Source of the DNA: Prosthecobacter sp. SYSU 5D2
GTDB lineage: Bacteria > Verrucomicrobiota > Verrucomicrobiia > Verrucomicrobiales > Verrucomicrobiaceae
DNA length: 64,000 nt
Reading direction: 5' to 3'
NCBI RefSeq assembly: GCF_039655865.1
Contig: NZ_JBBYXL010000009.1
Location: 62,001 to 126,000 of the forward strand
Part shown: piece by piece, positions 1 through 64,000 of the stretch
Numbering within the stretch: position 1 is the first letter of the stretch
Layout of the letters: each line of letters begins with the position of its first letter
Program-made: the position numbers and the translations under genes
The notes under the pieces: generated by a model
What the model was told of the DNA's origin: nothing
Databases searched by the model: none
What the model saw: only the letters and a program-made list of their open reading frames with translations

Positions 1-3000
1 TCCAGATGCTGCACCAGATTATGAAAAGGCTCGGCAATGAAGGCATCCCTGCGATCCTCTCCAAACAGCAGGGAATCCCCATAAATCATGCCGCTGCATG
101 CGGACGTGTAGCGCCCGGCCTGCTTGAAATTGTGGTAGCGTTTTTCCGGCGCGCTGATGGGATACACAGGCGGATTGGAGCCGCCCGGCAGTTGCACCCG
201 TCCCTCAGGCGCGGCCAGATGAGGATTGCGTTTCAAGTATTGCTCCGGCAGCACATAGTGCCACAGCGGATGCGAATTCTGCGTGCCAAACCAGTTTCCC
301 CAGTCATCGCGGTTGCGGCCAAACTGTGCAGGTCCGCTTTGGGCCTCCACCTCGCCAGTATCTGGCCGGATACGAAAGTCCCGGCTGCCGACCATTGTCT
401 CCTTGCCAGTGCGTTTGGATAGCAGCCGCGTATCGGCTCCATGCCTGCCGTTGTGACCGCCCGCCGCCACATACACCCAGTTGTCCAGCCCCCAGCGCAG
501 GCCGTTGGCACGCAGTTGCTGGTTGCCCTCGCTCAGGCCGGTATAAAGCACCTTCTTGATGTCCGCCTTGCCATCACCCGTGCTGTCTTCCATGTATAAA
601 ATATCCGGTGCGGCCGTGATGATGCAGCCGCCCCGCCAGGTGAGGATGCCATTGGGAAAATTCAGTCCATCCGCAAAGACACGGCTCTGATCATACACAC
701 CGTCTCCATTTACATCCTCCAGGATGCGCACCCGGCCACCTGCCGCGCCGCTGTCATCCAGGCCGAGTGGATAATCCGCCATCTCCACCACCCACAGCCG
801 CCCCTGGCCATCCCAGTCAAAAGCCACCGGGTCCAGCACCAGCGGCTCAGCAGCCACCACAGCGGCTTCATAACCCTCAGGCAAGTGCAGGCTTTGCAGA
901 CTCTTTTCAGGAGACATCGGTTCAGAGTCCGGCTTCTTCGCAGGCGGTTTCGGTGCCGTGCGCTCCGCCGCTTTGAAATGCGCCATCACCTGCGCTGCTG
1001 TCAGCGCATGAGGATAAAGAGCTACTTCATCCAGCTTTCCCTCCAGCCCGGCAAACCCGTCGCAACGCCCGCCAAAGAACACGCTGCCTCCGTTTTCCCG
1101 CAAGGTCCATTCCGCCTCCGCCTCGATCTCCACCTGCCCGTCCAGATAGACCGTGAGCTTCTTCTCATCCCGCACCAGCATCACATGATGCCAGTCCTTG
1201 AGCGATAACGGAGACTTGCCAGCAACCACTTTTCCAATCCCGTTACCCGTGTAAAAAAACAGCCGTCCAGGACTGACAACGCCACTCGTGCCGCCGATGC
1301 CCAGATGCTCCCCAAGCGCACGTTTGTCACCGTCCACACCGCGTGAAAAAAGATACCCGGTCACCGGACGCACATCTTCCGGCAGCCCGTTCCAAAACCA
1401 CAACTCGGCGCTGTATTGCCTGCCCAAATCCGCCTTCTGGATATGCAGACGCCCACCTGCCACATGCACCGCCCGGTTGATCTCAGGCCCTGTAAAAGGC
1501 GATGGTTTTTCAGGCGGCGCCGAAATCTCACCGCCCTTCCGTTGCACCCCCGGCAGGCCATAGGCCACACCAGGTTCCCAAGCAGCGTCCAGGTCTTTCG
1601 CCGCCGCCCGGGGTGAAGGCCCCGCCAGATCATTCAGCCGCCAGTAGGCCAGCGGTTCATCCTTCATCACCGCCTCACTGTAAGGGCTGGCGGCATCCAC
1701 CAGTGGTCGCCGTGGTTGCCCGCCCGATACCTGCTCCAGCAGGCCCAGCACCGCCTCCACGATCTTGGGCTCGGCTTCCACTTCCAGTCCGGCAGTGCGG
1801 GCAGGCCAGGTCGTGTAGCCGCCCAGGCGATGCTGCTCCGGCGGCGGAATGTATCCTTCCGCACCGTTGGCCAGTTCAATATTAAACGTGGCCGACAGCG
1901 GACTCTGCGCCTTGATCTTCAATCCAGTGATTCCATACACTTCGTTAGGCATGGCAGCGATGCCCAGCCCGCCGATTCTCAGCGCTTGCAGCACCACTTC
2001 CGTGCGCGGATTTTCATGGATCCACACCGCCTGTTCGGCATAGACCTCCGGCCTGTCCTTGGGCGGCGTATCACCGCGCTTTTCATTGATCGGCTTCGCC
2101 CATTCGAGCCTCTTTGGCGATGGCACCCGCCGCCCCATTGGCAGACGCGTTTCCGCCATGGCCAGCGGCACGTCCGCCTCGTGACGGATGCCTTTATAAG
2201 CCTCCAAGCCAATCGCAGCCAGGCCCTCCGCATACTGCTGGCGCGTGTAGCCCTCCCGCTTCGCCTGACTGTAGTCCATCCAGTGCAGATCACCGCTGGT
2301 GCCTTGGGAAACTATGCCCACAGCTTCGCCTCCCAGCCCTTTTTCCAATGCCCGCGCCACGTCCCCAAAATAGTCCGCCGAAAACCCACCCAAATTCCCA
2401 AAGTAATGCATGGAAAAATTCGCCAGCACACACAGCGGCTTGTCATTCGCCGCATCAACCAGGCTGAGCAAAGAGAGCTGCGGATCGGTGGGCCCCGATG
2501 GCCCCACGTAATCTGGATTCAGATAACCCGGATGCATCATCGCACGTACGGTCTTCTCACCAAACGGGTCCACATCCATCTTGTCGCCTCGGCGGATCCA
2601 GCGCCGACAGTTCGTATAACCATGAGCATCCACCGCCGTCCATCCGGCCTTCGCCGGCCGCATCTGGCTATGGGCTTTGACAATAGCCTCCGCCACCTGC
2701 GGGATCATTTGCGCCGTATAGACTTCATCCTTCCGTGTACCCAGGCACATATTCATCGTCCCCGGAGCGGAGTGCGTATGCGTGGAAGAAATCAGGATGC
2801 GTCCTGACGGGATCCCCGTCTCCTGCGCGACCCGCGCCTTGATGGCATCGCACACATCCGTCGGCAGCATGCAGGAATCCACCACACAGATCACCAGCGT
2901 TTCCTCCCCCGACTTCAGCGCCAGCGCGCGAGCATAGAGCGGATCATCCACCCGGTTCCACAGCACCTGGGTAAAGCCGCCATTGCGGATGGCCGGCAGC

Positions 3001-3104
3001 TTTTTCGGCGAAATGTCCGTCGTCGCCGCACCCGCCATCAGCGGAGCCGCCTCAACCTCGCCCGTCAATAAAGCCAGCGCCAGAAGACCCAGCCACACCT
3101 TCAT
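1..3104 (-). CDS. Ceramidase-like / LamG / PVC-type dehydrogenase fusion protein, C-terminus outside window
   Basis: The frame opens at the ATG at 3104 and stays open to the window edge (1034 codons, no stop), so the C-terminus is missing. Residues 1-20 form a signal peptide. Residues about 25-440 resemble neutral/alkaline ceramidases, with STHTHSAPG (His110, His112) and NFSMHYFG (His233) as likely metal-site segments, followed by SQGTSGDLHWMDY. Residues about 530-705 look like a LamG/concanavalin jelly roll (WHHVMLVRD, LDEVALYPHAL). From about 735 the sequence becomes the beta-propeller of PVC 'membrane-bound dehydrogenase' proteins (LPEGYEAAVVAAEPLVLDP, GRLWVVEMADYPLG). A CxxCH haem site would be expected further on but is not visible. 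The start codon overlaps the stop of the upstream Dabb gene (ATGA), so translation is probably coupled. The domain calls are from motif recognition; the substrate is unknown. Confidence 0.85.
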   Translation of the reverse strand, partial: MKVWLGLLALALLTGEVEAAPLMAGAATTDISPKKLPAIRNGGFTQVLWNRVDDPLYARALALKSGEETLVICVVDSCMLPTDVCDAIKARVAQETGIPSGRILISSTHTHSAPGTMNMCLGTRKDEVYTAQMIPQVAEAIVKAHSQMRPAKAGWTAVDAHGYTNCRRWIRRGDKMDVDPFGEKTVRAMMHPGYLNPDYVGPSGPTDPQLSLLSLVDAANDKPLCVLANFSMHYFGNLGGFSADYFGDVARALEKGLGGEAVGIVSQGTSGDLHWMDYSQAKREGYTRQQYAEGLAAIGLEAYKGIRHEADVPLAMAETRLPMGRRVPSPKRLEWAKPINEKRGDTPPKDRPEVYAEQAVWIHENPRTEVVLQALRIGGLGIAAMPNEVYGITGLKIKAQSPLSATFNIELANGAEGYIPPPEQHRLGGYTTWPARTAGLEVEAEPKIVEAVLGLLEQVSGGQPRRPLVDAASPYSEAVMKDEPLAYWRLNDLAGPSPRAAAKDLDAAWEPGVAYGLPGVQRKGGEISAPPEKPSPFTGPEINRAVHVAGGRLHIQKADLGRQYSAELWFWNGLPEDVRPVTGYLFSRGVDGDKRALGEHLGIGGTSGVVSPGRLFFYTGNGIGKVVAGKSPLSLKDWHHVMLVRDEKKLTVYLDGQVEIEAEAEWTLRENGGSVFFGGRCDGFAGLEGKLDEVALYPHALTAAQVMAHFKAAERTAPKPPAKKPDSEPMSPEKSLQSLHLPEGYEAAVVAAEPLVLDPVAFDWDGQGRLWVVEMADYPLGLDDSGAAGGRVRILEDVNGDGVYDQSRVFADGLNFPNGILTWRGGCIITAAPDILYMEDSTGDGKADIKKVLYTGLSEGNQQLRANGLRWGLDNWVYVAAGGHNGRHGADTRLLSKRTGKETMVGSRDFRIRPDTGEVEAQSGPAQFGRNRDDWGNWFGTQNSHPLWHYVLPEQYLKRNPHLAAPEGRVQLPGGSNPPVYPISAPEKRYHNFKQAGRYTSACSGMIYGDSLLFGEDRRDAFIAEPFHNLVQHL

Positions 3105-3409
3105 GACAGCGTGCCTCCTTCGAGCGGTTCAAAGTCAGCCTCCAAAAAGTCCTCCACCTCCGCCAGCCACCGCTCCTGAACAAAAGCCACATGCTCTGGA
3201 TGCTGGCTGTAACCATCGTAGGCCGCCTGCGAATCAAACCGCATCGTGATGCCAAAAGCATGCGGGTTCTTCGCACTCGTCTGGCGGCGGATCGCAAAGT
3301 CGCGTACACCGGGCAAAGAGGCCAGCGCCGCAGCCGCTTGTAAAAATCGCTGCTCTTCTACGGAGCCAGATGCGTGTTTGAGAAGAAAAGTTACCGTGTG
3401 TTCGATCAT
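3101..3409 (-). CDS. Dabb (stress-responsive alpha/beta-barrel) domain protein
   Basis: This is a 102-residue protein starting MIEHTVTFLLKH. It has the usual Dabb/ferredoxin-like pattern: an N-terminal HxVxF strand, then LxxLPGVRDFAI, then HAFGITMRFDSQAAYDGYSQHPEHVAFV. Dabb proteins are small cytoplasmic dimers of mostly unknown function; some act on polyketide or stress-related substrates. I chose the ATG at 3409 rather than an in-frame start upstream because the Dabb fold begins there and the extra 42 residues have no domain character. Its stop overlaps the ATG of the ceramidase-like fusion gene (ATGA), suggesting one operon. The functional link to that exported protein is not obvious. Confidence 0.85.
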   Translation of the reverse strand: MIEHTVTFLLKHASGSVEEQRFLQAAAALASLPGVRDFAIRRQTSAKNPHAFGITMRFDSQAAYDGYSQHPEHVAFVQERWLAEVEDFLEADFEPLEGGTLS

Positions 3410-3471
3410 AAATTCAGATTCAGATGGAACGGGTTTCGTCGTGTGAAACACAGTAATTTTTTCACTCGCTG

Positions 3472-3912
3472 TTAAAAGATACTCAGGATCACCCAGGGAG
3501 GAGCATTGGGAACGTTGACCACGACAGCTGACCAAAGAATCCAGTCGTCATCTTTTCCTGCGGCGAATGAATAGAACTCTGCCCGTGTCCAATCCACTCC
3601 GGGGTTCAAATGCTTTTCAAGATGCTCCCGCGCCCATTCGAGTTCCCAGTCCTCTGGAGACAATCTCTGACCTTCATCCAGACCGGCTGCCAATTCGGAC
3701 ACCTGATATACATGCGTGTTCTCACGCCTGAATCCCGTTGAATGAAGCAGACGCACACCCTCCTTATGCGACACCAGCCCTGACTGGACCAGTCTCTCGA
3801 TCATCCTCGCCTCATGGCCAAGGACACACCTAGCCATGAACATCAGGACCAACAACCCCAGGCCACCCAGGATGAACAAGCCAGGTCTATGACGGGAAAG
3901 AAATCGTGTCAT
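3472..3912 (-). CDS. Hypothetical membrane-anchored protein
   Basis: This 146-residue protein has one hydrophobic segment at about residues 11-30 (LFILGGLGLLVLMFMARCVL) preceded by Arg/His, so it probably has an N-in anchor. The remaining ~115 residues are soluble, Glu/Trp-rich and presumably extracytoplasmic (SPEDWELEWAREHLEKHLNPG). No known domain was recognised. It lies 62 bp upstream of the Dabb gene on the same strand and is divergent from asnS. GC content is slightly lower than its neighbours. Confidence 0.65.
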   Translation of the reverse strand: MTRFLSRHRPGLFILGGLGLLVLMFMARCVLGHEARMIERLVQSGLVSHKEGVRLLHSTGFRRENTHVYQVSELAAGLDEGQRLSPEDWELEWAREHLEKHLNPGVDWTRAEFYSFAAGKDDDWILWSAVVVNVPNAPPWVILSIF

Positions 3913-3996
3913 CGGTAGTTCAGCAATTGATCACGAACGTTGATAACCTGTCGCATCCCATTTGCCCAGCCTCTTTCCCTCATCCATAAATGCCCC

Positions 3997-5358
3997 ATGC
4001 CGGAAACCCTGCGCCACATCCTAGCCTCCGAATCCCCCCGCTCCTCCATCATCGTCCGTGGCTGGGTGAGGACCAAGCGTGAATCCAAATCCTGTGCCTT
4101 CCTGGAAATCACGGACGGCTCCTGCTTTCGCGGCCTGCAGGTCGTGGTTGATGCCACGCTACCCACCGCCTCCCTGCTGGCCAGCGTGCTGACCGGCGCC
4201 TCAGTCGAGGTCGTGGGAGATCTCATCGCCTCCCCCGCCGCCGGGCAGAAGTGGGAACTGCAAACCACCGAGCTGCGCCTGCTGGGCGAGGCTGACGCCA
4301 CCTATCCGCTCCAGAAAAAAGGCCATACGCCCGAGTTTCTCCGCACCATCGCCCACCTGCGCCCGCGCACCAACCTCTTTGGCAATGTCTTCCGTGTGCG
4401 CAGCCGCATGGCTTTTGCCGTGCACCGTTTTTTCCAGGAGCGCGGCTTCTTCTACGTCCACACCCCCATCATCACCTCCAGCGACTGCGAAGGTGCGGGC
4501 GAGCTCTTCCGCGTGACCACACTCAAGCAAGGCGCTGCCGCGAAACCCGAAGACGACTTCTTTGGCCGCCCCACCTACCTGACCGTCAGCGGCCAGCTTC
4601 AGGGCGAGACTTTTGCCTGCGCACTGGGCAACATCTACACCTTCGGCCCCACCTTCCGCGCGGAAAACAGCAACACCGCCCGCCACGCAGCGGAGTTTTG
4701 GATGATCGAGCCTGAGATGGCCTTTTACGACCTCCTGGCGGATATGACCCTCGCCGAAGAACACGTCAAATACCTCGTGGATGCCATGCTCACCGAGTGC
4801 CCGGAGGAGCTGGAATTCTTCAACAAGTTCGTTGACAAAGAATTGGTTAGCCGCCTGCAACAGACACTCGACAAACCCTTCGAGCGCATCAGCTACACGG
4901 AGGCCGTGGACCTGCTGTTAAAATCCGGTCGCAGCTTTGAGCATCCCGTCGTCTGGGGGGAGGCCCTACAGACGGAGCACGAGCGTTTCATCGCCGAGCA
5001 GCACGTGCGCGGCCCGGTCACCATTTACAACTACCCGAAGGACATCAAGCCCTTCTACATGCGCCAAAATGACGATGGCAAAACCGCCGCCGCCATGGAC
5101 CTGCTCGTCCCCGGCATTGGCGAGATCATCGGCGGCAGCCAGCGCGAAGAGCGACTGGACGTCCTGCGCGCCGCCATGCAGCATCACCAGCTCAATGAGG
5201 AGGACTACCGCTGGTATGTGGACCTCCGCCGCTATGGCAGCGTGCCCCACGCCGGATTCGGCCTCGGTTTCGAGCGCCTGCTCATGTTTGTCACCGGCGT
5301 GAGCAATATCCGCGATGTGATTCCCTTTGCGCGTACACCGGGTCATGCGCCGTATTAA
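3997..5358 (+). CDS. asnS: Asparaginyl-tRNA synthetase
   Basis: This 453-residue cytoplasmic class IIb aminoacyl-tRNA synthetase charges tRNA-Asn with asparagine using ATP. Residues about 15-100 are the OB-fold anticodon-binding domain ([21 protein letters not shown]). The catalytic core follows, with class II motif 1 ([20 protein letters not shown]), motif 2 ([21 protein letters not shown]) and motif 3 near the C-terminus ([15 protein letters not shown]), ending in the conserved [10 protein letters not shown]. The length is normal for bacterial AsnRS. I chose the ATG at 3997 because the family starts a few residues before the OB fold. No clear Shine-Dalgarno sequence precedes it. Confidence 0.97.
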
Positions 5359-5359
5359 T

Positions 5360-5493
5360 AATGACGAATGACGAATGACGAATGCAGAATGCAGAATGAA
5401 CAGTGAACTTTCCAGAGCAAAACAAGCCGCCCCATTGCCACGAATGACCCGTCTCCGTTTATTCGTCATTCGTTATTCGTCATTCGTCATTTT
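5360..5493. repeat. Inverted pair of GACGAAT-type short repeats
   Basis: Immediately after the asnS stop, 5360-5384 is built of tandem AATGACG units. About 75 bp later, 5459-5493 holds the reverse complement in tandem (ATTCGTC units). The two arms could pair over some 25 bp. The right arm lies inside the next gene and encodes part of its signal peptide. Tandem ATGACGA-type intergenic repeats are a recurring repeat type in verrucomicrobial genomes as far as I know; no mobility gene is linked to them here. Confidence 0.7.
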
Positions 5494-6334
5494 CCTTTCC
5501 CTTTTTGCCTTCACGCCCTCTTACTCCCAAACAGGCCTCAAATTCCAACTCGTCCCCGAAACATCCGCCATCATTCCCGGTCAGCCCTTCCGCGTGGGCC
5601 TGTTCATCCAGCATGAAAAGGACTGGCACACTTATTGGCGGCAGCCGGGCATCGTCGGTGTGCCCACCAGCCTGGCCTGGGAGCTGCCGGAGGGATTTAC
5701 GGCGGGTGAGCTAGAGTTCCCGGAGCCGGAGAGCGTGCTGATGTTTCACATCAAAGCGCAGGGCTATGAACGCGATGTCCTGCTGCAAACGGAGATTCGG
5801 CCGCCGGCGGATTTGCAGCCCGGTGAGAAGATCACCCTCCGCACCAAAGCCACCTGGATGTGCTGCGGCAACACCTGCCACCCCGGTCATATGGGCCTGT
5901 CTCTGGAGATGTCCGTGGCCGAAAAATCCACTCCCAATCCGCAATGGCAGCCCCTGTTTGAAAAAGAACGCGCCGCCTATCCCCGCCCCAGCGAGGCCTG
6001 GACCTCCACGGCGGTCGAAGACGGCCTGAAGATGACCCTCACCCTCTTCCCTGCCCCCGGTGCCCGCCCCTTCACCCCGGATGAAAAGGTCCTCTTTTTC
6101 ACCGAAGACGGCTGGATCAACAGCGACGAACCCCAGCCGCAAACAGTGAGCCCGGATGGTGGCCTCACCCTGCATCTCACCCGCGCCGACGTCTTCCTCG
6201 GCAAGACCATTCCAGACAAACTCCACGGCCTTCTCCAGCGCGAAGGCGGCTGGGTCAAAGGCCAGACCTGGCGCAGCCTTCAAATCTCCCCGGAGATTCA
6301 GCGGATGAAAGAGGCCAAAACAGATCAGGAGTGA
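5444..6334 (+). CDS. Secreted DsbD N-terminal-domain-like protein
   Basis: This 296-residue protein has a signal peptide at about residues 1-28 (FVIFLSLFAFTPSYSQ) and a body resembling the periplasmic alpha domain of DsbD/ScsB (PF11412-type). Typical features are DWHTYWRQPGIVGVPTSLAW, GYERDVLLQTEI and a Cys cluster WMCCGNTCHPG, which could be the thiol pair that receives electrons from a membrane DsbD core. The membrane and thioredoxin domains of full DsbD are absent, so it may be a stand-alone partner in extracytoplasmic thiol redox. The ATG at 5444 was chosen because it puts MTRLRLF before the hydrophobic core. An upstream in-frame start at 5375 would begin within the repeat. It converges with the Hsp70 gene. 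Confidence 0.8.
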   Translation: MTRLRLFVIRYSSFVIFLSLFAFTPSYSQTGLKFQLVPETSAIIPGQPFRVGLFIQHEKDWHTYWRQPGIVGVPTSLAWELPEGFTAGELEFPEPESVLMFHIKAQGYERDVLLQTEIRPPADLQPGEKITLRTKATWMCCGNTCHPGHMGLSLEMSVAEKSTPNPQWQPLFEKERAAYPRPSEAWTSTAVEDGLKMTLTLFPAPGARPFTPDEKVLFFTEDGWINSDEPQPQTVSPDGGLTLHLTRADVFLGKTIPDKLHGLLQREGGWVKGQTWRSLQISPEIQRMKEAKTDQE

Positions 6335-6378
6335 CCCGCACGCTGGCGGAATCATTGCCCCTTCGAAGCTCCCCAATC

Positions 6379-6394
6379 ACCGCATAAATGCGGT
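6379..6394. repeat. Short palindrome between convergent genes
   Basis: ACCGCATAAATGCGGT is a 7-bp perfect palindrome in the 73-bp gap between the converging DsbD-like and Hsp70 genes. No T-tract follows on either strand, so a canonical intrinsic terminator is not supported. It may be a short repeat or a weak transcript-end hairpin. Confidence 0.4.
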
Positions 6395-6407
6395 ACTCCG
6401 AACAGCT

Positions 6408-8279
6408 TCACACCAGCCCCCGCCGCACAAGCGATTCCTCCATAGCCTGCTCCACCAGCCGTACGGCCAGCTCCTGCGTAGCATCGTCTAGCGCCTGGTT
6501 CGCCGCTTTCAGCGCCTTCACATCGTGCTCCGGTGTGGTGAGCACCGCTCGCACCTGCGCCGCCGCCGCTTCAATCACCGCCTTCTCTTCCGGCGTCACT
6601 GCATCGCCGAATTGACCCAGCGCCGCCTCCACCGCCGGCAGCAGTTCCTCCGCCTTCAGCCGGGCCTCCGTCCACACACGTTCGTTCATGTCCTCAAAGG
6701 CATACTCTACGCTTTCGGCGATCATCTGCTCCACGCGCTCATCGTCCACATTCACCGCTGTATTCTGAATGGCCAGCACCGTATCCGTGCCGGTGGCCGT
6801 ATCCCGCGCCAGCACCTCCAGGATCCCGTTCGCATCAATGGCAAACTGCACCCCCACCCGCGCGCTGCCCTTGGCACCGGGAGGAAAAGGGATCTCGATA
6901 CGCCCCAGCTCCCAGTTGTCCTTGGCCAGCTCACGCTCTCCTTGCAGCACCCGGATCAGCATATCCTTTTGGTTAGCCACCGCATTGGTAAACATCTCCC
7001 CCGCCTTGCAGGGAATCGTGGAATTGCGCGGAATGATGATGTTCATCAGCCCGCCAAACGTCTCGATGCCTAACGACAAGGGTGTCACATCCAGCAGCAA
7101 AACATTCTTCAAAGACCCGCTCAAAATCCCCGCCTGAATCACCGCCCCCAGCGCCACCGCCTCATCCGGATTTTGCGAGGTATTCGGCACCCGGCCAAAG
7201 ATCTCTTCCACATAACTCCGCACCAGCGGGATGCGCGTACTGCCCCCCACCAGGATGACCTCGTCCAGCTCCTCCGGCTTTACCTTGGCATCGCTCAAAG
7301 CCCGCAGACAATGCGCACGGGTGCGCTCGATGAGAGGCCGGGCAAGTTTGTCAAACGCTGCACGGGTAAGTTCCACGCTGAGACTCTGCACCCCGTCAAA
7401 AAAAGGCAGCTCAATGCGCACCTCTTCCTCCGTGGACAGCCGCTTCTTCGCCGCCTCCACCGCCCCAAGGAGTGAGGCCATCCTGCCTTCATCATGAGGG
7501 CTGGAAGCCCTCACACCTTGACCTTCTTGACCCCCTTGACCCTTCAGCACATGCGCCACCACCGCCCGGTCAATGTCATCCCCGCCCAGCTGCGTATCTC
7601 CCGCGGTGCTGAGCACCTGGAACACCCCGTCGCGCATCTCCAGCACACTGATGTCAAAGGTGCCCCCGCCCAGGTCATACACCGCGATTTTCTTGCGCTC
7701 ATCCAGCTTGTCCAGCCCATAGGCCAGCGCCGCCGCCGTCGGCTCGCTGACGATGCGTTCCACAGTCAGACCGGCCAGCTCACCGGCCTGCTTTGTGGCA
7801 TTGCGCTGGGCATCATTAAAATAGGCTGGCACCGTGATGACCGCCCGTGAAACCGGCTGCTCCAGCGCCCTTTCAGCAATGGCCTTCAGCCGCTTCAAAA
7901 TATCCGCAGACACCTCCACCGGACTCGTGTCCAGCTGCCGCAGATCATACGGCGGCTGCCAGCCCCCCTCCCCCGCCCGGCGTCCGATCAGACGCTTCAC
8001 ACTGGTCACCGTGCGCTGCGGCTCCAGCGCCCGTTTGCGCAGCGCCGCCGCCCCCACAATGTGGCTGCCGTCGGCACCATAGTTGACGGCGGAAGGCGTC
8101 AGCCGCTGGCCTTCTTCATCAGCCAGGAGGATGGGAAAACCACTGTCCACCACCCCCACGAGGGAGTTGGTGGTGCCGAGGTCAATACCAAGGATGGGCG
8201 AGCCCTCCGTAGCCGCGCTCGCCAAAGCGTGTTCCTTTGTACCGAGGTCAAGGCCAAGGATGGGGGATGAATCAGGCAT
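6408..8279 (-). CDS. Hsp70-family chaperone (DnaK/HscA-like)
   Basis: This 623-residue cytoplasmic ATP-dependent chaperone has an actin-type ATPase domain at about 28-390 (ILGIDLGTTNSLVGVV, VITVPAYFNDAQRNATK, IVSEPTAAALAYG, AVYDLGGGTFDISVLE, VILVGGSTRIPLVR). The substrate-binding domain follows (VLLLDVTPLSLGIETFGG onwards) and then a short helical lid without a long DnaK-type tail. The length fits HscA (about 616) as well as DnaK. No isc cluster is adjacent, so I leave the symbol empty. The phosphate-1 motif occurs twice, at residues 6-14 (PILGLDLGT) and 28-36 (PILGIDLGT). A GAGGAGGG Shine-Dalgarno sequence 7 nt before the ATG at 8279 supports the longer start. A Gly/Gln-rich insert (KGQGGQEGQG) sits in subdomain IIB. 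Confidence 0.93.
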   Translation of the reverse strand: MPDSSPILGLDLGTKEHALASAATEGSPILGIDLGTTNSLVGVVDSGFPILLADEEGQRLTPSAVNYGADGSHIVGAAALRKRALEPQRTVTSVKRLIGRRAGEGGWQPPYDLRQLDTSPVEVSADILKRLKAIAERALEQPVSRAVITVPAYFNDAQRNATKQAGELAGLTVERIVSEPTAAALAYGLDKLDERKKIAVYDLGGGTFDISVLEMRDGVFQVLSTAGDTQLGGDDIDRAVVAHVLKGQGGQEGQGVRASSPHDEGRMASLLGAVEAAKKRLSTEEEVRIELPFFDGVQSLSVELTRAAFDKLARPLIERTRAHCLRALSDAKVKPEELDEVILVGGSTRIPLVRSYVEEIFGRVPNTSQNPDEAVALGAVIQAGILSGSLKNVLLLDVTPLSLGIETFGGLMNIIIPRNSTIPCKAGEMFTNAVANQKDMLIRVLQGERELAKDNWELGRIEIPFPPGAKGSARVGVQFAIDANGILEVLARDTATGTDTVLAIQNTAVNVDDERVEQMIAESVEYAFEDMNERVWTEARLKAEELLPAVEAALGQFGDAVTPEEKAVIEAAAAQVRAVLTTPEHDVKALKAANQALDDATQELAVRLVEQAMEESLVRRGLV

Positions 8280-8378
8280 GTCTTTCCCTCCTCATAGCCA
8301 CGCCTTTAGTGAAAAGACAAGGAATCGTTGCGCACCGGGGATTGCCAAAACCGATCATCTCTGCCAGCATTCGCGCCC

Positions 8379-9416
8379 ATGCAGACCCTATTGACTCCCC
8401 TCGCCGAAGGCAAATGCCTGACCGAAGCCCAAGTGCGCGAAGCCGCCGCCTTTCTGGTGGACGAGCAGGAGTCTCCTGAGACCAAGGCCAATTTCCTCCG
8501 CACCCTCGCAAAAAAAGGCGAGACGCCGGCCGAGATCGCCTGCTTCGTGCAGGAGTTTCTGCGTCTGGCCGTGGATCCCGGCCTGGACCGCGACAAGCTC
8601 CCCGGCCCCATGCTGGACGTGGTGGGAACCGGCGGTGACAAACTGCATCTCTTCAACATCTCCACCACCGCCATGTTCATCCTGGCTGCCGGCGGCGTCT
8701 GCGTGACCAAGCATGGCAACCGCGGCGTCACCAGCAAAGCCGGCGGGGCCGATGTCCTGGAGGCCCTGGGCATCCGCATTGACCTGCCCGTGGAGCGCGT
8801 GGCACGCGGCATGGAGACCAACGGCCTCGGCTTCTTCTTCGCCCCCCTGTATCATCCCGCCTTCAAGGCCGTGGGCGAAGCTCGCAAGCTCCTCGCCGCC
8901 GAGGGCCAGCGCTCCATCTTTAACCTCCTGGGTCCCCTGCTCAATCCCGCCCGCCCCGACTACCAGCTCCTGGGCGTCTTTGATCCCGCCTTCACCCGCT
9001 CCTTTGGCGAGATCCTCATGACCCTCGGCCGCAAAAGCGCCTGGGTCGTCCACGGTACTGGCAATGACGGCGGCGGCATGGATGAACTCTCTACCCTGGG
9101 TGAAAACCAGGTCTGCCAGGTCAGCAACGGCACCCTCACGGAAACCACCCTTGATCCCGCCAGCCTCGGCTTCGGCCCAGCCCGCCTGGAAGACCTCGTC
9201 GGTGGCGATGCCGCTGAAAACGCCGCCATCATCGAAGGCATCCTCGATCATACCCTCAAAGGCCCCAAGCGCGACATCGCCGTGCTGAACGCCGCCGCCG
9301 GCTTCGTCATCACCGGCATCTCCCCCGATCTTGCCGAAGGCAAATCCCTCGCCGAATCCCTCCTCGACCGCGGTGCCGCCCACGCCAAGATGGTGGCCAT
9401 GCGGGACTGGTGTTGA
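8379..9416 (+). CDS. trpD: Anthranilate phosphoribosyltransferase
   Basis: This 345-residue cytoplasmic enzyme of tryptophan biosynthesis transfers phosphoribose from PRPP to anthranilate. The glycine-rich PRPP loop VGTGGDKLHLFNISTTA and the anthranilate/Mg segment KHGNRGVTSKAGGADVLEALG are present, as is NLLGPLLNPARPDYQLLGVF. The family ends here with a normal length. The ATG at 8379 gives the usual N-terminus (LTPLAEGKCLTEAQVREAAAFL); the 17 codons upstream have no family counterpart. No other trp gene is adjacent, so it is unlinked from a trp operon. It is divergent from the Hsp70 gene (99 bp). Confidence 0.96.
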   Translation: MQTLLTPLAEGKCLTEAQVREAAAFLVDEQESPETKANFLRTLAKKGETPAEIACFVQEFLRLAVDPGLDRDKLPGPMLDVVGTGGDKLHLFNISTTAMFILAAGGVCVTKHGNRGVTSKAGGADVLEALGIRIDLPVERVARGMETNGLGFFFAPLYHPAFKAVGEARKLLAAEGQRSIFNLLGPLLNPARPDYQLLGVFDPAFTRSFGEILMTLGRKSAWVVHGTGNDGGGMDELSTLGENQVCQVSNGTLTETTLDPASLGFGPARLEDLVGGDAAENAAIIEGILDHTLKGPKRDIAVLNAAAGFVITGISPDLAEGKSLAESLLDRGAAHAKMVAMRDWC

Positions 9417-9451
9417 GCAGGCTTCAGGCTGGAGCTGCCCGCCTTGTCTTG

Positions 9452-9480
9452 TTGACTCGCCCGGGTCCTCTGTCTAATAA
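9452..9480 (+). promoter_or_regulatory. Sigma-70-like promoter of the TPR gene
   Basis: TTGACT at 9452-9457 and TAATAA at 9475-9480 are separated by 17 bp, close to the consensus housekeeping promoter. The predicted start of transcription (about 9487) is only ~5 nt before the ATG at 9492, and no Shine-Dalgarno sequence fits in that space. The message may therefore be leaderless. Confidence 0.55.
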
Positions 9481-9491
9481 GCAGCCGTACC

Positions 9492-9971
9492 ATGAACGAG
9501 TCGGAAAGACGCATCCTCGCTGCCCAGGGCTATGTGGAGCTTGGTCTCCATGAGGAGGCGCGGGCGGAGCTCGCTCACCTGCCGCTGCACGCCGCAGACC
9601 GGGTGGATGTGATCGAGCTGACCGTGCTCTGCCACATGGGCGACCAGCGCTGGGCCGAGGCGCTGGTGCTGACCCAGAAGCTGTGCGAGCTGGAGCCGGA
9701 GGAGCCGGGCGGATTCATCCATGCAGCCTATTGCCTGCATGAGCTGGGCCATACCACGGAGGCGCTTGACCTGCTAGCGAGGGGACCGGTGACGCTGCGC
9801 ACCAAGCCGGTATATTATTACAACCTCGGGTGTTACCTGGCCTGCTTGGGTCAGGACGAAAAGGCCCTGAACCTGCTGAAGCAATCCTTTGAGATGGATG
9901 GCAGCCTGCGCAGCCACGCCCGCAAAGACCCGGATCTGGACCGGCTGCGCCCCCTGCTGGAAAAGCCCTGA
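9492..9971 (+). CDS. TPR-repeat protein
   Basis: This is a 159-residue soluble protein made of tetratricopeptide-like helical pairs: AAQGYVELGLHEEARAEL, HAAYCLHELGHTTEALDLL and YYNLGCYLACLGQDEKALNLL match the TPR pattern (W/Y-x2-L/I-G ... A ... ALN-L). It probably serves as a protein-binding adaptor; no partner is indicated. A promoter-like sequence lies immediately upstream. The next gene starts 2 bp after its stop, so the two are probably co-transcribed. Confidence 0.82.
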   Translation: MNESERRILAAQGYVELGLHEEARAELAHLPLHAADRVDVIELTVLCHMGDQRWAEALVLTQKLCELEPEEPGGFIHAAYCLHELGHTTEALDLLARGPVTLRTKPVYYYNLGCYLACLGQDEKALNLLKQSFEMDGSLRSHARKDPDLDRLRPLLEKP

Positions 9972-9973
9972 AA

Positions 9974-11131
9974 ATGCACGCCATCACCGATTCAGCCCTG
10001 ACCACCGTCAAGGAATGGTTTGAGGAAAACTTCCGCAGCCGGGGGGAGCTGGGGGCGTCTGTGTCCATCTGGCAAAACGGCATCGAAGTGCTTTCCTTAG
10101 CGCATGGATTTTGCGACCGCCAGAGCACCCGGCCCTGGACGGCGGACACATTGGTTCCGGTCTTTTCCTCCACCAAGGCCCCGGCGGCGGTCTGCTGCCT
10201 CATGGCGCTGGAGGAAGCCGGTTTACCGCTGGACAGCGCCGTGTCCGAGGTGTGGCCGGAATTCGTCGGCGGCGGCAAAGGGGAGATGCAGTTCGCGCAC
10301 CTGCTCTCCCACACCGCCGGGCTTTGCGCAATGGATGAGCGCGTGCCCATCTTTAACTATGAGGCTGTGGTGGAGGCCTTGGAGCGCCAGGTGCCGCTGT
10401 GGGAGCCGGGCACGAAGCAGGGTTATCACGCGCGCACCTTTGGCTTTTTGATGGATGAAATCGTGCGCCGCATCACCGGCGTGGATTCCTTGGGGCTCTA
10501 CTTTCGCGATACCTTCGCCACCCCTATGGGCCTGGATTTCTGGATCGGCCTGCCGGAGCAGCATTGGCCCCGCGTCTCGCCCGTGTATCCGGGGCGGATC
10601 AGCATCGCCAACAGCGACCAGCCTTTCTTAAAAGCCTATAACAACAGCAGCAGCCTCACGCACCGCACCTTCGTGAGTCCCTTTGGACTGAATGCGGTGA
10701 GCGAATACAATACGCCCGAGCTTTGGGCACCCGGCTTTGCCAGCATGGGCGGCGTCGGCACCGCGCATGGCCTGGGGCAGTTCTATGCCATGCTCGCCCA
10801 GGGCGGCCTGTGGAAGGGCCAGCGGCTCGTTTCCGAAGCCGTTTTGAAGCAGTTAGGCCACACTCTCTCCCAAGAAGAAGACAGTGTGCTGCTCACCCCC
10901 ATCGCCTTTGCCGCCGGCGTCATGCAGGACCCGCTAAGCGAGGACGGCAGCAAGCTGCGCCAGCACTTTGGCCCCAGCCTGACGGCCTTCGGTCATCCCG
11001 GTGCCGGAGGCAGCCTCTGCTTCGCCGACCCTGAAAACCGCATCGCCCTGGCCTACGTGATGAACCAGATGGAATTCGGTACCCTCCCCGGCCCGAAGGT
11101 GCTGGGCATGGTGGAGCGGCTGTACGCCTGA
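9974..11131 (+). CDS. Serine hydrolase of the beta-lactamase/esterase (class C-like) family
   Basis: This 385-residue protein has the nucleophile motif SSTK (Ser65, Lys68), a Tyr motif at YHA (Tyr151) and a C-terminal GHPGAGG in place of the KTG box. This pattern is typical of EstB-type esterases and class C-like beta-lactamase homologues. No signal peptide is seen, which favours a cytoplasmic esterase or peptidase over a secreted beta-lactamase. It starts 2 bp after the TPR gene. A degenerate copy of its 3' portion occurs at 11612-11687, past a small low-GC gene. Confidence 0.9.
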   Translation: MHAITDSALTTVKEWFEENFRSRGELGASVSIWQNGIEVLSLAHGFCDRQSTRPWTADTLVPVFSSTKAPAAVCCLMALEEAGLPLDSAVSEVWPEFVGGGKGEMQFAHLLSHTAGLCAMDERVPIFNYEAVVEALERQVPLWEPGTKQGYHARTFGFLMDEIVRRITGVDSLGLYFRDTFATPMGLDFWIGLPEQHWPRVSPVYPGRISIANSDQPFLKAYNNSSSLTHRTFVSPFGLNAVSEYNTPELWAPGFASMGGVGTAHGLGQFYAMLAQGGLWKGQRLVSEAVLKQLGHTLSQEEDSVLLTPIAFAAGVMQDPLSEDGSKLRQHFGPSLTAFGHPGAGGSLCFADPENRIALAYVMNQMEFGTLPGPKVLGMVERLYA

Positions 11132-11239
11132 GGAGCGCATACGCCCCCGTCCGCATCAGGCCCAGTTCGCAGTGCACAGCCCTCAGTTCTCAGCATTCGT
11201 TCCCGCTTTTCGGGCATCAAAGCCGTATGGATACTTCAT

Positions 11240-11527
11240 ATGTGTTTGATGGAGATTATAAAATCAAAACCAATGTATACTAAATTTATCCGTAAAGTGA
11301 GACTGGCATGGGGGGAACATGACCTTTTTTGTCTTTTTGCATCAGTGGTAACTTTTTTTCTTATCGTCATAGCACCGGTGTTTGTTTCATCTTCATCATC
11401 AGGAGAATCTAGCCCCGAAGTTAGCTTGGTAGGCGCATTTATTGGCTTGGTATTGATAGTGGTGATCGCACTTTTTTCTGTAACTTTCCCTGCTTGGATA
11501 ATTGGTTGTTTTATGAAACAAAGATAA
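11240..11527 (+). CDS. Small two-helix membrane protein, low GC
   Basis: This predicted 95-residue protein has two hydrophobic helices (FCLFASVVTFFLIVIAPVFV and SLVGAFIGLVLIVVIALFSV) and a Ser/Gly loop. No family was recognised. The stretch about 11225-11530 is clearly more AT-rich than its surroundings, and it lies between the serine-hydrolase gene and a partial copy of that gene's tail, which suggests insertion or a rearrangement. The start is uncertain: ATGs at 11240, 11249 and 11273 are all in frame and none has a convincing ribosome site. Confidence 0.5.
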   Translation: MCLMEIIKSKPMYTKFIRKVRLAWGEHDLFCLFASVVTFFLIVIAPVFVSSSSSGESSPEVSLVGAFIGLVLIVVIALFSVTFPAWIIGCFMKQR

Positions 11528-11611
11528 AGGGGAATCGGGGTCAGGTTGATGACTATTGACATATGGGCAACCCATAGCAGGCACGTCATCCCTGCCAGCC
11601 TTCAGGACATC

Positions 11612-11687
11612 CTCACCGCCTTTCGCCATCCCGGTGCCAGTGGCAGCCTCTGCTTCGCCGATCCCGAAAACCGCATCGCCCTCGCCC
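11612..11687 (+). pseudogene. Duplicated fragment of the serine-hydrolase 3' region
   Basis: This segment aligns without gaps, apart from the ends, to 10979-11053 inside the serine-hydrolase gene and would encode TAFRHPGASGSLCFADPENR (parent: TAFGHPGAGGSLCFADPENR). It has no intact N-terminal part, and the parent's remaining C-terminus is replaced by a CTCGCC microsatellite. It is a non-functional remnant of a duplication or of a paralogous gene. Confidence 0.75.
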
Positions 11688-11716
11688 TCGCCCTCGCCCT
11701 CGCCCTCGCCCTCGCC
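11681..11716. repeat. (CTCGCC)6 microsatellite
   Basis: Six perfect CTCGCC hexamers follow the duplicated hydrolase fragment; read in that frame they would give (LA)n. Such an array is prone to slippage. No gene depends on it as far as can be seen. Confidence 0.9.
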
Positions 11717-11727
11717 CTCGTCCGCAT

Positions 11728-11755
11728 CAGTCCTCAGTCCTCAGTCCTCAGTCCT
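11728..11755. repeat. (CAGTCCT)4 heptamer array
   Basis: Four perfect CAGTCCT units are followed by one degenerate unit (CAGTCTT). Related degenerate CAGT(T/C)C strings lie after the serine-hydrolase gene at about 11160-11205 and before the MFS/spermidine-synthase gene at about 18925-18955. All are intergenic. Confidence 0.85.
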
Positions 11756-11808
11756 CAGTCTTCGTTCCCTCCCTGCGGGATCATTCGTCATTCATTTCCA
11801 TCCCTCCC

Positions 11809-12879
11809 TCAATCGCTATACGCAATGAAGACGAAGAGGATGATGAGTCCAATAATCACCGCGATCGTGATCTTCACCCAGCTCAGCGGGTATTCGCCGG
11901 TGATCTTGCCGGTGACGCCGTTGACGGCCACCTGGTAGTTTTTGGTGCCGTAGGTATAGGACAGGAGCCAGACGGGAAGCAGGACGTGTTTAAACGTCTG
12001 CTCGCTATACGTGGGGGAGATTTGCAGGTTGCGCTGGGTATCGCCCGGGACTTCGCGGGAGCAGACCTGACGCAGCAGGGCATCCATGCGTTGGCGGGAC
12101 ATCTGGGCCGACTGGATGAGGTCAATCTGATACTGCTCCACCACCCAGCCGGAAAGATAACCGGCATCATAGGGCACCAGCTCAGACGTCGTGGGAAACG
12201 GCTCCAGCGCACCGAGCAGTGGCGCATGGACACCTTTGGAGGCAGGTACCAAAACGTCGTCAAAGTCCTCGCTGACATGCCCGCTAGCGTGTTCCCAGCG
12301 GGTGCGCCTCTGCTGGCGGCCCTGGCTGTCGCGGACGTAATAATGATAACCCGCCTCCGCCTGCCAGGGGCACTCGGCATGGGCGTCAAAGGTCCAGTAG
12401 GGCAGGTAAAGGCCGTGAAGGGTATCCGTGAGGGCTTTGTTGCTCAGATTGCTCCGGGCCCAAAAATGACTGCCATACCAGCGGCGGATGTCTTCGCGCA
12501 CCTGACCCTCAGCGATCTTAAACGGCAGCAGGCTGCCGGGCCGGATGGGTGCCTGCATGTCCGCCACATCCAGCAGGGCAGAGGAGCCGCAGAAGTCACA
12601 GCGCTGCGCCACCCGCTTTTCATCGAAGACGGAAATGGCCTGGCAGCTCTGGCAGCGCACCGTTTTCCGCTGCGCCTCCCAGCCGCGCTGATCGTCCGGA
12701 ATGGCCCGCAGCGCGGTGACCAGGTCGTTCTCCTCAATGAGCGACCCGTCCGCCTTCAGCTCCGCCGGGGAGACGGTGCCGCAGTAAGGGCAGACGAGGG
12801 CCTTTTTGGCCGGAGTCCAGACGGCTTCTCCCCCGCAGCCGGGGCAGGCGAACTTGCTGATGGCGGTGACTTCAGACAT
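11809..12879 (-). CDS. Zinc-ribbon protein with C-terminal membrane anchor
   Basis: This 356-residue protein has two N-terminal zinc ribbons: CPGCGG...CPYC at about residues 12-35 and CQSC...CDFC at about 75-99. A long soluble region follows (LYLPYWTFDAHAECPWQAE, CSREVPGDTQRNLQISPTYS), and then a C-terminal transmembrane helix (ITIAVIIGLIILFVFIAY) after a short PVWLLSYTYG segment. Similar proteins are usually annotated as zinc-finger or primosomal-N'-like proteins, but no helicase motif is present here and the function is unknown. The ATG at 12879 starts just before the first ribbon; an upstream in-frame start would add 31 residues without domain character. It follows the Tat oxidoreductase gene after 64 bp. 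Confidence 0.82.
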   Translation of the reverse strand: MSEVTAISKFACPGCGGEAVWTPAKKALVCPYCGTVSPAELKADGSLIEENDLVTALRAIPDDQRGWEAQRKTVRCQSCQAISVFDEKRVAQRCDFCGSSALLDVADMQAPIRPGSLLPFKIAEGQVREDIRRWYGSHFWARSNLSNKALTDTLHGLYLPYWTFDAHAECPWQAEAGYHYYVRDSQGRQQRRTRWEHASGHVSEDFDDVLVPASKGVHAPLLGALEPFPTTSELVPYDAGYLSGWVVEQYQIDLIQSAQMSRQRMDALLRQVCSREVPGDTQRNLQISPTYSEQTFKHVLLPVWLLSYTYGTKNYQVAVNGVTGKITGEYPLSWVKITIAVIIGLIILFVFIAYSD

Positions 12880-12943
12880 GCGCAGCCAAGTGACCTGAGA
12901 CCGCTCGGGTGCGCAAATCAAAAGCTTGGTCGAGTGGCTTTTG

Positions 12944-14350
12944 TTACAGCTTCCAGCCCTCGCGCGGCACACGGCTGATGAAGCGGTTGGCCGCCTCGTT
13001 ATTGGTGATCTTCATGGCCTTGGCATCCCAGGTGATCTTGCCGTCTGCGCGGAAGGCGACGTTGCCCAGGTGGTTGGCCTCCGTCAGCGGCCCGGCATAA
13101 CTGAAAGGACTGCCGGTCGGTGTGCCGTTTTTGATGGCGTTCAGCCACTCGATGTGCTGACCGGGAGAATCGGCGATGAAGGGCTTGGGCCGCTGGAAGT
13201 CCACAAATGCGGCCTCAGGCAGCAGGACATGTTTGTTATAATCGGAAAGCAGCATGCCCTTGTCGCCGATGAACAGGACGCCGTTGTTCCACTGGCTGAT
13301 GAAGGGATCGTTCTTCCACACATCCGGCTTATGGCTGCCCTGATGCCAGTGGATCTTGCAGGCGGGCATGTCGCCGCGCGGGCCGTATTCATACACAGCG
13401 GACATGGACGCCGGAGCGATCTCCGGATGCGGCTCAGGGCCAAAGGCTTCCACCGTCAGCGGCGCATCCAGCTTCAAAGCCCAGAACGGCAGGTCGTTCC
13501 AGTGGCTGCCCAGGTCGGACATGGTGCCATTGCCGAAGTCCCACCAGCGATACCACTTCGGACCGGGGAAATAGATCTCGTTATACGGGCGGTAAGGTGC
13601 CGGACCGAGCCACAAGTCCCAGTCCAGATACGGCGGCGGGGTCTGCTCCTCGGTCGGGCGTTCGGTCACAAAAACGATGTCCTTGTTGGCTTCCGCCTCC
13701 TCCTTCGTCTGGTGGCCCCAGGCGCGGGAAACACACACATGCGCGTCCGTGACATTGCCGATGGCACCGCTCTGGATGAGCTCGACGACACGCCTGTAGT
13801 TAGGCATGCCATGGATCTGCGTGCCCATCTGCGTGGCCACTCCGGCCTTGGCCGCCGCCTCCGTGATCAGGCGCGCTTCGGCGATGTCGCGCGTCAGCGG
13901 CTTCTCACAATACACCGGCTTTCCGGCCAGCAGCGCGGGCAGCGTGGCATAGGCATGCGTGTGCTCGGTAGTGCTGACGACGACGGCATCTATGTCCTTG
14001 GACTCCTCATACATCTTGCGGAAGTCGCGATAAGATTTGGCCTTCGGAAAAGCGGCAGCCGCCCGGTCCAGATGCTGGCTGTTCACATCGCAGATGGCCA
14101 CCACGTTTTCCGTGGGCTCCTGGGGAGCGGGCACCGCTTCCCCTTCTTTCTTCGGACCTTTGGGATACAGCGCCGTGCCCACCAGCTCCTTGATGTTGCT
14201 GCCCGCACGCCCCCCCACGCCAATGAAGGCCAGGTTCACCCGCGCATTCGGAGACCGGGAGCTGACGATGGCAGGGAAACCCAGGGCCGCTCCGGCCAGC
14301 AGGGAGCTTTGGGTCAAAAACTGACGACGTGAAGAAAGAGGTCGGGACAT
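12944..14350 (-). CDS. Tat-exported Gfo/Idh/MocA-family oxidoreductase
   Basis: This 468-residue protein has a twin-arginine signal ([20 protein letters not shown]) at residues about 7-26. A Rossmann NAD(P)-binding fold follows ([55 protein letters not shown]), with the family's [11 protein letters not shown] motif. The C-terminal alpha/beta domain contains the substrate site ([21 protein letters not shown]). Export with a bound cofactor is typical of this subgroup in Verrucomicrobia and Planctomycetes, where such enzymes act on sugars or cyclitols. The exact substrate is unknown. The ATG at 14350 places the RR motif correctly. Confidence 0.92.
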
Positions 14351-14387
14351 GCGGAAGGAACGCCCTTGCGCCCGCCGGTCTTGCGGA

Positions 14388-16256
14388 TCAAGACGCAGCC
14401 TCTTTGGCAATCAGCGCTTCCAGCTCCCCGGCAGCCTTTTCCCAGGCGGTTGTTTTCGTGGCGATGCGCGGTTCGATCTGCTCCATCTCCTGGCTCAGCG
14501 CCTTGAACTTCGCGGCATCCGCATAGGTGGCGCCATCTTGCAGCAGTTCCACGAGTTCCATCTTGCGCTTGTCCAGAGCGGCGAGTTCTTCCTCGATGCG
14601 GGCCACATTTTTCTCCAGGTCCTTGCGGCCTTTGGCGCGGTTGTTGCGGGCCTCCGCCTCCAGGCGTTTTTGCTCTTTGGACTTGGGGGGCGAATAGGCC
14701 TTTTTGGCCGGTGTATCCCAGGCTCCCGGCTGGCTGTTGGTCAGGCTGGCGGTCAGCGCCTCACGGGCGGAGGTGGCTTTGGTCTTGTCCAGGTAATACT
14801 GGTAGTCCCCGGCATAAGGCGTCAGCACGCCGCCGGCGATATGAACCACCCCTCTGGCCATCGCGCGGATAAAGTGCACATCATGGCTGATGAAAACCAG
14901 CGTGCCTTCATAGTCCTCCAGCGCGCCGATGAGCGCATCAATGCTGCCCATGTCCAAATGCGTCGTCGGCTCATCCATCAGCAGCAGGTTCGGCGGATCC
15001 AAAAGCAGCCGCACCAGCGCCAGTCGGGACTTCTCCCCCCCGCTCAGCACGCCCACAGGCTTGAACACATCATCCCCATGAAACAGGAAAGAGCCTAACA
15101 AAGTGCGACACAAATTTTCCCCCGGCCGGCTGGGCAGGTCCATGGCGGACTGCAAAACGGTATGCTTCATGTTCAGCACGTCACCACGATACTGCGCAAA
15201 GTAACCCTGCTTCACATTGTGACCGAGATCCCGCTTGCCGCCCTGCGGCGTCAGCGCCCCGGCCATCAGCTTCAGCAGCGTGGATTTCCCAGCGCCGTTA
15301 GGCCCCACCAGCACCAGGCGCTGGCCCCTTTCGACTTCGAAATCCAGGCCATGATACACCGGCGTCTCACCGTAAGCAAAATCCAGCCCTTTCAGCGTCA
15401 GCACCCGCTGGCCGCTGCGGGGCGGCTGCGGGAAGCGGAACTTGACCGTCTTGGCCGCCGCCGCCGGGCCTTCCAGCTTCTCCATGCGGTCAATCATCTT
15501 CAGCTTGTCCTGGGCACGGGAGGCGAAGTTGGCCTTGGCCTTGAAGCGGTCCGCCCATTGCTGGAGCTTGGCGATCTCCCGCTGCTGGTTTTCAAATGCG
15601 CCCTTCATCTGCTCCTCACGCGCGGCTTTTTCCACCAGGTAGGAATCGTAGTTGCCGCGATAGCGGTTCACCTTGCTGTGGGCGATCTCCAGGATGGCAT
15701 CCGTCAGCGCATTGAGGAACTCACGGTCATGGGAGATCATCAAAATGGCCCCCGGATAGCTCATCAGGTAATTTTGAAACCAGATGAGGGATTCCAGATC
15801 CAGGTGGTTGGTCGGCTCATCCAGCAGCAGCAGGTCCGGCTCCTGCACCAGCAGGCGCGCCAGATGCGCACGCATCACCCAGCCGCCGCTCAGGGTGCGG
15901 GCATTCCGGTCGAAGTCGGTCTCGCGGAAGGCCAGTCCCTTCAGGATGCGCTTCGCCTTCGGCTCCGCCTCCCAGCGGCTGTGCTCGTGGCAGTGGCTCG
16001 TCGCCAGCTCCAGCACCGTCATGTCATCCACAGGGGCGCTTTCCTGCGGCAGGAACCCAAACTCCAGGTTCTTTTCCATCGTCACCAGGCCGTCATCCGG
16101 CGTCGTCTCCCGCAGCAGCAGGGAAAAAAGGGTGGACTTCCCTGCCCCGTTGGGTCCGATGAGGCCGATCTTCTCACCGCGATTGATATGGAAAGACACA
16201 CCGCTGAAGAGGGTGCGGCCTGCATAAGTTTTACTGACATTGGAAACAGAAAGCAT
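14388..16256 (-). CDS. ABC-F family ATPase
   Basis: This 622-residue soluble protein has two ABC domains and no membrane segments. The first has Walker [13 protein letters not shown], signature [13 protein letters not shown] and Walker [13 protein letters not shown]. The second has [24 protein letters not shown] and [13 protein letters not shown] charged helical linker joins them ([20 protein letters not shown] onwards), and a C-terminal coiled coil (about 535-620) follows. This is the ABC-F layout of ribosome-associated translation factors (EttA/Uup/Ydi). The linker length and C-terminal coil fit the Uup/YheS side best, but the subgroup is an inference. It sits 37 bp upstream of the Tat oxidoreductase. 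Confidence 0.93.
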
Positions 16257-16432
16257 GGGGGGCGCACTCTGTGCCCTCTGGCGGGGCGGGAGTCAAGGCC
16301 CTACGGAGTGCGGCCCCGCGTCCGCATCCGGGGCCGCTTTCGCCAGAGTGCGCAACTTCAGGACAAAGGGCGTGTTTATCTGCCTTGCCGCCCTGGCCCG
16401 TGAGGTTCAGGGGTTGCGCTCCCCTTGATCCG

Positions 16433-17182
16433 ATGAAAATTACCGCAATGACACGATTTCTGGCACTCCCTGGCCTTTTGATGGCACTGGCCCTCGTCGC
16501 CCAGGCGGAACCACCGCCTCCGCCCAAAGGGGAGCGCGGGGACAAGCCGCCAGGCTTTGGCCCGCCCCGTGGCGGTGAGCGTGGTGGGGATCGCGGAGGC
16601 GAGCGAGGCAGTGATCGCCGCAGCGGCATGCCCGGCTATGGAGGCCGCCCGCCCATGCGCCACGACGGTTTTGACAAACTGCCGGAGGAAGAGAAAAAGC
16701 GTGTACGCGAAGCCCTGGACAAGGTGTGGAGCCGTCCGGAAGTGATCGCGGCCAAGGACAAGGCCATGCGCGCCAATGAGGAGATGCGCGACACCATCCG
16801 GGAATCCCTGGGCAAGATTGATCCAGGGGCTGCGGCCATTTTGGCACGCATCGAACCGAAAGACCATTTCGACCCCCGTGACCTGCCCCGCCTGCCGCCC
16901 CCGGATTCCGCCGAATTTCCCGACATCATGGTGAAGCGCCTGGGCATGGAACTGATCAGTTTCTCCCGTCCGGAAAGGCGTGAAGATACCCGCAAGCTGC
17001 ATGAGCGCGTCATGGCCCAGCCACAGGTCGCCGAGGCTGTCGCCCGTGTCGTCTCCACCACCGGTGAAGAGCGGATCCAGGCCGTCCAGAAGCTCCGCGA
17101 GCTCTATCGCGAAGCCGTCGGCCGGGAATTCCACGCTGCACGTGAAAAACGTGAAGCAGAAGAAAAGGCGAAGCAAAAGTGA
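16433..17182 (+). CDS. Secreted Pro/Gly/Arg-rich helical protein of unknown function
   Basis: This 249-residue protein has a signal peptide (FLALPGLLMALALVAQA) at about residues 8-25. A low-complexity region rich in P, G, R and E follows (RGGERGGDRGGERGSDRR), and then a mostly helical C-terminal ~185 residues with charged EEEKKRVREALDKV-type heptads and a Lys/Glu-rich tail. It faintly recalls periplasmic Spy/CpxP-like helical proteins, but the LTxxQ motif is absent. The start at 16433 (MKITAM) puts basic residues just before the hydrophobic core. Its stop codon falls inside the left arm of a 149-bp inverted-repeat element. Confidence 0.75.
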   Translation: MKITAMTRFLALPGLLMALALVAQAEPPPPPKGERGDKPPGFGPPRGGERGGDRGGERGSDRRSGMPGYGGRPPMRHDGFDKLPEEEKKRVREALDKVWSRPEVIAAKDKAMRANEEMRDTIRESLGKIDPGAAAILARIEPKDHFDPRDLPRLPPPDSAEFPDIMVKRLGMELISFSRPERREDTRKLHERVMAQPQVAEAVARVVSTTGEERIQAVQKLRELYREAVGREFHAAREKREAEEKAKQK

Positions 17183-17325
17183 TGCGGACATTCACTTCGC
17201 GGCTGCGCAGCCTGCCTGCAACGATTGACGAGGGACAAGCGATCACCCACGGGCATCTCAACGGAAGGCACCCTTTGGTGTATTCCGAATTCAGACCATT
17301 GCAGGCAAGAGTGCCCGCATCACTT
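17177..17325. repeat. 149-bp inverted-repeat element between convergent genes
   Basis: The ends are a perfect 11-bp inverted repeat, AAGTGATGCGG (17177-17187) and CCGCATCACTT (17315-17325). An inner pair, TGCCTGCAA (17213-17221) and TTGCAGGCA (17299-17307), adds to the stem. The left end is itself a small palindrome (AAGTGA...TCACTT). It fills the gap between the secreted-protein gene, whose TGA is in the left arm, and the MFS/spermidine-synthase gene. It could be a MITE-like or REP-type repeat or act as a two-way transcript end. No transposase is present. Confidence 0.65.
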
Positions 17326-17329
17326 AACC

Positions 17330-18892
17330 TTACCGGATCAGCCCGCGTGCGATGATCGCATCCACGGGGTTGAGGTCATCGGTAAAGACCTGGCCGTTGG
17401 CGGGCAGGTAGCGGACCGGAACGTGGGTGCGCAGAAGCCGGGCCTGCCAGGTGCTGGCGGGGAAATGCTGGTCCACAATGAGCGGGGCCATGTCGTGATG
17501 GGAAGCCAGGATGATGACGTTTTGGGTGACGGTGCGGTCCCCCTGGACGGCGAAGACTTGCAGGTGGGGGAAGACCTGGCGCAGGGTGGCGAGCATGCCT
17601 GCCAGCAGCTCCGCCTTGGGCCCCTGGACGGCGGAGATGACGTTCATCGTATAAACACCCTCAGGGGTGAGGTGGTCGGAAACGAGCTGGAAGAACTCCC
17701 GTGTGGCCAGATGGGCCGGGATGGCGTGCATGCCGTTGTAGGCATCGCCAAAAATGAGGTCCCATTTTTTGCCGCCGCTAGTGCGCAGATAGTGGCGGGC
17801 ATCGCTGGCATGGGCGTGGACGTTGGGGTATTCATCCAGCTTGAAGAACTTGCGGCCGGCCTCAATGACCTCGGGATCCAGCTCGGCCACGTCCACGGTG
17901 GCTTCAGGGAAGGTGCGGGAGACTTCCTCAGGCATGCCAAAAGCGCCGGCACCGATGAAGAGGGCGCTGTTCAGAGGACGGTCCTGCAGCATGGCCAGCC
18001 GCCAGTAATGCTGATAGGCCAGGATGAGCTCGCCGGTATCCGGGTTCATGCCGCCTTCATGGGTGGAATCCAGTTTCAGCAGGCGGCGGCGGTTGGGGCT
18101 GGTGCCTTCTTCAGAGACCTGGATACGATGGTAAAAGGATTCATGCTCATAGATGACACCCTGAACCGGGGCAGGGCCGGTGAGGCCGCCGACAAGGCCT
18201 GCGAGGAGGCACATGGCGACGACTTTCGTCATCCGGGCAGCCCCTGTGCCTGCGAGGAAAAAAGCCAGCAGAGCGAGCACCAGCAGCAGCACCGCTGTGC
18301 CGACAAAGATGCTGCGCACACCGAAGGTTCCCAGCAGGAAAAAGCCGGAGAGGAAGGTGCCCACAAAACTGCCCAGGGAGCCGAGCATGCTGATGGTGCC
18401 TGCCGCGCCGCCGATGTGGGTATCGGCAGAGGTGAGGCTGTAAAGGCGCACAGCAGCGGGAGACACGGCCCCAAGCAACGCACCGGGCACGGCCAGCAGG
18501 AAGAGGGAGAACATGACCGGTCCATCAATGAGGCCGGCTTTGGCAAAGGACGGACCGAACCAGGTGCTAAGCGCGGGGATGAAGAAGGTGAGAAAGGCCA
18601 CTCCTGTCAGCAGCCAGCCGAGCACATCAAGCCCGGCGCGCCGGTCCGCCAGCCGCCCGCCCCAGTAGCCGCCGATGCTGAAAGCGATAAGGATGACGCC
18701 GATGAGGGCTGTCCAGGTATAAACGCTGTTTCCAAACAGGGGCGAGAGCAGACGCGCGGCGCTGATTTCAATGACCATCAGAGAGGCCCCGGACAAGAAG
18801 CAGGCCGCGCCGAGAAAGAGGCGCGTGAGGAAAAGGCTGCTGGAGGAAGCCTGGGGAGAGGCGGGAGATGGAGTGGCGGGGGTTTTGGCCAT
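17330..18892 (-). CDS. MFS-like membrane domain fused to spermidine-synthase-like domain
   Basis: In this 520-residue protein, residues about 22-245 carry roughly seven transmembrane helices (FLTRLFLGAACFLSGASLMV, FVGTAVLLLVLALLAFFLAG and others), the pattern of fused MFS/spermidine synthases. Residues about 265-500 form a spermidine-synthase-like SAM-type fold: ALFIGAGAFGMPEEV, VDVAELDPEVIEAGRKFF, DARHYLR and DLIFGDAYNGMHAIPAHL. The catalytic Asp region of true spermidine synthases is partly kept (FGDAYNG). Actual aminopropyl-transfer activity is uncertain for membrane-fused members. speA lies about 8 kb away, so a polyamine link is possible but unproven. Confidence 0.88.
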   Translation of the reverse strand: MAKTPATPSPASPQASSSSLFLTRLFLGAACFLSGASLMVIEISAARLLSPLFGNSVYTWTALIGVILIAFSIGGYWGGRLADRRAGLDVLGWLLTGVAFLTFFIPALSTWFGPSFAKAGLIDGPVMFSLFLLAVPGALLGAVSPAAVRLYSLTSADTHIGGAAGTISMLGSLGSFVGTFLSGFFLLGTFGVRSIFVGTAVLLLVLALLAFFLAGTGAARMTKVVAMCLLAGLVGGLTGPAPVQGVIYEHESFYHRIQVSEEGTSPNRRRLLKLDSTHEGGMNPDTGELILAYQHYWRLAMLQDRPLNSALFIGAGAFGMPEEVSRTFPEATVDVAELDPEVIEAGRKFFKLDEYPNVHAHASDARHYLRTSGGKKWDLIFGDAYNGMHAIPAHLATREFFQLVSDHLTPEGVYTMNVISAVQGPKAELLAGMLATLRQVFPHLQVFAVQGDRTVTQNVIILASHHDMAPLIVDQHFPASTWQARLLRTHVPVRYLPANGQVFTDDLNPVDAIIARGLIR

Positions 18893-18972
18893 TTGGAGGA
18901 AGTCTTGGGGTGAAAGGACTTGAGTGCTCAGTTCGCAGTGTCCGGTTTTCAGTAAAGGGACTGCGGTGGATT

Positions 18973-19407
18973 TTAATCGTTGTAGAAGACGAGGCTGGCG
19001 ATCTTCCAGCCCTCGGCGGTTTTGACGAGCGTGAAGTAATCGGTGCCGGTCACGGTTTCGCGGCCTTTGGTGAGCTTCCAGCGGACGGCGGCCTGGGAGA
19101 CGCGGTCATCGCCCGTGATCTGGATGTCGGTGGGTACCTCGGTCATGGGCACGGGGGAGCGTTCGTGGCCCAGCTTCTGACCGTGGATGAAATCGGTCAG
19201 GCCCTGGCTGCTCATCTGGCCCCCGTCTTGCACGAAGCTGATGCGCGCGGTGCTGTGGAAGCAGGCCGCATATCCGGTCATGTCCTTGGCAGACCAGGTG
19301 GAAAAGTAACGCTGCAAAAACGTCTGGATGGCCGCCTCATCCGCCGGACCGGCCTGGCTGCAGGCACAGAGGAAAAGGCTCAGCAAAAGGGCGGACAACA
19401 GACGCAT
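18973..19407 (-). CDS. SnoaL/NTF2-like lipoprotein
   Basis: This 144-residue protein has a lipoprotein signal (LLSLFLCACS, lipobox Cys at about residue 16). The NTF2-like cone fold follows: AAIQTFLQRYFSTWSAKDMTGYAACF, then strands ending in TGTDYFTLVKTAEGWKIASLVF. Proteins of this type bind small ligands or act as subunits; no catalytic residue can be assigned. It lies between parB (24 bp upstream) and the MFS/spermidine-synthase gene on the same strand. Confidence 0.85.
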   Translation of the reverse strand: MRLLSALLLSLFLCACSQAGPADEAAIQTFLQRYFSTWSAKDMTGYAACFHSTARISFVQDGGQMSSQGLTDFIHGQKLGHERSPVPMTEVPTDIQITGDDRVSQAAVRWKLTKGRETVTGTDYFTLVKTAEGWKIASLVFYND

Positions 19408-19431
19408 GAGAAGGAGGGGCTGAGGGGAAAT

Positions 19432-20337
19432 TCAGTCTTCAGCCTGCTCTTCCGGTACACCCATGAGGGAAAGCAGGCGGTTGAGATCCTCAACACCGTA
19501 GTAATCAATGGAAATATGGCCCTTTTTCTCCGAGTGGCTGACAGAGACATTCGTGGTCAGGTGATGCATGAGGCGCTGCTCCACGGATTCAATGGCGCTG
19601 TTCACCTCGTTGTCCCCCAGCACCGGCTTGGGCGCGGGCGGGTTCAGGATGCCACTGGCCAGCTTTTCAGCTGCGCGGACCGTGAGACCTTTTTTGACGA
19701 TTTCCTCGGCAGCCTTTTCCTGCTGCTCGCCGTCCTTCAGGGTCAGCAGGACCTTGGCGTGGCCGGTGCTGAGCTTGCCCGTGGAGAGAAGGTTCTGCAC
19801 CGGGGAGGCCAGGTCCAGCAGGCGCATGGTATTGGCCACCGTCGCGCGATTTTTCCCCACCCGCTGGGCGATGTCCTCCTGGCGCATGGAGAAGTCTTTG
19901 GCCAGGCGCTCATAGGCCCGCGCTTCTTCGATGGGATTGAGGTCTTCACGCTGGAGGTTCTCGATGAGGGCCATCTCCAGCACGTCCTTGTCGGAAGCAT
20001 CGCGGACGATGACGGGCACTTCTTTAAGGCCCAGCTCACGGGAGGCGCGGAAGCGGCGCTCACCGGCGATGAGCTCCAGCTTGCCATTCACCCGGCGGAC
20101 AATGAGCGGCTGGATGATGCCGTGCTCCTTGATGGAGCCCATGAGCTCCGCCAGCTGCTCCTGCACGAACTCCTTGCGCGGCTGCAAGGGGCTGGGCACG
20201 ATCTGCTCCAGACCGACGCGGTTGACCACATCCCCTGGAGCCGGCTGGGCCAGTGCAGGCGGGCGCGGCATGCCTGATCCGGCGGGTTGTGCCGAGATCA
20301 GTGCGCCAAGTCCTTTTCCGAGTGCAGGTTTTGCCAT
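19432..20337 (-). CDS. parB: Chromosome-partitioning protein ParB
   Basis: This 301-residue CTP-dependent DNA clamp loads at parS and organises origin segregation. Seen in order: an N-terminal KPALGKGLGALI tag (the ParA-interacting start common to ParB), the N-domain with IVPSPLQPRKEF, GERRFRA (CTP/arginine patch) and ENLQREDLNPIEEA, the helix-turn-helix SMRQEDIAQRVGKNRATVAN with NTMRLLDL, and a C-terminal dimerisation region (HISIDYYGVEDLNRLLSLM). parA is not adjacent, which is unusual for chromosomal parAB. A promoter-like TTGCGA-N16-TAACCT lies so close to the ATG that the mRNA may be leaderless. Confidence 0.96.
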   Translation of the reverse strand: MAKPALGKGLGALISAQPAGSGMPRPPALAQPAPGDVVNRVGLEQIVPSPLQPRKEFVQEQLAELMGSIKEHGIIQPLIVRRVNGKLELIAGERRFRASRELGLKEVPVIVRDASDKDVLEMALIENLQREDLNPIEEARAYERLAKDFSMRQEDIAQRVGKNRATVANTMRLLDLASPVQNLLSTGKLSTGHAKVLLTLKDGEQQEKAAEEIVKKGLTVRAAEKLASGILNPPAPKPVLGDNEVNSAIESVEQRLMHHLTTNVSVSHSEKKGHISIDYYGVEDLNRLLSLMGVPEEQAED

Positions 20338-20346
20338 AAGGCCGCG

Positions 20347-20374
20347 AGGTTAAAGATTCCTCCCCTAATCGCAA
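20347..20374 (-). promoter_or_regulatory. Promoter-like sequence upstream of parB
   Basis: On the minus strand, TTGCGA (20374-20369) and TAACCT (20352-20347) are separated by 16 bp. The -10-like element lies within TTTAACCTC, the same string found in promoter position at 39.9 kb and 46.6 kb. Transcription would begin within a few nucleotides of the parB ATG at 20337. Confidence 0.4.
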
Positions 20375-20490
20375 CCGAGTTTTACCCCTGAATGCGCCCA
20401 GCGCTGTCAGATTTGGCTGACGTGGGTCACAGGGCGCACAGCGTAGAGTCTCCTTCCTGCCCCATCATGCAATGCGCCCGTTCATCCTCA

Positions 20491-22026
20491 TCACGGCGAT
20501 TCCGCCTCACCCTCCTCAGGAAACCGCTCCACAAATCGCATCGCGTAATCAATGAACCGCAGCGGCACATCGTCCGTGGGACCGTTACGGTTTTTTGCCA
20601 AAATCAGCACCGCCTGCCCTTTCTTGCGCTCCTCTTCCTCCTCGGTACCCACTTCCATTTTACCCCCGGCATAGTCCTCACGGCTGAGCAGACCCACCAT
20701 GTCGGCGTCCTGCTCGATGGAACCGGATTCACGCAAATCCGAAAGCACCGGCCGCTGTCCTTTACGGGACTCCACCGACCGGTTAAGCTGCGCCAGCACG
20801 ATCACCGGCACATCCAGCTCTTTGGCGATGCCCTTGATGCCCGCTGAAATTTCCGCGATCTCAATCTGCCGGTTGTCCTGCGCACGGCGGCTGCTGGAGG
20901 TCATGAGCTGCAGATAATCAATCATGATCATCTGGATGTTGTGCTGCTTTTTCATGCGCCGCGCCTTCGCCCGCATCTCCAGCACGTCCAGGCCCGGCGT
21001 GTCATCAATCAGGATGTTCGCCTTTTGCAGCTCGCGCGTAGCCTTGGTCAGCGCATCCATCTGCGCCCGCGACATCAGCCCGCGCGACAGGTCCTGCATG
21101 GAAAGCTGCGCCCGCGAGACTAGCAGACGTCGCACCAGCATCGTCGCACTCATTTCCAGGCTAAACACCGCACAAGCCTTGTCACAGTCCACCGCCACAT
21201 GCTCCACCAGGTTCATGGCCAGGGAGGTCTTACCCATGGAGGGACGGGCAGCGATGACAAACATTTCCCCGCCCTGCAGGCCGCTGCTCATGCTGTCCAG
21301 CTTGCTGTAGCCGGTGGAAAGCCCGCGCAACTGCCCCGGATGCTCCAGCATGTACTGGATGGAATCAATCGCCTCCGCGACGTGAGATGCCAGGCTTTTC
21401 ACGCCGTCGCTCTTCCCGGCCATCGTCTCCCGCACCGCCAGCACGCGCTGCTCGCTATGGTCAATCAGCGTATTGATGTCCGCTTCCAGCTCACTGCGCC
21501 CATGCTCATAGGAGGCCTCAATATTCAGCGAACAAGCATGAATCATCTGCCGCAGGATGTGCTTGTCCTGAACAATTTTTTTGTAGTAGCTATAGTGCGA
21601 CGGCACCGGCACAAAGGTGAACAGCTCCGTGATCATCGCCGGTCCGCCCACCCGGTCCAGGAGTCCCTGGTCCCGCAGCGCATTCGTCACCATCACCGGG
21701 TCCACCGGCAGGTTTTTGTCGTAGAACGACAAAAGCATCTCATACACCGTGCGGTTCGCCTCATGGTAAAAGGCCGCCGCTGGGAGCGTCACCCGGCTCT
21801 CGCTCAGCCGCTCATTCGGGTCCTGCAGCAGGCTCGAAATGACGCCTTTTTCCGCTTCATCACTGAACGGCAGCGCCCGGTTGATGTTCGCCAGCAGCTC
21901 CTCCGCCGTCGGGATCTCATTGCGCTTGCGGCCAAAGGGATTGGCCTGCGGCTTCGGCGCAGCTTTTTCGGAGAGTTCTCCCAAAGCTGCGGCTGCCTGG
22001 ACAAGGTTGGAAACGGATTCTGCCAT
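20491..22026 (-). CDS. dnaB: Replicative DNA helicase DnaB
   Basis: This 511-residue protein is the hexameric 5'-3' replicative helicase. The N-terminal helical domain begins at about residue 40 (LPFSDEAEKGVISSLLQDP) after a ~35-residue Ala-rich extension. The RecA-like domain has Walker A IAARPSMGKTSLAMN, FSLEMSATMLVRRLL, IDDTPGL, Walker B MIMIDYLQLM, VPVIVLAQLNRSVESR and DLRESGSIEQDADMV. The length and order are normal and no intein is present. A consensus DnaA box lies 49 bp upstream. It is transcribed toward parB, 153 bp away. Confidence 0.97.
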   Translation of the reverse strand: MAESVSNLVQAAAALGELSEKAAPKPQANPFGRKRNEIPTAEELLANINRALPFSDEAEKGVISSLLQDPNERLSESRVTLPAAAFYHEANRTVYEMLLSFYDKNLPVDPVMVTNALRDQGLLDRVGGPAMITELFTFVPVPSHYSYYKKIVQDKHILRQMIHACSLNIEASYEHGRSELEADINTLIDHSEQRVLAVRETMAGKSDGVKSLASHVAEAIDSIQYMLEHPGQLRGLSTGYSKLDSMSSGLQGGEMFVIAARPSMGKTSLAMNLVEHVAVDCDKACAVFSLEMSATMLVRRLLVSRAQLSMQDLSRGLMSRAQMDALTKATRELQKANILIDDTPGLDVLEMRAKARRMKKQHNIQMIMIDYLQLMTSSSRRAQDNRQIEIAEISAGIKGIAKELDVPVIVLAQLNRSVESRKGQRPVLSDLRESGSIEQDADMVGLLSREDYAGGKMEVGTEEEEERKKGQAVLILAKNRNGPTDDVPLRFIDYAMRFVERFPEEGEAESP

Positions 22027-22074
22027 GTCCCCTTATCAATGACCGATGCCCACCCCGATGCAATGACAGCAATC

Positions 22075-22083
22075 TGTGTATAA
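22075..22083 (-). promoter_or_regulatory. DnaA-box-like 9-mer upstream of dnaB
   Basis: The minus strand reads TTATACACA, an exact match to the TTATNCACA DnaA-box consensus, 49 bp upstream of the dnaB ATG. A single 9-mer can arise by chance in a window of this size, so this is suggestive only. Confidence 0.35.
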
Positions 22084-22140
22084 CTTAGTTCGCTTTGTGA
22101 AAAACTCTGGGCTGGTCACGAACTTCTGCCACGTCGTAAG

Positions 22141-24936
22141 ATGCGACGGAACTTACTCGTTCCCATCGCCCTCATGCTCCGACCCACCTCTGCCCTAGCC
22201 CTCATCGCCCTCCTTTCGGCGACCGCTTTCGCCGCGAAGCCTGATCGCCCTGTCAAAGAGGCCCGTCCGGTGAAACCCGCCCGCCCGGCCAAAGAATTCA
22301 CCCCCGGCAAGCCAGCCTTCACCCCGGATCCCGCCGTCGCCGCCTTTGATCCCGCCAAGGTCACCCCGGAGCATCTCGATACCAGCATGTTCAAGGTGCC
22401 CGAGGGTCTGGAGATCAGCGTCTGGGCCAACTCCCCCATGCTTTTTAACCCCGCCAACATGGATGTGGACCACGCTGGCCGCATCTGGGTGGCCGAAGGG
22501 GTGAACTACCGCCGCAACAGCGGCCGCAGCCGTGAGGGAGACGCCATCCGCGTGCTCCAAGATACCAATGGTGATGGCCAGGCCGATTCCTCCCACGTCT
22601 TCGTCCGCGAAAAAGAACTCGAGTGCCCCCTGGGCGTCGCCGTGTTTGACAATGTCATCGTCGTCTCCAACACCCCCGACATCATCGTCTATACCGATGT
22701 GGACCGGAACCTGAAATTCGACCCCGCCGTGGACAAGCGGGAGGTCTTTCTGACCGGCTTTGAGCAGCCCCAGCATGACCACTCCCTGCACTCCGTCTAT
22801 GCCGGTCCGGATGGCCGCTGGTACTTCAGCAACGGCAACTGCGGTGCCCAGTTCAGCGACAAAAGCGGCAACACTTTCCGCATCGGCGGCGGCTACCTGA
22901 ACAACACCTACACCGGCGAAAAAAGCGACGACGGCCACGTTTACGTCGGTGGTTTCACCGCCAGCATTGACCCCAGCGGCCACAATGCGCGGGTTCTGGG
23001 CCACAACTACCGCAACAGCTACGAAGGCGTGAAGAATTCCTTTGGCGACATGTTCCTCAATGACAATGACGATCCGCCGGCCTGCCGCGTCAGCCACCTC
23101 ATCGAAGGCGGCAGCTTCGGATTCTTCTCCGCCGACGGCAAGCGCCAGTGGCGTGCCGACAAGCGCCCCGGTCAGACCACGGCCATCGCCGAATGGCGCC
23201 AGGAAGACCCTGGCATCATCCCCGCTGGAGATGTCTATGGCGGCGGTGCGCCCACCGGCATGTGCTATTATGAAAACGGTGCCCTGGGTGACCAATGGAA
23301 AGGCCTTTTGCTGAGCTGCGAAACCGGCCGTAACGTCGTCTTCGGTTACCTGCCCAAGCCGGACGGCGCAGGCTTCAAGCTGGAGCGTTTTGACTTCTGC
23401 ACCACCAACACCACCGGCGTCTTCAAAGGCAGCGACTTCGTAGGCGGCAAGGACAACATGTCCGACGAGCGCCACACCCTCTTCCGCCCTAGCGATGTTT
23501 GCGTGGGTGCCGACGGTGCCATTTACATCAGCGACTGGTTCGACAAGCGCACCGGCGGCCACATGGACACGGATGAGACCTGCAGCGGCACCATCTACCG
23601 CATCGCTCCGAAGGGTTTTAAACCCCAAGTTCCAGTCATCAGCTTTGGCAGCACCGAAGGCCAGCTCGCCGCCCTGAAATCCCCCGCTACCAATGTCCGC
23701 CACAGCGGTTTTGTGAAACTGAAGGAGCAGGGTGACAAAGCCCTCGCCGCCATCACTTCCCTCCGGGAAAACAAAGACCCTTACCTCGCCGCTCGCGCCG
23801 TCTGGCTGCTGGCCCAGATGGGTGAAAAAGCCTCCCTGCGCATCCGACCCTGGCTGGAATCCGACGATGCCACCAAGCGCCTCGTCGCCTTCCGCGCCCT
23901 CCGCGCCGCCGGGGGCGATATTCTGGACCTGTGCAACAGCATGGCCGCCGATGGCTCCGCCGCCGTCCGTAGCGAAGTCGCCATCGCCATGCGCGACCTC
24001 CCGTTTGCTCAGAGCGGCAACATCCTTGTGGAGCTGGCCAAGCGCTACAACGGCAAAGACCGCTCCTACCTGGAGGCCTGGGGCATCGGCTGCACAGGCA
24101 AGGAGGCCGAAGTCTGGGCCGCTCTGAAAAAAGCCGGCAACGGCACCCAGGCTGAAGAATGGAGCGACGCCTTCGCCCAGGCCACCTGGCGGCTGCGTCC
24201 CGAGGCAGCCATTGAGGACGTCAAAACCCGCGCCATGTCCGCCAAGCTCTCCGCCCCCCAGCGCAAGCTCGCCGTGGACACCCTGGCCTTTACCAACGCC
24301 CCCGCCGCCGCCCAGGCCATGCTGGCCGTGGCCAAGGACAAGGAATCTCCCGTCCACGGAGACGTCATGTGGTGGCTCATCAACCGCAGCACCAATGACT
24401 GGACGGATTACAACATCGCCAGCGAGCTCAAGGCCCAGGGCATTTTTGACCCCGATGCCATCAAGCTCGTCACCATCGAAATCCCGCCCGCTCCGGAAAG
24501 CCACGTGAAACTGGAGGAAGTCCTCAAACTCAAAGGCGATCCCAAAAACGGCTCCTCGCTCATCGTCCGCTGCGTCATGTGCCACCAGATCAACGGCCAG
24601 GGCGTGGAATTTGGCCCCAGCCTCCAGGGTTGGGGGCTCAGCCAGCCTACGGACATCATCGCCCAGGCCATCATTGACCCCAGCAAAGACATCGCCCACG
24701 GCTTCGACGGCATGGAGATCCTGACCAAAGACGGCATCAAAATCCACGGCATGGTCCTCGCGGACGGAGATGTCCTCATCGTCCGCAGCATGGGCGGCCA
24801 GACCCAGTTCGTGCCCAAAAACCGCATCGCCAAACGCACCAAAATGGACCGCTCCATGATGCTCAGCGCCTCCCAGCTCGGTCTCACCGCCCAGGACATC
24901 GCCGACATCGTCTCCTACATGCGCCAGGCGGAATAA
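22141..24936 (+). CDS. PVC-type membrane-bound dehydrogenase with HEAT repeats and C-terminal cytochrome c
   Basis: This 931-residue secreted protein has a signal peptide at residues about 1-32 (ALIALLSATAFAA). A basic Pro/Lys stretch follows, then a beta-propeller from about 80 to 500 with the PVC signature PEGLEISVWANSPMLFNPAN, GRIWVAEGVNYRRN and DTNGDGQADSSHVF. HEAT-like helical repeats lie at about 520-780 (YLAARAVWLLAQMGEKASL). A single haem c site CVMCHQ (Cys811, Cys814, His815) is followed by GVEFGPSLQGWG and a distal Met region. Such proteins are numerous in Planctomycetes and Verrucomicrobia and are thought to oxidise sugars and pass electrons to the haem. The substrate is unknown. 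Confidence 0.93.
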   Translation: MRRNLLVPIALMLRPTSALALIALLSATAFAAKPDRPVKEARPVKPARPAKEFTPGKPAFTPDPAVAAFDPAKVTPEHLDTSMFKVPEGLEISVWANSPMLFNPANMDVDHAGRIWVAEGVNYRRNSGRSREGDAIRVLQDTNGDGQADSSHVFVREKELECPLGVAVFDNVIVVSNTPDIIVYTDVDRNLKFDPAVDKREVFLTGFEQPQHDHSLHSVYAGPDGRWYFSNGNCGAQFSDKSGNTFRIGGGYLNNTYTGEKSDDGHVYVGGFTASIDPSGHNARVLGHNYRNSYEGVKNSFGDMFLNDNDDPPACRVSHLIEGGSFGFFSADGKRQWRADKRPGQTTAIAEWRQEDPGIIPAGDVYGGGAPTGMCYYENGALGDQWKGLLLSCETGRNVVFGYLPKPDGAGFKLERFDFCTTNTTGVFKGSDFVGGKDNMSDERHTLFRPSDVCVGADGAIYISDWFDKRTGGHMDTDETCSGTIYRIAPKGFKPQVPVISFGSTEGQLAALKSPATNVRHSGFVKLKEQGDKALAAITSLRENKDPYLAARAVWLLAQMGEKASLRIRPWLESDDATKRLVAFRALRAAGGDILDLCNSMAADGSAAVRSEVAIAMRDLPFAQSGNILVELAKRYNGKDRSYLEAWGIGCTGKEAEVWAALKKAGNGTQAEEWSDAFAQATWRLRPEAAIEDVKTRAMSAKLSAPQRKLAVDTLAFTNAPAAAQAMLAVAKDKESPVHGDVMWWLINRSTNDWTDYNIASELKAQGIFDPDAIKLVTIEIPPAPESHVKLEEVLKLKGDPKNGSSLIVRCVMCHQINGQGVEFGPSLQGWGLSQPTDIIAQAIIDPSKDIAHGFDGMEILTKDGIKIHGMVLADGDVLIVRSMGGQTQFVPKNRIAKRTKMDRSMMLSASQLGLTAQDIADIVSYMRQAE

Positions 24937-24960
24937 AATCACCCAATCTCACCAGTCTTG

Positions 24961-25905
24961 ATGATCGAGCCGGACGAAGACTTGCTGGCCAGCCAGCCTA
25001 ACGACGCCTATTTCAAGGAGGTCTTCTCCCAGCCAGTCTATGCGGCGACTTTCTTCCGCCAGCACCTTCCCGCTGAGATCGTGGAGGGCATCCACTGGGA
25101 TACACTGGCCCTGCTTCCCGCCTCCTTCGTCAAACAGAACCTTCAGCAGACCCACTCAGACCTCCTTTTTTCCGCCGACATGGGCGGAAAGGAGGCCCTC
25201 CTTTACTTGCTGTTCGAGCATCAGACCACGCCGGATCCCCTCATGCCCCTGCGGCTGCTCGGGTATGTCCTGGAGATTCTCCAGCAGCATGAGCAGGCGC
25301 ACGGCTTGCCGCTGCCGCCCGTCATCCCCTTCGTCCTGCACCAAGGGCCTCTACGCTGGACCCCTTCCACCGCCTTCGAAGACCTCTTTGAGCTGCCGGA
25401 GGGACAGGCGCAAGCCCTGCTGCCCTTCCTCCCCAAATTCCGCCACGCCCTGCTGGACCTCAGTCTCTTCGATCCCGCCGCGGAGGAAACAGACACCCAG
25501 ATGCGCGTCGTGCTCCAGCTCATGAAGCTGGCCCGTGAGAAAAAGCTGATCGAGTTCTTCACCTGGATGGCCACAGAGATCGTCCTCAAATCCATGCCCG
25601 AGGACCTCCTCCGTCTCAGCCTCCTCTACGCCCTCCACGCCGATACCAATCTTGACGTCGAGGAGATCGCCCATACCTTGGAATTGAACCACGAACTGAG
25701 GGAAAACACCATGTCCATCGCTCAAAAACTCCATTCTCGAGGTAAAGCTGAAGGCAAAGCTGAAGGCAAACTGCAACTGCTGCAGACGCTGATGGGGCTT
25801 CCTGTTTCTACAGATGCGGAATTGGCGGGACTCAGCACTTCCGAGCTTGAATCCCGATTTGAGGAGCTGGAACAGCGCTATAAAACGGAGTTTAAACGGC
25901 TCTAA
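24961..25905 (+). CDS. Rpn-family recombination-promoting nuclease / PD-(D/E)XK transposase-like
   Basis: This 314-residue protein matches the Rpn/YhgA-like family: NDAYFKEVFSQPVYAATFFRQHLP, then HSDLLFSADM followed by EALLYLLFEHQTTPDPLMPLRLLGY. The Asp (DLLF) and Glu-x-Gln (EHQ) are the PD-(D/E)XK catalytic residues. The C-terminal part has a GKAEGKAEGK microrepeat and a helical tail, common in this family. Family members promote RecA-independent recombination in E. coli and are often mobile. The ATG at 24961 is used; a TTG precedes it directly. It starts 24 bp after the PVC cytochrome gene. Confidence 0.9.
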   Translation: MIEPDEDLLASQPNDAYFKEVFSQPVYAATFFRQHLPAEIVEGIHWDTLALLPASFVKQNLQQTHSDLLFSADMGGKEALLYLLFEHQTTPDPLMPLRLLGYVLEILQQHEQAHGLPLPPVIPFVLHQGPLRWTPSTAFEDLFELPEGQAQALLPFLPKFRHALLDLSLFDPAAEETDTQMRVVLQLMKLAREKKLIEFFTWMATEIVLKSMPEDLLRLSLLYALHADTNLDVEEIAHTLELNHELRENTMSIAQKLHSRGKAEGKAEGKLQLLQTLMGLPVSTDAELAGLSTSELESRFEELEQRYKTEFKRL

Positions 25906-26042
25906 CATACGGCTTCTAAGAGGCTAAAAGCCGCGATTGAGGCCCATTACACTGCGTTATCCGCAGACAACAATCCCGCTTCGGGGCACACTTTCACTTT
26001 TCATCCGCGTGATTGCCCCCATAATCGCGCGCTCAGACTGAC

Positions 26043-27989
26043 ATGGAACGCCGCCCCCCTAAAACCACCCCTTGGACCATTGACGACAGCGCCGACTTGT
26101 ACGGCATTCGCGAGTGGGGCCACGGTTACTTCGACATTTCCAACAAAGGCGAGGTCGTCGTTAACCTGAAAGATGGCAAGAAACCGAAGCCGGTTTCCCT
26201 CTCTGAAATCGTCAAGGGTCTGCGTGAGCGCGGCACCCAGCTCCCGGTGCTCATCCGTTTTGGCGATCTCCTCCGCTGGCGCATTGACGAGCTGAACGAA
26301 GGTTTCCACTCCGCCATCCGCGAGGGCAAGTATCAGGGCGTTTATCGCGGCGTTTATCCTATCAAGGTGAACCAGCAGCAGGAGGTCATTGAGGAGATCA
26401 CCCGCTATGGCCGCAAGTATCACTACGGCCTGGAAGCCGGCAGCAAACCGGAGCTTATCGCCGCTCTGGCTTACATGCATGACCCGGAGGCCTACATCGT
26501 CTGCAACGGCTACAAGGACGAGGAGTTCATTGACCTGGCCCTCAATGCCCAAAAGATGGGTCTGCAGGTGATCCTGGTTCTGGAAATGCCCAGCGAACTC
26601 GCCCTCATCCTGGAGCGTTCCAAGAAAATGGGCGTGCGTCCGACCCTTGGTGTCCGCTTCCGCCTCAGCGCGGAAAGCGCCGGCTACTGGAGCGGCTCAG
26701 GCGGGGACGCCAGCGTCTTCGGCCTGAACATCAGCCAGCTCATGGGCGTGGTGGACAGCCTGCGTGACCAGGGCATGCTGGACTGCCTGCGGATGCTTCA
26801 TTACCACCAGGGCTCTCAGATCCCCAACATCCGCGCCATCCGCCAGGCGGTGACGGAAGCCACCCGCGTCTATTGCGGCTTAGTCCATGAAGGTGCCCGC
26901 ATGGGCATCCTGGATCTCGGCGGCGGCCTGGCCATCAGCTATGACGGCCTCAAAGGCGCCTCATCCGCCTCCAGCAACTACGGCACCAAAGAATACTGTG
27001 CCGATGTCATTGAGGCCATCACCGAAGTGACCGCCGAGGCCGGTGTGCCGCACCCGGACATCATTACGGAATCCGGCCGCGCCGTGGTGGCCTACTACTC
27101 CGTCCTGGTCATCAACATCCTGGATGTGAACCGCTTCGAGCCTGGCCGTGGCAACATCGAGCTGAAGAAAGATGCGCCCCAGCCCCTTCACAACCTGGCC
27201 GAGCTGCGCGAAGAGTACAAAAAAGACACCAAAAAGCTCACCCGTGAGCGCGTGCAGGAAATCTACAACGACGCCGTCTATTACCGCGACAAGCTTCGCA
27301 GCGAGTTCAACTACGGCAAAGTGGCCCTGCGCGAGCGCTCCCAGGGCGAGGAAATGTACTGGGACATCATGACCTGGATCTCCGCCAATCTGGAAGCCGT
27401 CGGTCACGACGGCAGCCAGATGGAGCGCATGAGCACCGTCATGACGGACTATTATTACGGCAACTTCAGCGTCTTCCAGAGCCTGCCTGACCTTTGGGCC
27501 ATTGACCAGATCTTCCCGGTCATGCCCATCCACCGCCTCAAGGAAAAACCCACGCGCAATGCCGTCCTCTCGGACATCACCTGCGACAGCGATGGCAAAA
27601 TCGACAAATTCGCCCATAGCGGTGAAATCTGCGGCAGCCTGCCCCTGCATGATCCGGACTTTGAAAAAGGCGAGGACTACATGCTCGGCATCTTCCTCGT
27701 CGGCGCCTACCAGGAGACCCTGGGAGATCTGCATAATTTGTTAGGCGACACGAATGTCGTCAGCGTCAGCATCGAGAACGGCAAGCTCAAATACCGCCGT
27801 GAGCAGGAAGGCGACAGTGTCTCCGAGGTGCTCAGCTACGTGGAATACGATCCCAAAGATCTGTCCACCCGCTTCCGCAACCTCGCGGAAAGCGCCGTCG
27901 TCTCCAAGCGCATCTCGGCCGCCGAACGGCGCGAGATCATGGGTGCTTACGATGCAGGGCTCCGAGGCTATACCTATTTTGAAACGTAA
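26043..27989 (+). CDS. speA: Biosynthetic arginine decarboxylase
   Basis: This 648-residue cytoplasmic PLP enzyme converts arginine to agmatine, the first step of putrescine synthesis. The PLP-binding lysine lies in YRGVYPIKVNQQQEVIEEI. The alanine-racemase-like barrel shows GLEAGSKPELIAAL, YKDEEFIDLA and LGGGLAISYDG. The C-terminal region has ITCDSDGKIDKF and MLGIFLVGAYQETLGDLHNL. The length is typical of SpeA (about 630-660). An ABC ATPase with polyamine-transporter-like sequence lies downstream after a small lipoprotein gene. Confidence 0.97.
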   Translation: MERRPPKTTPWTIDDSADLYGIREWGHGYFDISNKGEVVVNLKDGKKPKPVSLSEIVKGLRERGTQLPVLIRFGDLLRWRIDELNEGFHSAIREGKYQGVYRGVYPIKVNQQQEVIEEITRYGRKYHYGLEAGSKPELIAALAYMHDPEAYIVCNGYKDEEFIDLALNAQKMGLQVILVLEMPSELALILERSKKMGVRPTLGVRFRLSAESAGYWSGSGGDASVFGLNISQLMGVVDSLRDQGMLDCLRMLHYHQGSQIPNIRAIRQAVTEATRVYCGLVHEGARMGILDLGGGLAISYDGLKGASSASSNYGTKEYCADVIEAITEVTAEAGVPHPDIITESGRAVVAYYSVLVINILDVNRFEPGRGNIELKKDAPQPLHNLAELREEYKKDTKKLTRERVQEIYNDAVYYRDKLRSEFNYGKVALRERSQGEEMYWDIMTWISANLEAVGHDGSQMERMSTVMTDYYYGNFSVFQSLPDLWAIDQIFPVMPIHRLKEKPTRNAVLSDITCDSDGKIDKFAHSGEICGSLPLHDPDFEKGEDYMLGIFLVGAYQETLGDLHNLLGDTNVVSVSIENGKLKYRREQEGDSVSEVLSYVEYDPKDLSTRFRNLAESAVVSKRISAAERREIMGAYDAGLRGYTYFET

Positions 27990-28006
27990 CCCCTGTTCTT
28001 CCTCGC

Positions 28007-28282
28007 ATGATGCGCTGCCTGCTCTCCCTGTCCTGCCTGTTTTCACTCCTTTCCTGCATCAGCTTCCCGGCTGCCGAGCGGGCCAGATATGAGCGTCAGA
28101 TGCAGGGAAACCGTACCGCCTCAGCTGCCACTGACAAGACTGAACCACTCCTGTTCGGCCTGCCCAAATTTGAAAGGACCGCCACAGACAGCACCGTTAA
28201 TCTGGAGAGCCCGGAGGTTGAGTCAGCCCCGGTCGTCAAATCAAAGAAGAACTTCAAAGATCCCTACTTCCGTCCAGATTGA
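28007..28282 (+). CDS. Small predicted lipoprotein
   Basis: This 91-residue protein has a lipoprotein signal (LLSLSCLFSLLSC, Cys at about residue 17) followed by a polar, probably disordered region ending KSKKNFKDPYFRPD. No domain was recognised. It begins 17 bp after speA and precedes the ABC ATPase gene by 59 bp, so it may be in the same transcript. Confidence 0.65.
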   Translation: MMRCLLSLSCLFSLLSCISFPAAERARYERQMQGNRTASAATDKTEPLLFGLPKFERTATDSTVNLESPEVESAPVVKSKKNFKDPYFRPD

Positions 28283-28341
28283 ACGGATTGCTGCGCTGGC
28301 GGCTTGCCGAGTCTGCCCCCCTGGCCTAGAAGAGTCGCCGT

Positions 28342-29421
28342 ATGGTTTCCATCTCCATCCGTGATCTCACGAAACGCTTCGGCGGCCAGACGGTTCTGGA
28401 CCGGGTGAATCTTGATATCGGCCAGGGCGAACTCTTCTTCCTGCTCGGTCCCAGCGGCTGTGGCAAGACCACCCTCCTGCGGCACCTGGCCGGCTTTTAC
28501 AAGCCCGATGCCGGACAGATCTTGTTTGACCAGGAGGATGTGACCCGCCTGCCTGCTCACAAGCGTGGTACGGCCATGATGTTCCAGAGCTATGCCCTGT
28601 GGCCTCATCTGAACGTGGCACAGAACGTGGCCTTTGGACTGGAGGAGCGCAAGCGTCCCCGACAGGAGATTGAGCAGAGGGTGGCGGAGGCGCTGGAGAT
28701 GGTCCAGCTCGGCGGTTTGGGGGCCAGACGCATTTCCCAGCTTTCCGGAGGGCAGCAGCAGCGTGTGGCCCTGGCGCGTGCACTCGTCGTGCGGCCGCGC
28801 TGCCTGCTGCTGGATGAGCCGCTGTCCAATCTGGATGCCAAACTGCGCCATGAGATGCGCACGGAGATCCGGCGTATTTGCAAGGAGTCCGGCCTCACGG
28901 CCATCTACGTTACCCATGACCGGGATGAGGCACTCAGCATGGCAGACCGCCTGGCCGTCATGGACGGGGGGCAGCTGGCCCAATTGGGCACTCCGGAGGA
29001 AGTCTATCGTCACCCTGCCTCCCGTATGGTGGCCGGCTTCATCGGGGAAAGCAATTTCATCCCCGGCATCGTACAAGCCCGCAGCAGCGATGGCGGGTAT
29101 GAGGTGCAAACAGCCTTCACCACGTTGCGGGCCCGCACCAGCAGCCCGGACTGGCAGCCGCAGCATGGGGAGAAGGTGCTGCTTTCCATCCGGCCAGAGG
29201 CTCTGACCTTTGGCCAGCTCCTGGATTCCCCCAACCACTTCCCAGGGCAGATCGCAGACACCACTTATCTGGGTTCCACGGCGCTCTACCTGCTGCGGAT
29301 GGCCGACGGCACGGAAATCAAAGTCAGCGAGTCCAATCCACGCCAGATCATGACCGCTTCCATGGCCCAAGTGAGAGCCATGGTCCAGGCGCAGGATGTG
29401 GTGATGCTCAAAGGAGAATGA
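28342..29421 (+). CDS. Orphan ABC transporter ATPase (PotA/UgpC/FbpC-like)
   Basis: This 359-residue protein has an ABC domain (LLGPSGCGKTTLLRHLAGF, Q-loop MMFQSYALWPHLNV, signature [16 protein letters not shown], Walker B CLLLDEPLSNLDAKLR, VTHDRDEALSMAD). A C-terminal TOBE-type regulatory region follows (EKVLLSIRPEALTF, YLGSTALYLLRMADGTEI). This fits importers for polyamines, iron or sugar phosphates. No permease or binding protein is adjacent, so its partners are elsewhere or it is shared. Proximity to speA makes polyamines a reasonable but unproven guess. Confidence 0.9.
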   Translation: MVSISIRDLTKRFGGQTVLDRVNLDIGQGELFFLLGPSGCGKTTLLRHLAGFYKPDAGQILFDQEDVTRLPAHKRGTAMMFQSYALWPHLNVAQNVAFGLEERKRPRQEIEQRVAEALEMVQLGGLGARRISQLSGGQQQRVALARALVVRPRCLLLDEPLSNLDAKLRHEMRTEIRRICKESGLTAIYVTHDRDEALSMADRLAVMDGGQLAQLGTPEEVYRHPASRMVAGFIGESNFIPGIVQARSSDGGYEVQTAFTTLRARTSSPDWQPQHGEKVLLSIRPEALTFGQLLDSPNHFPGQIADTTYLGSTALYLLRMADGTEIKVSESNPRQIMTASMAQVRAMVQAQDVVMLKGE

Positions 29422-29535
29422 CCGCAGGGGTTCGAGTGCGAGCATTATCTGCCCCTTTGCCTACGTTATCATGCGGTGTTACTGAGTCCTGGCTGGATAT
29501 TCCGGTTCCATCAGGCAGTTAGTTGCCCCCCGCTC

Positions 29536-32217
29536 ATGAAAGAACGTTATCATATCATCTCCACACTCGCCACTGGCGGCAGCGGCAGCATTCTGCATGC
29601 CTGGGACAATGCGCAAAGTCGGGATGTCGCCATCAAGCGCCTCAACGGTGGCGCAGTGATGAAAGACTTCCTCCTGCGCGAAGCCCGCTCCCTTTACGCC
29701 CTTCGCCATCCCAACATCGTCACCATCCATGAATATGACAGTGATGAAGAAGGCGCCTACATGGTCATGGAGATGATCAAGGGCGAGTCCCTGGAAAAAC
29801 AGGTGACCTCCCACGGACCGCTCTCCATCCCCGACTTCCGGTTACTCGTCATGAAGACCCTGGATGCAATCACGGCAGCCCATGAGGTGGGCATCATCCA
29901 CCGGGATCTGAAGCCTGAAAACATCATGCTGCCGTGGAACCAGCACAGCCAGTTTGAGGTAAAGCTCATTGATTTCGGCCTGTCCCAGCAGCTTCCGCCC
30001 CAGGGCGGACAGCAGGATTCCATGATCGGCTCCATCCACTTCATGGCCCCAGAGCAGTTTGGCAGCGGTCATGTGGATGTGCGCACCGACCTCTATGCCC
30101 TCGGCTGCATCTATTACTTTGCCCTCACGGGCAAATATCCCTTTCCGGGGGAGCAAAGGCATCAGGTCATCACCGCGCATCTGTATCCGCCCAAAGAACC
30201 GCTGGGAGAGCTGCGCCCGGATCTCAGTGACGGGCTCTGTGCCTGGGTAGAACAACTGATGAGCATCCAGCCTGCTTATCGTGCCGCCAATGCGACAGAT
30301 GCCCTCGCCGCCTTCCGCCGCCTGGGGACCCAGTTGCAGATTCAGACCGCCAGCGGTGTGGAGGAGCCGGCCTATATGATTTTGGAAGAGGAGGAACTGC
30401 CTGCGGCACTGGTGGTGGAGGAGGCTGAAGAAGAGGCCCATGTCCTGGAGGCTGCACCCGATGAGGAGGAACCTGAGCATGCCGCCCTGATCGAAGCTGA
30501 TGCACAAACAGAAGCCGAAGGAGATATGGCATCTGAAGCTGCGCCAGAACCAGAAATTGAACCGGAACCGGAGTCGCCGCCCACCCCCGCCTATGTATCG
30601 GAAGAAGAAGACTATGTCCCAGCCGCACCCGTTCATGCGCCCGCGCTGAGTGCCGCCCCCGTGGCTCCGCTGGCACCCCCCCAGGCCTACCATGAAACCC
30701 ACTCATCAGAGGATCTCCCAAGCTCCCGCCGGATGCCTGCGACACCTGGAAAAGGCAAGCCAAAGCGCCGGGCCAACCTGCAACTCATCATCACCGCCTT
30801 TGTCGTCATCCTGATCGCCCAGTTCGCCCTCGTCAGTTACTTCAAATATGCTGGTCGTGAATCCCGCGAACAGCGGCTGGTCGAGCTCAGCGAAAGCGAG
30901 CAGGCGGTCGGCTCCGATGTGGATGTGCGCATGCTGCTGGACTTCCTGGCCGACCCCACCCACCAGGAGCCTGCAGCCAGGGCCCTGTCCAAGCTGCAGG
31001 GCGGCTCTTACATCAATGAAATCCTCAACGCGCATCTGGAAAAGGTGAAAAGCTATCCGGTCAGCGCCCGGCTGGTCCAGGTCATCGGCCAGCGGCGCAG
31101 TGCAGGCGCCTTTGACACCCTGCTGGAGCTGGCAAGTGACAAGCGGGGAGATGTGCGCCAGGCCGCCTGGACCGCGCTGGGCCGCATCACCCCCGCAGAT
31201 AAGATGCCCCAGGTGCTGAACCTCCTGGGCAGCAGCAACAAACGGGATCACGAATACATCGAGAAGGCTCTCATCACCGCCATTGAATCCTCCATGGACC
31301 GCCCGGCGGCCACCCAGCATACCTTGCAGGCCTTCCGCAGGGCTACTGACCGCGCCGAAACCCGCACCCTGCTCTTCAATGTCCTCACCCGTGTCGGCGG
31401 GGATGAGACCCTGGCCATCGTCAGTGAGGCCATCTCAGATCCATCTGCCAAGATCCGCCTCGCGGCCATCATGATCCTGGCAGAATACCCTACCCACGAA
31501 CCCCTCGCCGCCATCACTGCCCGCTTCCCGGATGAAACGGATGAAGAATGCCGCGTTTACCTCCTGCTGGCTGCGCGTGAGCTCATCAGCAAACCCGGCC
31601 CCAGCTCCCAGCAGCAGCTCTTTGTCCATGGCCAGAGCCTCTATGCGAATGCCAAAGGCGATGTCGAAAAGCGCTACATTCTTAGCGTGCTAAGCCGGAC
31701 CATTGCCCCCGGCACCGCCACCTTTTTTGAAGAATTCGCCAAGAGTTCAGATGCCGCATTGAAGGGCGAGGCCCGCAGCCTGGCCAAGGCCTTCCGCGAC
31801 AAGCTCGAGCAGGTCATCTCCATCCCCCCCGGTGGCAGCGCCACCCTCCCTGCCGACAAGGCCGACTACCGCCTGGGCGGCACTCTCATCCAGGAAGAAG
31901 GCGCGCTCATCAACTGGACCCAGGAGGGCGACTGGGCCTCCTGGCTGGTGGAAGTACCCGCCAACGGTGAATACGAGATCGCCCTCTATCAATCCCACAC
32001 CAATGACCAGCTCGGCACCTATGAGATCCTGCTGGCCGGCCAGACCCTGCTGACCTCCGTCGTGAAGACCGACAGTGCCAACGATTTCAAAGGCTTCGTC
32101 GTGGGCAGCATCAAAGTCCAGGAAGCCGGCATCTACCGCCTGCGCGTTCGCGCCAAGACCCTTCCCGCAGAAGGGGAGCTGTTCCGCGTGCAGCGTCTGG
32201 TGGTAAAGGCTTTGTAA
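29536..32217 (+). CDS. Transmembrane Ser/Thr protein kinase with extracytoplasmic HEAT repeats and jelly-roll domain
   Basis: This is an 893-residue protein. The kinase domain is at about 5-265: glycine loop TLATGGSGSILHAWD, VAIKRL (Lys34), HRDLKPEN (Asp124), DFG (Asp146), MAPEQF, DLYALGCIYYFALTGKYPF. An acidic Glu/Ala/Pro linker covers about 285-395. One transmembrane helix is at 415-436 (LIITAFVVILIAQFALVSYF). HEAT-like repeats follow at about 460-740 (RGDVRQAAWTALGRI, SAKIRLAAIMILAEY). The C-terminus (about 765-893) is a beta-rich carbohydrate-binding-like domain (INWTQEGDWASWLVEVPANG, YEIALYQSHTND). It probably senses an envelope or extracellular signal and phosphorylates cytoplasmic targets. 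The start at 29536 puts the kinase fold at the N-terminus. Confidence 0.93.
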   Translation: MKERYHIISTLATGGSGSILHAWDNAQSRDVAIKRLNGGAVMKDFLLREARSLYALRHPNIVTIHEYDSDEEGAYMVMEMIKGESLEKQVTSHGPLSIPDFRLLVMKTLDAITAAHEVGIIHRDLKPENIMLPWNQHSQFEVKLIDFGLSQQLPPQGGQQDSMIGSIHFMAPEQFGSGHVDVRTDLYALGCIYYFALTGKYPFPGEQRHQVITAHLYPPKEPLGELRPDLSDGLCAWVEQLMSIQPAYRAANATDALAAFRRLGTQLQIQTASGVEEPAYMILEEEELPAALVVEEAEEEAHVLEAAPDEEEPEHAALIEADAQTEAEGDMASEAAPEPEIEPEPESPPTPAYVSEEEDYVPAAPVHAPALSAAPVAPLAPPQAYHETHSSEDLPSSRRMPATPGKGKPKRRANLQLIITAFVVILIAQFALVSYFKYAGRESREQRLVELSESEQAVGSDVDVRMLLDFLADPTHQEPAARALSKLQGGSYINEILNAHLEKVKSYPVSARLVQVIGQRRSAGAFDTLLELASDKRGDVRQAAWTALGRITPADKMPQVLNLLGSSNKRDHEYIEKALITAIESSMDRPAATQHTLQAFRRATDRAETRTLLFNVLTRVGGDETLAIVSEAISDPSAKIRLAAIMILAEYPTHEPLAAITARFPDETDEECRVYLLLAARELISKPGPSSQQQLFVHGQSLYANAKGDVEKRYILSVLSRTIAPGTATFFEEFAKSSDAALKGEARSLAKAFRDKLEQVISIPPGGSATLPADKADYRLGGTLIQEEGALINWTQEGDWASWLVEVPANGEYEIALYQSHTNDQLGTYEILLAGQTLLTSVVKTDSANDFKGFVVGSIKVQEAGIYRLRVRAKTLPAEGELFRVQRLVVKAL

Positions 32218-32282
32218 GCCCCGCCTGGAGTCACTCAGGTTCAAATATGTTTGGCCCTCCACGCGGAATAACAAAAAGCTCC

Positions 32283-33161
32283 TCAAACACCCTCCAGCCC
32301 GCGCAGTTTGTCCGGATTCCGCACGGCATAGATGGCCTGGATGCGTCCCGCCTCCACATCAATGGTTAGCGCGGTGACCAGGCGGCCGCCTTCATGGATA
32401 AGGATGCCCGGTGCGCCATTGAACCGGCACGGAACCAGTCTGCGGCCTTCATGCGCCTGCGGACGATGATGCATCACCCCGACAAGGAACCGCGCCACGG
32501 CATCCACCCCACGCATGATATCCGGCAGGGCAGAGACTTTGCCGCCGCCGTCCGAGCGCATTTCCACAGACTCCGCCAGCAGTGACTTGAGCTCCTGCAA
32601 CTCCCCCGCATAAGCCGCTTTCAGAAAGGCCTCCAGCAGCCGCTGATGATCCTCCACCCTGGTCTCAAACCTAGGCCGCGCCGCCTGCACAGCGGCCCGC
32701 GCACGCGAGGCCAGCTTGCGGCAGGCCGGTCCGGACTTGCCCAGGATCACCGCGATCTCATCAAACTCGTGGCCAAACACATCGTGCAGCAAAAAAGCCG
32801 CACGCTCCGCAGGCGAAAGCTTTTCCAGCGCCAGCATCAGCGCCATGGAGACGGATTCATCCACGCCTGCGGCCACCGGACCACCGTCTTCTGTAGTCTC
32901 ATGAAAAGGCTCCGGCAGCCACACACCGCAGTAGCTCTCCCGCCGCCGCCTGGCGGACTTCAGCACATCCAGCGCCTGCCGGCTGCAGGCTGTCACCAGC
33001 CAGGCACGGGCATCCCGCACCTTTGCGAGCTCCGCCCGGCTCCATTTCACCCAGGTGTCCTGCACTACATCCTGCGCCTCCGCCAGCACGCCCGTCATGC
33101 GGTAGGCGATCCCCAACAGCAGGCTGCGGTGCTGCTCAAAAAGGCGGGCTTGTTCTTCCAT
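32283..33161 (-). CDS. ECF41-family RNA polymerase sigma factor with fused SnoaL-like domain
   Basis: This 292-residue sigma factor has region 2 (LLLGIAYRMTGVLAEAQDVVQDTWVKW), region 4 (LSPAERAAFLLHDVFGHEFDEIAVILGKS) and a C-terminal SnoaL-like domain from about 170. The family marks of ECF41 are present: WLPEP between regions 2 and 4, DGGGKV in the SnoaL domain, and NPDKL near the C-terminus. In ECF41 the SnoaL domain, not a separate anti-sigma factor, controls activity. A GTG nine bases upstream (33170) overlaps the azoreductase stop and is an alternative start; I prefer the ATG at 33161. A matching promoter lies upstream of the operon. Confidence 0.93.
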   Translation of the reverse strand: MEEQARLFEQHRSLLLGIAYRMTGVLAEAQDVVQDTWVKWSRAELAKVRDARAWLVTACSRQALDVLKSARRRRESYCGVWLPEPFHETTEDGGPVAAGVDESVSMALMLALEKLSPAERAAFLLHDVFGHEFDEIAVILGKSGPACRKLASRARAAVQAARPRFETRVEDHQRLLEAFLKAAYAGELQELKSLLAESVEMRSDGGGKVSALPDIMRGVDAVARFLVGVMHHRPQAHEGRRLVPCRFNGAPGILIHEGGRLVTALTIDVEAGRIQAIYAVRNPDKLRGLEGV

Positions 33162-33166
33162 CGGTC

Positions 33167-34192
33167 TCACTGGCTGTTGTTTGACATCAGAACGGCAAAA
33201 CGCCAGCCGTCTTCGGTTTTGCGGAGTACATGCGTGTATTTCCGCCGGGCCTGGTAATGCCCCGTTTCCGCCCCTCCCGCCTCCACCCCGGACTCCTGGC
33301 TGCCCGTCTCGACCGCCAGTACACCATCCCGCTCGATCCTCAGCGGATTCTGCTGCAAGGTAATAAATCGCGTCCCTGCCAGCAGGTCCGTCTCGCAGCG
33401 CAGAAAGGCCTCTCTTCCCGTCACCATTTCCCGCCCTTGCAGCATCAGCACAATGTCATCCGTCACCAGCCTGGCATAAGCCGCCGCATCCCCCTTTAAA
33501 ATCGCCCGCACCTGCCCCTCCCGCAGCGCCGCGATCTCCGCCCGGTCCTGCGCCGTGAACAGGCCGCGCCATTCGATGCCGTCCGCCGGCGGCCCAGGCT
33601 GGAACCACACCTCCACGTCCGCCCAGGCCCGTGTCATCGCCTGCTCCAGTTGCACCGGCCCCAGCATCGTGCCCTCCAGCGCCGTCCACTGCACACGGTC
33701 AAACCCCAGGATGCGAAAAACCGAATGCAGCAGCGGCCCCTGAAAGTCCGGCCACAGCGGCCCCACCCCTCCTCGTGCTGTGAGGATCCACGCAGACTTT
33801 CCGCTCAGGAGCCCGTGAAAGCCCTTCTCATCCATCGTGAAAGTCCGCCCCGCACGGATGACATGGTCCGCCCACGCCTTCAGCGCCGAGGGCGTGCCAA
33901 AATTATAAACTGGCGTGCTCACCAGCACCTCATCCGCAGACTCCAGCTCCGAGATCAGCTCCTCCGACAGCGCCATCGAAGACACCGTCTCCCCATCCGC
34001 CACCAGCTGCCCCATGAACGCAGCCAGCGTGACCGCATTCAGATGCGGCACCGGCTCCCGCGCCAGATCCCGCCGCATTACACGGCCCTCCGGATGCGCC
34101 TCCAGCCAGCGTTTTTCAAAATGATCCCCCAAAGCCCGCGAGTGCGATCCTTCAGCCCTGATGCTTGCGTCAATTCTCAACAGTGTTCTCAT
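33167..34192 (-). CDS. FMN-dependent NADH-azoreductase fused to a SnoaL-like domain
   Basis: In this 341-residue protein, residues 1-~205 are an AzoR-type flavodoxin fold: RIDASIRAEGSHSRALGDHF, MALSEELISELESADEVLVS, TPVYNFGTPSALKAWADHVI, RTFTMDEKGFHGLLSGKSAWILTARGG-like segments. Residues about 215-341 form an NTF2/SnoaL-like domain (RAEIAALREGQVRAILKGDA, RKYTHVLRKTEDGWRFAVLM). AzoR reduces quinones and azo compounds with NADH. ECF41 sigma factors are usually encoded beside a target oxidoreductase or similar protein, which fits this pair. The fusion of SnoaL to the reductase, next to a sigma factor that also carries one, is unusual. An ECF41-type promoter lies directly upstream. Confidence 0.88.
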   Translation of the reverse strand: MRTLLRIDASIRAEGSHSRALGDHFEKRWLEAHPEGRVMRRDLAREPVPHLNAVTLAAFMGQLVADGETVSSMALSEELISELESADEVLVSTPVYNFGTPSALKAWADHVIRAGRTFTMDEKGFHGLLSGKSAWILTARGGVGPLWPDFQGPLLHSVFRILGFDRVQWTALEGTMLGPVQLEQAMTRAWADVEVWFQPGPPADGIEWRGLFTAQDRAEIAALREGQVRAILKGDAAAYARLVTDDIVLMLQGREMVTGREAFLRCETDLLAGTRFITLQQNPLRIERDGVLAVETGSQESGVEAGGAETGHYQARRKYTHVLRKTEDGWRFAVLMSNNSQ

Positions 34193-34202
34193 GCACCCCC
34201 CT

Positions 34203-34229
34203 GACGAGACAGGCCCCCGATGTGTGACA
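34203..34229 (-). promoter_or_regulatory. ECF41-type promoter
   Basis: On the minus strand, TGTCACA (34229-34223) and CGTC (34206-34203) are separated by 16 bp. This matches the conserved promoter elements reported for ECF41 sigma factors. It lies 10 bp before the azoreductase-SnoaL start codon, which suggests autoregulation of the azoreductase/ECF41 operon and a nearly leaderless message. Confidence 0.7.
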
Positions 34230-34424
34230 GGATTTATTTTTCCGCCTGCCCGAAGGTGAGAAAGTGAAAATTGTCCAGCCCCATGGCAGACGCATCAAGA
34301 TGAGATCCGGGCAGGAAGAGACAAACTTCACCGTGCACATGCCACACTAAGCTATCGTGACAGGATTCCCGCTGACCACTGATCTGACAGCTGATCTCTA
34401 CTGCTTACAGTTTCATCATGTGCC

Positions 34425-35018
34425 TTAGCCCCGCAGGGTGCGGGGGACGAAGGCCCACTGCATGCCGGCCGCCTCGGCGGCGACGATGCCGGCCTGGCCG
34501 TCTTCCAGCACCAGACATTCCTTCGGGTCCACGCCCATCTTTTCAGCGGCCAGCAGGAACATGTCCGGCGCGGGTTTGCCACGCTTCACATACGCCGGGG
34601 TGACAATGGTAGGAAAGAGATGCAGAAGACCGCTGGCTGCCAGGCAGCCGCGCACGATGATCTCCTCGCTGCCGGAGGCGACGGCCATGGGGAATTTTCC
34701 CTCCAGGGAGCGGGCGAAGTCGGCCACCGGCTTGATGGCCTCCATCTGCGGGATGATTTTCAGGAACATCTCCACCTTGGATTCCGCCACGGCATCGGGA
34801 TCCACCGTGCTGCCGTGCAGGGCATTCAGTTCGATGACCACATCCTGCTCACGCACACCGGCACGCGCATAAAAAAACTCTTCGGTGAACTCAAAGGGCG
34901 CGTTGTGCAGTTTCAGTGACGCCAGCCAGGCTTCATAATGCCGGGGCATGGAATCCACCAGGGTGCCGTCGCAGTCAAAGATGTAGGCTTGAAAGGGATA
35001 GTCAGGAATCTCGAGCAT
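34425..35018 (-). CDS. HAD-superfamily phosphatase/phosphoglucomutase-like protein
   Basis: This 197-residue cytoplasmic protein has HAD motif I IFDCDGTLVDSMPRHYEAW, motif II at MAVASGS, motif III Lys in KRGKPAPDMFLLAAEKMG and motif IV VLEDGQAGIVAAEAAGM. The helical cap (about 20-85) is of the beta-phosphoglucomutase/GS1 type. Most such proteins are sugar-phosphate phosphatases or mutases; the substrate is not deducible. TTAACCTC, shared with other promoter candidates, occurs about 50 bp upstream. Confidence 0.9.
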   Translation of the reverse strand: MLEIPDYPFQAYIFDCDGTLVDSMPRHYEAWLASLKLHNAPFEFTEEFFYARAGVREQDVVIELNALHGSTVDPDAVAESKVEMFLKIIPQMEAIKPVADFARSLEGKFPMAVASGSEEIIVRGCLAASGLLHLFPTIVTPAYVKRGKPAPDMFLLAAEKMGVDPKECLVLEDGQAGIVAAEAAGMQWAFVPRTLRG

Positions 35019-35066
35019 GAGTTGGAGAAATCCATTTTACCCCCAGATGGCAGAATGTCGAACGCC

Positions 35067-35074
35067 GAGGTTAA
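35067..35074 (-). promoter_or_regulatory. TTAACCTC motif upstream of the HAD gene
   Basis: The minus strand reads CCTTAACCTC about 50 bp before the HAD start codon, the same octamer seen at 39913, 46648 and upstream of parB. No good TTGACG-like -35 is found 16-18 bp before it, so this is the weakest of the four. Confidence 0.3.
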
Positions 35075-35128
35075 GGGAAGAGAATCCGCGAAAAGCCATC
35101 CGCCCCAGACATTCAGTTCACTTGACTG

Positions 35129-35515
35129 TCACTCCCTGTCCCGGTTCACATGGAGGAAATAGTCATGGATGAACACGCTGACAATCACCAGGCCCCAAAC
35201 AACAACCCAGACAAGAAACCAGTCCTCCATCCATTGGGGGCGATCCCACTTGTTAGTATCAGCCAGCATCACCAACCCCAGCAGCACCGCAGTCAATGCG
35301 CCGATAAAAGCCCCCAGACGTGAGGCACGAAACCAACGAATGCGCCCCCTCCTCCAATACAACATAAAGCCGAGTCGTTTCTGCATCTGCTCCCAGGCAA
35401 ACAGAACTCCGCAACATCCCAGTCCTCCAATCAGCAGAATAAATCGGCAAGCCCAGAGCCGGGCATTATAGTAATCATCCGTCGAAGCGGCAAGGATCAA
35501 AGTAAGTGTAAGCAT
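35129..35515 (-). CDS. Small three-helix membrane protein
   Basis: This 128-residue protein has three hydrophobic segments (about 22-42 ACRFILLIGGLGCCGVLFAW, 68-86 GAFIGALTAVLLGLVMLA, 100-118 FLVWVVVWGLVIVSVFIHDY) separated by basic or aromatic loops (YWRRGRIRWFRASR). No family was recognised. It stands alone between the HAD gene and a PQQ-propeller gene on the same strand. Confidence 0.65.
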   Translation of the reverse strand: MLTLTLILAASTDDYYNARLWACRFILLIGGLGCCGVLFAWEQMQKRLGFMLYWRRGRIRWFRASRLGAFIGALTAVLLGLVMLADTNKWDRPQWMEDWFLVWVVVWGLVIVSVFIHDYFLHVNRDRE

Positions 35516-35527
35516 TGGATTGAGTGC

Positions 35528-35557
35528 ATGCAGGGCCCGCTAGATGATTCCCTGCAT
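35528..35557. repeat. 8-bp inverted repeat
   Basis: ATGCAGGG (35528-35535) and CCCTGCAT (35550-35557) form a perfect stem with a 14-nt loop, just upstream of the small membrane-protein gene and downstream of the PQQ-gene terminator. It could be an operator or part of the transcript end. Confidence 0.4.
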
Positions 35558-35572
35558 TGATGCGCTTGTTAT

Positions 35573-35606
35573 AAAAAGGGCCGGAGGATTGCTCCCCCGG
35601 CCCCGT
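35573..35606 (-). terminator. Intrinsic terminator of the PQQ-propeller gene
   Basis: On the minus strand a GGGCCGG...CCGGCCC hairpin with a small bulge is followed by TTTTTATAA, 30-60 bp after the stop of the PQQ-propeller gene at 35633. Confidence 0.75.
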
Positions 35607-35632
35607 AATTTTAATCAACGATCTGCGACAGC

Positions 35633-37264
35633 TTATTCAGCACCGGCAGCCGCGACAGGCTTGCCGCCTTCTTTGAAACAATACAGGTGGGTATTGGTGG
35701 CGACGTAGAGGCAGCCGTTGGCAGCGACGAGGCCACCGAACAGCGGGGAGGAAAACTCGATGGTGTTGAGTTCCTTCATTTCCTTGCCTTCAGCCAGGAT
35801 GAACAGCTCACCCTCTTCGTTGCCGATATAGACTTTGCCGTCCACCACCAGGGGGCTGGCCCAGATGTGGCCTTTGGTATCGAACTTCCAATATTCCTTG
35901 CCGGTCTTGGCATCCAGGCAGAACAGGCGGCCGGTATAGTCCGGGATGTAAATCAGACCGTCCTTGATGGCGGCGGTGGAGATGGAGCGCTCGATGCCCT
36001 TGAAGGTCCACACGGCCTTGCCGGAGATGTCGCCGGTCAGTTTGGGGTCAATGCAGCTCAGCATGCCCACACCTTCGCCGTGCTCAGGGTCCTGGCCGAT
36101 GGCCACATAAACGAGGCCTTCATACACCACGGGGGTGCCGATGATCTCGCTGGGGCCGTCGTACTCGACGTATTTGATCGGCTCGCCGGCCTCGTTTTTG
36201 CGGTATTCAGGCGGGTTGGCATCATAGCGCCAGTATTCTTTGAGGATGTCAAAGTCGTCCTTCTTCTCGGTTTCCGGGGCCATGGAATAGACCCAGCCGT
36301 CACCGGCGGCGAAGATGATATGCGGCTTGCCATCCACCTCCGTATAGGTCGGGCTGGACCAGGAGCAATGCAGCACGCGCTCGCTGGCCACGTGGTCCAT
36401 CTCGCCTAGGAGAGTGCCGTTTTCAGCATCCAGCATGATAAAGCTGGGGGACTGAGGAGACGGAATGTTGGTGTGCGTCCAGTCCACGCCGTTGCAGGTC
36501 GGGACGAAGACCTTGCCGTCCACCACGAGGGGATAACCGGCGGTGGCGTTGTGCTGGAAAACGCCCAGCTCCTTGTACATGTCATACACCCAGATGATGT
36601 CCGCATCCTGGGCACCGGGCTCGATGGGGGTGAGCTTGCCGTCCTTGTCCGGCACGGCCATGAAGGCGGCCTCTTCTTTCATGCCGTCGTTGCCATTGGC
36701 CATGCCTTCGACATCCAGACAGATGATCTGGCAGCGGTTGCCGGGGACATAAGCGCGGTTGCCGACGATGGTGGGGCTGGCGCAGATGCCCAGGTATTCC
36801 CAGTCATTCACCTTGCCGCTGCCCATCTTGGGGGAAACGAGCTGCCAGAGGAAGTCGCCGGTCTTTTCGTCAAAGCACATGACGATGCCACGGTCGCCGA
36901 CGTTCTTCGGATCGCGCGGAGATTCGTTGTTCGTGCCAATATAGACTTTGCCGTCGGCGATGATGGGCGTGCCATAGGTCTGGGAGCCGAGCTTCGCCAC
37001 CCATAGGCAGTTCTTGGTGGTGCTCATCTCGATGTCCTCAGCGCCAGGGCCTTTGTTGGCCTGTTCAGCATTGGGGCGGAGACGTCCGGCGATCTTGGGT
37101 GCGGCCTTGGGGCCGTATTTGGTGCCAGGGCTGAAATCCGAAGGGATGTTCTTTTCGTCGGAGACCATGTTGCGGGTCTTGCCGCCGCCCCATTCGGCCC
37201 AATCGGCTGCCTGGAGTGCTGTGGCACTGATGAGTGCCAGGAGGAGGGTGGTTTTTAGCTTCAT
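35633..37264 (-). CDS. Secreted PQQ-binding-like beta-propeller protein
   Basis: This 543-residue protein has a signal peptide at about 1-20 (TTLLLALISATALQA). Repeated propeller blades follow with the PQQ-repeat pattern: PIIADGKVYIGTNNES, ICASPTIVGNRAYVPGNRC, GLIYIPDYTGRLFCLDAKTG, SPLVVDGKVYIGNEEGELFI, ANGCLYVATNTHLYCF. Whether PQQ is bound is uncertain; many of these proteins in Verrucomicrobia are structural or polysaccharide-related. The ATG at 37264 is the start directly before the signal peptide. It is 27 bp downstream of a second protein of the same kind, so the two are probably an operon. Confidence 0.9.
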   Translation of the reverse strand: MKLKTTLLLALISATALQAADWAEWGGGKTRNMVSDEKNIPSDFSPGTKYGPKAAPKIAGRLRPNAEQANKGPGAEDIEMSTTKNCLWVAKLGSQTYGTPIIADGKVYIGTNNESPRDPKNVGDRGIVMCFDEKTGDFLWQLVSPKMGSGKVNDWEYLGICASPTIVGNRAYVPGNRCQIICLDVEGMANGNDGMKEEAAFMAVPDKDGKLTPIEPGAQDADIIWVYDMYKELGVFQHNATAGYPLVVDGKVFVPTCNGVDWTHTNIPSPQSPSFIMLDAENGTLLGEMDHVASERVLHCSWSSPTYTEVDGKPHIIFAAGDGWVYSMAPETEKKDDFDILKEYWRYDANPPEYRKNEAGEPIKYVEYDGPSEIIGTPVVYEGLVYVAIGQDPEHGEGVGMLSCIDPKLTGDISGKAVWTFKGIERSISTAAIKDGLIYIPDYTGRLFCLDAKTGKEYWKFDTKGHIWASPLVVDGKVYIGNEEGELFILAEGKEMKELNTIEFSSPLFGGLVAANGCLYVATNTHLYCFKEGGKPVAAAGAE

Positions 37265-37291
37265 GTGAAAGGGTAAAGACAAGGTACGAAG

Positions 37292-39565
37292 TTACTTGTT
37301 CGGTGTGATGCTCAAATTGTCCATGAACACGCGCTTCTGGTTCATCTGGCTGAAGCCGAAGATGCCGGGGCTGCCCTGCTTGTGGGCTTTTTCCACCTTG
37401 GCTTCGACGGTCCAGGCTTCTGGCTCGGCCTCGCCTTTTGGCCAGACTTTTCCACGGACCACACCGCTGCCGTCTTCATTGACGTCCACGCGGGTCTTGA
37501 GGGTGTACCAGGTGTTGGCGGAGACTTTGAAATTGCCTTCCACTTTCAGGCGCTCCGGGTTGGAGCTGACTTCCAGTTTGTTAGCATTGCCGCGCAGGCA
37601 GATGAGGTAGCGCTGGTTGATGAAACCGATGTCGGACTTCAGACGGGCGCTGCCTTCGGTCAGCACATCCGCCTGCATGGTGTAGTTGGACAGGTGGGAC
37701 GGGGCGACGAAGACGGTGCCGCGCTGGAACAGCAGGCGGTCAAAGGTCTTGGCGAAGACTTTGTTCCCCTCATACTCACGGATGTCGAACTTGAAGCGGG
37801 CCCCAATCCAGGGAAGCGGCGGATACGAGAACTTCACGCCTTCATTGGGCTGGTCTTCATTGAGGGTGTAGCCTTCGAAGTCCTCCGTCATCGGCAGGTT
37901 TTTCAGAGCGCGGCCACGGATGGTGCCGGTGATGCCATCGGGTCCGGTGGCCTTGAAAGCACCAGCGCTTTCTTTGGCATCGGCTGCCACGACAAGTTCG
38001 CCTGCCTCATTGAATTTGGCATCCATGCTGGCCTTCACGCGGGCGGTTGGGGGGATGAAAGATTCCCATTTTACGCCTTTGACGTTTTCATCCACGACGA
38101 AGCCGTTGGCATCCACGCTGCGGATGCGGAAGGCCTGCTTTTCACCGGCCATGAGCACGACTTCTGCAGGAATGATCTGCAGCGCGGTGGCTTTGCCCGC
38201 CTTGGGGATCTCGGCCACCGGTGCTTCATCCACCTTGATGCCGCTGTTGGGGATCGGAAAGCTGTAAAACTTCTCTGTCGTGGTGACGTAAAGCACGCCA
38301 TCACAGACGGCAGGTGCGCCGAGGCACTGGCCATCCAGTTTGATCTCCTGGACGATCTCTGCATCCTTGTCGCCGGGCTTCACCACGACCACCTTGCCTT
38401 CCATCATGGGGCAATAGAGCAGGCCGTCCACATAGAGGGGTGAGGAATGCAGGTTGGCATTGCTGAGCTTTTTCTTCCAGAGCATCTCACCGGATTCCGC
38501 GTTGATGCAGTTGAGCTCGCCGCCATCGGTGAGCTGATAGATCATGTCACCCACGATGACCGGAGAACTGCTGGTGGCACCCAAGGGCAGGCGCCAGAGC
38601 TCGGCGCCTTCCAGCACGGTGCTTTCAGGCCCTTCGGCGGCCACGAGTTTTTCCGGCAGCTTGATGGCGATCATGCGGCCTTTGTCGGAAGCATCAATGT
38701 TTTCATCGGCATGGATGGCGATGAGCTTGTTACCCTTATGCAGTGCGACGGAGGCATTGACGCCGTTTTTACTGATGGGCATCTTCCAGTAGGCAGCACC
38801 GTTGCGGGTGTTCACGCAGACAACATGGCCGCAGCCGGTGGTGAAATAGGCCACGCGCTTGCCGTCTCGCGTTTCCAGCACGGGTGTGGAGAAGGCGCTG
38901 TCCACCGGCGGCACAATGCCGGGGCGGGACCACCAGACGAGTTCGCCGGTCTTCTTGTCAAAGCCATAGATGCGGTCCGCAGCGGGGCCGTCAGCTCCCC
39001 AGTTGGAGAAGATGAAATGGGTCATCACCACATCTCCTTCGATGACCGGGCTGCCCACACGGGCGTTCGGGAAGGTCAGGCGGCCATATTCCTCCATGAG
39101 GGGGATTTCGAAGACCTTCTTGCCGTCCATCTCATAGCAGACAAAGACGCCTGCATTGCTGCAGAGGTAGATGCGCTTGGTCTCAGGATCCACCGTGGGC
39201 GCCCCGATGGAGTAGCGATTGTAAATGGAATCGCTGAGGTAATCGGCGATCTCCACCTCCCAGATTTTCTTGCCAGTCTTGGCATCCAGAACCGTGAGGA
39301 GTTCTACAAGGTCGGAGGTCTCTCCGCGATAGCCCCACAGAATGACCTTGTCTTCAAAGATGACCGGAGTGCCACGACCACGGGCGTCGTAGGTCCAGGC
39401 GGGAGCATCAGGCAGTTTGCCCGCATTGGTATAATGCTCCAGGCTGACGCCGTTTTGCAGCGGGCCGCGCCAGGTCGGCCAGTCATTGGCCTGGAGAGAG
39501 AGTGTCAGAAGAGACGCCGCAAGTGCGGACCAAGAAGCAGTGCGATAAAAGCGATGGGGGACCAT
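37292..39565 (-). CDS. Secreted PQQ-binding-like beta-propeller protein with C-terminal beta domain
   Basis: This 757-residue protein has a signal peptide (SALAASLLTLSLQA) followed by DWPTWRGPLQNGVSL, the usual opening of this family. Propeller repeats cover about 30-430 (LTVLDAKTGKKIWEVEI, GAELWRLPLGATSSSPVIVG, LHSSPLYVDGLLYCPMMEGK). The C-terminal ~300 residues are beta-rich with a central Ig-like stretch (about 450-560) and a final jelly-roll-like part (GRALKNLPMTEDFEGYTLNE, NTWYTLKTRVDVNEDGSGVV) resembling laminarin/DUF1080-type domains. It may bind glycans. It is first in a two-gene operon with the 543-residue propeller protein. Confidence 0.9.
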   Translation of the reverse strand: MVPHRFYRTASWSALAASLLTLSLQANDWPTWRGPLQNGVSLEHYTNAGKLPDAPAWTYDARGRGTPVIFEDKVILWGYRGETSDLVELLTVLDAKTGKKIWEVEIADYLSDSIYNRYSIGAPTVDPETKRIYLCSNAGVFVCYEMDGKKVFEIPLMEEYGRLTFPNARVGSPVIEGDVVMTHFIFSNWGADGPAADRIYGFDKKTGELVWWSRPGIVPPVDSAFSTPVLETRDGKRVAYFTTGCGHVVCVNTRNGAAYWKMPISKNGVNASVALHKGNKLIAIHADENIDASDKGRMIAIKLPEKLVAAEGPESTVLEGAELWRLPLGATSSSPVIVGDMIYQLTDGGELNCINAESGEMLWKKKLSNANLHSSPLYVDGLLYCPMMEGKVVVVKPGDKDAEIVQEIKLDGQCLGAPAVCDGVLYVTTTEKFYSFPIPNSGIKVDEAPVAEIPKAGKATALQIIPAEVVLMAGEKQAFRIRSVDANGFVVDENVKGVKWESFIPPTARVKASMDAKFNEAGELVVAADAKESAGAFKATGPDGITGTIRGRALKNLPMTEDFEGYTLNEDQPNEGVKFSYPPLPWIGARFKFDIREYEGNKVFAKTFDRLLFQRGTVFVAPSHLSNYTMQADVLTEGSARLKSDIGFINQRYLICLRGNANKLEVSSNPERLKVEGNFKVSANTWYTLKTRVDVNEDGSGVVRGKVWPKGEAEPEAWTVEAKVEKAHKQGSPGIFGFSQMNQKRVFMDNLSITPNK

Positions 39566-39757
39566 GTGAAAAATTCCTGGCTGGGGTGTGAGCCTTCAAC
39601 GTCAGCGCGTCCGGCACATCTTCAATCAGTTTCGGTGACTGATGTAGCTGTACGAAATGAGAGTTGGGGGCAGACAGAGTGAACGACGGGAGATCTCTGC
39701 ATCTTTCTGAACACACTTGTGCGTGACAACGCGTTTTTTGCGTTGCAGTTATTGCAC

Positions 39758-39786
39758 TTATTCACATGAACAGTGAGTTACCCACA
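39758..39786 (+). promoter_or_regulatory. Two DnaA-box-like 9-mers
   Basis: TTATTCACA (39758-39766) matches the TTATNCACA consensus, and TTACCCACA (39778-39786) differs at one position. Both have the same orientation, 20 bp apart, in an AT-rich stretch. This could be a DnaA-binding site; two boxes alone are not enough to call an origin. Confidence 0.35.
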
Positions 39787-39890
39787 GGCGTGTCAAGTCA
39801 CTTTCTTCTAAAATTATCAGAGTTTCTCGGCATAAACAGGCTCTCAATTGTGAGAATTCATCCCGTTTTTGCAAAAAACAACCCCTTGGG

Positions 39891-39919
39891 TTGACGCGGT
39901 GGAGAAAACTTTTTAACCT
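39891..39919 (+). promoter_or_regulatory. Promoter of candidate small RNA
   Basis: TTGACG (39891-39896) and TAACCT (39914-39919) are separated by 17 bp; the -10-like element continues as TTTTTAACCTCTGGG. The same arrangement stands upstream of the autotransporter-repeat gene at 46626-46654. Confidence 0.55.
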
Positions 39920-39925
39920 CTGGGC

Positions 39926-40072
39926 GTCTGCTGAGGCTTGACCTGGCAGGCCACGATGTTGCAGCTTTCCTCAAGCTAAGACTTTCGTGCCAACGATCCT
40001 CACTGTTGTTGGTTGCTGGATCGCTAAAAAACAGACCCCTCGGCTCCGCATGCCGGGGGGTCTCTTTTTTTT
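39926..40072 (+). ncRNA. Candidate structured small RNA
   Basis: A promoter-like sequence at 39891-39919 and a strong terminator ending at 40072 bracket about 147 nt with no start codon or reading frame of note. Internal pairing is possible, for example GCTTGA (about 39937-39942) with TCAAGC (about 39971-39976). The SRP RNA tetraloop core, tmRNA tag and RNase P motifs were looked for and not found. 6S RNA could not be excluded or supported by eye. The RNA class is unknown. Confidence 0.45.
40033..40072 (+). terminator. Bidirectional intrinsic terminator
   Basis: AGACCCCTCGGC (40033-40044) pairs along its whole length with GCCGGGGGGTCT (40052-40063), one G-U included, around a 7-nt loop, and is followed by T8. 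On the minus strand the same hairpin is followed by a T6 run, so it could also end transcripts of the DUF3482 gene, whose stop is at 40203. Confidence 0.85.
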
Positions 40073-40202
40073 GGGTGTCGGAACGTGAGCAATCCATCTT
40101 TGTACTCACGGGCATCTTCGCCATCAGAACTCTTTATTCTTGTCCTGTGACGCGCCTTCATCTCGCACCATTCTTCAGGCGATGCAGTGAGCCATGAAGC
40201 GC

Positions 40203-41669
40203 TCAGACATCAATGCTCACATCGGGATAGAGACGGGCCAGTGTGCATGAGAGGCAGTCTTTGACGAGAGGCAGTGCCGACTTTGACAGGGCATCCGGCA
40301 GGACTTCCTTTTCCACACCTTCCTTCCACAAACGGTCCACGCCATCGCTATGCTCATCCAGCACTTCATCCACCAGTTTGTTCCAGTGAGAAGGCTCCGC
40401 GCTCTCCTGCCATTCACCACGTCCGCGGCCAAAGTGTGAGACCGCCAGATAGGTAAGCATGGCCAGACGCACCTGCTCACGGAAATGCTCACGCGACCAG
40501 TGCAGACGCTGGTCGCCGCCACGCACCAGGTTATAACTGCGGATCAAAGCATACGCTCCAAGGCCCGCGAGAAAACCACCCGCCAAAGCGCCGCCGCCAA
40601 AGGTCATGCCGCCCATCTTCAAGTCGGCGATGAGTCCGCCCATGGCTCCACCGGCGACACTGCCCACCACACTCCAGATGGCCTCCGGCACCTTTTGCGG
40701 AGCATGGAACTGGTCCTGCGCCAGGGCACCCATGGCCCTTGCGGCCTCGCCTTCCAGACCGTGAAGACGGATCAGTGAATTGGTGGCTGCGGTGATGCGG
40801 TCTGCAAGCTGCACAGCCAGTTTCTCCCGTGCTTCCTGGTACTCTTTGTTGAGTTCCGTGCGGCCAATACCCACACGCTCCAGCAGCGTTTCATTGCGCA
40901 CCGCCACGCCATCCACCACAGCGGCGGTGAGCAATTCCGAGATGACCCGGCATGACTTGTTAAAAACGTCCACATTGCGCTGATGCCAGGCACGCTTGAG
41001 ATGCTTGAACGGTTCAGTCTTGGTTTCCGGCACCAGTGCCGCCAGGGATTCCATGAGGCGGTCCTCCTGCACCCAGCAGCGGGCGAAGGCATCCATGCGC
41101 AAAACGGCGTGGACGAGCGGAAAGGTTTTGAGATGTTCCCGCCAGGCATTCATCTCCGCCGACTCGGCAGCCGGATCCTGGACAGGGCCGGTCTGGTTGA
41201 GAAGCACCAGCACCGGCTTGCCCACCCAGCCCAGCACTTCCATCTCCGGGGCGATGTAGGCGGCCACTTCCGGCGGCTCGGTGGCATTGACCAGATAAAG
41301 GACCACATCCGCGTCATCGCGCACATTTTTGAGCGCCTGCTGGCTGCACCAGAGAGGTTTGTCCGTGAGGCGGTCCCAGGTCTGGGACAGAAACCACAAC
41401 ACCGGATTGCTTTCCCGTTTCAGCCGTTTCAGCAGCCGTGCACTGTCACCAAAGCCGGGCGTGTCCCACAGCCGCAGCAGACGGGCCTCCTCCTCCAGCA
41501 GGGTGTAAGACTCATTAAAAAGCGTCACATGCGCGGCATCCCGCACCTCGCCCACGTCACGGCGCAGCAGCGTGCGGGCCAGCGTCGTCTTGCCCGCATT
41601 GGTGTGCGAGATGAGGCTGAGCGTAACAATGTCCGATGCTGGGGGCGCGATGCCTGGCGGGGGTGGCAT
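40203..41669 (-). CDS. GTPase with DUF3482-type C-terminal domain
   Basis: This 488-residue protein has an Era/HflX-like G domain: G1 SHTNAGKTTLARTLL, G3 LWDTPGFGDSARLL, a G4-like LVLLNQTGPVQD (Asn-Gln-Thr instead of NKxD), preceded by VVLYLVNATEPPEV. The C-terminal half is helical with a glycine-rich, weakly hydrophobic stretch (SVVGSVAGGAMGGLIADL and FGGGALAGGFLAGLGAYALI), as in DUF3482 proteins. Family members are often paired with a DUF2868 gene, which is absent here. The ATG at 41669 was chosen because an in-frame upstream start at 41795 adds 42 residues without homology. The function is unknown; membrane association is likely. Confidence 0.85.
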   Translation of the reverse strand: MPPPPGIAPPASDIVTLSLISHTNAGKTTLARTLLRRDVGEVRDAAHVTLFNESYTLLEEEARLLRLWDTPGFGDSARLLKRLKRESNPVLWFLSQTWDRLTDKPLWCSQQALKNVRDDADVVLYLVNATEPPEVAAYIAPEMEVLGWVGKPVLVLLNQTGPVQDPAAESAEMNAWREHLKTFPLVHAVLRMDAFARCWVQEDRLMESLAALVPETKTEPFKHLKRAWHQRNVDVFNKSCRVISELLTAAVVDGVAVRNETLLERVGIGRTELNKEYQEAREKLAVQLADRITAATNSLIRLHGLEGEAARAMGALAQDQFHAPQKVPEAIWSVVGSVAGGAMGGLIADLKMGGMTFGGGALAGGFLAGLGAYALIRSYNLVRGGDQRLHWSREHFREQVRLAMLTYLAVSHFGRGRGEWQESAEPSHWNKLVDEVLDEHSDGVDRLWKEGVEKEVLPDALSKSALPLVKDCLSCTLARLYPDVSIDV

Positions 41670-41948
41670 GGTATCGAGAGAAGGTTGTGAAACAATCCGA
41701 CCATCTTGGCAAGAAAAGCGATGAGTTCTTTTATTATTATTGTGGAGATAACATTGCAGGAGGACGGCTGAAATCCCGCGCCTTTCGCCACGCATGATTA
41801 AAGTTGAAGCTCTTCCATCAGGCCAGCTGCTGCATCAGACGGCACCACCGCCGCGAACTTGAGTTTCTTTCAATAAATTTTAATTTCCGAGTCGCCACTT
41901 CGGGGCCGTGGCACGATCTATGCACGTGGGGATCCATCCATCATCGTC

Positions 41949-43223
41949 ATGCATCGCATCCATCTTCCGCTTCAATTTGCGCTTCTTCTCGCTTGGGCGG
42001 GTTTTTCCCATGCAGTGCCCGAGACCCCTCCGCTGGAGATCCCCGCCCTGCCGGCCGTTGTGCCGCCCCTGGAGATTCCGGAGGAAGTGTTTGCCGGCGT
42101 GACCTTGAACCGCATCGCTTTTGACCGGGAATTTGATTCCCCGGTGATGCTGGCCACGGTTCCTGAAGGCGAGGGTGAGCAGGTCATTGCCATGCAGCGG
42201 GGGGAGTTCTGTGCGGTGAAACTGGATGGTAGCGGGGAGTGGCGGGTGTTTTTGGATTTCCGCAAACGCATGGAGGGGCTGACGCTTTTTGAGGAGGGGG
42301 TGCATGGCATTGCGTTTCATCCACAGTTTGAAACCAACCGGCTGTTTTACCTGAGCTACACGCAGAATGAGCCGCGCCGCACGGTGATCAGCGAGATGCG
42401 CGCGACCCCGGGAAGTGCGCCGGTGGCGCTGCCGGAAAGTGAACGCATCGTGCTGGAGATCCCGCAACCGCTGGCCGACCACTGGGGCGGGCACATCAGC
42501 TTTGGTCCGGATGGGTTTCTTTACATTGCCCTGGGTGACGGGGGGCTGCGAAACGATCCTTACCGCCTTGCTCAAAACCCGTGGGTGCTGCATGGCAAGA
42601 TCCTTCGCCTGGATGTGAACCGGCGCACGGGAAAGCTGCCGTATGGCATCCCGGCGGACAATCCGTTTGCCAACGACCAGCTGGTGCGCCCGGAGATCTA
42701 TGCGCTGGGCCTGCGCAACCCATGGGGCCTGTCTTTTGATACCCACACCGGGCATCTCTGGTGCGCGGATGTGGGGCAGGATCTGTGGGAGGAGATCAAC
42801 CTGATCAAGAAAGGGGCGAACTATGGCTGGAGTGACCGGGACGGGCCGGTGGCGTCCGGTTTCCATCCGGGTCCGCTGATGGCGGACACGCCGTTTACAG
42901 AACCTGTCCATGCCTACACCCGCCAGCGCGGGGAGGGCATCTGCATCGTCGGCGGGCTGCTGTATCGCGGTGAAAAAATGCCTGCTCTGGAGGGCAGCTT
43001 TCTGTTTGCCGACTGGGGCTACGGCACGGTCTGGGCGCTGGAGATGGACAGCTTCAATGAACGCGCCACCCGTCGTCTGCTGATCCACCGCAAACCGGAG
43101 GCGATGAAGCTGAACCCGACCCTGATCACGGCCGATGCCGAGGGCGAACCCGTGGTGCTTTCCCAGGAGGGCAATCTGTACCGCCTGGAGTATGGCGAAG
43201 AGGTGGCCGCGCTGGAGGAATAA
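41949..43223 (+). CDS. PQQ-dependent sugar dehydrogenase (glucose/sorbosone dehydrogenase family)
   Basis: This 424-residue protein has a signal peptide at about 1-22 (LPLQFALLLAWAGFSHA) and a six-bladed soluble-aldose-dehydrogenase propeller. Seen are GVHGIAFHPQFETNRLFYLS, HWGGHISFGPDGFLYIALGD, HGKILRLDVNRRTGKLPYGI, EIYALGLRNPWGLSFD, WCADVGQDLWEEIN and GANYGWSDRDG. These correspond to the catalytic His and calcium/PQQ-binding blades of the family. It probably oxidises sugars in the periplasm. It is followed 86 bp later by a hydroxyacid dehydrogenase on the same strand. Confidence 0.93.
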   Translation: MHRIHLPLQFALLLAWAGFSHAVPETPPLEIPALPAVVPPLEIPEEVFAGVTLNRIAFDREFDSPVMLATVPEGEGEQVIAMQRGEFCAVKLDGSGEWRVFLDFRKRMEGLTLFEEGVHGIAFHPQFETNRLFYLSYTQNEPRRTVISEMRATPGSAPVALPESERIVLEIPQPLADHWGGHISFGPDGFLYIALGDGGLRNDPYRLAQNPWVLHGKILRLDVNRRTGKLPYGIPADNPFANDQLVRPEIYALGLRNPWGLSFDTHTGHLWCADVGQDLWEEINLIKKGANYGWSDRDGPVASGFHPGPLMADTPFTEPVHAYTRQRGEGICIVGGLLYRGEKMPALEGSFLFADWGYGTVWALEMDSFNERATRRLLIHRKPEAMKLNPTLITADAEGEPVVLSQEGNLYRLEYGEEVAALEE

Positions 43224-43309
43224 GGCAGGATGTCCGGCCGGCTTACCAGTGCACCGCCTGACATTCTTTCTGGCCAAGCGGCGGCTCCCGTTCATCATGG
43301 GCGGGCTTT

Positions 43310-44263
43310 ATGAAAATCGTTCTTCTTGATGCCTTCACCGCCAACCCCGGAGATGCCTCCTGGGCTCCACTGGAATCCCTTGGCACCTGTGCCATTCATG
43401 ACCGCACTCCGGTGGATGAAACCGTGGCCCGCTGTGCCGGTGCGGAGGTCATCATCACGAACAAAGCGCCGGTCACGCGTGAGATGATCGCGGAACTGCC
43501 CGCCCTGAAGTACATCGGCGTGACGGCCACGGGTTATAACATTGTGGATGTGGTGGCGGCGAAGGAGCGCGGCATCGTGGTGACCAATGTGCCGGGGTAC
43601 AGCTCGCCCGCCGTGGCGCAGCTTGTCTTTGCGCTGTTGCTGGAGCTGACCAATCACGTGGGTCATCATGCCGGAACGGTGGCGGAAGGCCGCTGGCAGG
43701 CCTGCCCGGATTTTTGCTACTGGGACCATCCCATCATCGAGCTTAGCGGCCGCACGCTCGGCATCATTGGTTATGGGGACATCGGCAGCGCGGTGGGGAA
43801 GATCGCCACGGCTTTTGGCATGAAGGTGCTGGCCAGCAAACGCGAGTGGAAAACGCCGCCGCCGGAAGGCGTGACCCCGGCCAGCATTGATGACATTTTT
43901 GTGCAAAGCGATGCCATCTCACTGCACTGCCCGCTGACGGATGCGACGAAGTTTCTGGTGAACGAACGGACGCTGGGCCTGATGAAAAAGACCGCCTTCC
44001 TCATCAATACCGGGCGCGGACCTCTGGTGGATGAAGCTGCATTGGCCAAGGCGCTCAATGACGGCCGCATCGCCGGCGCGGGACTGGATGTGCTATCGGT
44101 GGAGCCACCGAAAAACGGCAATCCGCTCATCGGGGCCAAGAACGCGCTCATCACCCCGCACATCGGCTGGGCCAGCCGGGAGGCGCGGACACGGCTCATC
44201 GCCGCCACGGCGGCCAACCTGAAGGCGTTCATGGACGGCAAGCCGGTGAACGTGGTGGGGTGA
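43310..44263 (+). CDS. D-2-hydroxyacid dehydrogenase (glycerate/hydroxypyruvate reductase-like)
   Basis: This 317-residue cytoplasmic NAD(P)-dependent enzyme has the dinucleotide fold GRTLGIIGYGDIGSAVGKIA, the substrate/catalytic Arg region LINTGRGPLVDEAAL, a Glu in VLSVEPP and the catalytic His in LITPHIGWASREART. The N-terminal IGVTATGYNIVDV matches the glycerate dehydrogenase subgroup (HprA-like). It probably interconverts hydroxypyruvate and glycerate; the substrate is an inference. It converges with a Gfo oxidoreductase across a gap filled with hairpin repeats. Confidence 0.92.
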   Translation: MKIVLLDAFTANPGDASWAPLESLGTCAIHDRTPVDETVARCAGAEVIITNKAPVTREMIAELPALKYIGVTATGYNIVDVVAAKERGIVVTNVPGYSSPAVAQLVFALLLELTNHVGHHAGTVAEGRWQACPDFCYWDHPIIELSGRTLGIIGYGDIGSAVGKIATAFGMKVLASKREWKTPPPEGVTPASIDDIFVQSDAISLHCPLTDATKFLVNERTLGLMKKTAFLINTGRGPLVDEAALAKALNDGRIAGAGLDVLSVEPPKNGNPLIGAKNALITPHIGWASREARTRLIAATAANLKAFMDGKPVNVVG

Positions 44264-44285
44264 GCCTGCGCACTGAATGTGCAGT

Positions 44286-44405
44286 ACTCAGCCTCTGATT
44301 AACCACAGATGGCGCAGATAGACACAGATAAGAGTCCCTTCAGCGAGGCGGGGTTCTGTGTCTTATCTCTGTGCACTCTGTGTCATCTGTGGTTCGGTTT
44401 TGGGC
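44286..44405. repeat. ACCACAGAT-type hairpin repeat, copy 1
   Basis: AACCACAGATG (44301-44311) and CATCTGTGGTT (44384-44394) are the outer stem; the arms continue imperfectly inward (GACACAGATAAG with CTTATCTCTGTG). The copy begins with ACTCAG..CTGATT and ends with GGTTTTGGGC, as does copy 2. The ACCACAGAT hairpin family is widespread in intergenic regions of Verrucomicrobia and some other phyla, as far as I know. Confidence 0.9.
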
Positions 44406-44445
44406 AGACTGGGCTATACGCACCTGTGGTTTTTGGGGTGTGCTT

Positions 44446-44552
44446 CTCAGACCCTGATTAACCACAGATAACACAGATCAGAAACCCATGAGGAGGCTGT
44501 TTCTGTATCTTATATCTGTGCTCTCTGTGTCATCTGTGGTTCAGTTTTGGGC
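44446..44552. repeat. ACCACAGAT-type hairpin repeat, copy 2
   Basis: This is a direct second copy of the element at 44286. AACCACAGAT (44460-44469) pairs with ATCTGTGGTT (44532-44541). The loop region differs from copy 1 (GAAACCCATGAGGAGGC against GAGTCCCTTCAGCGAGGC) while the arms are kept, suggesting that the stem is what is conserved. Together the two copies fill the 314-bp gap between convergent genes. Confidence 0.9.
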
Positions 44553-44577
44553 GGGTGCATGCGCCCTCAAATGACGC

Positions 44578-45744
44578 TCAGATCTTCGGCACGTCCAGCC
44601 ACTTGCGCTGCGCCCAGCTTTGGAGGCCGAGTTCGGCGAGCTGCACGCCTTTGGCGCCTTCTCTGAGCGTCCAGCGGAAGGGGGTGTCCAGGGCGACGTG
44701 TTTGATGAAGAGCTCCCACTGGATTTTGAAGGCGTTGTCGTACTCTGCCGTGTCGGGCACTTCCTGCCAGTGGTCATAATGATTGATGGGGCTGTCCACA
44801 TCCGGATTCCAGACGGGCTTGGGCGTGCCGGCCATGGACTGGAACCAGCACTTGCGCAGGCCAACCATGGCGGAGCCGTGGGTGCCGTCCACCTGCAGGG
44901 TCAGCAGGTCATCGCGGCGCACGCGGACGTTCCAGGAGCTGTTGAACTGGCAGACGACATCGTCAGCGGTTTCAAAAGTGGCGTAGCAGCTGTCATCGGT
45001 GTCACAGGCATAGGTCTGGCCTTTTTCATCCACCCGCTGCGGGATGTGCGTGGCGCCCAGGCAGGAGACGGCCTTGACCTCGCCGAACAAATTATCAATC
45101 ACGTATCGCCAGTGGCAGAGCATGTCCACGATGATGCCGCCACCGTCGGCCTTGCGATAGTTCCATGACGGGCGCTGGGCGGGCTGGCCCTCATGCTCAC
45201 CGGTGAAGACCCAGTAGCCGAACTCGCCGCGCACGCTGAGGATGCGGCCAAAGAACCCCTGGGACTTCAGCAGCGCCAGTTTGCGCAGACCGGGGAGCCA
45301 GAGCTTGTCCTGCACCACGCCGTTTTTGATGCCGGCTTTTTCACACACTTCGGCCAGGCGCAGAGCCTCGGCGGTTTCCACGGCGGTGGGTTTTTCACAG
45401 TAGATGGCCTTGCCCGCAGCAGCGGCCATCTCCACAAACCGGGCGCGATGAAGGGTGCCGGAGGCGTCAAAGAAAATGGGATATGCGGCATCGGCGAGCA
45501 CGGCTTCCAGGTCGGTGCTGGTCTTCAGCGGGCCGGTTTTTTCGCAGCTGTGCTTTTCCGCCAGGGCCTTCAGCTTGCTGGCGCTGCGGCCGGTGAGGAT
45601 GGGATCCGGCATAAGCGTTAGGTCATCGGAAACCTTGATGCCGCCCTGGCGAATGATGGCCAGGATGGACCGGACGAGGTGCTGGTTGGTGCCCATGCGG
45701 CCGGTGACGCCGTTGAGGATGATGCCGATGCGTTGGATGCTCAT
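44578..45744 (-). CDS. Gfo/Idh/MocA-family oxidoreductase
   Basis: This 388-residue cytoplasmic protein has a Rossmann fold (IGIILNGVTGRMGTNQHLVR, IFFDASGTLHRARFVEMAAA), the EKP motif (AIYCEKPTAVETAEALRLAE) and a C-terminal alpha/beta domain (SWNYRKADGGGIIVDMLCHW). There is no signal peptide, unlike the Tat-exported homologue at 12.9 kb. It probably oxidises or reduces a sugar or sugar acid. It is divergent from a GntR regulator with a perfect palindrome between them, so it is the likely target of that regulator. Confidence 0.92.
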   Translation of the reverse strand: MSIQRIGIILNGVTGRMGTNQHLVRSILAIIRQGGIKVSDDLTLMPDPILTGRSASKLKALAEKHSCEKTGPLKTSTDLEAVLADAAYPIFFDASGTLHRARFVEMAAAAGKAIYCEKPTAVETAEALRLAEVCEKAGIKNGVVQDKLWLPGLRKLALLKSQGFFGRILSVRGEFGYWVFTGEHEGQPAQRPSWNYRKADGGGIIVDMLCHWRYVIDNLFGEVKAVSCLGATHIPQRVDEKGQTYACDTDDSCYATFETADDVVCQFNSSWNVRVRRDDLLTLQVDGTHGSAMVGLRKCWFQSMAGTPKPVWNPDVDSPINHYDHWQEVPDTAEYDNAFKIQWELFIKHVALDTPFRWTLREGAKGVQLAELGLQSWAQRKWLDVPKI

Positions 45745-45818
45745 GATGGTGACGGTGAGGGTCTCCTGAAACAGGATGGTTGAAGTTGGGTGCGGCGGTT
45801 TGAATGCCGCTTGCTTTT

Positions 45819-45838
45819 ATATATCATATATGATATAT
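45819..45838. promoter_or_regulatory. Perfect 20-bp palindromic operator
   Basis: ATATATCATATATGATATAT is its own reverse complement and stands out from the GC-rich surroundings. It lies 75 bp upstream of the Gfo oxidoreductase ATG and 46 bp upstream of the GntR ATG, a position suited to control both. FCD-type GntR regulators bind short AT-rich palindromes of this sort, so it is the probable binding site of the adjacent regulator. Confidence 0.75.
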
Positions 45839-45883
45839 GGCAAGTAGCTTTTCTTATCCTGCCCCTTCCCTTTTCCTTTCCGC

Positions 45884-46576
45884 ATGTCCAAATCCATCGC
45901 CTCATCTGCGGCCGCCGCCAGCCCTCTGGCTGCGGCCATCCCGACCAAACAGCGGGCGGTATATGAGGCGCTGCGCACCGAGATCATGAGCGGCCAGTTG
46001 CAGCCCGGAGAGGTGCTGGTGATTGATGCGCTGGCGAAGCGGTTCCAGGTCAGCATCATTCCCGTCCGCGAAGCATTGCGGCAGTTGCAGTCCGAGCGCC
46101 TGGTGGAGATCCGCGCACACACAGGCGTGCGGGTGACGCCGGTGGATGTGTCCGCTTTGACCGAAATTTTCGCCCTGCTGGCGGCATTGGAAACAGCCTC
46201 TGCTATTCACGCATTGCCCCATTTAACAGAGGTGCATTTGCAGGAGCTGGAGGTCATGCTGAAGCAACTGGAAACTGCGGCTGCCAATGGTGACACCGCC
46301 GGCTTTGAGCAGGCCAACCGGCATTTTCATCTCCTGCCCTGCCGCATCGCCGGTTTCACCCGCGCAGAGCAGGGGCTGCAATCCATCCTGGCCGAATGGG
46401 AAAGGCTGCATCGTCTGGCTTTCATCGGCACCCGGCCGCCGAGCCAGGAGCAGGCCAACAAAGACCACCGCGCCATCGTCCGGGCCTTCCGCCAAAAGGA
46501 CGCGGAAAAACTCAGCCAGTTGATCCACCGTCACAACACCTCAGCGCTGCGGCATTATCAGAAGCTAATGGCGTGA
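45884..46576 (+). CDS. GntR-family transcriptional regulator, FCD subgroup
   Basis: In this 230-residue protein the N-terminal winged helix at about 22-88 (AVYEALRTEIMSGQLQPGEV, LAKRFQVSIIPVREALRQLQ, LVEIRAHTGVRVTPVDV) is typical of GntR. The C-terminal helical FCD domain (about 95-225) has an Asn/His metal or ligand set in ANRHFHLLPCRIAG and DHRAIVRAFRQKDAEKLSQL. FCD regulators respond to organic acids and sugar acids. Divergent transcription with a Gfo oxidoreductase and a shared palindrome implies local regulation of that enzyme and of itself. Confidence 0.93.
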   Translation: MSKSIASSAAAASPLAAAIPTKQRAVYEALRTEIMSGQLQPGEVLVIDALAKRFQVSIIPVREALRQLQSERLVEIRAHTGVRVTPVDVSALTEIFALLAALETASAIHALPHLTEVHLQELEVMLKQLETAAANGDTAGFEQANRHFHLLPCRIAGFTRAEQGLQSILAEWERLHRLAFIGTRPPSQEQANKDHRAIVRAFRQKDAEKLSQLIHRHNTSALRHYQKLMA

Positions 46577-46625
46577 GGATGGATCATATGAGCACTTAAT
46601 AAAGGTTTTGCTTATCTATCCTCGT

Positions 46626-46654
46626 TTGACGGGAGGATGGCCGCCTTTTAACCT
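46626..46654 (+). promoter_or_regulatory. Promoter of the autotransporter-repeat gene
   Basis: TTGACG (46626-46631) and TAACCT (46649-46654) are 17 bp apart, with the -10-like element inside CTTTTAACCTCTGAG. It has the same hexamers, spacing and downstream CTG as the candidate small-RNA promoter at 39891-39919. The predicted 5' untranslated region is about 85 nt. Confidence 0.55.
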
Positions 46655-46746
46655 CTGAGTCCCCACCTCCAGAGACATCCCCCATTGTCTCATCCGTCCC
46701 GTTCCAAAGGCATCACCATGCCTTGTAACAACCCTGCCGCCGTTCC

Positions 46747-49700
46747 ATGAACTCTTTCCTACCAGCCATGCGCCCATTAAAGAACCTTCTCATTCTTCCC
46801 GTGATTGCAGGAAGCCTGCTGATGAATCTTCATGCGGCTGACTTTTTTTGGGATGCAGATGCCGCCATGGATGGAAGTCAAAATGGCAGTGGTGAATGGA
46901 GCAGTGCGGGCAGCCCGCTGAACTGGACTGCAGCCCCAGCCCTGACAGGCAGCAGCAATGTGCCATGGGTGAATGCCACTGACAGCATTGCCCACCTGGG
47001 CGCAGCGGACGGCTACACCAATGCGGGCACCGGCGGCAGCCTGACGCTGGGGGAAAACATCACGCTGAACCAGTTGCGCATGGGGGCACAGGCGGGGGCC
47101 TACAGCATTCTTCCGGGCGCTGGCAGTCATGGGCTGATTTTCAGCGGTACGGCTCCGGTTTTGCACAATGAATCCGCTGCGGACCTGACGCTCCAGGCAG
47201 GCTGGCAGGCGGCGGGCGGGCTGGTCAAAACAGGCAGCGGGCGCGTCATTCTGTCCGCTCCGGCAGGTGGCAGCACCGGCACTGGCAGCCTGGCCATCCA
47301 TGAAGGCGGCGTCACGCTGAATGCAGCGGATACGCTTCCCACCGGCATGGCACTCGTTTTGGGAAATGAGAATACCGCCGGCACACTGGACGTGGGTTTT
47401 GACCAGACGGCGGCGGGGCTCTCCTTTCAGAGCCGCAGCAGCGGAGCCACCAATTCGGTGACCATCGCCGAGGGCGTCACATTGACCGTCAACGGCGCGC
47501 TGATCACCGGCATTGTGGACGGCACCGCTGCCGGTGGCAGCACCCTGGCGACGATGCAGGGTGGCGGCAATCTGGTGGTGAACCATGCCACCGGGAGTTT
47601 CATTGTCTCCAGCGGGGCCAAGGCGGGCGGGAGCACCGATTTCAACACCCTGGATCTGGCCGGTCTAACCAGTTTTACAGCGAATGTGAACCGCTTTGAC
47701 GTGGGCCGCTCCACCAATGCAACCGGCAGCTTTCAGGCTGGCCGCCCATCCTCCACACTCACGCTCGCAGCCAGCAACAGCATCACGGCAGGCACCCTGG
47801 TCATCGGTGCCAACAGCCAGACCACGCTTTCAAGTTTCATGAACCTGGGCCAGGAAAACATCCTCCATACGGACCGTCTCGTCCTGGGTGTTGGCAGGGC
47901 CAGTGCCACCCTCCGGTTTGGCGACGGCCTCAGCAATCCCACGCTCATCCTGCGCGGCACTGAAGGCGGAAGCAGCCGCAGCAGTGTGACCTTGGGAGAT
48001 TCCCGCAATATCACGGCCGTGGGCAGTACTGGCGGGAGCAGCCAGCCCAATGGCATCGTCAACCTCACGGATGGAACCGTGGACCTGATGATGGACACCC
48101 TCACCATCGCCGTTGGCGGCACAGACAGCGGCTCCTTCAATGGCGGCACTTATGGCCGGGGCCTGGGCACCTTCAGCTTTGGCGGAGAGGACAGCCTCTT
48201 AGATGTGAACTCCCTCATCATCGCCAAAGCGGCCAATTCCAATACCAACGCCCTCAACACTCCGGACACCTACCTGACGACCATCGGCACCCTCAACATG
48301 AGCGGAGGCAGCCTGATCGTGAACACGCGCTTTGTACTGGGCCTCAGTGAGGATGGCGCCACTGGCAATCATCAGGACAGCAGCGGCACCTTCAACCTCA
48401 CGGGCGGCAGCGTCATCGTCGGCACGGCAGACGCCCCAGTGGACATCGAACTGGGCGATCATGACAGCGACGGCGGAGGCACCGGCATCGGGGTGCTGAA
48501 TCTGACTGGCGGCAGCATGAGCGTCTTTGGCAACATCCGCCGCGGCAGCACCGGCCTCACCAACGGCAGCCTCACCCTGGACGGAACCTCCCTCAATCTC
48601 AATGGCGGCAGCATCGGCGATGCAGCACAGCCGGTGACCCTGAGCCTGCAAAGCGGTGCACTCGCCAATGTCGGCGAAATCAATGGCGGCGGCGCTTTGA
48701 CCAAAACCGGCACCGGCACCCTGACGCTCAGCGGCAGCAATACCTACACCGGGCTCACGGTGGTGAACGAAGGACGCCTGCTGGTCAGCAGCGCCACCGC
48801 CATGCAGTCCACAAGCGGCCTCACGGTGGGCGGCAGCGGCACGTTTGACTTTGTGACCGGCAGCGGCGGCAGCCTCACCCTGCCCGCCCTGACGCTGAAC
48901 AACGGTGCCTCGCTCGGCATGGAGATGGGCAGCAGCACAGGCTCTCTCATCATCAACCCGGCAGCCGTCGTCAGCACGGATGCGGCGGCGGTGGTGAACA
49001 TCCGCCTGCACCCCATCAACGGCCAGGCCACGCCTGCAAGCTCCACGCTCATCAGCGCCCCCGGTGGCGGGCTCACCAGCAACGGAACCACTTATACTCT
49101 GGGAGCGGTTTACAATACCACCGACTTCACCGTCACACTCCAGGCAACGGATACGCAACTGACCGCCACGACCACTGCCGCCACTCCGCTGGCAAACGCT
49201 TATTGGTTCGGCGGATTCGCAGGCGACAATGACGCCTGGGCCGCCTCCGACGGCAGCACCCAGAGCAACTGGGTAATGAATGCCGACGGCACCGGCAGCA
49301 CCGGCCTGGTGCCCGGGGCGGGAACGAATGTGTTCTTTTCCGCCACCGGCGGCAGCCTGCCCGCCACGACTGAGCTGGGAGCCAGCATGGACATCTTGAG
49401 CCTAACCATCAATACCGCCACGGCGCTGACGCTGAACTCTCCCGACCACCGCCTGACCATCCATGGAAATGCGGCCATCACCGTCGCTGACGGTGCCGGA
49501 GCTGTGACGTTGAATACCATGCTGGACCTGGAAGGAACCGCCCCCGTCATCAGCGTGGACAACACCGGCGGGCTTACCCTGGCAGGAGAAATTTCCGGTA
49601 GCGGCGGCCTCACCAAAACCGGCACCGGCACGCTCACCCTGGGTGCCAGCGTAAATTTGTATTCCGGTCGCACCAGCGTGCTCGGCGGCACCCTCGCCAT

Positions 49701-51930
49701 CGGCAGTGAAGCGGCGCTGGGCGGCACCGGGGAGAACCTGGTGACGGATTACCTCCTTATCGATGGCGGCACGCTGCGGGCCATGGAATCCTTTGCCCTC
49801 GCCGATGCCAAACGCGGTATCACCCTGGGCAGCAATGGCGGGGGGATCGAGGTGGATGCCGGGAAAACACTGCAAATCCCAAATGGCCTTACCGGCCCGG
49901 GCGGCCTAACCAAAAGCGGCGATGGCACCCTGGAACTCAGCGCCGTCAATACCTACACGGGCATCACTTATCTAAACGCAGGCACCCTGGCCCTGCTGGG
50001 CGGGAATAATCGCCTGCCCGCCAATGCCCGACTGGATGCCGGCGGTAGCAGCACCCTGGACCTGGGCGGCAACAGCCAAAGTCTCTCCCTGCTCCAGTTC
50101 ACCACTGGCGTGGCTCCCACATTATTTAACATCACCGGAAACGGCGGATCTCTGACAGTCAACAATAGCGGCACAGCCACCAGCTTTACATCCACCGACC
50201 AAACCCGCCCGCTGACGGTGGACATGAGCGGCCTGTCCAGCTTCACTCACAACGGTGGCACGCAGACCTTGCGTGTGGGACTGACTGGCAGCGGACACTC
50301 TGCCCAGGGGGCTACCGCCGTGGTGACCGTGACTCTGGCACAGACAAACACCATCACCGCCGGCTCATTCCTGATGGGAGACCAAGTCGGGGCTTCCGGC
50401 GGCGGTCTCAGCAGCTTGTATCTGGGGCAGACAAACACCCTCAATTTCAGCAGCATCGCTATGGCATCCTCACGCTCCAGTGCGCTGTTGACCTTTGCCC
50501 CAGGGCTTATTGACCCGACCGTCAAAATCCGTGGCAACAATGGCACAGCAGCCCTGGGCACCTGGAACATGGGAGCCATCGGCAATTTCACCAACAACGT
50601 TTGGACCTCCACAGCAGACTTCTCAGCCGGCAGTCTGGACGCCCTCATCACCACCCTGACCGTAGGCCGCGCCAGCGGTCGTGCAGGCACGATGAACTCC
50701 ACTTTCATCATGGGCGCGGGCACACTCGTGGTCACCAATCTGAACCTCGGCCAGACCGCAGGGGCGAATGATACCTCCGGCACCCCACCGGTCCCCGTGG
50801 CCCGGACACGTGAGGTCAACAGCCTGTTTGAGCTAAACGGCCCGGGCACCGTCACCGTGACCAACCTGATGCTGGCAGACAACACCGCCACCTCCACCTT
50901 GGGCAGCACCAGCGCCAACGGCAGCCTGCTGATGCGCGGCGGCACTTTCAATGTGGGCGCGGGCGGCATCAACATGGTGACCAACATCAATACGGACATC
51001 CATACCGCGCATGGCACGCTGGACCTCCGGGGCGGCACGCTTTCTGTCGGCGGCAACATTTTCAAGAACCCCACCGGCGCAGGCCCTGCCCTGGCCACGC
51101 TGATCCTCAACGGCGGCACGCTGAACCTGAATGGAAACAGCATCGGCACGGCAGCGCGGCCGCTGGATGTCATCACGCTGCAAGCCGGTGTGCTGGAAAA
51201 CGTCAGCGAAATCAACGGCGGCGGCTCCATCACCAAAAGCGGCAGCAGCACGGACATCCTGCGGCTGACCGGCACCCACACTTACAGCGGCAGCACCACC
51301 GTCACAGGCGGCAGCCTGTTCATCAATGGCAGCCACACGGGCGGCGGTGCTTACACGGTGCAAACCGGGGCCACGCTCGGCGGCAGCGGCAGCCTGGCGC
51401 TGGCCAGCGGTGCCGGTGTCAGCCTTGACGCAGGGGCCACCCTGTCCGTCGGCGATGGCACCCTGGGCGGGCAGACGCTGCAGCTTGAAACAGCCGGTCT
51501 GGGCCAGGTCAGCTTTACCGACAGCTCCAGCACCCTCACACTGGATCTCTTCAGCCGGCCAAGTCCCGACGTCGCCGCTTTCCTGGATGAGTCTGCCAGC
51601 TCTGACCTCCTGGTCGTGGATGGTGGCATCGCGCTGAATGAAGCCCGGCTTGTCATCGCCGATCCTAACGGCATCGCCAGCACCTTTGCCTATGAAGACA
51701 CCTGGCGCATCTTTGACTGGAGCAATGTCAGCAACCTGGACCTGGGGACTGGCAGCAATGTTTTCACCATTGACCCGCTGCTGGACCTGCCCGCACTCTC
51801 CAACGGCCACTTCTGGGACCTGAGCGACCTTTACATCGGCGGCACCATCACCGTCGTGCCGGAACCTGGCCGTGCAGGCCTGCTGCTCATAGCCCTCGGT
51901 TTTGCTTTCTTCCGCCGTCGCCGCAGATAG
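46747..51930 (+). CDS. Autotransporter-associated beta-strand repeat protein with PEP-CTERM anchor
   Basis: This 1727-residue secreted protein has a signal peptide at about 1-32 (NLLILPVIAGSLLMNLHA). The body is Gly/Thr/Ser/Asn-rich and probably forms a long beta-helix. At least four autotransporter-associated strand repeats are clear: GGGALTKTGTGTLTLSGSNT (about 650), SGSGGLTKTGTGTLTLGAS (about 955), GPGGLTKSGDGTLELSAVNT (about 1050) and GGGSITKSGSSTDILRLTG (about 1490). The C-terminus VVPEPGRAGLLLIALGFAFF followed by RRRRR is a PEP-CTERM sorting signal (PEP, hydrophobic helix, Arg cluster). It has no barrel translocator domain. It is probably exported by Sec, anchored or processed by an exosortase, and surface-exposed. 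Two related halves indicate internal duplication. Confidence 0.92.
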   Translation: MNSFLPAMRPLKNLLILPVIAGSLLMNLHAADFFWDADAAMDGSQNGSGEWSSAGSPLNWTAAPALTGSSNVPWVNATDSIAHLGAADGYTNAGTGGSLTLGENITLNQLRMGAQAGAYSILPGAGSHGLIFSGTAPVLHNESAADLTLQAGWQAAGGLVKTGSGRVILSAPAGGSTGTGSLAIHEGGVTLNAADTLPTGMALVLGNENTAGTLDVGFDQTAAGLSFQSRSSGATNSVTIAEGVTLTVNGALITGIVDGTAAGGSTLATMQGGGNLVVNHATGSFIVSSGAKAGGSTDFNTLDLAGLTSFTANVNRFDVGRSTNATGSFQAGRPSSTLTLAASNSITAGTLVIGANSQTTLSSFMNLGQENILHTDRLVLGVGRASATLRFGDGLSNPTLILRGTEGGSSRSSVTLGDSRNITAVGSTGGSSQPNGIVNLTDGTVDLMMDTLTIAVGGTDSGSFNGGTYGRGLGTFSFGGEDSLLDVNSLIIAKAANSNTNALNTPDTYLTTIGTLNMSGGSLIVNTRFVLGLSEDGATGNHQDSSGTFNLTGGSVIVGTADAPVDIELGDHDSDGGGTGIGVLNLTGGSMSVFGNIRRGSTGLTNGSLTLDGTSLNLNGGSIGDAAQPVTLSLQSGALANVGEINGGGALTKTGTGTLTLSGSNTYTGLTVVNEGRLLVSSATAMQSTSGLTVGGSGTFDFVTGSGGSLTLPALTLNNGASLGMEMGSSTGSLIINPAAVVSTDAAAVVNIRLHPINGQATPASSTLISAPGGGLTSNGTTYTLGAVYNTTDFTVTLQATDTQLTATTTAATPLANAYWFGGFAGDNDAWAASDGSTQSNWVMNADGTGSTGLVPGAGTNVFFSATGGSLPATTELGASMDILSLTINTATALTLNSPDHRLTIHGNAAITVADGAGAVTLNTMLDLEGTAPVISVDNTGGLTLAGEISGSGGLTKTGTGTLTLGASVNLYSGRTSVLGGTLAIGSEAALGGTGENLVTDYLLIDGGTLRAMESFALADAKRGITLGSNGGGIEVDAGKTLQIPNGLTGPGGLTKSGDGTLELSAVNTYTGITYLNAGTLALLGGNNRLPANARLDAGGSSTLDLGGNSQSLSLLQFTTGVAPTLFNITGNGGSLTVNNSGTATSFTSTDQTRPLTVDMSGLSSFTHNGGTQTLRVGLTGSGHSAQGATAVVTVTLAQTNTITAGSFLMGDQVGASGGGLSSLYLGQTNTLNFSSIAMASSRSSALLTFAPGLIDPTVKIRGNNGTAALGTWNMGAIGNFTNNVWTSTADFSAGSLDALITTLTVGRASGRAGTMNSTFIMGAGTLVVTNLNLGQTAGANDTSGTPPVPVARTREVNSLFELNGPGTVTVTNLMLADNTATSTLGSTSANGSLLMRGGTFNVGAGGINMVTNINTDIHTAHGTLDLRGGTLSVGGNIFKNPTGAGPALATLILNGGTLNLNGNSIGTAARPLDVITLQAGVLENVSEINGGGSITKSGSSTDILRLTGTHTYSGSTTVTGGSLFINGSHTGGGAYTVQTGATLGGSGSLALASGAGVSLDAGATLSVGDGTLGGQTLQLETAGLGQVSFTDSSSTLTLDLFSRPSPDVAAFLDESASSDLLVVDGGIALNEARLVIADPNGIASTFAYEDTWRIFDWSNVSNLDLGTGSNVFTIDPLLDLPALSNGHFWDLSDLYIGGTITVVPEPGRAGLLLIALGFAFFRRRRR

Positions 51931-51991
51931 TGTCCGTGCACTGCCATCCAACTGCTTCCCGTCCTTCTCCACAAGGACACTTCCCTTTTCT

Positions 51992-53254
51992 ATGAACCGC
52001 CGCCATTTTCTCGCCACCGCCCTTGCCGCCACACTGTCCCCCATCGCCGCCCAGACCGGCCGCGCACCGCGCATCATCCTGCGCTCCTCCTGGCAGACGG
52101 TGAACATTGGCGACATCGCCCACACACCCGGCGTGCTCGCCCTTTTGGAAAAGCACCTGCCTGAGGTGGAAGTGCGCCTGTGGCCCAGCAAAGTGGACAA
52201 CGGCGTGGATGAGATGCTGATGAAGCGCTTCCCCAAGCTCATCATCCTGAAAAGAGAAGAGCTCAATCAGGCCTTCGAAGAATGTGATTTCCTGCTCCAC
52301 GGTTCCGGCCCTTCTCTGGTCGCGCAGAAGGACGTGGTGAAATGGAGCGAGGCCACCGGCAAGCCCTACGGCGTCTATGGCATCACCGTCGGTGCCCCGG
52401 GTGCTTCCGCCACCCAACCTGATCCTGACAGCGCCATCGCCAAGACCGTGGACGTGCTCAGCGGTGCCCGGTTTGTCTTCTTCCGCGACACCGTCTCCAT
52501 GGCTCTGGTGAAGAGCCTCGGCTGCACCAGCCCCATCATGGAGTTCGGCCCCGATGGCGCTTTCGCCACCGATCTGCGCGATGATGAAAAGGCCCTCGCT
52601 TTCCTCAACGAGCACGGTTTGGAAGAGGGCAAATTCCTCTGCTGCATCGGCCGCTACCGCATCACGCCCTACTGGAAAATGAAGCCGGGCTACAAATATG
52701 ATGAAGCCAAGCATGCCCGCAATATGGAGATGCGTGAGCATGACCTGGGCCCGCTCCGCCAGGCCATCATCGAGGTGGTGAAGCAGACTGAAATGAAGGT
52801 CCTCCTCTGCCCCGAGGACTCCAGCCAAATGGAGATCAACAAAGAGAACTTCTATGACAAGCTGCCGGAAGATGTGAAGGCCAAGGTCGTGTGGAAGTCC
52901 ACCTACTGGCTCACGGGCGAGGCCCTCAGCACCTATGTGCGCAGCGCCGGCCTCTTTGGTGCAGAGATGCACAGCCCCATCATGTGCATCGGCAACGGCA
53001 TCCCCGCCATCGTCTGCCGCTGGACGGAGCAGACCAGCAAAGGCCTCATGTGGCGCGACATCGGCCTCGGCGAATGGCTCTTCAACATGGATGAAGAGTC
53101 CGAGATCCCCGGCATCGTCCCCGCCGTCGTCGCCATGGCCAAAGACCCCGCCGCCGCCAAAGCCAAAGCCCTCAAAGGCCAGGCCGTGGTGCATGAGCGC
53201 CAGCGCCTGACCATGGAGATCGTCGGCAAGAGCGCGAAGGCGGCGATGGGCTGA
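51992..53254 (+). CDS. Polysaccharide pyruvyl transferase-family protein with Tat-like signal
   Basis: This 420-residue protein has an N-terminus NRRHFLATALAATLSPIAAQ resembling a twin-arginine signal. The body matches the polysaccharide pyruvyl transferase fold: NIGDIAHTPGVLALLEKHLP, DFLLHGSGPSLVAQKDVVKW, GARFVFFRDTVSMALVKSLG and GIPAIVCRWTEQTSKGLMWR. Family members add ketal pyruvate to surface glycans using PEP. Export would separate the enzyme from cytoplasmic PEP, so this one may have another role. The ATG at 51992 gives the signal; it begins 61 bp after the autotransporter-repeat gene and may be co-transcribed. Confidence 0.85.
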   Translation: MNRRHFLATALAATLSPIAAQTGRAPRIILRSSWQTVNIGDIAHTPGVLALLEKHLPEVEVRLWPSKVDNGVDEMLMKRFPKLIILKREELNQAFEECDFLLHGSGPSLVAQKDVVKWSEATGKPYGVYGITVGAPGASATQPDPDSAIAKTVDVLSGARFVFFRDTVSMALVKSLGCTSPIMEFGPDGAFATDLRDDEKALAFLNEHGLEEGKFLCCIGRYRITPYWKMKPGYKYDEAKHARNMEMREHDLGPLRQAIIEVVKQTEMKVLLCPEDSSQMEINKENFYDKLPEDVKAKVVWKSTYWLTGEALSTYVRSAGLFGAEMHSPIMCIGNGIPAIVCRWTEQTSKGLMWRDIGLGEWLFNMDEESEIPGIVPAVVAMAKDPAAAKAKALKGQAVVHERQRLTMEIVGKSAKAAMG

Positions 53255-53273
53255 TTGGGGTAGCGACCCGACC

Positions 53274-53421
53274 CAAGGAGCGGGACTTGCCAAGTCCCGG
53301 CTTCATTCCTCAAGCACCGTCAAAGAAGAGCGGTGATGCGCTCTGCGCTTTCACACGCACACCGGGACGCTTTGCGGCTTCGGCGTCCGGGATACCGGGA
53401 CTTGGCAAGTCCCGCTCCTTG
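53274..53421. repeat. 148-bp element with perfect 27-bp terminal inverted repeats
   Basis: The arms 53274-53300 and 53395-53421 are exact reverse complements over 27 bp. Each arm contains the inner palindrome GGGACTTGCCAAGTCCC. The 94-bp centre has no reading frame of note. It lies between the convergent pyruvyl-transferase gene (stop 53254) and a small membrane-protein gene (stop 53436). The structure fits a MITE-like non-autonomous element or a REP-type repeat. No target-site duplication was obvious. Confidence 0.85.
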
Positions 53422-53435
53422 CGCAGCCGCCCCGC

Positions 53436-53855
53436 TCAACCATCTGGGGCGCTCTTCTTTGTCTCTTTTTTCTCGTCAGTCAGCCGTTGCTTGACCTTCA
53501 TAATGCGGTCCACCAAGTCCGGAATTGTTTTGGTTTGCAGGATCCCGGAGACCTCTTCCCGCGTCATGGGCGGGTAAGGCATGGTTTCCACCGGCACCGG
53601 TTTGACGAAGGCTATGTTCCACCAAAAGCATGCAGCCCATACAAACGCCCCAAGATAAAATGCCGTTCCAAGCAGCATCAAAAACTTATGCCAGGCGGAG
53701 CAGCCCCACCTGTCCCGAAGTTTCTGGCGATATTTGCCGCTGAAGATTGCCATGCCTGCAAGGAACAAAAAAACCAGCCCATACCAGGTGGCATAAAAAA
53801 CCATCGTCACGATGGCAATCGCTGCGAGGCAAAGAAGCGCAATGAGGTCCTCCAT
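53436..53855 (-). CDS. Small membrane protein of unknown function
   Basis: This 139-residue protein has hydrophobic segments at about 3-40 (ALLCLAAIAIVTMVFYATW and LVFLFLAGMAIF, two helices) and 56-82 (HKFLMLLGTAFYLGAFVWAA). A charged C-terminal tail follows (REEVSGILQTKTIPDLVDRI, then Lys-rich). No family was recognised. It is the only gene between the 148-bp repeat and the divergent methyltransferase gene. Confidence 0.65.
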   Translation of the reverse strand: MEDLIALLCLAAIAIVTMVFYATWYGLVFLFLAGMAIFSGKYRQKLRDRWGCSAWHKFLMLLGTAFYLGAFVWAACFWWNIAFVKPVPVETMPYPPMTREEVSGILQTKTIPDLVDRIMKVKQRLTDEKKETKKSAPDG

Positions 53856-53966
53856 TCTGTCCCCTTACCATGCCCGCCTTCAACTTTTTGTCCAGAAGCC
53901 CCACATTCCACCCGCACTTGCACTTTCCCCCATCCCGGACGAACTAGGCGGTCCGATTCTTCACCT

Positions 53967-55337
53967 GTGAAACTGCACTACCACCTCATCGCCCAGATCA
54001 TCAGCTCCCTGCGGGACGTCTTTGTGGACCGTCGTTATGCCGACAAGGTGGTGGAGTATGCCTTCAAACGCCACCCGAAGTGGGGCAGCCGGGACCGCAA
54101 GCTCTTCGCCGAGGCGGTTTATGAAATCGTCCGCCACTGGCGCTGGTACTGGTATCTGGCTGGCCAGCCGGATGCCGAGCACACCCAGCGGGAGGCCATC
54201 ACCCCGGAGCGGCTCTGGCACGTCTGGGCCGCCTACTGGATCATGGCCGAAAACGACCTGCCCTTCTTCGATGAAGTGGGCGCCGTCCGGCGCGGTTACA
54301 TCATCGAGCGCTCCAAAGCCGAAGTGCCTGAGGCCATCCGCGCCTCCATTCCCGACTGGATGGATGCGCGCCTGAGCCGCGAACTGGGTGCCGCCTGGCC
54401 CGCCATTCGCGAAACCCTCAATACCCCCGCCTCTGTGTATCTGCGGGTAAATACGCTCAAGACCGAGCGCCGCAGCCTCAAGACCCGCCTCGCCCAGGAA
54501 GGTTTCATCACGGACGGTCTCAAGGACATCCCCACCGTCCTGCATCTGCGCCAGCGGTACAATGTCTTTGGCATGGCCGCATTTAAAGAAGGACTCTTTG
54601 AAGTCCAGGACGCCTCCTCCCAGCGCGTGGCTCCTTTCCTTCAGGTCGAGCCTGGGATGAAGGTGGTGGATGCCTGTGCCGGGGCCGGTGGCAAGACGCT
54701 TCATATCGCCGCGCTCATGCAGAACAAGGGCAAGATCATCGCCCTGGACGTGCATGACTGGAAACTGGCCGAGCTACGCAAACGCGCCGCCCGCGCCGGT
54801 GTGGACGTGGCCGAGACCCGGGTCATCGAAGGCACCAAGACCCTCAAGCGCCTCGCTGGATATGCCGACCGCCTTTTGCTGGACGTGCCCTGCTCCGGCC
54901 TGGGCGTCCTGCGCCGCAATCCTGATGCGAAATGGAAACTCAGTAACGAGGAGATTGATCGCCTCATTATCGAGCAGCAGGACATCCTCACCCGCTACAG
55001 CGCATTGGTGAAGCCAGGCGGCAAAATGGTCTATGCCACCTGCTCCATTCTCCCGGGTGAAAATGAAGACCAGGTGCAAAAGTTCCTCTCCACCCATGGC
55101 GACCAATGGACGCTGGAGGAAGAGATGAAAATCAACCCCGCCGAAACGGGCCACGACGGTTTCTACGCCGCCCGCCTCCTTCGCAAGAAAGAGGAGCCTG
55201 CCGCCCCTGCAGCAGCAGCCGCCGCCACCGCTGAAACGGTCCCCGCGATTGTCGAGAAAGCAGTCCTGCCGCCCGCAGGCCCGGCCTTGGAGGAGCCCAC
55301 CGCACCACCGCCAGCCTCTACTGCGGAAGAAGCTTGA
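53967..55337 (+). CDS. RsmB/RsmF-type rRNA (cytosine-5) methyltransferase
   Basis: In this 456-residue protein, residues about 1-140 are a helical N-domain, shorter than and unlike the NusB domain of RsmB. The Rossmann SAM domain follows: MKVVDACAGAGGKTLHIAAL, IIALDVHDWKLAELRKRAA and LLLDVPCSGLGVLRRNPDAK, with the release Cys309 in PCSG and the catalytic Cys359 in YATCSILPGEN. It methylates a cytosine in 16S rRNA or another RNA. The C-terminal ~45 residues are an Ala/Pro-rich tail. The start is a GTG at 53967; the open frame further upstream only overlaps the antisense membrane-protein gene. Confidence 0.9.
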   Translation: MKLHYHLIAQIISSLRDVFVDRRYADKVVEYAFKRHPKWGSRDRKLFAEAVYEIVRHWRWYWYLAGQPDAEHTQREAITPERLWHVWAAYWIMAENDLPFFDEVGAVRRGYIIERSKAEVPEAIRASIPDWMDARLSRELGAAWPAIRETLNTPASVYLRVNTLKTERRSLKTRLAQEGFITDGLKDIPTVLHLRQRYNVFGMAAFKEGLFEVQDASSQRVAPFLQVEPGMKVVDACAGAGGKTLHIAALMQNKGKIIALDVHDWKLAELRKRAARAGVDVAETRVIEGTKTLKRLAGYADRLLLDVPCSGLGVLRRNPDAKWKLSNEEIDRLIIEQQDILTRYSALVKPGGKMVYATCSILPGENEDQVQKFLSTHGDQWTLEEEMKINPAETGHDGFYAARLLRKKEEPAAPAAAAAATAETVPAIVEKAVLPPAGPALEEPTAPPPASTAEEA

Positions 55338-55395
55338 GTTCCCTGCTGAAATCACCGCAGAATCGCCCCGGTCATCACGTTAATTGTCTCCTTCC

Positions 55396-56202
55396 ATGAA
55401 AGCCATCTTCCTCCCGCTTCTCGCCCTCGGTGCCATTGCCGCCTTTGCCTTCGCTGCCGATCCCGCTTCCGCACCGCCGCTGAAGGTCCTCATGATCACC
55501 GGCGGCTGCTGCCACGATTACGAGAACCAGAAGATGATCCTGGCGGAAGGCCTCAGCGCCCGTGCCAATGTGGAATTCACCATCGTCCATGAAGAAGGAC
55601 CGGCTGGCAAAAAGGACAAGACCCACAAGATCAGCATTTATGAAAAGGAAGACTGGGCCAAAGGCTACGATGTGATCCTTCACAACGAATGCTTCGGCGG
55701 CATCACTGATGACGCCTTTGTCAACCGCATCGCCAAGGCCCATCATGACGGCGTGCCTGCCGTGATGCTGCACTGCTCCACCCACAGCTATCGCGCCGCC
55801 ACCACGGATGAATGGCGCAAGTGCATCGGCCAGACGTCCATGAGCCACGAAAAGAACCGTGACCTTCTGGTCAAAAACGTCGCCCCAGAGCATCCCGTCA
55901 TGAAGGGCTTCCCCATGGAGTGGAACAACCCCAAGGATGAGCTTTATAAGAACGACAAGCTCTGGGAAAACTTCGTCCCCCTGGCCAAGGCCTTCGGTGA
56001 AGACACCCAAAAGGACCACTTCCTCGTCTGGGTGAACACATACGGAAAAGGCAAGGTCTTCGGCACCACCATGGGCCATGGCAACGATACCATGAGCTCC
56101 CCCGTCTTCCTGGACCTCGTCGCCCGCGGTCTCCTCTGGTCGGCTGACAAGCTCACCGACGAAGGCAAGCCTGCCGCCGGTTACGAGTCCAAGCAGAAGT
56201 AA
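55396..56202 (+). CDS. Secreted ThuA-domain protein
   Basis: This 268-residue protein has a signal peptide (LPLLALGAIAAFAFAADP) and a ThuA/glutamine-amidotransferase-like fold: LKVLMITGGCCHDYENQKMI, YDVILHNECFGGITDDAFVN, GVPAVMLHCSTHSYRA, FPMEWNNPKDELYKND and VWVNTYGKGKVFGTTMGHGN. ThuA proteins take part in trehalose and other sugar catabolism and are abundant as secreted forms in PVC bacteria. The substrate is unknown. The ATG at 55396 is directly before the signal. Confidence 0.92.
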   Translation: MKAIFLPLLALGAIAAFAFAADPASAPPLKVLMITGGCCHDYENQKMILAEGLSARANVEFTIVHEEGPAGKKDKTHKISIYEKEDWAKGYDVILHNECFGGITDDAFVNRIAKAHHDGVPAVMLHCSTHSYRAATTDEWRKCIGQTSMSHEKNRDLLVKNVAPEHPVMKGFPMEWNNPKDELYKNDKLWENFVPLAKAFGEDTQKDHFLVWVNTYGKGKVFGTTMGHGNDTMSSPVFLDLVARGLLWSADKLTDEGKPAAGYESKQK

Positions 56203-56305
56203 GCCGTAACCATGATGGCCCGCCGCGCGCCTGGGCGGCAAGGGCCTAAGCCGCCGCGAAGGCCCGGATTTTCATTGCGCAAGCCCCACCTAAATTGAAC
56301 GCGGA

Positions 56306-57004
56306 TTACCGTGCCTTCGCTCCCCGCTCGTCTTTTTCGACGACGCCGTCGCGCAGGCGGATGATGCGGGTGCAACGCTCCACCATGCGCTCGTCATGGG
56401 TGACGAAGACGAGGGTTTTCCCCTGCTGGTTCAGTTCGTCAAAGAGGGCCAGGATCTCCTGGCCGGACTTGGAATCCAGGTTTCCGGTGGCCTCATCGGC
56501 CAGGATCATCAGCGGGCTATTGGACAGGGCGCGGGCGATGGCCACACGCTGCTGCTGGCCGCCGGACAGCTCATTAGGCTTGTGATAAAGGCGGTGGCCC
56601 AGGCCCACCTGGGTGGCCAGCTTTTCGGCCACCTGGCGCATGTGCGCATCATCGGCACCTCCATAGTACATGGGGACGGAGATATTCTCCACCACGGTGA
56701 GCTGCTGGATGAGGTTGTAGCTCTGGAAGATGAACCCGAGGTTCCGGTTCCGCGCGGCGGAGAGGTCATCATCATTGAGTGTGGCCACATTCTCCCCGCC
56801 CAGGAAGTAATCTCCGCTGGTGGGCTGGTCCAGGCAGCCGAGGACATTGAGCAGGGTGGACTTGCCACAGCCGGAGGGCCCCATGATGCAGACGTACTCA
56901 CCGGGGTGGATGTCAAAGGACACCCCCTGGAGCACGTGGCTCAGGACATCGCCCATCTGGTAAGACTTGCGGATGTCCCGCAGGCTGATGATCGGCTCAG
57001 ACAT
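56306..57004 (-). CDS. MacB/LolD-type ABC transporter ATPase
   Basis: This 232-residue ATPase has Walker [21 protein letters not shown]-loop [17 protein letters not shown], signature [20 protein letters not shown], Walker [18 protein letters not shown] and [10 protein letters not shown]. This is the MacB/LolD/FtsE subgroup that drives mechanotransmission in tripartite efflux. It starts 5 bp after the adaptor gene and is last in the TolC-adaptor-ATPase operon. The FtsX-like permease expected next is missing; the next gene is ThuA on the other strand. Confidence 0.93.
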
Positions 57005-57009
57005 GGGGC

Positions 57010-58836
57010 TTACTTGACGATGGCCACATCCTTCGGCTTGGGCTTGCCCTGGCCTTTAGGTTTGGCCGGGGCCACGACTTCTTCCTCAGCCATGCCGGGG
57101 GCGGCAGGTCCGGAGGCGCCGTTTTCAGGAATCAGCTTTTTCGGCAGTGACAGGGCCACCATCTCCCCCAGGTTCAGGCCGTCGCGCACTTCGATGAATT
57201 CATCATTGAAGAGGCCCGTCTTCACGGAGCGGCGCTCCAGCGCACCACCGGCGGTGACATAGCAGTAGTGGTTGTCGTTCTCCACTTCGATGCTCTGGAC
57301 GGGCACAAACATGACATCGGCAAGCTGGTTCACCAGAATCTCCGCCTTGGCGTTCATGCCGGGTTTCATCCACGGATGCGTGCCCAGGATGTGGACGGAG
57401 GCGGGATAGACTTTTAAATTGGGTGTGTAACGGCTGCTGCTGGAATCTGGCAGCACGGCCAGTTCCGCCACACGGCCTTCCAGGACGACGCCAGGCTCGG
57501 CATCCACCTTGATGAGCACCGGCTGGCCGATGCGGACCTTTTTCACCTGGGATTCGTGGATGTTCACATGCACGCCCATCTGGGACATGTTGGGGATGGT
57601 GAGCACCGTCTGGCGGAAGCGCACGCTGACGCCTTCCTCAATGGACTCATTGTACCGGGAGGAGGCGCTGGCATTCAGGTTGCCGTAAGCGACGAGGCCG
57701 GGCTGCACGGCCCGCATCATGCAGGCCTTGAGCTGGCGCTCGAGATCCTCTTTTTTGGCCAGCTCCATTTCATAGCGGCGCTTGGCGGTGGTGAAGCGGG
57801 TCTCCGCCTGGGCCATCTTGGAGCGGTTGGCGCGGACGGTGCGCTGCAGCTTGGTCAGGCTCTCACGGTAGCCGGAGAGGAGCTGGGCGCACATTTTGGA
57901 GAATGCGTATTTTTTGAACAGGGCCAGCTCCGTCTCTGCGGTCTTCACGGCCAGGGACACTTTTTCAAAGTTCACCTGGTCATTTTCAAGCTGGGTCTTG
58001 GAGATGAAATCGCGTGCAGCCAGGCGCTGGGAGGCTTCCACCTTCTGCTTGGACACGGCCATTTCAGATTTCCGCAGAAGCAGCTCGTCCTCCAGCTTGC
58101 GCAGCATCTGCTGGGCCTCGCCATCACCGCCGGTCTCCCCTTCCAGGAAGGGTGAGAAGTCAATGCGGTCAGAGGCGGACTTGCCGATGGTCTGCTTGAG
58201 AAGGTCGCCTTCCTCAGATTTGGCGGCCCCGACCGTGCTGACGTCCGTCCCAGCTTCAAGCTGCGCATTGGCCTGGGATTCCAGGGTATCCGCAAATTTG
58301 TCAAACTCCTCGGCATCTTTGGGAAGCTGGCTGACGGCGAGGATCTTGTCAGTGAGCTTGCTGCCGAGGTATTTTTCAAAGTCCATCAGGGCAAAGATGG
58401 CCGTTTCCTTCATGTCGCGGACCAGGCTCTGGTTTTCACTGCGCTGGATCTCACGCCCTTCATCGGCATCAATGTAGGCGGCAACGGTGCTCTGAAACTG
58501 GATTTCATGGTCCTGGATGCGGCTCTTCAGATCCGTGTTATCCAGCTCAACAAGCACCTTTCCTTCCTTCACATCCTCCTCGGTGACCATGTAGCCTTCC
58601 GGGATGATGCTGAGGATCTTGGTCGGAGTTTCGATCTCGGACTTCAGCTCCAGGTTCTGCAGGGCACGGATCTCCCCGCCCTGGAGGACGTTGATGGAAA
58701 GAGCGCCTTTCTGCACGGTGAAGGTAGGCAGGTCCTCCCCCTGGCTGGCAGAGCCAGACATGAAATAGCTGCCTGCCGCGATGACCGCCACAGCCGCCCC
58801 TCCATAGATCCAGATTTTTGACTTCCCCTTTTTCAT
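57010..58836 (-). CDS. Long periplasmic adaptor (membrane-fusion) protein of an efflux system
   Basis: This 608-residue protein has an N-terminal anchor at about 8-23 (WIYGGAAVAVIAAGSYFM). The lipoyl/barrel parts show FTVQKGALSINVLQGGEIRA and VKEGKVLVELDNTDLKSRIQ. A coiled-coil hairpin lies at about 250-380 (LLRKSEMAVSKQKVEASQRL, LERQLKACMMRAVQPGLVAYG), and the C-terminal beta parts show VRIGQPVLIKVDAEPGVVLE and GMNAKAEILVNQLADVMFVP. It would connect the inner-membrane pump to TolC. At 608 residues it is far longer than usual (about 380-420), with an extra ~150-residue segment at about 115-260. Its ATG overlaps the TolC stop (ATGA). Confidence 0.9.
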   Translation of the reverse strand: MKKGKSKIWIYGGAAVAVIAAGSYFMSGSASQGEDLPTFTVQKGALSINVLQGGEIRALQNLELKSEIETPTKILSIIPEGYMVTEEDVKEGKVLVELDNTDLKSRIQDHEIQFQSTVAAYIDADEGREIQRSENQSLVRDMKETAIFALMDFEKYLGSKLTDKILAVSQLPKDAEEFDKFADTLESQANAQLEAGTDVSTVGAAKSEEGDLLKQTIGKSASDRIDFSPFLEGETGGDGEAQQMLRKLEDELLLRKSEMAVSKQKVEASQRLAARDFISKTQLENDQVNFEKVSLAVKTAETELALFKKYAFSKMCAQLLSGYRESLTKLQRTVRANRSKMAQAETRFTTAKRRYEMELAKKEDLERQLKACMMRAVQPGLVAYGNLNASASSRYNESIEEGVSVRFRQTVLTIPNMSQMGVHVNIHESQVKKVRIGQPVLIKVDAEPGVVLEGRVAELAVLPDSSSSRYTPNLKVYPASVHILGTHPWMKPGMNAKAEILVNQLADVMFVPVQSIEVENDNHYCYVTAGGALERRSVKTGLFNDEFIEVRDGLNLGEMVALSLPKKLIPENGASGPAAPGMAEEEVVAPAKPKGQGKPKPKDVAIVK

Positions 58837-60536
58837 GACTCTCCCTTCGGTTTTTCTTTGTTCAATACGTCCACCCACGTGCCGTCTTTCTCGATATATA
58901 AGACGCCCATGTCACTCCAGAGCTGCAAGCGGGCGATGACGTGATCAATCAGGGTGGAGACAACAAGGTCACGGGCGACGATGAGACGGTCCTGGGATTC
59001 CACGATGTCACGTGCGGTCCCCTGCCCTTCCTCCATCAGCGCCTCTTCGATCTCCAGACGTTTTTGAGACAGGGCGAGGCCCTTCTGCGCCAGGTCATAC
59101 TGCTTCCGCGCCACCTGCAGTCCGCGCCAGTCACTGCGGATGGTGCTGCGCAGCTCCTCCTCCGCCAGCTCCAGCTCCCGCTGCGCCCTCTGCTCGGCGA
59201 TCTGGGCAGAGCGCAGGAAATTGCGCTCCGGCTTGGTGTTCAAGTTCAGGTCCACATCCAGCCCGGCGGAATAACGCCGCTGGCTGGGATTCAGCTCCAG
59301 GCCGGGGTTGTTGGTCGGCGTGCCGATCTGGTAGCTGGTCAGCGCATTCAGGGTGGGCAGCGTGTTTTGATGGGCTATTTTGACCCGGCGGCTGGTGTCC
59401 TGCACGCGGTCACGCTCATTATAAATGTCCAGCCGGGTGATGAGGGCGGTGTCCAGCACCTGGTCCAGAGTGCCATGGGGATCAATGACCTGGAGCTTGT
59501 CCAGCTCGTTCTTGGCCAGCACAATGCGCTCGTTCACCGGGAGGCCAAGGGAGATTTTCAGGTTGTCGAGCTGCTCTTCGTAATTGCGGATGGCATTGAT
59601 CCAGTTGCGCTCATAGGTGATCTGGCCCTGCTCAATCTGCTTGAGGCCGGACTGGGAGCGCAGGTTGGCCGCGGCCAGGGCAGTTTCACGTTCAATGGAA
59701 ACCAGGGCCGCCTTGTAGGCGATGAAGCGGTTGCGCGCCGCCTCACGGGCCTGCACCACGCGGAAATACTGCGTGGCGATGCTGACGGTGAAGTCCTTCC
59801 GGTACTGGGTGAAGTCCCGGATGGCATACAGCACATCCCGTTCATCCTGGCGCAGCGGCTCCGTGGTGGCCAGCACACCGGCTCCGCGCAGGAGCGGCTG
59901 GCTCAGGGAGACGGCCGCGCGGGAGTCGCTAAAATTACGCACGCCGCCAGTGAAGAAGCGGGTGAAGTCCGTGGTCAGGTCCATGGCCACCCGTGCGCCG
60001 GTCTTCATCAGGTAGTCAAAGGCCAGGCCGCCATCCGAGGTCAGTGTGGAGGTGCGGACAAAGTTGTTCACCCCGGACTGCACCTGCGTTTCTGTAAAGG
60101 CTCCGCCGCCGCCGCCATCTACAATGGGGCCGAACTGCTGGCGGGTCAGGGTGAGATCCAGTGCGCTGAGGTAAACCAGCTCCTTGCGGGCCAGGTAGGC
60201 GCGGTTGCGGTGCACGGCAAAATCCAGCGCATCCGGCAGGCTGACCACGCGCGCGCCTTTTTCAATATAAGCCCGGTCTCCCAGGAAATCGGCGGTCTCG
60301 GCGCTTTTGATCAGTGTATCCAGCCTCACCGGCGGCGGCGGCGTGATGCTGAGCAGCGTGTCATCCTGCGATCCTTCCACGAACTGTGACTTTTTCCCGA
60401 TGATGCCAAACACCTCCCCGTCCGCCCACTTTTTGTAGAAACCCTGCGAACAGCCGGACAGCAGACACACACTCACCATGGCAACGGCACACTGGGGGCG
60501 GGAAAAAATGCTGTGGAATAAGGCTGTTTGCATCAT
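58833..60536 (-). CDS. TolC-family outer-membrane efflux lipoprotein
   Basis: This 567-residue protein has a lipoprotein signal (AMVSVCLLSGCSQGF, Cys at about residue 28). Two related TolC halves follow: the first at about 100-310 with a Gly-rich insert (VDGGGGGAFTETQVQ), the second at about 330-560 with AQRELELAEEELRSTIRSDW and VARKQYDLAQKGLALSQKRL, the long alpha-barrel helices. It is the outer-membrane duct of the efflux system. The ATG at 60536 (MMQTALF) is chosen because it puts the lipobox at the expected distance; an open frame continues upstream without signal character. It overlaps the adaptor start by 4 bp. Confidence 0.9.
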   Translation of the reverse strand: MMQTALFHSIFSRPQCAVAMVSVCLLSGCSQGFYKKWADGEVFGIIGKKSQFVEGSQDDTLLSITPPPPVRLDTLIKSAETADFLGDRAYIEKGARVVSLPDALDFAVHRNRAYLARKELVYLSALDLTLTRQQFGPIVDGGGGGAFTETQVQSGVNNFVRTSTLTSDGGLAFDYLMKTGARVAMDLTTDFTRFFTGGVRNFSDSRAAVSLSQPLLRGAGVLATTEPLRQDERDVLYAIRDFTQYRKDFTVSIATQYFRVVQAREAARNRFIAYKAALVSIERETALAAANLRSQSGLKQIEQGQITYERNWINAIRNYEEQLDNLKISLGLPVNERIVLAKNELDKLQVIDPHGTLDQVLDTALITRLDIYNERDRVQDTSRRVKIAHQNTLPTLNALTSYQIGTPTNNPGLELNPSQRRYSAGLDVDLNLNTKPERNFLRSAQIAEQRAQRELELAEEELRSTIRSDWRGLQVARKQYDLAQKGLALSQKRLEIEEALMEEGQGTARDIVESQDRLIVARDLVVSTLIDHVIARLQLWSDMGVLYIEKDGTWVDVLNKEKPKGES

Positions 60537-60788
60537 GAGGATCGAATCCGTTACGTAAGGTTGTGCAACGGACGGAGGTTGGGGGGGCTGACAAAACGCT
60601 CCCACATGCCTCCATCTATCAACGGATGTTAATAAGCATACAGCCGGTGTTTTCTTCAAAATCTCTTTAGCCTGGCCCGCCGTCCTCTTTTTTTCCGCAA
60701 CTTCCCACCCCATCCTCGCGTTCAACCGCGCCCGCCGGTCTTTCAAATACCCGTTGCCACCCCAGACCGAGGCCTTACACTCACTCTC

Positions 60789-61466
60789 ATGGAGGAACCG
60801 CTCCCAAAAGAAATCACCGAAGAAATGATCAAGGAGGCGTCCGGCTCACCGCCGACACGCAAAACCCTGATCGAGCGACTGGACAACTGGAGCGACTGGG
60901 CAAGCTGGGATGAATTTTACCGCACCTACTCCGGGTTTGTCTTTCATGTGGCCCGCAAGTCCGGCCTCAGTGATGATGAAGCGGGGGATGTGGTGCAGGA
61001 AACCTTCATCGGCGTGGCTAAAAACCTGCAGAAGAAGAAGTTCGACACCAGCCTCGGCTCCTTCAAATCCTTCCTGCTGAACCAGGCGCGGTGGCGCATC
61101 CTGGACCAGTTTCGCCGCCGCAAAAAACAGCAGAGTCGCGAGGCCAATCTGTACGCGGATGAGACGGATGACCGCCGCACGGCCCCCATTGACCGCTGCG
61201 CGGACCCGAATGGCATGACGCTGGAAAAACTCTGGGACAAGGAATGGCAGGATAAGGTGATGGACATCGCCCTGCGCCGCGTGAAGGCCCTCGTCTCCCC
61301 CCGGCAGTACCAGATTTTCTCCTGCTATGTCTTGAAAGGCTGGAGCCCGGAGCGGGTGAAAAAAGAACTGGGCGTGAATGCTGCCCAGGTCTATCTGGCC
61401 AAGCACCGCGTGGGCCGCATCCTGAAACGCGAAGCGGCGAAACTGGCCGCTGAAGAGGACGAATAA
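60789..61466 (+). CDS. ECF RNA polymerase sigma factor
   Basis: This 225-residue protein has region 2 (FYRTYSGFVFHVARKSGLSD, DEAGDVVQETFIGVAKNLQ, SLGSFKSFLLNQARWRILDQ) and region 4 (LVSPRQYQIFSCYVLKGWSP, KELGVNAAQVYLAKHRVGRIL). The linker and N-terminal ~40 residues differ from common ECF groups but resemble sigma factors abundant in Verrucomicrobia. No anti-sigma gene is adjacent. It is divergent from the TolC operon (253 bp), which may be a target. The regulation is unknown. Confidence 0.92.
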   Translation: MEEPLPKEITEEMIKEASGSPPTRKTLIERLDNWSDWASWDEFYRTYSGFVFHVARKSGLSDDEAGDVVQETFIGVAKNLQKKKFDTSLGSFKSFLLNQARWRILDQFRRRKKQQSREANLYADETDDRRTAPIDRCADPNGMTLEKLWDKEWQDKVMDIALRRVKALVSPRQYQIFSCYVLKGWSPERVKKELGVNAAQVYLAKHRVGRILKREAAKLAAEEDE

Positions 61467-61509
61467 GCGCAGAAAGGCGGACCGGTAGCCGATTCAAGCA
61501 GCCGTCACC

Positions 61510-61550
61510 AAAAAAAATCCCCTCCCTCGTGGCAGTCACCAAGGGAGGGG
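61510..61550 (-). terminator. Intrinsic terminator of the DUF2383 gene
   Basis: CCCCTCCCT (61519-61527) and AGGGAGGGG (61542-61550) form a perfect 9-bp GC-rich stem. On the minus strand it is followed by T8 (61517-61510). It lies 35 bp after the DUF2383 stop and may also slow transcripts from the converging sigma-factor gene. Confidence 0.85.
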
Positions 61551-61584
61551 ATGATGAGCGGCATTAAGCCAGGGATTTGAAGGC

Positions 61585-62028
61585 TCAGACAGCCACGCTG
61601 TCCCGAAGGTTGCGCACCTTATCATGGGCGGCTTTCACTTCAGCGGCCTGCTTTTGGACGATGGCCCGGATGTTGGACGGCAGGTCCTCCTCTTCCAGCG
61701 CCTTGCGGTAGGCGGCGACTGCGACGTCTTCGCCGCGCTCGCACTCGGCCAGGACCGCGTGCTCATCCTTGCTCATCAGAGCGGCTTTCAGGTCAATCCA
61801 GCCGCGATGAACCGCGCCGGCGACGGAGCCGCTGTCAGCAGGATCGTGGTCACCCAGGGAGATGACCGCCTCCTGGAGTTCACCGGCAAACTGGGAACGC
61901 TGGAGGGAGTATTTGCTGAACAGGGTTTTGAGTTCTGAAGATCCGATGTCCTCGGATGCGGCACGGAAGCCTTCCTGGCCGTCCTTCAGGGTTTCGATAA
62001 GATTATTGAGGGTAGAGATAGTGCTCAT
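61585..62028 (-). CDS. PA2169-family four-helix-bundle protein (DUF2383)
   Basis: This 147-residue soluble protein matches the ferritin-like DUF2383 fold: ISTLNNLIETLKDGQEGFRA, LKTLFSKYSLQRSQFAGELQ, GAVHRGWIDLKAALMSKDEH, VLAECERGEDVAVAAYRKAL. The Glu/His set (QRSQFAGELQ, AECERGED) could bind metal, as in related bundles, though this is not shown. Members are linked to stress and stationary phase. TTGACA lies in the upstream region without a good -10 partner. A strong terminator follows. Confidence 0.9.
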   Translation of the reverse strand: MSTISTLNNLIETLKDGQEGFRAASEDIGSSELKTLFSKYSLQRSQFAGELQEAVISLGDHDPADSGSVAGAVHRGWIDLKAALMSKDEHAVLAECERGEDVAVAAYRKALEEEDLPSNIRAIVQKQAAEVKAAHDKVRNLRDSVAV

Positions 62029-62223
62029 GGCACTGACAGTTCGAAAGCCCGCGCTGCAATGAGCGTGTCAAATTGAGCAGAGGCGGTGAACTTTTTTCTG
62101 AGGCCGTGTATGGCCGGGTGGTTTGCCAGGATCTGGGAAGCACGGCCCTGGCACGGCTGGCTCCTTGTTGAAGTCCGACCACCTAACAAAAGGCGTTTCA
62201 AAAAAACCATGCCACCCGCAGCC

Positions 62224-64000
62224 TCACTCCACCTCAGCCGGGACGATCTCCACACGGCCGGACCACATCGGCGGGTTGCGGGGGATCTCGGCGCTGGGCA
62301 GTTCGGGAAGCAGGAAGTAGCCGTAGCCGCGCTCCAGGCCGGGGATCAGGCTGCCCTGAAAGGTGACGGTGCGGCGCAGGGTGGCGCTGGGTTTCAGGGG
62401 ATTCGGATCTTCCAGCTTGAACTTGCCGGTGAAAGTACCCGTGGCGGCCTTCACCTTCAGGGTGATGCCGTGCGGGTTCAGAGCGGACTCGCGCGGCACA
62501 TCGGCCTGGTGCTTGCCGGTGAAGCTGAGCACCTGGGTGATGCCCGGCTCCGGCAGCCCTGCGCGGGTGAGGGTGAGCGTGGCCGGGGTGGGCACATCCA
62601 CCTGGGAGGCAAACAGGGGCGTGTTGGCGGCAGGGCGCTGATACTGCCCGCCTTCCACGCTCAGAGTGTTCCGGATGAAGCCGTTTTTATGAACGCGGTC
62701 CTTGGAGGACGGTCCCTGGTCGTCCTTGCCCCACCAGGCGCTGCCGCCGGCCTGGCCGGACGGGCTGTAGGTCATGAGCGTGCCAAAACCGCCGGTGCCG
62801 CGATGCAGGCTGACGAAGACGGGCATATGCCCCTGCGGACCCATGAGGGTGGAGCCAGTCACGGCCTGGCCATCGGCCAGCCGGCCTTTGCAGGTGACGG
62901 CGCCCTGCGGAGTCAGCTTCAGATTCAGGAAACCCACACCACGGGGCGCGCCAGTATCATTGGTTAGACCTTCTTCAAGCTCAGGCGGCAGCAGCGCAGT
63001 ATTGATCAAACCTGCGCCGGGGGCGGGATTCGCCTTGGTCCAGTCATTGCGGACGGCGTAGCCTGCGGTCAGGATCTGCGGCTCGCCCTCACCGCCTGTG
63101 AGCAGCACGGCCTCATGCAGTGCGGCACCGCCGACGATGTCCACCTCCAACCGCAGTGGACTGCCATCTAGGCCGTCAAAAGCCGCCTCCAACCGCCCCC
63201 AGGCACCATCCGCTGCTGCGGCCACGTTTTTGGAGACAAAACGACGGTTCTTCCCCCGGATCATGACCGTGCCGCTGGCGGCGCCTTTGGGGGTGATTTT
63301 AAAGGCGGTCTGCGCGCCATGACGGTAGGCCGGATCCGCGTCCCGATCCGTAAACACACCGCGATACGTGCCCGCCAGCGCAGCAGGAAAGCCCACCACA
63401 TTCAGCTGAAAGCTCACCGGCTCTGCCGCGCCCTGCGCATTGTTAGCCTGCACGGTAATGGTGTAGCTCTTGTTCCCCGTAAGGCTGCCCACGATGCGCT
63501 GGGTGTCCGCATCATACGACAGCCCCTTGGGCAGGTCACGCACCTGGATGAAGACCGGCGGATCACTGGCCCCGATGGCGATGTCCACCGCATTGCCGGA
63601 GACCACATCCACATCGGCGAGGGGCTGGATGGTCGGCCGCCGTAACAACCGCACCTCATACGGCCCCACGTCCAAGGTCCTGGTGATTAGATCCGTCTGA
63701 TACGTCACCCGGCATTGATAGGCGGACTCTGCCGCCGCAGTCGCCTCCGTGACCGTGAGCGTGGAGGCCAACTCACCACTGACCGTGCCGATGCCAGCCA
63801 GATCCTCCTCTTCAATACGCCTCCAGGAAAACGTAAGGTCTTCCTCCAGCGACGCCGGATGCACCCGCATGCCCAGGCTGAAACTTTCCCCCACCCGCGT
63901 GTAAAATGGCCCCTCCTCCGCCATCTCGACCACCCCCAGCATGACCGGTTGCGTCGTCAGAACCTCATCTCCATGACGGATTTCACAGGTGTAGCTGCCG
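62224..64000 (-). CDS. Ig-like-domain surface protein, N-terminus outside window
   Basis: The frame runs through the window edge (codons for GSYTCEIRHGDEVLTTQPV precede the first internal ATG at 63942), so the N-terminal part is missing and 592 codons are seen. The visible part has Ig-like segments (GSYTC, then ESAYQCRVTYQTDLITRTLD) and a putative-Ig/cadherin-like stretch (LPKGLSYDADTQRIVGSLTG and NKSYTITVQANNAQGAAEPV). A long beta-rich C-terminal domain follows with repeated GTYRGVFTD, GFGTLMTYSPSGQAGG and TFTGKFKLEDPNPLKPSATL segments, as in large verrucomicrobial surface or autotransporter-like proteins. The stop is at 62224. The function is unknown. Confidence 0.85.
   Translation of the reverse strand, partial: GSYTCEIRHGDEVLTTQPVMLGVVEMAEEGPFYTRVGESFSLGMRVHPASLEEDLTFSWRRIEEEDLAGIGTVSGELASTLTVTEATAAAESAYQCRVTYQTDLITRTLDVGPYEVRLLRRPTIQPLADVDVVSGNAVDIAIGASDPPVFIQVRDLPKGLSYDADTQRIVGSLTGNKSYTITVQANNAQGAAEPVSFQLNVVGFPAALAGTYRGVFTDRDADPAYRHGAQTAFKITPKGAASGTVMIRGKNRRFVSKNVAAAADGAWGRLEAAFDGLDGSPLRLEVDIVGGAALHEAVLLTGGEGEPQILTAGYAVRNDWTKANPAPGAGLINTALLPPELEEGLTNDTGAPRGVGFLNLKLTPQGAVTCKGRLADGQAVTGSTLMGPQGHMPVFVSLHRGTGGFGTLMTYSPSGQAGGSAWWGKDDQGPSSKDRVHKNGFIRNTLSVEGGQYQRPAANTPLFASQVDVPTPATLTLTRAGLPEPGITQVLSFTGKHQADVPRESALNPHGITLKVKAATGTFTGKFKLEDPNPLKPSATLRRTVTFQGSLIPGLERGYGYFLLPELPSAEIPRNPPMWSGRVEIVPAEVE

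Follow-up and report, generated by a model that had tools for sequence, protein, structure and literature searches.

The operon at positions 32,283 to 34,229 of the window (the whole 64,000-nt stretch of Prosthecobacter sp. SYSU 5D2 DNA analyzed here) is, when all observations are taken together, probably an autoregulated ECF41 operon whose mRNA is leaderless or nearly so. The circuit is of a known kind, its core arrangement having already been published (Wecke 2012), and the enzyme architecture is rare. What is novel here is a phylum-wide pattern in the spacing between promoter and start codon.

Operon layout and the sigma factor

The features of the locus are compiled in Table 1. The end of the enzyme gene overlaps the start of the ECF41 sigma gene by 4 nt. 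A first-pass annotation of this DNA had placed TGTCACA-N16-CGTC 10 bp before the first start codon; the coordinates (34229-34203) were verified, exactly 10 nt separating CGTC (34203) from the ATG of the 341-aa enzyme gene, and what had gone unremarked was how short this distance is for a usual leader. The sequence AATCCTGTCAC is present twice upstream of the operon, at 34367-34357 and 34234-34224 on the minus strand, and at the distal copy (TGTCACG) a 16-nt spacer (N16) is not followed by CGTC. A 913-aa ORF (29476-32217, plus strand), whose N-terminal part looks Ser/Thr kinase-like by eye, converges on the operon.

Table 1. Features of the ECF41 operon, in coordinates of the window
Feature	Position	Strand	Remarks
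AzoR-like flavin reductase with C-terminal SnoaL/DUF4440 domain	33167..34192	-	ATG start, 341 aa
Flavodoxin_2 domain, residues 3-191	33620..34186	-	Pfam E 3.4e-38, above cut-off
NTF2-like (DUF4440/SnoaL_3/SnoaL_4) domain, residues ~214-333	33194..33553	-	Pfam and moderate-to-low-confidence models
ECF41 (SigJ-type) sigma factor	32283..33170	-	GTG start overlapping upstream stop, 295 aa
WLPEP motif between sigma2 and sigma4	32907..32921	-	named ECF41 feature
SnoaL_2-like C-terminal extension of sigma factor	32298..32633	-	weak SnoaL_2 match and SigJ alignment
DGGGKV motif of sigma factor	32535..32552	-	
NPDKL motif of sigma factor	32304..32318	-	
ECF41 promoter	34203..34229	-	TGTCACA 34229-34223, 16-nt spacer, CGTC 34206-34203
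10-nt gap, CGTC to ATG	34193..34202	-	transcription start predicted ~34196-34194

The sigma factor scored 328.8 bits with the SigJ model NF007214 (cut-off 271) and narrowly missed the sister model TIGR02957 (312 vs 323.25 bits). Both Sigma70_r2 and Sigma70_r4_2 were above the Pfam cut-off, and residues 9-291 aligned to the structure 5xe7, which we take to be SigJ of Mycobacterium tuberculosis. The WLPEP, DGGGKV and NPDKL motifs reported at first pass were all three found. The protein thus combines the sigma2 and sigma4 domains, a SigJ-type profile match and a large C-terminal extension with WLPEP, and its gene adjoins a COE gene, here that of the Flavodoxin_2 protein, with the promoter lying before the operon. 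The profiles, motifs, gene overlap and promoter position bear out the earlier assignment of an ECF41 operon with its own promoter. When the genome was searched with the SigJ model, only 1 of 15 matches was above the cut-off (runner-up, 55 vs 328 bits).

Promoter matches in the genome

The ECF41 promoter has been described as TGTCACA-N16-CGTC, and the order COE>ECF was reported at 107 loci, 97 of them with the motif, by Wecke et al. (PMC3426412). In the window, a loose form of this pattern (N14-18) occurred once, and at least one occurrence was obtained in 10 of 100 shuffles; the 5.87-Mb genome gave 8 matches as against 6 for a reversed control. Rarity of the motif, being no better than chance genome-wide, was rejected as evidence. 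Since the counts are near chance, the case for the promoter rests on its position and on its recurrence at other ECF41 loci. The window copy is alone among the 8 matches in combining N16, no overlapping ORF of at least 150 aa and a start codon close behind. A wider regulon was rejected as well: 6 of the 8 matches overlap ORFs of at least 150 aa, and at L028 no start of a 60-aa ORF lies within 120 nt of the motif. The operon itself is therefore the sole target predicted for this sigma factor in the genome.

Promoter-to-ATG spacing across ECF41 loci

The spacing was compared between 28 ECF41 loci of the host phylum (23 genomes) and 50 loci from elsewhere, namely 20 from the phylum of a Kofleriaceae MAG, 21 proteobacterial, 2 cyanobacterial, 1 spirochaetal and 6 actinobacterial, the last hand-picked from 60 listed plasmid matches; the phylum labels Myxococcota and Pseudomonadota in this comparison set are inferred. 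For each locus we took the best motif match (no more than 1 mismatch, N15-17) that precedes the sigma gene on its own strand, and measured from it to the next ATG opening an ORF of at least 100 aa, a rule that can misplace starts. Two loci of a Fulvivirga MAG with a divergent sigma factor (L175, L177) had been left out beforehand. Unscorable loci were L074 and L081 of the host phylum, with no motif by the rule, and L176, L197, L198, L200, L221, L224 and L225 among the others. Two rows of other phyla with the first ATG at 0 and 1 nt are likely artefacts and were tallied as not short.

In the host phylum, 7-13 nt separated the -10 element from the ATG in 21 of 26 scored loci (28 examined), the median being 11 nt, while elsewhere such spacing was found in 5 of 43 scored loci (50 examined). 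By group, short spacing was seen in 3/16 loci of the Kofleriaceae MAG's phylum (13 being not short-spaced), 2/21 proteobacterial, 0/2 cyanobacterial, 0/1 spirochaetal and 0/3 actinobacterial loci, with medians of 24, 31, 39.5, 31 and 34 nt, respectively. The difference between the host phylum and the others gave a Mann-Whitney p of 6e-5 and a Fisher p of 9e-9, the latter overstated as the loci are related by descent. Two of the short loci deserve comment: at L080 the motif stands in front of a DUF2269-like ORF, with 1385 nt between it and the sigma gene (without this locus the count is 20 of 25), and the sigma gene of L078 contains an in-frame TAG.

The sigma tree places the host-phylum loci in three main places, its starred branches forcing at least three changes; proteobacterial and myxococcal rows are drawn between the host-phylum groups, and short spacing is present in the two larger groups. 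The spirochaetal locus lies within the first clade and is long (31 nt), which suggests that the spacing is tied to the host. Speaking against this, the Kofleriaceae locus adjacent to the first clade is short (8 nt), even though most scored loci of its phylum (13 of 16) are not; the spacing may have travelled with the operon. Among 28 proteins encoded behind the promoters (26 from the host phylum plus L165 and L171), 13 matched CMD, 4 Flavodoxin_2, 3 NmrA and 1 DUF2269, and 7 matched none of these four at E 0.001. The NmrA rows, assigned by eye, are L068 (10 nt), L187 (10 nt) and L188 (31 nt, or a GTG at 7). Five loci (L173, L204, L217, L218, L219) showed another arrangement: the ECF41-like genes are divergent, and their promoter motifs overlap and point in both directions about a near-palindrome, for example CGTCATGGGCATGACG.

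Translation initiation in short-spaced loci

A spacing of 7-13 nt leaves almost no space for a Shine-Dalgarno site between the transcription start and the ATG. Occurrence of GGAG, GAGG, AGGA or AAGG was counted within 18 nt before the ATG; this count was used, the tetramer count after the predicted start being empty for short loci by construction. In the host phylum such a tetramer was found in 2 of 21 short and 0 of 5 long loci, and elsewhere in 1 of 5 short and 30 of 38 long ones. The 16S 3' end CCTCCTTT, with the anti-Shine-Dalgarno CCTCC, is intact in the five host-phylum genomes examined, and in the window 8 of 36 crude genes have a Shine-Dalgarno-like tetramer. Some Verrucomicrobia are described as Shine-Dalgarno-scarce in PMC10783764, and use of these sites may be low in the phylum anyway; missing sites, being common in the host, are weak evidence for leaderlessness. 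General leaderless usage was not indicated in the host: TANNNT precedes the ATG by 5-8 nt in only 2 of the 36 crude window genes (rough calls).

Two of the five long host-phylum loci (L065 and L077) contain a 9-codon ORF starting 6 and 4 nt, respectively, after CGTC. These ORFs (MKPERKETP and MVSRRLTRR) terminate within an ATGA that they share with the start of the enzyme gene and are possible leaderless lead-in peptides, an arrangement that fits ribosomes loading at the 5' end and then restarting.

For the two genes mapped by Wecke et al. (2012) with 5'RACE, the paper gives leader lengths of 31/32 in Table 5 and 22/23 in the text (PMC3426412). We infer that the difference is the distance from the -10 element to the start, which would place the start ~9 nt after that element. 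If Table 5 counts from the -10 element, the leader of the window operon would be only a few nt long, with transcription beginning at the position predicted in Table 1.

For the host phylum as a whole, we lean towards the view that the mRNAs made with ECF41 sigma factors are generally leaderless. Promoter and start codon would then be a single unit of fixed geometry whatever the target enzyme, and the genes would be tied to leaderless initiation, while in other phyla the same sigma group would mostly use Shine-Dalgarno leaders. The spacing would thus allow a prediction from sequence alone, namely that messages of one sigma group carry a leader in some phyla and lack it in another, and it supplies a naturally occurring collection of candidate leaderless genes that share a regulator. 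A literature search, with subscription papers mostly beyond its reach, found no paper on leaderless ECF41 targets and none on an AzoR-SnoaL fusion.

Domains and fold of the fused enzyme

The first product had been called an azoreductase, a name that proved loose. The Flavodoxin_2 domain and AzoR relatives speak for it, and the solved relatives of the enzyme are AzoR enzymes and quinone reductases; the AzoR core residues Y96, N97, F98, P101 and S102 are invariant across 23 aligned sequences. On the other hand, the best NADH-azoreductase model was missed by far (63.9 vs 188 bits). By its sequence the enzyme is classed as AzoR-like, and the curated profile does not qualify it as an FMN-dependent NADH-azoreductase.

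The tail of the enzyme matched DUF4440 (E 8.6e-10), SnoaL_3 (4.2e-8) and SnoaL_4 (1e-6), all above the Pfam cut-off, and the sigma factor matched SnoaL_2 below it (14.2 vs 27 bits); with this qualification, the proposed SnoaL-like domain on each protein stood. An AlphaFold model of the full enzyme was good for the reductase (means of 72-98 over 10-residue blocks) and weaker for the tail, which had a mean pLDDT of 60 when folded alone. In structure comparison the tail model gave its top matches with putative ketosteroid isomerases and with NTF2-like proteins, SgcJ and SgcE6 among them, and the enzyme was above the cut-off of TIGR02246 (SgcJ/EcaC; 36.1 vs 33.95 bits). The models therefore make an NTF2-like fold of the tail likely, its details not being reliable.

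Recurrence of the fusion and of the AzoR-ECF41 pairing

Genome contigs were scanned with one peptide pattern and the best 80 of 584 AzoR-like loci were kept; more fusions may exist. The first-pass annotation had staked its reading on the sigma/azoreductase-SnoaL pairing being present elsewhere, and the pairing recurs once, in the Kofleriaceae MAG: among the best 80 of 584, L088 matches enzyme residues 3-340, has a DUF4440 tail above the Pfam cut-off and is directly followed by an ECF41 gene (L165). Of 123 scored AzoR-like ORFs (124 loci, L029 and L062 being the same gene; ORFs cut by contig ends included), 122 are without the tail, and only L088 reaches more than 50 aa past the reductase. The last 96 residues of the enzyme were unmatched in 55 other relatives, in 386 other genomes of the phylum and in 140 other genomes of the order (best loci only; the samples overlap). 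Likewise, no match at E 1e-15 reached them in 281 other genomes of the Kofleriaceae MAG's phylum, and a plasmid search gave no place covering 80% of the enzyme. As 34 other genomes of the genus yielded weak partial matches at most, in 3 of them, the gene was either gained in this lineage or widely lost.

An ECF41-like sigma gene was present in the fetched flanks of two among the best 80 of 584 loci, L088 and L099 (the latter with 28% identity and on the other strand), so AzoR-like genes are mostly without ECF41 linkage. Unfused AzoR-like genes precede ECF41 genes in G282, G858 and two cyanobacterial plasmids, and the promoter lies before those of G282 (GGTCACA, 12 nt to the ATG) and G858 (10 nt). 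Four loci (L062, L185, L058 and L059) have the same gene order with tail-less enzymes of 198, 202, 207 and 206 aa; the tail is therefore not needed for the AzoR>ECF41 arrangement. In the sigma tree, the window sigma factor (L061) groups with L185 and L062, all AzoR-linked (support 100/87), and the Kofleriaceae one (L165) adjoins the larger clade around these three with weak support (91/53). The Gloeocapsa plasmid locus (L059) carries a second perfect TGTCACA-N16-CGTC at 2165-2191 (plus strand). An ORF of 232 aa begins 39 nt behind it and itself precedes the AzoR-ECF41 pair; this ORF is a possible second target.

Proposed mechanism and alternative explanations

Starting from the observed gene order, domains and promoter, and from the recurrence of the promoter and its spacing at other loci, we propose that the sigma factor would be held by its own SnoaL_2-like extension until a small molecule lifts the inhibition; our guess for this molecule is an electrophile, for instance a quinone. 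The freed sigma factor would then transcribe its own operon from TGTCACA-N16-CGTC, and the first product, an AzoR/quinone-reductase-type FMN reductase with an NTF2-like domain, would remove the inducer; its substrate, like the inducer, is a guess. Transcription would start ~7-9 nt after CGTC, leaving no more than a few nt between the 5' end and the ATG, and the leaderless or nearly leaderless mRNA would be translated without a Shine-Dalgarno site, as predicted for most ECF41 targets of the phylum.

The message might alternatively come from a second upstream promoter that gives a normal leader, the ECF41 promoter yielding a minor transcript only. The upstream hydrolase ORF is separated from the enzyme ATG by 232 nt, which would leave room for such a promoter, and AGGGGGG stands immediately before the ATG; however, the 7-13 nt spacing recurs before different enzyme families (rows assigned by eye), which is hard to explain if the ECF41 transcript were untranslated, and the scarcity of Shine-Dalgarno-like tetramers in the short host-phylum loci (2 of 21) also argues against a normal leader, though such absence is common in the host. 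We regard this second promoter as unlikely. The proposal of the first-pass annotation that the two SnoaL domains share a ligand or bind each other, giving a redox-to-transcription link in which the reductase would be a redox-controlled anti-sigma factor or a ligand donor, appears more improbable still. It draws on the rarity of the extension among scored AzoR-like ORFs and on the fact that the sole full-length relative found among the best 80 of 584 also adjoins an ECF41 gene. Against it, BLASTP between the two domains detected nothing (best E 6.3), their Pfam families differ (DUF4440/SnoaL_3/SnoaL_4 in the enzyme tail, only SnoaL_2, weakly, in the sigma factor), the tail is missing at four loci of identical gene order, and Wecke et al. 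observed no role of COE proteins in signalling (PMC3426412); the proposed link is thus unsupported. Both fused systems retain the sigma factor's own extension and motifs (L165 has NPAKL for NPDKL), so the domain of the enzyme replaces nothing.

We give roughly even chances to a non-regulatory role of the tail, in which this NTF2-like domain would act in series with the reductase, either by catalysis or by holding the substrate; such a role is compatible with the leaderless, autoregulated operon preferred here. The ketosteroid isomerase and SgcJ/SgcE6 matches and the TIGR02246 score favor this role, but the domain model is of low confidence and the two fused proteins known here both adjoin ECF41 genes.

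Comparison with known ECF41 systems

According to Wecke et al. (2012), ECF41 genes adjoin carboxymuconolactone decarboxylases, oxidoreductases (Flavodoxin_2 is named) or epimerases, the COE gene is the sole detected target, and the set includes one verrucomicrobial protein (PMC3426412). RSP_0606-ecf41 of Rhodobacter sphaeroides and ydfG of Bacillus licheniformis resemble the window operon in promoter type, adjoining COE gene, C-terminal extension, WLPEP and single target. They differ in that the COE protein is a carboxymuconolactone decarboxylase, whereas that of the window is a Flavodoxin_2-SnoaL fusion, and in having a mapped leader of 22/23 nt with a ribosome-binding site, as against 10 nt from the -10 element to the ATG (PMC3426412). 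The SMb20029-rpoE9 pair of Sinorhizobium meliloti likewise has the COE gene upstream of the sigma gene as sole target with a matching promoter, its COE protein again being a carboxymuconolactone decarboxylase, according to PMC6180224.

The SigJ structure (5xe7) shares with the window sigma factor the sigma domains and the C-terminal extension over the aligned residues. The whole operon has a counterpart in the Kofleriaceae pair, in which a fused AzoR-SnoaL gene is likewise followed by an ECF41 gene behind a promoter of the same type, TGTCACA-N16-GGTC, 8 nt before the ATG; it differs in its -10 element (GGTC vs CGTC in the window), and the two fused enzymes share 43-45% identity.
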